Positions 1 to 27,969 of a stretch of DNA of 27,969 bases are shown here, in pieces; within the stretch, counting starts at the first letter, position 1; each line of letters opens with the position of its first letter. Both the position numbers and the translations under genes were made by a program. The notes below the pieces were generated by a model that was given only the letters and a program-made list of their open reading frames with translations, ran no database searches and had not been told where the DNA came from. Source of the DNA: a virus; the IMG/VR virus record IMGVR_UViG_3300025000_000352, positions 1 through 27,969 of that record, one strand, 5' to 3'.

Positions 1-72
1 AATAAAATGGGAAAGCCCATTCAACAATCGTATGTCGCTATTCAAGGAACCTTTTCATGTCGAGGCAATTAG
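1..72 (+). CDS. 3' end of an unidentified upstream phage gene (partial)
   Basis: The first forward frame is open from the window edge and ends at TAG (70-72), giving about 23 C-terminal residues that finish in FSCRGN. The next gene starts 16 bases before this stop, the same kind of overlap seen between other genes here, which supports a real upstream gene. Its ribosome binding site (AAGGAA at 44-49) lies inside this tail. The fragment is too short to recognise a family. Its position before a P-loop ATPase and an exonuclease suggests a replication or recombination gene, which is inference only. Confidence 0.4.
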   Translation, partial: NKMGKPIQQSYVAIQGTFSCRGN

Positions 73-1328
73 ATAATTGGCTATCTCACTATATGAAATA
101 TACTCAGCGAACAGAGCCACCAGAACTATACCATCTTTGGAGCGGACTGACAGCCATTAGTTCTGCCTTACGAAGAAAGTGCTATTGTAACTGGGGTGCA
201 CTTCGTGGTCATGTTTATCCAAACTTATTCGTATCTCTTGTCGGTCCACCTGGAGGACGGAAAGGCACAGCCATGAAAATTGCAAAGAGCTTTGTACAAA
301 AACTAGACGTTAATATCGGTGCAGATTCACTAGGCTCAACTCAGGCGTTGTATAGAGAACTCATGGACAGCGAAGATACTTATGTCGATCATGCTGGACT
401 TACTCGCAAGCATAAGAGCGTATCAATCTGGTCAGAAGAATTTCAAGTCTTCTTGAACGATAGAGACCAGATGCTTCTCGCATCCCTGACTGACCTGTTT
501 GATTGTGCAGATACTTGGAAGTATAAAACCCTAGCAAGAAAGACTGAAGACATATCCAATTGTTGGCTAACGCTTTTTGGATGCATAACTCCTAGTTTGT
601 TGCAATCTAAGTTGAGTCAAGATGCAGTCGGTGGAGGCTTGATATCTCGGATCATTTTCGTAGTTGGCCAGGGTCCAAAGCAAAGAAGAGCTTTACAGTT
701 CTTGACTGAAGAGGAGGAAGAGACACAAAAGAATTTAGAAAACGATCTCCAGGAAATTGCAAACTTATCTGGACAATTCACCCTAAGTAAGGATTTTCTC
801 AAAACTTATGTTCGTTGGTATGAACAAGACTATGACGAGTCAGGTGTGCCAAGTGAGCGATTTCTAGGTTACAATCATAGGCGGCCACTTCATTTGAATA
901 AGGTCTGCATGCTTGTATGTGCCGCCGAGTCTGACAACATGATCATCACGGCTGAGCATTTCGAGCAAGCCTTGGCAATAATGCAAGCAACAGAACTTGA
1001 GATGCCAAACGCTTTCTATGGACTTGGCTTATCCAGTCAAGCTAACATTTATGCAAAAATACTTTCATTCATTGATAGTCACGAATCTTTTGAATGGACA
1101 GAACTGGTTAGAAACTTCCACTTGGATGTAGACAACATACCTCAGTTACGTGGCTATGTTGAAATGGCTGAGCAATCTGGAATACTTAAAGCCGAGAATT
1201 CTGCCACTACTTGCAGATATACTACAATTCGTAAGCAACAAAAGCTTCGTGATCCAACGTATCTTGACAGAACAATATTTAGATTGATGGATAGGAATGT
1301 GATTAAAAATCAAATGGAGAAAAACTGA
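57..1328 (+). CDS. DUF3987-like P-loop ATPase, probable phage replication protein
   Basis: This 423-residue protein has a Walker A-like loop at residues 63-71 (GPPGGRKGT). A Walker B-like hydrophobic strand ending in two glutamates follows at about 122-128 (SVSIWSEE), then a GGGLISR segment near 192-198 that resembles a sensor/arginine-finger region. This order matches the DUF3987-type ATPases of phages and mobile elements, often found as the helicase-like half of primase-helicase proteins. No primase domain is present, so priming may be encoded elsewhere. The start is ATG 57, preceded by AAGGAA about seven bases upstream. It ends directly against the next gene, whose ribosome binding site (GGAGA, 1316-1320) lies in its last codons. 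The family call is fairly sure; the exact enzymatic role is inferred. Confidence 0.7.
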   Translation: MSRQLDNWLSHYMKYTQRTEPPELYHLWSGLTAISSALRRKCYCNWGALRGHVYPNLFVSLVGPPGGRKGTAMKIAKSFVQKLDVNIGADSLGSTQALYRELMDSEDTYVDHAGLTRKHKSVSIWSEEFQVFLNDRDQMLLASLTDLFDCADTWKYKTLARKTEDISNCWLTLFGCITPSLLQSKLSQDAVGGGLISRIIFVVGQGPKQRRALQFLTEEEEETQKNLENDLQEIANLSGQFTLSKDFLKTYVRWYEQDYDESGVPSERFLGYNHRRPLHLNKVCMLVCAAESDNMIITAEHFEQALAIMQATELEMPNAFYGLGLSSQANIYAKILSFIDSHESFEWTELVRNFHLDVDNIPQLRGYVEMAEQSGILKAENSATTCRYTTIRKQQKLRDPTYLDRTIFRLMDRNVIKNQMEKN

Positions 1329-1952
1329 ATGACACCAGCTACAAAAGTACTATTCTTTGACACTGAAACTTCCGACTTTATTAAAAAAGCTCTTTCTGCC
1401 AATGATCCCGAGCAGGCCTGGACAGTACAGATTGGAGCAATTCTTGCCAGCCAAGAAGAAGAATTTGATCAAATGAATGTCATCATCAAAAGTAATGGAC
1501 GCTCAATGAATTATTATGCTCAAGAAGTACATGGCATCACCATTGAACGAGCCGACACTGAAGGAATAGACGAACTTGAAGCTGCTGAACAATTTGGCTT
1601 AATGCTTAGGCAGGCAGATTTAATCGTCTGTCATAACTTTGCCTTTGATTGGAACTACGTTTACCAGATGATGGAACGAAACCTGGAAGAGTTGTCTGAC
1701 CTGGCTAGAAGTGCATTCTATCTTGATCTTCCAAACCATTGTACTATGAAAGATAAGGCAGTCGTCAAAATGTGTGGACTGAAAAACAAGGCTGGAAAAC
1801 CAAAATGGCCAAAGCTAAGTGAGCTTTATGAATACTTATTTGGTGAAAGTTTTGAAGGTGCACATGACGCTTATGAGGATATTAGTGCAACTAAGAGATG
1901 CTTTTTTGAGTTGGTGATTAGAGGAATTGTTACTCCTAACTTAGAGGGTTAA
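1329..1952 (+). CDS. DnaQ-like DEDDh 3'-5' exonuclease
   Basis: The 207-residue protein shows the full exonuclease signature of the DnaQ/RNase H-like fold. ExoI is FFDTET with D11 and E13. ExoII is HNFAFDW with D107. ExoIII is AHDAYED with H179 and D184. The histidine five residues before the last aspartate makes it a DEDDh enzyme, so it should be a two-metal 3'-5' exonuclease acting on single-stranded or mismatched DNA ends. No polymerase domain is fused, so it could be a separate proofreading subunit, a recombination exonuclease or a host-DNA degrading enzyme. The ATG follows the upstream stop with no gap, which indicates translational coupling with the ATPase. All catalytic residues appear intact. 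Confidence 0.88.
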   Translation: MTPATKVLFFDTETSDFIKKALSANDPEQAWTVQIGAILASQEEEFDQMNVIIKSNGRSMNYYAQEVHGITIERADTEGIDELEAAEQFGLMLRQADLIVCHNFAFDWNYVYQMMERNLEELSDLARSAFYLDLPNHCTMKDKAVVKMCGLKNKAGKPKWPKLSELYEYLFGESFEGAHDAYEDISATKRCFFELVIRGIVTPNLEG

Positions 1953-1953
1953 T

Positions 1954-2124
1954 ATGGATAGAAATATAATGCTATCTTATCTTAGAAACCCATACGGTAT
2001 TGATGAACTTGAATTACGTACAGCAAGATTGCAAGCAGCTGATGAACTTGAAAGACTTTATAAGATTGAAAAAGGCTTAAAAGATATTGTATCAAAAATA
2101 GAAAACCATAATAATGGAGTTTAA
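1954..2124 (+). CDS. Small unidentified protein, 56 residues
   Basis: A short frame starts at ATG 1954, one base after the exonuclease stop, with GAGGG (1944-1948) correctly spaced upstream, and ends at TAA 2122-2124. The product begins MDRNIMLSYLRNPYG and continues as a charged, probably helical segment rich in E, L and K (about residues 17-50). I do not recognise it. The good ribosome binding site, the tight packing and the fact that the next gene's site (GGAG, 2116-2119) sits in its end make it a likely real gene. A small helical protein that binds a partner from the same operon is possible, but nothing shows it. Confidence 0.65.
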   Translation: MDRNIMLSYLRNPYGIDELELRTARLQAADELERLYKIEKGLKDIVSKIENHNNGV

Positions 2125-2126
2125 CT

Positions 2127-2459
2127 ATGCAAATTGATCCTTGTCCATCGGAAGAAGATTATGATTCTGGGCCTTCATTACGTGCATCAGAATGGTTAAG
2201 TTTTAGTAAAAGAGTATTCAATCATATTGAATCTTATACTGTGCCACAATACGGAGATAAAGGCTCAGATCAATGTTCAGAATTTAGCGAAGCTGACTTT
2301 ATTACCCAGATGAAAAAATACCTCAATCGTTATGGAAAGAACTCTCGTGAAGGCCAACAGAAGCTTGACCTGTTAAAGATTGCACACTATGCAGGGATGC
2401 TTTATACAAAACTAGCTGAAGAATCACAAGAACTTGATAAAATAATCATGCATGAATAA
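2127..2459 (+). CDS. Conserved-looking phage hypothetical protein, 110 residues
   Basis: It starts at ATG 2127 with GGAG seven bases upstream. The N-terminus is acidic (MQIDPCPSEEDYDSG). The C-terminal half (about residues 60-105) carries a pattern of the type KYLNRYGKNSREGQ...LLKIAHYAGMLYTKL, an all-alpha segment seen in small phage proteins of nucleotide-metabolism neighbourhoods. I cannot assign a family with confidence. A role linked to nucleotide pools or replication would fit the neighbouring ATPase, exonuclease and ThyX-like genes, but this is inference from position. Confidence 0.7.
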   Translation: MQIDPCPSEEDYDSGPSLRASEWLSFSKRVFNHIESYTVPQYGDKGSDQCSEFSEADFITQMKKYLNRYGKNSREGQQKLDLLKIAHYAGMLYTKLAEESQELDKIIMHE

Positions 2460-2467
2460 GGATCTTT

Positions 2468-2665
2468 ATGGAAATCCAAAAGTTTATAATCACTATTCAG
2501 TGGGGAAAAGGCCTACATTATGTCGCATCTACTTGTGCAACTGAAAAGCGAGCAGCAGAATTAGTTGCTTTTCATACTGGAAAATGTGATAAATTAAAAC
2601 TTAAAACTAGACGTGGAGCTAAAGCAACTGTTCGATCATGGCAATTAGTAACAGAGTCTAAGTGA
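2468..2665 (+). CDS. Small basic unidentified protein, 65 residues
   Basis: ATG 2468 follows the previous stop by eight bases, with AAGGA in that gap. The product starts MEIQKFIITIQWGKGLHYV, an amphipathic beta-like segment, and then becomes strongly basic (KLKLKTRRGAKATVR near residues 43-57). A nucleic-acid-binding role is conceivable from the charge, but no motif is visible. Its TGA (2663-2665) overlaps the GTG start of the next gene, a typical coupled junction. Confidence 0.6.
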   Translation: MEIQKFIITIQWGKGLHYVASTCATEKRAAELVAFHTGKCDKLKLKTRRGAKATVRSWQLVTESK

Positions 2666-2913
2666 ATAAATTTATGAAGAAACTAACTGAATTAGACTTA
2701 CAAAATGCTTTAGATGAATGCGAATTACTACAGTTCAAATCTCACGGAGACTGGCTGGCTGGCATGATCAAACGATTGAATGCAGTACTAATGTTTAATG
2801 ATTGTACTGAATTAGTTGGAAATGCATTGCTAAAGAAAAAAGTTATTCCACCAATAAAGACTGTAGTAACGATTGGCAATTCTGTTGAACCCGAAGTTCC
2901 ATGTAAAACTTGA
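2662..2913 (+). CDS. Small unidentified protein, 83 residues (GTG start)
   Basis: The frame can begin at GTG 2662, overlapping the preceding stop codon (GTGA), or at the in-frame ATG 2674; neither has a strong ribosome binding site, so translation probably depends on coupling to the upstream gene. The N-terminal half is helical and charged (KKLTELDLQNALDECELLQF). The C-terminus is proline- and valine-rich and ends in CKT. No family is recognised. A short non-coding gap with its own ribosome binding site follows. Confidence 0.55.
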   Translation: MNKFMKKLTELDLQNALDECELLQFKSHGDWLAGMIKRLNAVLMFNDCTELVGNALLKKKVIPPIKTVVTIGNSVEPEVPCKT

Positions 2914-2924
2914 AGTGATTAACG

Positions 2925-2939
2925 ACACCTGGAGGGTGT
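2925..2939 (+). promoter_or_regulatory. Small hairpin holding a ribosome binding site
   Basis: In the 33-base gap before the gene at 2947, ACACC (2925-2929) can pair with GGTGT (2935-2939), leaving TGGAG in the loop. The ribosome binding site GGAGGG (2931-2936) is thus half in the loop and half in the stem. The stem is only five pairs and may form by chance. It could lower or modulate initiation of the 64-residue gene. Confidence 0.25.
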
Positions 2940-2946
2940 AATAAAA

Positions 2947-3141
2947 ATGCCTAACTTCAAAGATAACGTGTTGCAAAAACTTCAAGCCTTCTTACTTGAT
3001 CGTGAAAACGAACCAACTAGGGATGCAGCCAACGTAATAATTCCTAATGGTGTTACAGCAGCAGCAACTGTGCAGGCAATTAAAGATTGTATTAAAATAG
3101 TTGAAGGAACAAATAATGAAATCACACCTGAAAACACTTGA
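2947..3141 (+). CDS. Small unidentified protein, 64 residues
   Basis: ATG 2947 is preceded by GGAGGG at 2931-2936, the strongest ribosome binding site in this cluster. The product begins MPNFKDNVLQKLQAFLLDREN and has an alanine/valine-rich middle (AAATVQAIKDCIKIVEG, about residues 38-54). It is probably a small helical protein. The pattern is seen in short phage proteins, but I cannot name it. Its 3' end overlaps the likely start of the next gene (ATG 3116) by 26 bases. Confidence 0.6.
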   Translation: MPNFKDNVLQKLQAFLLDRENEPTRDAANVIIPNGVTAAATVQAIKDCIKIVEGTNNEITPENT

Positions 3142-3370
3142 TAGAGCATATATTAATGCACCATTGCTTCGAGAATTTCTTACTAAAGATTTAACGGATG
3201 CTAGTATAATTGCTATTGAGGAAAAGATTAAACAACTCTATAGTCAGATACGAGTTTTAGCTGAGATAAAAGTACAGTTAATGAATAGCCAAAAAGACTG
3301 CATAATTGATCCCAGAGAAGATTTGCATAATGATTTGATAGCAGCCTTAGCTCATGAGGATGGAGAATAA
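3116..3370 (+). CDS. Small unidentified coiled-coil-like protein, 84 residues
   Basis: A TTG at 3101 would lengthen the frame by five codons. ATG 3116 is the better start because AAGGA (3104-3108) sits seven bases before it. The product is helical and charged; the section near residues 35-62 (IEEKIKQLYSQIRVLAEIKV) has heptad-like spacing of hydrophobic residues. No enzyme motif is seen. It overlaps the previous gene by 26 bases and lies four bases before the ThyX-like gene. Confidence 0.6.
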   Translation: MKSHLKTLDRAYINAPLLREFLTKDLTDASIIAIEEKIKQLYSQIRVLAEIKVQLMNSQKDCIIDPREDLHNDLIAALAHEDGE

Positions 3371-3374
3371 TGAT

Positions 3375-4049
3375 ATGAAAATAACTGCAACCAAGATCAC
3401 TGATTTATCAGATGCTTATTTAGCTATTGAATCTACAATGAGATCTGGATTTACTGCTAAATGTTCACTTGATCAGTTATATAGATGGGAACATAGCCCA
3501 AGTAGAACGCAGTTATTTTGGATACACATGATGAATATTCCAACAAAAGTTAGTGTACATCTTGTGAGACATGCAGCAGTTGGCCAGCAACACTTCGTCA
3601 TGAGTAACAGGGCAGATCGTGGAGGGGCTGGTGATAATCAAGTCACAAGAAACAGTCCAGTAAATCATCGCATGTTGTTGAATGCCCAGCATTTGATTGA
3701 TATGAGTAGAAAGAGATTATGTTATCAGGCGAGTAAAGAAACACGTGATGTAATGCTGGAAATTCAAAAAGCAGTAGAAGGGATTGATAACGATCTTGCT
3801 AATTATATGGTTCCGAATTGTGTATATCGTGGGGGCTATTGCTGCGAGCCAAAACCCTGTGGGCAATATAATATTAAACGATATGATCCTACAGCTATAA
3901 CTAAAAAGATAAGTATAAAAGATCAAGAAAGTAAAATCCATCGGTGTAAAAAACATCATAAAGATTTTACTGGTAGCATTTGTCCTGAATGTGAAGATGA
4001 AGATTCGGATACCTTAGTTGCATATCACGAAGGAAGAGAGAATAAATAA
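3375..4049 (+). CDS. Divergent ThyX-like (flavin-dependent thymidylate synthase superfamily) protein
   Basis: ATG 3375 is chosen over two upstream in-frame ATGs because GGAG (3362-3365) is correctly spaced for it; the product is then 224 residues. Residues 65-79 (RHAAVGQQHFVMSNR) resemble the ThyX signature, in which flavin- and dUMP-binding residues follow an RH pair, but the usual RHR-S-S-RY pattern is degenerate. The segment NHRMLLNAQ...SRKRLCYQASKETRDV (98-125) fits the helical dUMP-side region of phage ThyX-like proteins. A cysteine cluster follows: C157, C162, then C191, H194, H195, C203 and C206. That last group looks like an added zinc ribbon, not a normal part of ThyX. It could make dTMP or a modified pyrimidine, or be a non-catalytic relative. 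Superfamily membership is likely; activity is uncertain. Confidence 0.65.
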   Translation: MKITATKITDLSDAYLAIESTMRSGFTAKCSLDQLYRWEHSPSRTQLFWIHMMNIPTKVSVHLVRHAAVGQQHFVMSNRADRGGAGDNQVTRNSPVNHRMLLNAQHLIDMSRKRLCYQASKETRDVMLEIQKAVEGIDNDLANYMVPNCVYRGGYCCEPKPCGQYNIKRYDPTAITKKISIKDQESKIHRCKKHHKDFTGSICPECEDEDSDTLVAYHEGRENK

Positions 4050-4070
4050 TAAAGCATAAGGAAAATAATA

Positions 4071-4304
4071 ATGAAAATCTATCGTTCGTATGGACAAGAT
4101 TCTAAATATGGTTTATTCGGAGTAACTGGAATTGATTTCTGTTGTGGTGCAATGGCAGAAGATATCTTATTTGGAAGAGTAAAAACAAGACAATGGACAG
4201 ATCATCCATTATATTTTGATGTAAAAGATTATCAACTATCTCATTGCGGTCATTGTGGAGCAAAAATTGAAGGTGAAGTTTATAGAGATTCTGATAAAAG
4301 TTAA
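4071..4304 (+). CDS. Small cysteine-rich unidentified protein, 77 residues
   Basis: ATG 4071 has AAGGAAA about ten bases upstream. The protein contains IDFCCGAM near residues 22-29 and HCGHCGAK near 59-66. Two cysteine pairs about 35 residues apart can form a zinc-binding site. It is the last gene of the rightward cluster and stops a few bases before the terminator. I do not recognise the family; a zinc-stabilised regulatory or nucleotide-metabolism accessory protein is possible. Confidence 0.6.
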   Translation: MKIYRSYGQDSKYGLFGVTGIDFCCGAMAEDILFGRVKTRQWTDHPLYFDVKDYQLSHCGHCGAKIEGEVYRDSDKS

Positions 4305-4307
4305 AGT

Positions 4308-4345
4308 AAAAAAGCCAGAGGTTACGTTGAATTGTAACCTCTGGC
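4308..4345 (-). terminator. Intrinsic terminator between convergent operons
   Basis: GCCAGAGGTTAC (4314-4325) and GTAACCTCTGGC (4334-4345) form a perfect 12-bp stem with an eight-base loop. Six A residues (4308-4313) on the + strand give a six-U tail to a leftward transcript, so the signal is oriented to end the long - strand virion operon just after the stop of the 2385-residue gene. In the rightward direction the stem is followed by AACTTGCTT, a poor U tract, so it may only partly stop the + strand cluster. Confidence 0.9.
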
Positions 4346-4352
4346 AACTTGC

Positions 4353-7300
4353 TTATTGCACCGTACCTGTAACGTCAAAATATCTTTTCAAGATCACCTC
4401 TCGTTGCTGCTGCAACTGTCCAAGCCTTTCCCGAACATTTGTTGTCTGGTCAATCTTTTTCAGCTTATTAATTACTGCCTGGTTCCGATTGAGAGCACTC
4501 TGAAAATTTTCATGCAACTTCATTTGCTTAAAGCCATCCAGGTTTGAATTCAAGAAAGTGCGCTTGTCTTCAGAATTTTCAAGCTGCTTCTTGAATACAT
4601 CTACTTCCTTACTGACCTTACCAAACTCTTGTTCATTGCTAGACTTTTTGTAATCCTCTCCTCTGCCGTAATGCCAATAATAAATCTTACCACCAATCGG
4701 GATAGACTCTACAATTCTTGAGTGATCAAAATCTATTGTATCTCCCGTAATGTATGCTCCATACAATTGGTTAAGGTCCTTACTGATGGAGTTTACAAAT
4801 CTGAATGGCGGCAAAATCTGCCCCATCAATCCAGATCCTAGACCTTCCCTAGTAGTCTGCATCCTTACAAACTTTGATGCTCCGCCCATGGTTAAGAAGT
4901 TTTCAATCACGTGATCTTCAAACTTAGTTTCTTTCCCAAGCAGCAAATCTTTAAGTTCATCCGCGCCTGCATTAGCCAGTGTAAGTAAACTCACCAGCTT
5001 GATCATATTACCAATTCCTTCAATAACCTGATCCCGTTCGCCACTCTTAATTTTGTGCCAAGCTTCATTTCTGAAAACATCAAATTGCTTGAGTGTGTAT
5101 GTCTTGAGCATATAAAACACTCGGCCATTTCCACTCTTGAGATATTGTTCTGACATTTCAGAAAGCGCTACAGGTTGAAAATCCAACAACCGATGGTATA
5201 ATAACATCTTTACGTTGTCTGTTGGATTGTTTGCGAGCAAATCATTTATTACACTCTCAGATTGTGTTCCAAAGATCGGCTTGATCTGCTTCAACAATGT
5301 CTGTCGCCCATCCGCTATGCTGGCCATAGTCTTGTAGTTGCTAAACGCATTGTTAATTAATGTTTCTTTTCCTATTGAATCAATGCGCTCAAGTTGCACT
5401 TTTTTGAATACCCAACTTACTGCATTCCCCAACGTAGTTCCGTCTGCAAACTCCTGAGCGATCCTCTCAATTCCTAAGTCTTCCTTAGTTATTTCAGACT
5501 TCTTAGTTATGGCTTTACCAACATTCTTAATCGTATCAGCTAGTCCACGTGGTGTCCATACTTTACCTACATACATCGCCCAAGCCAAATCTCCAATCTG
5601 AGTCAGTGCAGATATTGGTGATCCCATTACGTCTATGTATGACATATTTTTGTAGGCATTAACTATTCCTGTAGCTCCATGCTCGTGGAATCTTGCATCA
5701 AGAATATCCCTAACTACTTTTTCATCATCTGCCTGGATTCGCCCAGACATTCGTAGATCATTAATATAAGTGCCAATATTCTCAGTATAGTCACGCTGAA
5801 GTTTGTACTTATCTAATTCTTGTTCAATCCTAATTAGGTCGCCAGAAACATCTTCTATGCGTGCAGCATTGTTGGATTTTTCATACTCTGTAAGCATTAC
5901 CTGCTTTCGTTTCTTCTCAGCTTTCAGAGTTGCTATTCTTTCTGGAACCTTACCAAAGAATTTCCGTGCTTCTATTTTCTTAGTCATACTATAGATGTAT
6001 TGCATCAATGCTGCATCACTATCCATGTAGAACTTATTTAATTCTGGTGGAACAGTTTCATATTGCCTAGCTTGAATATTGCCTGGACCACCAATACCGA
6101 GGTTCCTCCCCAGGATTGTGTTGCTTGCAATATCTGCTGCCTGTTCAGGATATTCAATTTCAAACTTTTCTACAGTCATACCCAGTTTGTCTGCATAAAC
6201 TTTGATTGCATCAGTAATAACTGGTCGTTGAGAAATTCCTTTGGTTGCCTGCAAGAAGCCTTCCTGATCTTTAATTATGCGAGGCCAGTATTCTTCTATG
6301 AAGCCAACGTCGTAGCCAACATCAATTGCATCCTGTCTAATCTGATCTAGAACTGACCGCAGCTTTTCTTGATCAGCGGTCATGTTATATTTTGCTGCCA
6401 GTTCTTTTATCTTAACTTCGTCTGAGTTTCTCCTCGATGCATCCCAAATAAACTTGTCTTGTGGACTCATTTGTTTAGTCTTTTCCAGCAATGGATGTGC
6501 AATTCGTAAGGCAGTTACAATCTTTTGAGCAGTCCAAAAGTCGAGGTTTCTAATCTCTGCTCTGAGCATAGGATCTACATTTTTTAACCTGGTTGAAATC
6601 GATCCCAATCCCTTGTCGATAAGTTGCTTGATTTCATGCCCGCGCATACGAAGAGTCTGGCCGATTGTACGGACCAAACTATTTCGTTCAGTGAACATTT
6701 GATGATAAACATCATCGCTAATTTTCTGAACTGGAGTTTCACGAACCTCAAACATAGGCATACCTTCACGAAGTGCCTTAGATTTCATACGATTCGTAAT
6801 TGGAATAGAAAGCTGTTGTGTAGTATTATTATCTTCTCTAATACTAAAAGTCTTATCAGGATTCTTTTTACTAAAATGATCTAAATCTTCTTCAGCTTCT
6901 TTTAATGTATCAAATCCAAGAAAATCTTCTCCATTTGCAAGAAGAGTATATGAAATTTTCTTCTCACCAATATTAACTACTTCAACTCTTGCATTCCCCC
7001 ACTTGTTCTTATTGAATTCTGCATTAAAAGTATTCGGGAGTATTTTATCATAAAAAGCTTTCATACCTTCGCCGCCAACTTGAAGATCAAGACCTGAATA
7101 TTCTCCTCGTACCCAAGGTTGATTGATAATTTTATTAGTTAAATCCTGCCCAACTATATTAGGTAATTCTTCTTTTTGTATATCCTGTCTATCAACTATT
7201 CTTTGTCCATCTTTATAACCAAATATATTAACTGTACCGTCTGAATTCGTAAATGCTTCTATTTTATCAAAACTTTTACTTAATCCATATCTATCTGCCT

Positions 7301-10300
7301 GCTGCTGTCCGGTAGTCCATGCAATCTTATCAAAACCATTCTCCGCAGCATACCTGACCATTCGTTTCATGGCAAGCAAGGACCACTGAGTAGAGTTCTT
7401 GAATGGTGCATTGGGAACCTGGCCTTGCATTCCTTTAAGAGAATCTAATTCATTTAATCTCTCTTGCTGTTCAGGTGTTCTTACAGCTTCTGGGAGAGAT
7501 TCTAAATTATACCATTCTTGACGTTCATCCTGAGTTAAAGGTTTTCCTTGATAACCCTGCTTCTTCCCTTCTTGATGCCAATCACTTTGAATCTCTTCAA
7601 GGAAAAGAACTTTATTTCCCTCCGCATCAGTTCGTTCATTAAACCTGATATGGGCTAAGATATTCTTTTCATCCCAATGATTTGATTGATAATTATTCTT
7701 TGTAAATTCATTAGCTTTTTTATCTAAACTATCTAATTTTGCATTATCTTCTTTTGTTAATTTCTTTTCAAGTTCAAAATAATCTTTTGTTCCATATTTC
7801 TCTTCCATTTTTTGCCAGAGTTTTTTATATTCTTCATTCCAAATATTTTGTTTCTCAGGTAATGTGAGTAATATCTCTTTATAGTTCTTTCCGCCTATAA
7901 GTTGATATCCTGAATATTTAGCTTCATCTAAAACTTCAGGCATGTTATTATTTGCTTCATTAAATATATTTTTAACTTCATTACTTACTTGAAGTTTATT
8001 AATATTATCACTATTAATAATTAAACCATTAGAAGAACTTAATACTAATTCTCCATCTAAGAATTTAGCCGTATAATTATAAGGACTTAATTTTTCATCT
8101 AATTCACCTAAAAAGCCATACAAAATATCATTATCAACTTCACCTTTCACAACTTCTTCAAGCTGAACATTATTCTCCTTCACAAACTTCAACAAGTCTG
8201 CCTGAGTAACTTTTCCTTCCTGCTTGTCAAGCCAATCATTCACACCAACCCAATCAAGTTCATCTTGCTTAATACCTGGAAAGTTCTTAATCATTCCTTT
8301 CCACTGATCAGGTGTTGCTTGCTTCTGCTGAAATCCACTAACTGCATTCTCAAGGGCTGAATACCATTGCTTTGCAGTAGCTTCAGCCTGAGGAACATTA
8401 ACTTGAACAGTTTCTCCATTAACTTTCCGCTCATAAATTTTTCCGCTTTCTACTTCACGAGCCAAGCCAGAAACAGTCTGCTTACCAAAACTTAGCATCT
8501 GCTGGAAGAAGTCCATTACTCGTTGGATCACTTTACCGAAAGCAGTGTTGCGATAATCAGCTCGATTGACCATGATTTGAGCAAACATGTTCGCACGATT
8601 CTCAACCATTCGCTGCTTTGGGTCTTTATGAGTACTGAGAGCAAAATCAAGCTTATTAAGTTTGCGAAGTTTATTAAACTCACGATTCAATGAGCTATCA
8701 TCTGCTTCTGTAACTATGCCAAGATTATCAAGTACGTGCTTATTCTCATGCCAAAGAGTCTTATTGTCTGCAAAGTTCTGGTCTAGGAGAATTTCATTCC
8801 CTACTGTGATACCAAGGATTTTTCCATTCTTTGACATCTGTCCAGTTTCAATTGCTAACTTAACAAATCCTTGACCAGCATTTTGAATACTATTGATTAT
8901 TACGCCTTGACCATTCTTGAACTTAATTGATATTATTCCATCAGGAGATTGTGTTATTTCTTGTCCAGGAAAGGCTTTCTTAATGTCGTCAAGATTAACT
9001 TTGCCTAATGCTTCTTGATTTTCGTTTACTTGAAACTGTGGAGCACCTGCAACTTGTTGTTCATTTGTGAACGAATTCTGCAAACCTCCTGGCAAGTTTC
9101 TAGGAATTTCTGTTTGAACTGCTTGTGCATTTGACTGACGAATATCGCCAAGACTTTCAGCAATTTGACGAAACCTTATCTGCCGTTTATTCTGCTCAGC
9201 TAAAGACGGAACAACATTTTGTTTTGCTTCACCTTGTACCTTAGCTTCCTGCTGAACATCTTTTTCAATTTCAGCAAGTTGTGTCTCAAAGAACTTCTTC
9301 CGCATAAATGCTTCCGTTCCAGGAGTCATTTTTTCATTACGAAGATTAAGTTCTTTTTTAACCTCTTCCCAATAATCTTCTATAACAGCTTTTTCTCTTT
9401 CAGTAAATTTCTGTGTTAAAAATACTTCAGCAGATTCCTGAGCATTCTTAACACCAAGTTGTTCGAACATTTGATTGTAAAGTTTCTGCCTTATAACCGG
9501 ATCACTCTCTTGAGTAATCGAAGACATTACTTTTTGAAGTTCTTGCTTTCGTTGGTTAGCAATCGCGTCTTCACCCTGAGTAGCAAAGACTTCAGCAGAT
9601 TCAGCAGCGTCTTTAACTCCAGGCTGCATGAACATTTTCTCATACAGTGTTTGCCTAGCCTGTGGATCATGCTCAACTACTATAGATTCAAGAACACTGT
9701 TAAGTCGTTCCTGATCTTTAGCTTTAACAAGTTGATCAAACTGACTAAGGTCTGCGTTAGCAATAGTTTCTGCAGATTCACTTGCGTCTCGTTCAAAAGT
9801 CTGAAACAATCCATCATAGACTTTCTGCAACTCTTGTTTCTTTTGCTCATTCTGAGTGTTTGCAATTTGAGTTGAAAGCCTATCCAGGATATCTTGCTGT
9901 TCAGTAGATTTCTCACCAAAGACTTGTGCTGACTCAGTTGCGTCTTTATTAACTCCACCGAGCCAAAGGCTATTGTAGAAGTTCTCTTTCTCCTGACGAA
10001 TCTCATCAGCCTTTTTTGGATCACTGAATTCAGAAGTCTGATTAGTTTTCTGCTGAAGCTGTCGATCAAGAAGAGTATTTTTCTCCTTCTTCAGATTAAA
10101 AATCCTGTCAGCAATTGATGCCTTTTTATCAGGGTCAGTTTCATCCTTATATTGCTTAAGAGCTATTTCTTCTCTCTTATTAATTATATCAAGATCATCA
10201 TTAATTTTCTGAGCATCAGCAATTCTCTTCTCAGCTAATTTATTTTCAATTTCTTTTGCTTGCTTCTCTTCAGGAGAAAGAGCTTCATATTCCTTCTTAA

Positions 10301-11510
10301 CCAGTTCTTCTTTCTTCTGAATTCCTGAATTAATTCGATCTAGAAGGCTTTGATTATTTTTATTATCCTCAATAGTCTTTCTAATCAATTCAGCCGGATC
10401 AATATTTTCTTTTCTTGCTTTTGCTTCAAGTTTATCAAGATCATTAATAAGTTCTTGGTTTGAATTAATGTCAGTGGTTAACTTCTGGATGCTCTTACCA
10501 AGTTCGTCTTCTTTCAGATTGAGAATATTTGCTGCCTGTCTGTCAAGCTCTAACTCTTGTTCAGTCTTTTCAGCTGGCTTATTTACTCCTGGAAGTAAAT
10601 TTGCTCCAGCACCCATTACTCCACCAAGAATAATAGCTTGTGCAGCTCCTTCAGGAACTCCTTCCAGCAAAGGCTTATCAAGAGCTGCATTAGTAAATAT
10701 TGTTTCTTGAACAGTTTGTGGCAATTCCTCAAATACACCTTCAGTTATACCACCCCCAACAATAGATTTCACAACACCTTTAAATCCTTCTTTCTTAGCA
10801 GGATTTAAACCAGAAACTACCATCGTATCTATATCAGCAAAACCAAGTTTTTTAGCTAATGATCCACCGACGATACCAAATGCTGATGTGCCTAATCCTG
10901 AAGCTACTGCAAGTGCAGATTGTTCAGGTGTCAAAAGATCATCAGGTGTTTCATTTCTTATTTGCTCTGCAGTTTGTCCAGCAGATATTGCACCTTCACC
11001 AACTGATCCAGCAGCAATAGCAGATCCAGTTTTACCCAACGCAGTAACAGCCTTTGGTAATAATTTGCTACTAAGAGCAAGCGCACCACGTCCCAACACG
11101 CCACCAGCAGCAACTGATGGCAATGTTTCAACAATACCATGAGCAATAGTGCTTGGATTTTCTAACATTGCTTGGGCTGTATCAACAAAGCCTTTTGCAG
11201 CATCAACCTTTTTATTTGCTTCTTGTTGAGCAAGAGAATATTCTTCAGAAAGATCTGCCTGCCATTCTTCTGGTTTTATTCCAATATACTCAAGGCCACG
11301 ACCAACTCTACCACCAGTTGGAATGTCAGCAAGCCCTACGATTCCTTGACCTGCACCAATAACACCTTTAGCAAGAGATATACCAGTGTCTTTTAATGTA
11401 GAGCCTAAAGTACGTTCTGGAGCAGGAGCATTAATTTCTTCTGTATCATCAAAAAAACTTTTTGCTACTGGCGAAGTAGTTTCTTCTGTATCATCAAAAA
11501 ATCCAGCCAT
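4353..11510 (-). CDS. Giant polyvalent, probably ejected, virion protein with metallopeptidase-like domain
   Basis: The 2385-residue protein is a mosaic of domains. Residues 1-30 carry FFDDTEE twice. About 120-310 is glycine/alanine-rich with several hydrophobic stretches that could insert in membranes. About 310-480 is a charged coiled coil. Residues 526-697 hold four repeats ending in ESAEVF-like sequence. HENKH at 921-925 is an HExxH zinc-peptidase motif in a setting (LWHENKHVLD) like the metallopeptidase domains of phage polyvalent proteins. About 1270-1580 contains EEIQSDWHQ (from 1305) and GGEGMKAFYDKILP (near 1479), a module common in such proteins. About 1850-2300 is a long C-terminal region with a hydrophobic stretch near 2160-2190. 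The family is thought to enter the host with the DNA. The ribosome binding site is weak (AGGT). No polymerase or tape-measure features are seen. Confidence 0.82.
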   Translation of the reverse strand: MAGFFDDTEETTSPVAKSFFDDTEEINAPAPERTLGSTLKDTGISLAKGVIGAGQGIVGLADIPTGGRVGRGLEYIGIKPEEWQADLSEEYSLAQQEANKKVDAAKGFVDTAQAMLENPSTIAHGIVETLPSVAAGGVLGRGALALSSKLLPKAVTALGKTGSAIAAGSVGEGAISAGQTAEQIRNETPDDLLTPEQSALAVASGLGTSAFGIVGGSLAKKLGFADIDTMVVSGLNPAKKEGFKGVVKSIVGGGITEGVFEELPQTVQETIFTNAALDKPLLEGVPEGAAQAIILGGVMGAGANLLPGVNKPAEKTEQELELDRQAANILNLKEDELGKSIQKLTTDINSNQELINDLDKLEAKARKENIDPAELIRKTIEDNKNNQSLLDRINSGIQKKEELVKKEYEALSPEEKQAKEIENKLAEKRIADAQKINDDLDIINKREEIALKQYKDETDPDKKASIADRIFNLKKEKNTLLDRQLQQKTNQTSEFSDPKKADEIRQEKENFYNSLWLGGVNKDATESAQVFGEKSTEQQDILDRLSTQIANTQNEQKKQELQKVYDGLFQTFERDASESAETIANADLSQFDQLVKAKDQERLNSVLESIVVEHDPQARQTLYEKMFMQPGVKDAAESAEVFATQGEDAIANQRKQELQKVMSSITQESDPVIRQKLYNQMFEQLGVKNAQESAEVFLTQKFTEREKAVIEDYWEEVKKELNLRNEKMTPGTEAFMRKKFFETQLAEIEKDVQQEAKVQGEAKQNVVPSLAEQNKRQIRFRQIAESLGDIRQSNAQAVQTEIPRNLPGGLQNSFTNEQQVAGAPQFQVNENQEALGKVNLDDIKKAFPGQEITQSPDGIISIKFKNGQGVIINSIQNAGQGFVKLAIETGQMSKNGKILGITVGNEILLDQNFADNKTLWHENKHVLDNLGIVTEADDSSLNREFNKLRKLNKLDFALSTHKDPKQRMVENRANMFAQIMVNRADYRNTAFGKVIQRVMDFFQQMLSFGKQTVSGLAREVESGKIYERKVNGETVQVNVPQAEATAKQWYSALENAVSGFQQKQATPDQWKGMIKNFPGIKQDELDWVGVNDWLDKQEGKVTQADLLKFVKENNVQLEEVVKGEVDNDILYGFLGELDEKLSPYNYTAKFLDGELVLSSSNGLIINSDNINKLQVSNEVKNIFNEANNNMPEVLDEAKYSGYQLIGGKNYKEILLTLPEKQNIWNEEYKKLWQKMEEKYGTKDYFELEKKLTKEDNAKLDSLDKKANEFTKNNYQSNHWDEKNILAHIRFNERTDAEGNKVLFLEEIQSDWHQEGKKQGYQGKPLTQDERQEWYNLESLPEAVRTPEQQERLNELDSLKGMQGQVPNAPFKNSTQWSLLAMKRMVRYAAENGFDKIAWTTGQQQADRYGLSKSFDKIEAFTNSDGTVNIFGYKDGQRIVDRQDIQKEELPNIVGQDLTNKIINQPWVRGEYSGLDLQVGGEGMKAFYDKILPNTFNAEFNKNKWGNARVEVVNIGEKKISYTLLANGEDFLGFDTLKEAEEDLDHFSKKNPDKTFSIREDNNTTQQLSIPITNRMKSKALREGMPMFEVRETPVQKISDDVYHQMFTERNSLVRTIGQTLRMRGHEIKQLIDKGLGSISTRLKNVDPMLRAEIRNLDFWTAQKIVTALRIAHPLLEKTKQMSPQDKFIWDASRRNSDEVKIKELAAKYNMTADQEKLRSVLDQIRQDAIDVGYDVGFIEEYWPRIIKDQEGFLQATKGISQRPVITDAIKVYADKLGMTVEKFEIEYPEQAADIASNTILGRNLGIGGPGNIQARQYETVPPELNKFYMDSDAALMQYIYSMTKKIEARKFFGKVPERIATLKAEKKRKQVMLTEYEKSNNAARIEDVSGDLIRIEQELDKYKLQRDYTENIGTYINDLRMSGRIQADDEKVVRDILDARFHEHGATGIVNAYKNMSYIDVMGSPISALTQIGDLAWAMYVGKVWTPRGLADTIKNVGKAITKKSEITKEDLGIERIAQEFADGTTLGNAVSWVFKKVQLERIDSIGKETLINNAFSNYKTMASIADGRQTLLKQIKPIFGTQSESVINDLLANNPTDNVKMLLYHRLLDFQPVALSEMSEQYLKSGNGRVFYMLKTYTLKQFDVFRNEAWHKIKSGERDQVIEGIGNMIKLVSLLTLANAGADELKDLLLGKETKFEDHVIENFLTMGGASKFVRMQTTREGLGSGLMGQILPPFRFVNSISKDLNQLYGAYITGDTIDFDHSRIVESIPIGGKIYYWHYGRGEDYKKSSNEQEFGKVSKEVDVFKKQLENSEDKRTFLNSNLDGFKQMKLHENFQSALNRNQAVINKLKKIDQTTNVRERLGQLQQQREVILKRYFDVTGTVQ
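6785..8165 (-). other. AT-rich module inside the giant protein gene
   Basis: Most of this stretch is visibly richer in A and T than the gene around it; the line 7981-8040 has 11 G/C in 60 bases by hand count. It encodes about residues 1115-1575, including the EEIQSDW and GGEGMKAFYDKILP motifs, so the composition change follows a protein module. A short normal-composition patch around 7300-7420 interrupts it. Boundaries are estimates by eye. Confidence 0.5.
9420..9935 (-). repeat. Four degenerate coding repeats (ESAEVF units)
   Basis: Residues 526-531 (ESAQVF), 578-583 (ESAETI), 637-642 (ESAEVF) and 692-697 (ESAEVF) of the giant protein close four repeat units spaced 52, 59 and 55 residues apart. 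The last two also share an upstream pattern LYxxMFxxxGVK and a preceding DPxxRQ. The DNA copies have diverged, so this is an old tandem duplication of an alpha-helical unit. Confidence 0.75.
11435..11501. repeat. 22-bp direct repeat encoding a duplicated FFDDTEE peptide
   Basis: The bases 11435-11456 and 11480-11501 are identical over 22 positions and lie exactly 45 bases (15 codons) apart. Both encode the acidic peptide FFDDTEE at residues 4-10 and 19-25 of the giant virion protein. Perfect identity points to a recent duplication or selection on the peptide. Confidence 0.85.
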
Positions 11511-11534
11511 TTTATTTACCTATAGTTTAATTTA

Positions 11535-12611
11535 TTAATACGGAAGATTTCCAAATCTCATCTTGTATTCAGCTTCAGCAGCAGCAAAATTAGGATCTTT
11601 AGATGCACGCATTTTTAATAGCTTTTCTGTAGTGGCTGGCTTTGGAGTTGTAACTGTTGGCTGACCTGACATACCATCAACATATCCAGTACCGTCTGCA
11701 TTTGGAATCATAATTTTTTGTCTCTTACTTGTTCCAGTAGGATCATTTGGATCTGGTTCTTCAATGACCATAGGCTTTAATTCAGTTTCTTTAGCCGGTG
11801 GCTGCTGTGCTACTTGGCCTTGAATATCACGAAGCTTATTCTGTGAAGTAACATTCATTTCATCTATACGATTCTTTTCTTTATCAATAGCACTTCTAGA
11901 TGCTATTTCAGCTAAATTATTCTCTCTTGATTGTTGATTAGTTAATTCTTGTAACATAAGATCTTTACGTGTTCTCCATCCCATAGGAGGTTCAAGAGAA
12001 TTGTCTATCTTAGTAACACCAAAATTCTGTCCTCGCGGAGTATTCATATATTTCTCATACTGAGCCATCTGTCCAGTTGGTGCAACAGGATTTTCTAAGA
12101 ATCTTTTTCTTGCTTCAGATGACACACTGGAATCAAATGATACATCCATATTACCAACTCGCTGAGGACCATTTGGATTTATTCTTTCTAAATTAGTTCT
12201 AGTTTGGTTATCTTTATTTCCTTCAAATGAAAGAGTATTTCCACCAATGTCATAAGTAGTTGTATTTCCATTTTTTGCTACAGTCATTTCGCCTAACTCT
12301 GCATTTCTTTGTGCATTAGGAGTTTCATTAATCTTAGGCCTTTCAATATTTATTGAGGGTGACATATTTCTCTCAACTACTCTAGTTCCTTGCCCTATTC
12401 TATCAGGACGAGAATTAATATTTCTTAACGGATTACTTCCACCATAAAAGGATTCATTACTTGGATCACCTGGACTCATTGGTGCTTGTTTCTTTATAGG
12501 CACAGAAACATTCCAAGTTTCTCCTGTAAATGCATCATCTATAGTAGGAAGAAGAGACAACTTTCTTTTTTTCTTTTCTTCCTCAGTAGCTGATTGAAAA
12601 TCATTAAGCAT
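11535..12611 (-). CDS. Disordered, coiled-coil-containing virion-associated protein (unidentified)
   Basis: Two ATG codons lie two codons apart. AAGGAG ends one base before the first but about seven before the second, so the second (12611, MLNDFQ) is the likely start, giving 358 residues. The first 110 residues are rich in N, P, R and S and look unstructured. About residues 210-265 is a charged helix (LTNQQSRENNLAEIASR). The C-terminus ends in YKMRFGNLPY. No catalytic motif is seen. It lies between the beta-propeller gene and the giant polyvalent gene, the place where internal virion or ejection proteins often sit. A scaffold-like or ejection role is inference. Confidence 0.6.
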   Translation of the reverse strand: MLNDFQSATEEEKKKRKLSLLPTIDDAFTGETWNVSVPIKKQAPMSPGDPSNESFYGGSNPLRNINSRPDRIGQGTRVVERNMSPSINIERPKINETPNAQRNAELGEMTVAKNGNTTTYDIGGNTLSFEGNKDNQTRTNLERINPNGPQRVGNMDVSFDSSVSSEARKRFLENPVAPTGQMAQYEKYMNTPRGQNFGVTKIDNSLEPPMGWRTRKDLMLQELTNQQSRENNLAEIASRSAIDKEKNRIDEMNVTSQNKLRDIQGQVAQQPPAKETELKPMVIEEPDPNDPTGTSKRQKIMIPNADGTGYVDGMSGQPTVTTPKPATTEKLLKMRASKDPNFAAAEAEYKMRFGNLPY

Positions 12612-12613
12612 GT

Positions 12614-14503
12614 TCATTCTCCTTGAGTGTAAATTGTTTTCTTAATAATCTTATTTGTCTGTGTCCATAATGGCGAATCATAATCTCCTTCGCTTGACGT
12701 GGAAATAGTTGCTGTCACAGTAGTCGTGTTGACTGTAACATCATCGTGCCAAGTAAACTCATAACCTGGAGTTCCTGTACCTTCACCAGGATCTTGATGC
12801 ACAGGAATACTTGCTTGATTATCATATATAGTCAAAGCAGGATTGGTAAATACTAACCCCATGTGGTTGCCAATAAATCCTCCGCTGCCAGGAAGCTTAG
12901 CTGTGAGGGGAGACTTGTCAGCAATAACCGAACCTGCAAAATAAATATCAGATCCTACAGTCCGAATTGCTCTTGGAATAACTCCAGTATTACCAGCAAC
13001 CTGTGCTTGTGTTAATTCAAGAGCCATGTGTCTTTTCCAAAGTACATCTCCTGCTTGTGGTGCTAATGGATTAATAGAATCAGCCTTTTGAAACTTAATT
13101 ATATATGCTCCCCATCCAGCAAGACCATTAGGAAAACTAGGAAAGATAATATATACTCCATCAAATGCAACATCTAACTGAGTAACACAAAGTATGGCAT
13201 CAGCATCATCGTAATATTGCACCTCTGCAAATCTCTGCCACTGCAATGCACCAGCCGATGATACTTTGGAAAGATGAAAATGCCACCAACCACTATCAGT
13301 AGCAATCTCAATCTTTGTCATTGAAGCAAAATAAATATCTCCATTACTATCAATAGTACATCCTCTAATGTTCAATCCACTCATACTGGTGCCAACACCA
13401 TACCAGCCATAAAGGCCATTCGCTTGCAAGAATCTGCCTTCAAGAACTCGATGCCACTGAACAACTCCACTACTATTAAGTTTAGTCAATAAACCCATTG
13501 GATGAATAGAACTAGTCGTAGGCTCTTGAATGCTTCCACCGATGACAATGTCTCCTGTAGACTTAACATCAACATCATATGGATTAACCATGTTCTGTAC
13601 AGTTGGCTCACCAAACTCATCAAGCAAACAATCACCAAGTTGTAAAGTCCAGCCTAATGTTCCATCATATTGCAAAGAAGCAACATAAGCAGCATTATAA
13701 ATTAAAACATAACTTTCATCATAAGCGTCATGTCTGCCTATTACTACTGCATTACCGGCAGCATCAGCATCAACTCCCCAACTGAACAAGTCATCAATTC
13801 CAGTTGTACCAAGAGAAAATCTTTTCTTCCACTTAATCGTTATACCATCTGAAGCATATTTGATCAAACTCATGTCGTAGCAGTTGTCATCACGTAGTTT
13901 GTAAATGTCAGCAGTGACATAAACTCCACCATAATCAGTATCAAGTTCAGTCGGAACAGTAGAATCGATGGCAACTCCAGTTCCTGACTCATTACGATTC
14001 ACTCCACTCAATGCACCACCAACCAGTACTCGTCGTCGTAAGAATCTCCCATCATTATCATAATATTGTGTATATGCTTCATTCGATAATTCTGATAAAG
14101 TATCTGCATAATCTCTTGTGCGAGTATATCCAACCACGATCACATTGCCCATCGAATCAACATCAATATCTGATAAGCCACCACCAGAAATAAGAGTCTG
14201 TATAGTATCTGTAGATACTGCTAAGGCATACCAATACCATTCATACCTCTCTTCGACTGGTAAGTGTTTGCCAAATTTCTTCCTACCTAATGGTGTGACA
14301 TGAACCCTTGCCTCATCAAATCCAAATACAGATCGAGCCTCAATAGTTACACCTGGAGCAACAGGAACAAAACGCCTGCCTTGTTTAAGGCCAAGACGAG
14401 CCATATCATCTTTCAGCATGCCTACTTGAACTCTAGCTTGTTTAGCAAAATTCTTACCAGTAAAAATGTCTCCGGTATATGTTATTTTAATAGGAACTGT
14501 CAT
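12614..14503 (-). CDS. Beta-propeller-like virion protein
   Basis: After an N-terminal domain of about 90 residues, the 629-residue protein repeats a blade-like pattern of D-x-x-G-N/D-I/V followed by beta strands: DVDSMGNVIVVGY (near 112-126), DADAAGNAVVIG (near 243-256), DVKSTGDIVIGG (near 307-319), IDSNGDIYFAS (near 382-392) and VGSDIYFAGSV (near 515-525). This resembles the SBBP-type beta-propeller repeats. Such domains often bind proteins or glycans, so a tail-tip or receptor-contact role is plausible. The start overlaps the stop of the upstream gene (ATGA, 14503-14500). The C-terminal 90 residues are threonine-rich beta sequence. The fold is likely; the role is inferred. Confidence 0.6.
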   Translation of the reverse strand: MTVPIKITYTGDIFTGKNFAKQARVQVGMLKDDMARLGLKQGRRFVPVAPGVTIEARSVFGFDEARVHVTPLGRKKFGKHLPVEERYEWYWYALAVSTDTIQTLISGGGLSDIDVDSMGNVIVVGYTRTRDYADTLSELSNEAYTQYYDNDGRFLRRRVLVGGALSGVNRNESGTGVAIDSTVPTELDTDYGGVYVTADIYKLRDDNCYDMSLIKYASDGITIKWKKRFSLGTTGIDDLFSWGVDADAAGNAVVIGRHDAYDESYVLIYNAAYVASLQYDGTLGWTLQLGDCLLDEFGEPTVQNMVNPYDVDVKSTGDIVIGGSIQEPTTSSIHPMGLLTKLNSSGVVQWHRVLEGRFLQANGLYGWYGVGTSMSGLNIRGCTIDSNGDIYFASMTKIEIATDSGWWHFHLSKVSSAGALQWQRFAEVQYYDDADAILCVTQLDVAFDGVYIIFPSFPNGLAGWGAYIIKFQKADSINPLAPQAGDVLWKRHMALELTQAQVAGNTGVIPRAIRTVGSDIYFAGSVIADKSPLTAKLPGSGGFIGNHMGLVFTNPALTIYDNQASIPVHQDPGEGTGTPGYEFTWHDDVTVNTTTVTATISTSSEGDYDSPLWTQTNKIIKKTIYTQGE

Positions 14504-15951
14504 ACTGTTGGGTCATGAGTATAATCATGCGATTCAGAAATACTAGAATGGAAACTATGCTGCTCACTAATTGATTCGCTCTTATTATAATCTTCAGACC
14601 GGCTTTCATTCTCAGTAGCACCAACCGAAGCAGAAACATTAACCGCGTTCAATGCAGAAGCTACAGACTGAGCAGCAATCTGAGCTAAGTCATTACTGAC
14701 TTTTTCCTTCAAAGAAGACTCGCCTATATATGCACGAATTGCAGCATCAATCTGAGCAATCATCAGACGTAATTCAAGATCAGCCTTTTCAATCTTTGCT
14801 TTGTTATCTTCAACCAATGCCATCTGACTAGCAGTGAGTGCTTTTGTTTCCGCCTCATAACCAGTAATCTCTGCTTCAAAGCCTTTGATAATTGCATCAT
14901 TAATACTAGCTTTAGCTTCAACACCAATCTTGAATACTTCAGATTGTGCCTTATACACATCAAGCAAGCCCTTGTTACTTTCAATCACTCCACGCAGAAC
15001 TTCAACCTGTGCCTGGATATATGCTTTCTTGGCTTCAAGAGTAGCAACATAACCTTTGATACTTTCTGAATATAGCTGAATAACAATCTCTGCAGAAATC
15101 TTAGAATAATCAAGTGCTCGTTGTGACTCACCATCCCGAGTAGCCCGAATCAACTTTTCTAATTCAGTTGCTTGCTGAAGAATAAAATGAGCATTTTTTT
15201 GAGCCAAATCGGCTCGCTCAATCATTACCTTTTCGGTAACATCCGTTTCGTTCCTAGCAATTTCTGCAGAAGCCTCAAGAAGTTTTCCTTCAAGTGCTCC
15301 TTGTGGTTCATCCCATCCACGGACCGAGAAATAACTCTCAACCTCATTATACAGCTTGCTATTAGTAGTCAGATTCCTTGCAATAGCACGATCATAAATT
15401 GCCTGCTCTACTAAAGAATCTAGACCGGTCGAATCATCTGCCATCGTAGCCAGAATCTTCGCCAACAATGGTGTATAAACAGAAGTAACAAGTGCAGTCT
15501 CAGACCAAGTGACACTTGCATCAGGTGCAACTGGAGCAGTTCCTGGAGTCAACAATGTTGTATCTATAGACGGCATTGCTGCCATTGTAGGTGTGGCTGT
15601 GGTAAATGACCCAAAGTCAGTAATTAATGAAGCAAGTCCAGTCGGCAATGGACGCTCTGGAATAGTTACAGCAGTTGTAGAAAGAGTAATAGAAAGCGGA
15701 TCAAGAACTGGCTCCGAATAAGTTGTAATTAATGAGTTAAGAGTTCCAAGATAACCGCTCGCGCCATCAAGCCCGACCAGCCTCACCATCATGTCATCGG
15801 CCAGTTGCATGGTCGAAGTCAATTTTGTTTCAACTAGAGTACGAGTACCACCAATAATAATTGGCGGGTCAGGTACATGAATATCTGGAAGGTTCGGAGT
15901 AACTGTTGCAACCGGCAGAACTACTCCTGCGGATGATACAAAATCTGCCAT
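14500..15951 (-). CDS. Coiled-coil phage structural protein, 483 residues
   Basis: The first 150 residues are rich in P, T, L and S and low in charge (for example PDIHVPDPPIIIGG). About residues 200-430 form a long alanine- and glutamate-rich helix, with hydrophobic spacing that suggests a coiled coil. The C-terminal 40 residues are serine-, glutamate- and histidine-rich (SESISEQHSFHSSISESHD). Proteins of this layout occur among tail genes of environmental phages, but no function is known to me. A fibre or rod component of the tail is possible. AGGAG lies about six bases before ATG 15951. Confidence 0.6.
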   Translation of the reverse strand: MADFVSSAGVVLPVATVTPNLPDIHVPDPPIIIGGTRTLVETKLTSTMQLADDMMVRLVGLDGASGYLGTLNSLITTYSEPVLDPLSITLSTTAVTIPERPLPTGLASLITDFGSFTTATPTMAAMPSIDTTLLTPGTAPVAPDASVTWSETALVTSVYTPLLAKILATMADDSTGLDSLVEQAIYDRAIARNLTTNSKLYNEVESYFSVRGWDEPQGALEGKLLEASAEIARNETDVTEKVMIERADLAQKNAHFILQQATELEKLIRATRDGESQRALDYSKISAEIVIQLYSESIKGYVATLEAKKAYIQAQVEVLRGVIESNKGLLDVYKAQSEVFKIGVEAKASINDAIIKGFEAEITGYEAETKALTASQMALVEDNKAKIEKADLELRLMIAQIDAAIRAYIGESSLKEKVSNDLAQIAAQSVASALNAVNVSASVGATENESRSEDYNKSESISEQHSFHSSISESHDYTHDPTV

Positions 15952-15960
15952 AACTATCTC

Positions 15961-17346
15961 CTATGAAATTCCACTTGATTTAATAATTGGTAATACTGCA
16001 TTTGTATCTATAGAGAAATCACTTCCAAGAACATTAGATATCTTCGGAGTCCAATATCTTCCATACAAGTTTCTTCCTATTGGTGTTCTGACAACTTGGT
16101 GTACATTCCTTGGAGATGAAATTCTGAATGACTTAGTATTCGTTGTCTTACCTTCTGCTGTCAACTCAAGTTGTATCTTACCATCAGTTTTTACTCCCAT
16201 GTACCAGAAACGAAGATGCTTATTATTCTGTAACCCCAAATCAGTAGTTGGCAAAGTAAATGTAGAAGCAATCAAAGTAGTATTATCTGTGCTACCACTA
16301 GCAAGCTGAAATAATCCATCACTCTTTGCACCATACAATCCACCATTAAACTTAACCATTGAATTAAATCCATAGTTCTGATACTTACTAGATGCAGTTC
16401 CACGGAGATTAGTTCTAATGCAAACTGAATCATCAATCGTATTAATAACTGTGCTACCATTAAAGATTGTCGCACCTCTAGTTCCAGCTTGATAATTAAG
16501 TTTGTCCTTAGTAATAACAAGCAACTGCCCCTGTGGTGTGCCTATACACAATCCATCATTGCACGACCATGCCGCACATTCTCCTGTGTCTGGTGAAAGA
16601 CCAAATTTCTCACCATCTATATAACCGATAGCTTCTGAATGTTCATGTGCCGGACATTCAAGACGCGGATGCCTGATGAGTTCTCTAATATTTGAGCCTT
16701 CAAGAAAATATGTACGCTTACTATCTGATGCCCATACTCCACCATCAACTGGCTTGAACATCTTAACATCACTAGCAAATCTTAATCGCGATCTAGCATT
16801 ATCAAATAAACCATATCCAAGTGGTTCAGAATAATTAACAATTGCCCCATTAACTACACACATACTAGAAGAAAACAAAGCAAGATGAGTGCCAAGTGGA
16901 GGTGTTCCGAATGTCTTAGTTGTCGAAGGTCCTACATAAGTTTGTGCTGCCCATGGATAAGATACGCCTGAAGTAATATAGCCACTCTGCAATCCGTTAC
17001 TATAATAAGTTCCAAGACTAGTCTGACACCACCCCATTCTGAGATTCTTGGTCAACCCTGAACGAACACCAACAAGAACATTATTTGTACCAACTTTATA
17101 AATGGCTGCATCACTTACAGTCTCAAGAATAACGAAGCAATCTCCACCATCACAGAATAAAGAATGATATTCTCCAACTGCAATTCTGACTTGTCCTAAC
17201 CTTCTGGATATCCGTCCATTATCATCTATATCAACATCAAGAGCCTCTGCCAGTTCGACGATTCCAGTCTCAAAATCAATCTTAAGTCTGGTTGGATCAG
17301 CAATATTGTTCCAGCCCGTAGTACCAGAGAATAGTTTTATAGTCAT
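15961..17346 (-). CDS. Tail tubular / DNA-stabilisation-like structural protein
   Basis: The 461-residue protein starts with the pattern NNIADPTRLKI, then ALDVDIDDNGRISRRLGQ (about residues 36-53). This is typical of podovirus tail tubular or packaged-DNA-stabilisation proteins, whose body is a beta-propeller. The rest is beta-rich with many G, N and T and a cluster of cysteines (CDGGDC near 65-70; CPAHEH and CAAWSCNDGLC near 230-270). The ATG overlaps the preceding stop (ATGA, 17346-17343). In the virion it would sit below the adaptor in the short tail. The assignment is by pattern only. Confidence 0.6.
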   Translation of the reverse strand: MTIKLFSGTTGWNNIADPTRLKIDFETGIVELAEALDVDIDDNGRISRRLGQVRIAVGEYHSLFCDGGDCFVILETVSDAAIYKVGTNNVLVGVRSGLTKNLRMGWCQTSLGTYYSNGLQSGYITSGVSYPWAAQTYVGPSTTKTFGTPPLGTHLALFSSSMCVVNGAIVNYSEPLGYGLFDNARSRLRFASDVKMFKPVDGGVWASDSKRTYFLEGSNIRELIRHPRLECPAHEHSEAIGYIDGEKFGLSPDTGECAAWSCNDGLCIGTPQGQLLVITKDKLNYQAGTRGATIFNGSTVINTIDDSVCIRTNLRGTASSKYQNYGFNSMVKFNGGLYGAKSDGLFQLASGSTDNTTLIASTFTLPTTDLGLQNNKHLRFWYMGVKTDGKIQLELTAEGKTTNTKSFRISSPRNVHQVVRTPIGRNLYGRYWTPKISNVLGSDFSIDTNAVLPIIKSSGIS

Positions 17347-17684
17347 TTCGTATTGTCCTGAACTATATCAAATTTTGCCTTTTGAACAGTCCTTACATCC
17401 ATTCCACTAGTTAACTGAATATCATAAAAATAATTTCCAATCGCCGCAGTATTCAAAACTGTAGGCTTAAATATCACTATCCCAGTTGTTGGGTCTGCAT
17501 CAATAGTGCCCGTCATATCAAACAGTTTAGTAGTAGCATCAGGTGGGTCTTTAATCGTTGTAACAGTCATCTTCAAAGTCGCACCACTAAGAGATACAGG
17601 AAGAGTTGTATCACTGTCAGTAATGGTAAAAGTAAGGTCATATGAATCCCCTCTATACATCCTGATATCGTTTTCATTTGCCAT
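17343..17684 (-). CDS. BppU-like beta-domain virion protein, 113 residues
   Basis: An open frame extends upstream into the adhesin gene, but ATG 17684 (MANENDIRMYRGDSY) is the better start, with AGGGAG about seven bases upstream and one base after the preceding stop. The sequence MYRGDSYDLTFTITD...SLSGATLKMTV...DMTGTIDADPTTGIVIF is typical of a BppU-N-terminal-like Ig or jelly-roll domain found in phage baseplate and tail proteins. It could help connect the adhesin to the tail. It overlaps the tubular-like gene by four bases, so the three genes are probably translated together. Confidence 0.65.
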   Translation of the reverse strand: MANENDIRMYRGDSYDLTFTITDSDTTLPVSLSGATLKMTVTTIKDPPDATTKLFDMTGTIDADPTTGIVIFKPTVLNTAAIGNYFYDIQLTSGMDVRTVQKAKFDIVQDNTK

Positions 17685-17685
17685 A

Positions 17686-20600
17686 TCATTCTCCCTTTGT
17701 TGCGATGTATGTAGATAGGCTGAGAGTCGCAACAACTGCACCAGCCGCTATAGCCTCTATTTCAGGTGTATCATGAACAGCAGTAATTTCATTTTGGCTG
17801 AAAATTGCTTCTATCTCATTATCTTGTAATGTCCCCATAATTGTCTCACTATTAAAGATTGCTTCTATTGTCGGAACATACAGAGTAGCTATATATGAAG
17901 TTTCCCCATAAGTAACAATCATTTCAGGGAAATAACATTCAACTCTAAGCGCTGAATAACCGTCAAGAAGCGTGAACAACTCTATCCTTGCAGCGTTCAT
18001 GATGGCAGTGTTCGTTAGTACATTAGTGACAAATGAAGTATCAATCGCAAATCCCCAACTAACCATTATTGTAGTTGATTCATCATCTATCCCTATGCTT
18101 TCAGCAATTACTCTAGACGCAGTATTGTAGACCGAAGTAATCTCTTCAACTGTTGATGTGTCTGCAAGAGAAACATAAAGTCCTCGCCATGCCAAGATAT
18201 CCTCTGATAGTGCCAAGGTCTCAATCAAGCTGTCTTCAGCTGACTTACTAGCATTCTGTCTCGTCCTGACTATTGCCCAGGCATATCCCATACCATATGC
18301 TGTTCGTTCGGAAGCTTGAACGTTCTCAACAAGCATAGTGTCATCAATTATTGATCCATATTCTTGAGACCCAACTCCTAACTCAGTTACTTCCAGATTA
18401 TCAGAACGACTATCTGTTTCGGTGTGGGACGAGGTACCACCTGGCGTTTCTTCTGCCACCAAGCTCTCTGCTCGTTCTGCTGCTTCCGGGTGTTCACTGA
18501 TACTGGCCTGGTCCTCTGTAGCAACCGCTTCCTCGCCTGATTCACTGCCCAAGGCAATCCACCCCTCGTCCTTTACCTTGAGGACCAGGGCCATCATATA
18601 GATGTAATCCTGCTCGGCCCCGTCGAAAGTGAGGGCGGCGATACTGCTCGTATGCCAAGGGACAACCCCTACCGTCGTCCTAATCGACCAGCCGTAAATA
18701 CTGTTGTACGCCCCGCCAGTTGTAAGGTTGGGTTGTCTACCTACATTGCACCTGATTTCCCCGTAACCTCCGCCGCCGGAGCCGTACTCGATGCCGACCA
18801 CCATGTCACCTTCGACAGTTGAAATGCCGGAGAGGGTAAGCGCTGTGGCGTTGGTTGCAACTTCATGGCTGACCACGCTGCGAAATGGATCTCCAGAAAC
18901 ATCGACGTTGATGAACTGGCAGATTTTGATAATATCGGCATATTGCTCGACCCCGCCGAAATTCGGATTCGGGAAGCTCCAGACGATATCTCCTGACTCT
19001 GGGTTTTTGAAATACGCCACCATCACATTGTATCCGGCTACGTTGGTGCTGATGAGATGCGTAAATGGTATCCCGTTCAAGGTCAGGGTAAAGTTGCCGT
19101 CTTGTATCCATGCCGGGGTAGAGAACAAGGTATGGTATGCGAAGATCAGCAGATCGGTATCGGCATGGATCGTAATAGCCCTGCCCCCGCTGGCAGTATT
19201 GGTGTAATCGTGGACCTGGTATGACCTGGAATCAGAGAACATTATCTCAGTCGGTATATCAACATAAGGGCCGTTGACCTGATCCACCGGCAAAGTGTAT
19301 GCAACATCCCTATCTACAGATACCGCCGAAGCCAGTTCATCGTAGACAGATTCCGTTATCTCCCAGACATTCCCAGTGTACGGCTCGCTGGTCACAATTC
19401 CGGTTGGGTCTGCTGTTATGGAAAGTGGTTCGGTTATTAAGGCGTTTGGATTCGCAGCCTGCCCCCACTTCCAGTCAGAATACTCAAGATATTCAAGCAT
19501 CTCGGCATTGATCCTACTCGGCTCTGTACCGCGATTCAGGGACAGGCTAATATCAACGTAAATCCGAGAGTCTGCCAAGGTAATTCGCGTAGTCTCGGTG
19601 TCTACCGGTTGTTTATATCCAATATCAAGGTACATCGACCCTTGATCTGGGCCAAGATGGGAAACGAGCGCTGTTTGTGCACCTCCATTTGTCACATCTG
19701 CAACGCTGGCTGGCTGGCAGAATGCACCAATGACCAGTCCGTAAGGATCGGAGGGAGACACATCCATGAAGGCGTCAACAAGGTAGTCATATTCTGAAAA
19801 ATCTATAGCAATATCCAAGAAAGGCTCACTGCCATCAATACCCTGCAAAAATACCACAGAGAAGAGATGGCCGGTCTCGTCCAACGCAGTGTCCACACCC
19901 CATGAAAAAACCTGCGCCCCCTCTGGTGGAAGATTCATCTTTGCACATACCAGGACACTCTTAGTATAAAGGTGAACGTCTGGTTGGTACACATATGCAG
20001 TGGAACAGTTTACCTGCGTCCGCACAACATGGTCGAACGCTTTTTCACCAATGGCTATAGTGTAATTGCCACTCTCGAAATAACTGGTCCCTGGCGGTGT
20101 TGCCCCGGGCACAAAGAAGTTCCAGCCTCCGCTATATTCCAGTGCCCAGAACACAAGTGCAAATGTCGCTCCAGTCGGAACTGTTATACTGGTGCTACCG
20201 GAAACCAGTGCGGTGTTCAAGGTAAAGACACTGCCAACCACGGCGGCCGGAAACTCATAAGGCCAGATGTTTTCGCTCGGCGCTGACTGCTCCTCATGTT
20301 CTACGGACGTGTCGTTGGTGGCGGTCTCACTTTCCGCGCAGGTCAGAGACTCATCGATAGTCCGATCATTAGAAGCGGCGACGATCCCCCCGGTCCATTC
20401 CTCTGCGGTAGCAACCGTCTCTATCAACCCGGCATCAGGAGCTTCACTGTCAGCAGAAACAACCGCGCTTACAGTCTCACCTTGGGTGCCACCTATGACC
20501 ATCCCCCCAGTCACCGATCCTTGCAGGACAACCGCCGCCAGAGCAGTATACCAATCAGAGTACACCGACACAGATGTAGGGTTAGCGGGCTTGTCAGCAG

Positions 20601-22707
20601 CCATCAGCGTTTCATTCGCATAGACAATCGCCCGTTCAGTCTGGCCGTCGAGATCGAAATCAATCCGCGTCGAGGAAAAGTCGTAACCTGTCACGGCAAT
20701 CCTCGCCAAAGCGACCGTCAGGCACAGCGCCTCAGCGTCGAGGCCGGTCAGGGAAAATGTCCCGTAATTATCTCCTGCGGATGCTTTGAAGTCCCGGATC
20801 GGGCTTGGCCCAGTGTCTCCGTAGAAAAGGACCATTATCTCATGAAGAAATACGTCGGTGCCATTGACTGCCCAGATTAAAGTCTGGCTACCACTCGGCG
20901 GGTTGGCGATGTAATGCACTCCGGCGGGCCTGTTATTCAAATCCCATGGATTTATCTGGCCGATGTACTCACTGTTCGCACTCCCAATGCTGAAAGTAGC
21001 CTCGCCTACCGACCATGCCGAACTACTAACCGCAGATTTAATTGCGATAAGGGCTACAGTGGCGCCGACCGGAACGGTAATTGCTGGGGTGCCGGAAGAC
21101 TCTCCACCGACAGACCCCCAAGTAAAAGGGGATGCCAGAAACAGCGGCAACTTTCCTTCGGATACCTGATCGGCAACCAACGCTCCCTCGGTGACGTCTC
21201 CAGACAGCGTTTGCAAAATCGTACCAGCCTGCGCCTGGTCAGCTCCCGCCTCTTCCGCCTGGGCGGCGTAAAAAATCGGACCTGGCTCACCGGCTCGAAG
21301 CACAACAGCAAGCAGCCCTGTATATACCGCAGTCGCTATAGAACAGACCCCGGCTAGAGAAGCTGTATGAGCGACGCGTTGGTAGTACAGCCCCCCCTTC
21401 GGCGCAACATTAGATGAAATGACCTGCGTTTGCCCATTGGTATCCATGGACCCGTCGGACCTGGTCGATGCCGCGCCTACCGTCAAAGCGCCGATTGCCG
21501 TTGTCAGGCCAGTAACCGATACTGTTTCAGACGTCCCACCGTTCGCTGCCGACCCCCAATCGATAAATGGATCGGCATGATCGACGTTGCGGAAGAAAAT
21601 GACACTTATATGATACCCGTAAGTGATATATGAACTGAGAATCCAAGATATGGTTTTACTGCCAGTTGACGGGTACTTAATATATCGTGCAGCAACATCT
21701 CCACTGTAGGCGTCCGTCTCAACCACGCGCCCTAGAAAGGAGGCATAAACTCCGTCAATAACGATATAATTGTATCCCGCCCCAAAATCGTCGTCAGTCG
21801 TCGTTTCCTCACACCCTGAGATAAAGATAAGGGCAAATTCCGCCTCACTTGGGACCGTGATCGTGGTACTGGAATTAGTCAGTGTGGTGGAGATAAGAAC
21901 CGGAGTCCCGACCATCTCAACACGTGGATCGGTGTTTTGCTCCTCAGATGGGACGACGGTTTCTTCTTCGTCTGAGAAAAAAGGAACACCGGCAACGGAT
22001 GCATCTGCCAAAGTCCCAGATGGTTCTGTAACAGAGTCTCCAAAAACAGTCGGCGGAACCAGGGCAATAGTGATGAACGCAGCTGTAGTAGTTGCTGTAC
22101 TAGTAACAGAAGTTACTCCAGTATCTCCTGCAACTACTTTGCTACCAGTATAAAGACCTAATCCGCCACCTGCTCCAGTATTTACAGTTTCATCAGCGCG
22201 TTTGGTCAGACTAGCAAGATTAGCATTTGATGCTGCCGTAAGAGATGTAGTTGAGTTAGCATCCCGATCCTGCCCAATGCATATCAGAATAAGACAATTT
22301 GGAATAGTAGTAGTTATCGCAGGACAAGACCAAGATGTGGATGCTGGAGTGTTAACACTTCCGGCTGTGATATTGATTGGACCTGCAGTATCTATACCTC
22401 TTAATAAGAACATCTGGCCAGCAGTGACGCTGCCAGAATCTGCAACCGAAACAGATGACTGTGAGCCTGATACTAATTTCCAAAATGCAGCAAGTCTAAT
22501 TCCACCTGCTGCCCCAGCCGTACCAGTACCTTGAGGACTATTTGTTACTTCAGCCCAACCGCTCGGAGTGGATATAACTTCATTCGCAGACGAAACCAAC
22601 AGAACAAGGATATCCCCATCAGCATAACCAGTTGGTACCGAAACTGAGATAGCTCCGGTGCCAGCTGTAAACGCGCCCTGATTGACGTATGTTGGAACTG
22701 CTCCCAC
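17686..22707 (-). CDS. Large modular adhesin- or fibre-like virion protein
   Basis: The 1673-residue protein starts at GTG 22707, with AAGGA five bases upstream. Residues 1-215 form a beta domain with the pattern YADGDILVLLVSS...TPSGWAEV common in phage tail proteins. Four related beta modules then begin near residues 272, 539, 836 and 1169, each with a lead-in like SxxITVPxxAxxALIxI. They are separated by acidic, alanine/serine-rich linkers (AEEAGADQAQ, AESETATNDT, SGEEAVATEDQ). Residues 1430-1673 are acidic helix followed by an isoleucine-rich C-terminus with repeats of the type EIEAIFSQNEI. No enzyme motif is visible. It probably binds host surface structures. The middle of the gene is GC-rich, unlike the ends. 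Confidence 0.65.
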   Translation of the reverse strand: MGAVPTYVNQGAFTAGTGAISVSVPTGYADGDILVLLVSSANEVISTPSGWAEVTNSPQGTGTAGAAGGIRLAAFWKLVSGSQSSVSVADSGSVTAGQMFLLRGIDTAGPINITAGSVNTPASTSWSCPAITTTIPNCLILICIGQDRDANSTTSLTAASNANLASLTKRADETVNTGAGGGLGLYTGSKVVAGDTGVTSVTSTATTTAAFITIALVPPTVFGDSVTEPSGTLADASVAGVPFFSDEEETVVPSEEQNTDPRVEMVGTPVLISTTLTNSSTTITVPSEAEFALIFISGCEETTTDDDFGAGYNYIVIDGVYASFLGRVVETDAYSGDVAARYIKYPSTGSKTISWILSSYITYGYHISVIFFRNVDHADPFIDWGSAANGGTSETVSVTGLTTAIGALTVGAASTRSDGSMDTNGQTQVISSNVAPKGGLYYQRVAHTASLAGVCSIATAVYTGLLAVVLRAGEPGPIFYAAQAEEAGADQAQAGTILQTLSGDVTEGALVADQVSEGKLPLFLASPFTWGSVGGESSGTPAITVPVGATVALIAIKSAVSSSAWSVGEATFSIGSANSEYIGQINPWDLNNRPAGVHYIANPPSGSQTLIWAVNGTDVFLHEIMVLFYGDTGPSPIRDFKASAGDNYGTFSLTGLDAEALCLTVALARIAVTGYDFSSTRIDFDLDGQTERAIVYANETLMAADKPANPTSVSVYSDWYTALAAVVLQGSVTGGMVIGGTQGETVSAVVSADSEAPDAGLIETVATAEEWTGGIVAASNDRTIDESLTCAESETATNDTSVEHEEQSAPSENIWPYEFPAAVVGSVFTLNTALVSGSTSITVPTGATFALVFWALEYSGGWNFFVPGATPPGTSYFESGNYTIAIGEKAFDHVVRTQVNCSTAYVYQPDVHLYTKSVLVCAKMNLPPEGAQVFSWGVDTALDETGHLFSVVFLQGIDGSEPFLDIAIDFSEYDYLVDAFMDVSPSDPYGLVIGAFCQPASVADVTNGGAQTALVSHLGPDQGSMYLDIGYKQPVDTETTRITLADSRIYVDISLSLNRGTEPSRINAEMLEYLEYSDWKWGQAANPNALITEPLSITADPTGIVTSEPYTGNVWEITESVYDELASAVSVDRDVAYTLPVDQVNGPYVDIPTEIMFSDSRSYQVHDYTNTASGGRAITIHADTDLLIFAYHTLFSTPAWIQDGNFTLTLNGIPFTHLISTNVAGYNVMVAYFKNPESGDIVWSFPNPNFGGVEQYADIIKICQFINVDVSGDPFRSVVSHEVATNATALTLSGISTVEGDMVVGIEYGSGGGGYGEIRCNVGRQPNLTTGGAYNSIYGWSIRTTVGVVPWHTSSIAALTFDGAEQDYIYMMALVLKVKDEGWIALGSESGEEAVATEDQASISEHPEAAERAESLVAEETPGGTSSHTETDSRSDNLEVTELGVGSQEYGSIIDDTMLVENVQASERTAYGMGYAWAIVRTRQNASKSAEDSLIETLALSEDILAWRGLYVSLADTSTVEEITSVYNTASRVIAESIGIDDESTTIMVSWGFAIDTSFVTNVLTNTAIMNAARIELFTLLDGYSALRVECYFPEMIVTYGETSYIATLYVPTIEAIFNSETIMGTLQDNEIEAIFSQNEITAVHDTPEIEAIAAGAVVATLSLSTYIATKGE
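18420..22080 (-). other. GC-rich block within the adhesin gene
   Basis: Base composition changes abruptly inside one continuous reading frame. By hand count the line 21181-21240 has 37 G/C in 60 bases, against 20 in 60 at 17821-17880. The change falls near 22,080 and 18,420, so about residues 210-1430 (all four beta modules and most linkers) are GC-rich, while both ends match the AT-rich genome. This looks like transfer of the receptor-binding core from another phage lineage. Confidence 0.8.
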
Positions 22708-22715
22708 ATTAATCC

Positions 22716-23420
22716 TTAAGTCAAGGTTGCAGTATAACTAACATTCAGCGTATCGCCGTTGGCAAGAACCTTGTCGCCACCAGTAAATAATCCAGCTGAG
22801 AACAGAGTACCAGTAGTGCCAGATTTAGTAGCAACTGAGTTAAGGAAACAACCCTTAATCGTAGTTCCGTCACCATTAATTGAAAAAACACAAGCGGCTG
22901 AAAGAGCCTTACTTCCAGCTGCTGCTGCACTCCATGCCGTGGTTGGCCTAGCTGCCTGGGAATATTCAACATCCTCAGCCCAACCACCATGAGAGGCCAT
23001 AGTATCAGTAACAGCTGCACCAGTTGTATATGAAGTCGATCCGATCAGACCAATATACCAAGCGGCAGTATAAGACGATCCGGCTAGATACTTGTCAAGC
23101 ATATCATTCTTGCCAGCCGTAGTAACAAGATTATCAAATGCTTCAGTCCACTTGACTTCCAATGGAATTGCAGCAAACTCAGATAGCGCCTTGGAAATAT
23201 TTGTTCGCTGCAAAAATTTTCGAACTTTACTCATCTGCTTGAATGCAAGAATCCTGTCACGAAGTAAAACATATTGTGAACGAAATTCTTCGACAGGCCC
23301 AATACATTCAACACCATACCTACCAATTGCCTTGGACTGCTCTATTGATTCAACACTCCTGCCAATGCTTGCACCTTGATCTGAGAGACCATGTGAAAAT
23401 TCAGCTCTAATTTCATCCAT
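22716..23420 (-). CDS. Conserved phage virion protein, 234 residues
   Basis: ATG 23420 overlaps the last base of the upstream stop (TGATG) and has GAGG about seven bases upstream; a GTG one codon earlier is less likely. Residues 1-100 are helical. From about 105 the sequence runs LDKYLAGSSYTAAWYIGLIG, then SHGGWAEDVEYSQAARP, SAACVFSINGDGTTIKGCFL, and ends in NGDTLNVSYTATLT. This C-terminal beta domain is a widespread phage structural domain found between head-completion and fibre genes. Its exact role is not known to me. Confidence 0.65.
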   Translation of the reverse strand: MDEIRAEFSHGLSDQGASIGRSVESIEQSKAIGRYGVECIGPVEEFRSQYVLLRDRILAFKQMSKVRKFLQRTNISKALSEFAAIPLEVKWTEAFDNLVTTAGKNDMLDKYLAGSSYTAAWYIGLIGSTSYTTGAAVTDTMASHGGWAEDVEYSQAARPTTAWSAAAAGSKALSAACVFSINGDGTTIKGCFLNSVATKSGTTGTLFSAGLFTGGDKVLANGDTLNVSYTATLT

Positions 23421-23614
23421 CACATCACCTCTTCCAATTCAGATTCCAGAAACCATCGACGATGAATTTCAACTATTCCATCATTATTAACATCTGTAGT
23501 CCATTCAAGACAATGCTCAAGGCAGCGTTCTTTCTTATTGTACTGCACATCAACTACAACTCCTTCAACAGTCGGTTGTTTCAGCCTTGCTCTTTTTCCT
23601 TCTTCCAATGCCAT
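23420..23614 (-). CDS. Small conserved phage protein, 64 residues
   Basis: ATG 23614 is preceded by AGGAG. The protein has the pattern ARLKQPTVEGVVVDVQYN, then LEHCLEWTTD and a C-terminus RRWFLESELEEV. It looks like a small SH3-like beta barrel seen next to structural genes in related phages. The job is unknown. It lies between the adaptor gene and the 234-residue virion protein and overlaps the latter by one base. Confidence 0.6.
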   Translation of the reverse strand: MALEEGKRARLKQPTVEGVVVDVQYNKKERCLEHCLEWTTDVNNDGIVEIHRRWFLESELEEVM

Positions 23615-23633
23615 AGCATACTCCTGTTTTAAA

Positions 23634-24302
23634 TTATCTAAGCATTAATCCACGAGAATAAAATGGAAGTGTTAATTCAAATGTTCTTAATGCAGCAAGA
23701 AAATTATTTTTATACTTAAGCGTATTTGGTATCTCTCCCTCAAGACCATCTTCAATATGTTCGTAAGCTTTCCAAGCAGCAAAATTCACCAGCAAGGATA
23801 TATGTAAATGTGATGGAATTCCATCAGGAACATCATCATCATCTTCCATATCAACAGGTTTTCTATAATAATGCAATGTTAAAGTTTCAGCACTTGCAGG
23901 AATACCTTGATAATATAATTTTCTTCCATGTTCAATAGCCTCAGAAATCCTACCAGTTTTATTCAGCAAAGGGTATGTTTCTGCAAATTCAATAAACGAA
24001 TGTGCTATATCAATCTCACTTCCAGTAGATGAAACAACTAACTGTAAATCACGTTGAAAATCAACTGGCATATTTACAAAAGCATCACTTGTAGAAGTTG
24101 TTACAGTATCTATAGTAAACAATTCAGGCAATGGTGGAGTAATTATATTTGGTAATGGATTTTCAATTCCATCTAACAAAGACGGCATTCCACCAGCAAT
24201 CTCAGAAACTCCTTGATTAATAAAATCTCCCAAGTAGTCTTCAAAAGAATCATCATTAATAAGAAGCTCAACCTTCTCTTTTAATTCGCTAAAAGTAGCC
24301 AT
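23634..24302 (-). CDS. Phage head-tail adaptor protein
   Basis: The 222-residue protein begins FSELKEKVELLINDDSFEDYLGDFINQGVSEIAGG, the helical opening typical of podovirus head-tail adaptors, in which an oligomer docks below the portal. The middle has DAFVNMPVDFQRDLQLV. The last third (LHISLLVNFAAWKAYEHIEDG...YKNNFLAALRTFELTL) is helical, as expected for this family. AAGGAG precedes ATG 24302. Its presence with the tubular-like gene, and the absence of a tape-measure gene, support a short-tailed virion. Confidence 0.72.
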   Translation of the reverse strand: MATFSELKEKVELLINDDSFEDYLGDFINQGVSEIAGGMPSLLDGIENPLPNIITPPLPELFTIDTVTTSTSDAFVNMPVDFQRDLQLVVSSTGSEIDIAHSFIEFAETYPLLNKTGRISEAIEHGRKLYYQGIPASAETLTLHYYRKPVDMEDDDDVPDGIPSHLHISLLVNFAAWKAYEHIEDGLEGEIPNTLKYKNNFLAALRTFELTLPFYSRGLMLR

Positions 24303-24310
24303 AAAACTCC

Positions 24311-24550
24311 TTAAAGATCATCTGATGTAATTGGAGTAGTTATAAAATTCTCTTCTGGTTCTGGCCTATGTACAGGAACACTTTGCTTCTCACCTAACGG
24401 TTTTGGATCTGTATATTGTGGATGCTTTTCTTCCCAACATGTATCAGCACAAACAAACAACTTATCCCAAGTCATCCTACATTCAGATGCATATCTTTGG
24501 AAGCCGCATTGATCACAGATTACTAAATAATCACCAGGTTTATATGACAT
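24311..24550 (-). CDS. Zinc-finger phage protein, 79 residues
   Basis: The sequence YKPGDYLVICDQCGFQRYAS has a CxxC at residues 12-15. A second cysteine pair (C34 and C38, FVCADTC) follows, forming a likely four-cysteine zinc site. The C-terminal half is proline-rich and unstructured. Small proteins of this layout occur next to head-completion genes in many phages and are usually called hypothetical. The ribosome binding site is weak, and this start is the only clear one. A 40-base gap with no clear element separates it from the SleB-like gene. Confidence 0.65.
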   Translation of the reverse strand: MSYKPGDYLVICDQCGFQRYASECRMTWDKLFVCADTCWEEKHPQYTDPKPLGEKQSVPVHRPEPEENFITTPITSDDL

Positions 24551-24590
24551 TATTCATTCTCATTTAAGCATTAAAAGAAAGTCAAACAAT

Positions 24591-24992
24591 TCATCCTTCA
24601 CGGTAAAAACGATGCCCTTTGATCTCAACAATAAATTTCATACCTTTAACCCAGTATGGCGGTTGATGATTAGGCATACCCAATAAAGCGTAATAATGTG
24701 TTGCACCATAAAGTGTATCACCAGCTAGCCATTCATTGAGTCCTGCCTGAGCATTTTCCAATACCTTTGCTGCGGTGACAACATTTCTAATCCAAACAGA
24801 TGGATGATCTATACCTAAGTTAAAACAACTAAATTGCTTTCGTGACAACACAACATTTGACACTGGCCATCCATTCTTCTTAGCTCTATTGAGAATGACC
24901 TTTGCCACTGCTTTCTGCCCAGCAACTGACTCTCCTCTAGCCTCATGATAGATTGTCAAAGTTAGCCAAAACAAGGCTTGTGTTATATCCAT
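24591..24992 (-). CDS. SleB-type cell-wall hydrolase (endolysin)
   Basis: The 133-residue protein has the hallmark sequence IYHEARGES (E17 is the expected catalytic glutamate), then AGQKAVAKVILNR, QFSCF (53-57) and a C-terminal HYYALLG. This is the SleB / Hydrolase_2 family, which cuts peptidoglycan glycan strands. It is a single domain without a signal peptide (the N-terminal hydrophobic run is part of the fold), so it would need a holin or another export route. The ATG overlaps the stop of the papain-like gene by one base (TAATG). Lysis of the host at the end of infection is the likely role. Confidence 0.88.
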   Translation of the reverse strand: MDITQALFWLTLTIYHEARGESVAGQKAVAKVILNRAKKNGWPVSNVVLSRKQFSCFNLGIDHPSVWIRNVVTAAKVLENAQAGLNEWLAGDTLYGATHYYALLGMPNHQPPYWVKGMKFIVEIKGHRFYREG

Positions 24993-25717
24993 TAACTCAC
25001 CGCCTTCCTAGCAAATGCACATTCCCCACCGCGCTTCATAAACACTTCTGCAAAATCATCAAGATCCATCACCCAGTAACCGTTACGTAGTAAGTTCCAA
25101 TCTGTCCAGGAGTTTGGTCCCCCAATAATATTTTGATGAAGATTAATAAAAGTACCAGCAGTACAATGGCCACCAACTACTTCGCCACCAGGAGTACTTA
25201 ATCCATCCACTTCACGAGGATACATCATACCCTCAGTCCATTCTAGGCCAAGTATCGCTGAACCATAATAATCAATGCCACGAATAACTTCATCAACAGT
25301 CCGAGTTCGACAATACGACTCAATCAATCCTTCTTGTTTCGCAGTCTGCATCACTGCCGCAAGAGAAGTTCCATAACTAATTGGCTTTGATCCAGGTCGT
25401 TCAGAGCCAGGCCACTGATCATTATCTTGACACCTGAAATAAAATTCAAGTGCCCATTCATTACCAAGAGTTCTTATTCCAGGCTCATGTTCCATAAAAG
25501 CAGCAAAGCCAAATCCACCACAAGCACTCCATTTACTCTGATTAAGCAATGGTTCTTTGAATTTCTTTACTCGATATTTACTGATCAACTCTCGATATCG
25601 CAAATCAATACCATCATCAAGCGGTGGTACAGCAAGAAGATTTGGAGCAAGTGGATCAGGCTGAAAGATCAAACCACAACGAGGATCACGAGTTTCACTG
25701 CCATCTTTGAGTATCAT
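24992..25717 (-). CDS. Papain-like (C1 family) cysteine peptidase
   Basis: The 241-residue protein keeps the papain order. Q60 lies six positions before C66 in NQSKWSACGGFG, as Q19 does before C25 in papain. A helical segment YGTSLAAVMQTAKQEGLI follows (115-132). H184 lies in VGGHCTAG, and N202 in NSWTDWNLLRNGYW. All four catalytic residues are thus present. There is no signal peptide and no pro-region of normal size. It overlaps the membrane-protein gene by four bases and the SleB gene by one, so it belongs to the lysis block. It might cleave peptide crosslinks, process virion proteins or attack host proteins. Confidence 0.75.
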   Translation of the reverse strand: MILKDGSETRDPRCGLIFQPDPLAPNLLAVPPLDDGIDLRYRELISKYRVKKFKEPLLNQSKWSACGGFGFAAFMEHEPGIRTLGNEWALEFYFRCQDNDQWPGSERPGSKPISYGTSLAAVMQTAKQEGLIESYCRTRTVDEVIRGIDYYGSAILGLEWTEGMMYPREVDGLSTPGGEVVGGHCTAGTFINLHQNIIGGPNSWTDWNLLRNGYWVMDLDDFAEVFMKRGGECAFARKAVS

Positions 25718-26136
25718 CTCTTTGCCTTTCTTGGTTCATTTATCTTAGACTTAGTCTGTTCAAATTGCATATATGTCAAAGTTGTTATATTACCATTCAT
25801 ATCTGTGATTGCTCGGAGCAGCGCTTCATATCGTTCATCAGTTCTAGCCTGACCTTGAGCAAGTGCATCAACTTGCTTTGAGAGAGTCCTGATATCAGAT
25901 GACATAGCAGCAGCATTAGCAGTATATTGCATTCGCATATCATCTTTTATTTCCTTGGCATAAATATATGATCCAGCTACAAATGCTGTAATCAAGACTG
26001 CCCAGCCTGCTATTCCAGATTGCCATCTTTGAGAATTTTGTCTGCGCTCCACCTCGTCACCATGCACACCACATACACCAGTCTCAGCAAAATTACATTT
26101 CACTTCCTCATGATCTCCTATTTCATGCTCGGCCAT
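25714..26136 (-). CDS. Single-pass membrane protein with coiled coil (possible lysis accessory)
   Basis: Residues 1-40 are acidic then basic, with C14, C22 and H25 (CNFAETGVCGVH). A transmembrane segment spans about 42-60 (IAGWAVLITAFVAGSYIYA). Residues 62-125 are a charged helix with heptad-like spacing (SSDIRTLSKQVDALAQ). The tail is very basic (INEPRKAKR). The layout is compatible with a holin-like or inner-membrane spanin-like role beside the SleB and peptidase genes, but no family signature is seen. AAGGGG precedes ATG 26136. Confidence 0.6.
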   Translation of the reverse strand: MAEHEIGDHEEVKCNFAETGVCGVHGDEVERRQNSQRWQSGIAGWAVLITAFVAGSYIYAKEIKDDMRMQYTANAAAMSSDIRTLSKQVDALAQGQARTDERYEALLRAITDMNGNITTLTYMQFEQTKSKINEPRKAKR

Positions 26137-26151
26137 TCGATCCCCTTTTCG

Positions 26152-26691
26152 TTATGCCTCGTCTTGTACATTAGGAAAGTATTCTCCCTGGTAATGCCGT
26201 TCATCAGGTCGGTCTCGATACTTATCTCGTGCGATCTTCAGGCGTTGCAGCCGATCTATTACAGTAGGATTTGCAAATGGATTGAGATCTTCTTTTTTAT
26301 CACCTGCAAACCAATTGAAAAAAAGCACCCCCATGGTACTAACCGCTGAAAGATACAAGATCCCAGCTTTCATCAATGCTTTAATCATTTTCCAGGTTTC
26401 AAGATCAGATGCCAAGATCAAGTTAACAATATTAAGAAAGAACCTACCATTCGCACCCATGAATGAAGCAATTGTTTTCGCAGATACCGAAAATTCTACA
26501 TCATGACAAAGGCCCGCCGGAGCAATATTGACTCCTTGAATCATATCGGGAACAATTGCATCTCCCCAACCTTGGCCAGCACCACAAAATGTTGGCCACT
26601 GATCAAGCGGAAGATCATAAGGCCATGATGGAACAAGAAACTCAGGAACTGTTAAAGTTGCTCCATGACTGGTAATTTTGACGAAGTTCAT
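26152..26691 (-). CDS. Phospholipase A2-like phage protein
   Basis: Upstream in-frame codons exist, but ATG 26691 (MNFVKITS) overlaps the nuclease stop by four bases and has AAGGAAAAG upstream, giving 179 residues. The segment VPDMIQGVNIAPAGLCHDVEF has the His-Asp pair (H63, D64) in a setting like the A-x-x-HD helix of phospholipase A2-type folds. FMGANGRFFLNIVNLI then matches the second helix, where an Asp/Asn is expected. A hydrophobic helix follows at about 107-127. The C-terminal 40 residues are charged. Membrane lipid hydrolysis during lysis would fit its neighbours, but only one short motif supports it. Confidence 0.5.
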   Translation of the reverse strand: MNFVKITSHGATLTVPEFLVPSWPYDLPLDQWPTFCGAGQGWGDAIVPDMIQGVNIAPAGLCHDVEFSVSAKTIASFMGANGRFFLNIVNLILASDLETWKMIKALMKAGILYLSAVSTMGVLFFNWFAGDKKEDLNPFANPTVIDRLQRLKIARDKYRDRPDERHYQGEYFPNVQDEA

Positions 26692-27164
26692 TTCTTCTTT
26701 TCCTTCCTCCAAACCCAAGGCTGAACTGGTGCCGGACCAGACCATAATCCTACTCTATTACCAGCAGAAATACCTTGCAACTTTTCCCAAGCTTGACAAA
26801 ATGACTTCTTGCAATACTGCGGATAAACCCAAGCATAGCCAGCAAGCAAAAGTTGCTCTTGTACACATTGTGTTCCAAGCATTACAACAGCTACTGTTCG
26901 GCCATAACGATCATAATGTTTAACATCAACAGGCGCAACATCAACAACCTTACCCTTAATCATTACTTCAACAAAATCTTTAGATGCAAGACCAAATGCT
27001 TGTTTCTTTTCAGGAGAATCAATTCCATAAAGCCGAACAGTTGTTAGGCCAGTCTCATCAATTACCTTAATTGTATCACCATCAGTAACACTAACAACCG
27101 TAGCTGGTTTAGCATAAGCAGTTGATGCAATGATCAAAATGAAAAGGATTATAATTTGATACAT
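26688..27164 (-). CDS. Exported thermonuclease (staphylococcal nuclease family)
   Basis: Residues 1-18 (MYQIIILFILIIASTAYA) are a classic signal peptide with cleavage expected after AYA. The mature part has VTDGDTI (D28, D30), VRLYGIDSPE (R44, E52) and DRYGR (R89), matching the calcium-binding aspartates and the Arg-Glu-Arg catalytic triad of the SNase fold. Family length is normal. It should hydrolyse DNA or RNA in the periplasm or outside the cell. A phage-coded exported nuclease could clear released host DNA, limit competing phage DNA or support spread. The start overlaps the preceding gene by 16 bases. Confidence 0.88.
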   Translation of the reverse strand: MYQIIILFILIIASTAYAKPATVVSVTDGDTIKVIDETGLTTVRLYGIDSPEKKQAFGLASKDFVEVMIKGKVVDVAPVDVKHYDRYGRTVAVVMLGTQCVQEQLLLAGYAWVYPQYCKKSFCQAWEKLQGISAGNRVGLWSGPAPVQPWVWRKEKKK

Positions 27165-27337
27165 ATTTTTACACCTGTTGGTTGGTAACGAAACCGATCA
27201 CAACTTACGCCGGCTCTGCCGTGATCATCAAAGGAGAAACATGGACCTGTCTCTTTGCAGTATCGGTCCTTGACAAAATGCAAACCTTCGTCATTTTTCT
27301 TAAATAACTGCAAACTGTCTTCCGCGATCACCCGCAT
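27149..27337 (-). CDS. Small cysteine-containing unidentified protein, 62 residues
   Basis: A longer reading from 27430 (GTG) is possible, but ATG 27337 has AGGAG about seven bases upstream and is preferred. The product starts MRVIAEDSLQLF and has cysteines at 27, 33, 46 and 59 with KETGPCFSFDDHGR between. There is no signal peptide. Four cysteines might bind a metal or form disulfides. It is coupled to the nuclease gene by a 16-base overlap. No family is recognised. Confidence 0.55.
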   Translation of the reverse strand: MRVIAEDSLQLFKKNDEGLHFVKDRYCKETGPCFSFDDHGRAGVSCDRFRYQPTGVKICIKL

Positions 27338-27365
27338 AACTTTCTCCTGAAAGTTGAGGTAAGAA

Positions 27366-27449
27366 TCAATCACAATCGTCAGATGGATATCCACAAACTG
27401 GGCAAAACGAGCCTTTGTAACGGTGCCCACAATGGGAGCAAGTCACCAT
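27366..27449 (-). CDS. Zinc-ribbon microprotein, 27 residues
   Basis: ATG 27449 overlaps the stop of the upstream gene by seven bases, and AAGG lies about ten bases before it. The 27-residue product contains CSHCGH (C4, C7), FCPVCG (C16, C19) and a final C26, a compact four-cysteine zinc ribbon with knuckles of the CxxCG type. It ends at TGA 27368-27366, 28 bases before the next start. Coupling and the intact zinc pattern argue for a real gene; it would be missed by normal length cut-offs. A role in nucleic acid or protein binding is only inferred. Confidence 0.6.
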   Translation of the reverse strand: MVTCSHCGHRYKGSFCPVCGYPSDDCD

Positions 27450-27969
27450 TGCATCAATACCTTTTTGCTGCTGTTTCCATAAGGAGCATGTAAATATATT
27501 CCGCCATGATCAGTTCCTCGATCAGCATCACCTTTGCCGTTAGGGAGATTATTGCCAGGCTTATAAAGAAAACCGTCTTTATCAGCTCCGGAATCTCTCG
27601 CACAAGTATCTTCTCGATCACGGCAATTCTTGTTCGGATCTTTAACCACAAAAATCAGTCCATCTGAGAAAGTAAATTTTACTGGACCTGAGCCGAGAGA
27701 ATTTCCTCGTTTATTAATACGCCAGGCTTGTCGCCCACCATTTCGGACCCCATATGAATCATACTCTGCTTTATTAGTATAGTCTCCTGTCGGACTTATT
27801 GGATCTACTGTACTTCCGCTCTTGGCAGTATAAGTTATTCCATCAGCCATCTTGATTACAAAGCTCAGTGGTCTAGCATATTGATCACCAGACTTAGTCA
27901 GCAGAAAGACCGGTGCACCTTTGTAAGGAACTCCAAGTCTTGCAACTTCACCATTGACTGAAACGTAAG
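27443..27969 (-). CDS. Unidentified protein, C-terminal part (runs off the window)
   Basis: The frame is open from the right edge (partial codon at 27968-27969) to TGA 27443-27445, giving about 174 residues; the ATG at 27850 is internal, since coding continues upstream as ...VARLGVPYKGAPVFLLTK... without a stop. Residues after the internal methionine are rich in G, D, N and S and contain DKDGFLYKPGNNLPNGKGD, somewhat like a calcium-loop sequence. It ends in HAPYGNSSKKVLMQW. No family is recognised. It is the first gene of the operon visible here and overlaps the zinc-ribbon microgene. Confidence 0.55.
   Translation of the reverse strand, partial: YVSVNGEVARLGVPYKGAPVFLLTKSGDQYARPLSFVIKMADGITYTAKSGSTVDPISPTGDYTNKAEYDSYGVRNGGRQAWRINKRGNSLGSGPVKFTFSDGLIFVVKDPNKNCRDREDTCARDSGADKDGFLYKPGNNLPNGKGDADRGTDHGGIYLHAPYGNSSKKVLMQW

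Follow-up and report, generated by a model that had tools for sequence, protein, structure and literature searches.

Here we describe a five-gene block in a viral sequence that is well supported as a modular phage lysis cassette and that carries, besides its endolysin, a slot for phospholipase A2 (PLA2)-type proteins. The best explanation of the whole, which we rate as somewhat more probable than its negation, is that the cassette is modular and that its PLA2 slot serves to attack phospholipids of the host membranes, possibly those of the outer membrane. Within this explanation, the lipid-attacking step is less certain than the assignment of the block to lysis.

A conserved gene block with exchangeable slots

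The window, by which we mean the whole 27,969-nucleotide stretch analysed (positions 1-27,969 of IMG/VR record IMGVR_UViG_3300025000_000352), contains the cassette at 24591-27164 (Table 1). A preliminary description of this DNA had proposed a five-gene cassette, four of its genes joining by overlaps of 1-4 bases or a 15-base gap, and both the genes and their spacing were recovered: five ORFs, all on the minus strand and transcribed in the order SNase, PLA2-like, one-TM protein, papain-like and SleB, are joined by overlaps of 4 bp (SNase/PLA2-like), 4 bp (TM/papain-like) and 1 bp (papain-like/SleB), with a 15-bp gap between the PLA2-like and TM genes. The most likely start of the PLA2-like gene is 26691, since full-length relatives begin at a conserved MNFVK; the longest ORF begins at 26745. 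Tested pairs from the window's gene families give dN/dS values of 0.03-0.12 (NG86), indicating purifying selection, and the five ORFs are therefore real genes. The Cys-rich protein that follows the cassette is probably a boundary marker rather than a lysis gene; in GH108 cassettes its place is taken by a DksA/TraR zinc-finger protein (for example L040:8098-8307; L numbers denote individual loci). Elsewhere in the window, the minus strand carries an unusually large ORF of 2385 aa at 4353-11510, probably a virion protein, and another of 1673 aa at 17686-22707.

Table 1. Coordinates of the cassette genes and flanking features in the window.
Feature	Position	Strand	Properties and basis
C-terminal part of protein preceding cassette	27443..27967	-	relatives: about 230-260 aa, signal sequence frequent
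SNase-like protein, predicted to be exported	26688..27164	-	158 aa; N-terminal signal sequence (MYQIIILFILIIASTAYA)
PLA2-like protein	26152..26691	-	179 aa; alignments, AF2 model, Foldseek, VIA
TM_A140, membrane-protein slot	25714..26136	-	hydropathy; slot families A/B/C in relatives
Papain-like (C1A-type) cysteine peptidase	24992..25717	-	241 aa; no signal peptide; phrog_16701
SleB-type cell wall hydrolase	24591..24992	-	133 aa; no signal peptide; PF07486, phrog_938
Small Cys-rich zinc-finger-like protein, 3' of cassette	24311..24550	-	gene order in relatives

Scanning IMG/VR with the papain-like protein yielded 44 loci, 79-96% identical to the query. Most stem from a single cluster of related metagenomes (IMG ids 3300024999-3300025154) and a few have other origins, so that they are not independent. 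Every one of these contigs with enough flank shows SNase followed by the PLA2 slot, the TM slot, the papain-like gene, the endolysin slot and the zinc-finger protein, and a second scan with the PLA2-like alignment as query returned 42 loci in the same order. With this succession of genes conserved across the 44 related contigs as far as their flanks reach, the arrangement is not due to chance, and the objection that these genes might rarely be neighbours elsewhere falls away. The contents of the slots do change, with about a dozen distinct combinations among related cassettes. The papain-like gene is the most conserved of the group, in part a product of selection, the loci having been collected with it as query.

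The last slot gives the block its identity. Its occupant in the window, the SleB hydrolase, matches PF07486 (Hydrolase_2) in Pfam at 53.7 bits against a cut-off of 27 and phrog_938, an endolysin family, in PHROG; among relatives the slot holds SleB, GH24 (PF00959, 121 bits), GH108 (PF05838 plus PG_binding_3) or a lytic transglycosylase of the phrog_3108 type. When the homologue from L080 was used as query, distant relatives of this last protein in isolated phages proved to be annotated as lytic murein transglycosylase or endolysin. Because these are four unrelated types of muralytic enzyme exchanging in one place, we read the last slot as the endolysin slot and the block as a lysis cassette, as the preliminary description had suggested; the prediction that the SleB hydrolase is the endolysin is well supported. 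Fragments of a SleB gene lie upstream of the cassette in two loci whose endolysin slot holds another enzyme (L031:4717-4839 and L033:about 4718-4792), a possible trace of endolysin exchange.

The papain-like protein matches phrog_16701, 'peptidase', at 1.6e-17 in PHROG and has the Cys-His-Asn triad of the papain (C1A) family, with Cys66 and His184 in 15 of 15 sequences and Asn202 in at least 14 of 15. Its predicted structure, a model with a pLDDT of only 61, points the same way: all 50 VIA matches listed are papain-family cysteine proteases, nearly all of them cathepsins (Z 11.5-13.0). A Pfam search at E<=1 returned no profile for it, papain's included. The intact triad and cathepsin-like predicted fold uphold the earlier assignment. 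A homologue in Gordonia phage Lilbeanie lies between the lysins and the holin; those of Streptomyces phage Wakanda, XacN1 and GX15bay lie outside recognisable lysis cassettes.

At the other end of the block, the nuclease matches PF00565 (65.8 bits, Pfam) and phrog_452, an endonuclease family (PHROG), and a hydrophobic leader at residues 4-22 would direct its export. It occurs in most related cassettes and is absent from L047, L065, L067, L071 and L079, a distribution that does not support the 'debris-clearing' function once suggested for it. In L079 an HNH-nuclease-like ORF (5579-6004) occupies the SNase position, directly 5' of the PLA2-like gene, and the nuclease position may be another exchangeable slot.

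The PLA2-type slot

Two kinds of protein occur in the second slot: the PLA2-like family of the window and several DUF1353-type proteins, the latter in L031-L033, L030/L038 and L040/L043/L044. Of these DUF1353-type proteins, the ones in L040 and L043 match PF07087, and for the ones in L031 and L038 the only match is phrog_1158. Following the DUF1353 gene, a remnant of 25-28 codons from the 3' end of a PLA2-like gene persists in L044 (E about 1e-9) and in L040/L043 (5e-9 to 7e-9), which is the scar of an in-place replacement of PLA2-like by DUF1353. Sequence comparison gave no significant link between the two families: hhalign of the PLA2-like with the DUF1353 profile, both profiles being shallow, gave a non-significant probability of 0.3%, and Pfam at E<=1 gave no PF07087 match for the window protein. 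TtaP, a DUF1353 protein of Salmonella Typhi, has been verified experimentally as a phospholipase A2 whose catalytic residues are H70/D85 and D71 (PMC11525133).

DUF1353 genes are also associated with endolysins more generally. From a DUF1353 profile scan, the best 80 of 246 matched relatives were kept as loci, of which 57, from diverse viruses, were usable; all ORFs in these were scored using iterated HMMs that started from seven endolysin seeds. Endolysins were found among 10 of the 114 ORFs adjacent to DUF1353, against 4 of 554 others (57 of the best 80 loci; Fisher p=8e-6, odds ratio 13), at gene offset -1 in eight cases and +1 in two; the true share is higher, because the seven seeds miss other endolysin families. 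Examples include GH108-DUF1353 pairs in L117 and L145, GH24-DUF1353 in L107, transglycosylase-DUF1353 in L129, and M15 peptidases in L104 and L161. An apparent GH108-DUF1353 fusion in L176 proved to be an overlapping-frame artefact and was left out of the adjacent count. A PHROG scan of the neighbours found many endolysin families near DUF1353 and, among the families listed, none in the far set; lipoprotein or TM genes showed no significant enrichment beside it. As counter-examples, the DUF1353 genes of the large phages HTVC008M, Melnitz-3, Bakedbeans and Colwellia 9A have no annotated lysis neighbours. A search of the literature, mostly outside subscription journals, found no report of a DUF1353-endolysin association. 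The family phrog_1158, matched by the DUF1353-type proteins of L031, L038 and L040, is labelled 'tail assembly chaperone' in PHROG, and the same name appears in RefSeq (HTVC008M, Colwellia 9A); the present evidence together with the TtaP study (PMC11525133) suggests that this label is wrong and that these proteins are PLA2 instead.

The window's own PLA2-like protein is a more equivocal case. A GAGxGxGD glycine-rich loop and an HD motif (His63-Asp64, at 26505-26500) are invariant in its alignments, the latter with the catalytic-type His of PLA2 superfamily group XIV. The canonical dyad Asp of that group seems to be missing: its counterpart, as judged from sequence spacing and predicted helices rather than coordinates, would be Asn81, which is present in every sequence, relatives at 36-42% identity included. 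Asn87 is likewise invariant, and the helix holds no invariant Asp. When an AlphaFold2 model (pLDDT 79, pTM 0.77) was searched with Foldseek, the first PDB match was the fungal T. borchii PLA2 (4aup; probability 0.99, with a weak E of 0.21), and the first viral matches were two phage proteins that bear the name phospholipase A2 (also weak, E 0.015). VIA scored 4aup at Z 7.1 and another PLA2 at 5.9, a small margin over unrelated helical rows, with complex I subunits at 5.0-6.4; we judged the complex I matches to be helix-packing noise, and the predicted fold is by itself modest evidence for PLA2. The protein has no match in Pfam at E<=1, in PHROG or in a search of isolated phages, and sequence searches of the PDB using profiles of the papain-like, PLA2-like and DUF1353 families gave nothing significant. 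Against GTDB genomes the PLA2 profile found one distant match, in a Deltaproteobacteria MAG, too weak for naming a host. Distant PLA2-like genes lie near lysis genes in L080 (followed by a TM protein, then a transglycosylase) and L082 (GH24), and not evidently so in L081.

The PLA2 reading of the earlier description thus survives in part, favoured by the predicted fold and by the in-place exchange for DUF1353 and weakened by an Asn where the dyad Asp is expected; phospholipase activity of the window protein is plausible. Such a substitution may lower or abolish catalysis, and its persistence even in relatives at 36-42% identity is the strength of a rival explanation, that in the window family the slot has no catalytic function and its PLA2 fold serves lysis structurally or by binding membrane, catalysis being confined to the DUF1353 versions. 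We consider this possible but doubtful, since the glycine-rich loop and His63-Asp64 remain invariant, the gene is under purifying selection (dN/dS 0.04-0.12), and the slot has been taken over by a verified PLA2 family.

Membrane components and a model for lysis

According to its hydropathy, TM_A140 has one TM helix at about residues 42-60, followed by a long C-terminal tail that is possibly a coiled coil. Three one-TM families fill this slot in relatives: A140, with the helix in the middle, B117, with it near the C-terminus, and C165, with it N-terminal. None of the three has a known holin or spanin family among its Pfam or PHROG matches, A140 having only a weak Rz-like PHROG match (E=0.69), and B and C find no match in isolated phages. 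Most relatives examined also carry a lipoprotein gene (113-179 aa, GLLTSC-type lipobox) two to three genes upstream of SNase and directly upstream of the homologue of the protein that precedes the cassette, a site equivalent to one beyond the window's end; it is conserved with variable length (L003:5050-5436, L037:4923-5264). The lipoprotein is a possible o-spanin, and the one-TM protein would be a membrane component, holin-like or i-spanin-like. With a one-TM protein in every cassette and a lipoprotein gene upstream in most relatives examined, the earlier statement that no recognisable holin or standard spanin is present is not established.

These same genes allow a more conventional account, in which the block is an ordinary lysis cassette with holin, endolysin and a separated two-component spanin, the TM_A/B/C proteins being the i-spanin and the upstream lipoprotein the o-spanin. 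The PLA2-like, papain-like and SNase genes would then be passengers, acting for instance against host defences, superinfecting phages or host macromolecules. The lipoprotein, the topology and weak Rz-like match of TM_A140, and the occurrence of papain-like homologues outside lysis cassettes all agree with it. The i-spanin topology is lost, however, when TM_B117 fills the slot with its near-C-terminal helix, and this account leaves unexplained both the in-place exchange of PLA2-like for DUF1353 and the adjacency of DUF1353 to endolysins; we regard it as a credible minority view.

We instead favour a lipid-attacking role for the PLA2 slot, because a PLA2 fold, an in-place swap with the verified PLA2 family DUF1353, and the general association of DUF1353 with endolysins coincide. 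In the model we propose, the PLA2-like protein, the papain-like protease and the endolysin, all of them leaderless, would accumulate in the cytoplasm and reach the envelope once the one-TM protein opens the inner membrane. The endolysin would then cleave peptidoglycan, while the PLA2-slot protein would hydrolyse or disturb phospholipids of the inner or outer membrane and so perform or aid the outer-membrane disruption that is usually the task of spanins. The papain-like protease might cleave envelope proteins or wall peptides, and the exported nuclease, missing in some relatives, would be an accessory. Of the interpretation first offered for this DNA, a lysis system with PLA2-like and papain-like members is kept here, and debris clearing and the absence of holin and spanin are not. 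That the block is instead a cargo or virion module, its PLA2-like and papain-like proteins injected or virion-borne at infection and SleB a virion-associated entry lysin, is very unlikely: head and tail genes do adjoin it (with an SU10-like adaptor downstream) and many phages carry virion lysins, but its enzymes are small, leaderless and single-domain, classic endolysin families swap in one slot, and the genes overlap tightly with a TM gene.

Relation to known systems

The cassette resembles the lambda S-R-Rz/Rz1 type in its clustered, overlapping genes and its pairing of an endolysin with a small TM protein; it differs in that neither a holin nor a spanin has been identified within the block and in adding PLA2-like, papain-like and nuclease genes in a fixed order. 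The PLA2-like protein shares its predicted fold and an HD motif on paired helices with the group XIV secreted PLA2 of Tuber borchii (4AUP), from which it is set apart by Asn in place of the dyad Asp, lack of a secretion signal and extra C-terminal helices. Mycobacteriophage LysB, whose fold differs from the PLA2-like fold, is a comparable case of a lipid-layer enzyme serving as an extra lysis step. LysB is described as a mycolylarabinogalactan esterase (PMC5707550). Closer in concept is the putative patatin lytic cassette of Wolbachia phage WO, in which a phospholipase beside a holin-like protein has been proposed for lysis; that enzyme is patatin-like, the host has no detected peptidoglycan, and papain-like, SNase and SleB genes are lacking (PMC9203015). 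The disruptins, as in phiKT, and the spanins would serve the same end, disruption of the outer membrane, and are peptide or fusogenic proteins, unlike the PLA2 slot with its putative enzyme (PMC6139136, PMC12819732).

In the typhoid toxin islet of Salmonella, TtaP accompanies the muramidase TtsA, and DUF1353 thus occurs with a phage-type muramidase just as it does with GH108 in L040/L043 and L117/L145; prophage homologues of both TtaP and TtsA have been mentioned (PMC11525133). That islet is a secretion islet, unlike the cassette described here, and the window protein is not DUF1353 by sequence. Our findings nonetheless offer a possible origin and role for DUF1353, the verified PLA2 of the islet (PMC11525133).

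In a survey of 677 phages, 91 (~13%) had no recognisable spanin, and how these break the outer membrane was stated to be an open question (PMC6139136). A phospholipase-type gene beside endolysins, swapped with a verified PLA2 family, is a concrete candidate answer for such spanin-less lysis and suggests that some phages may enzymatically attack host membrane lipids during lysis. More tentatively, and with somewhat less than even confidence, we propose that PLA2-type enzymes, comprising DUF1353 and the HD...N family, may provide many environmental phages with an enzymatic outer-membrane-disruption step besides spanins and disruptins, in which case a phage lysis unit of this kind would be the ancestral source of the DUF1353 and muramidase genes found in the typhoid toxin islet.
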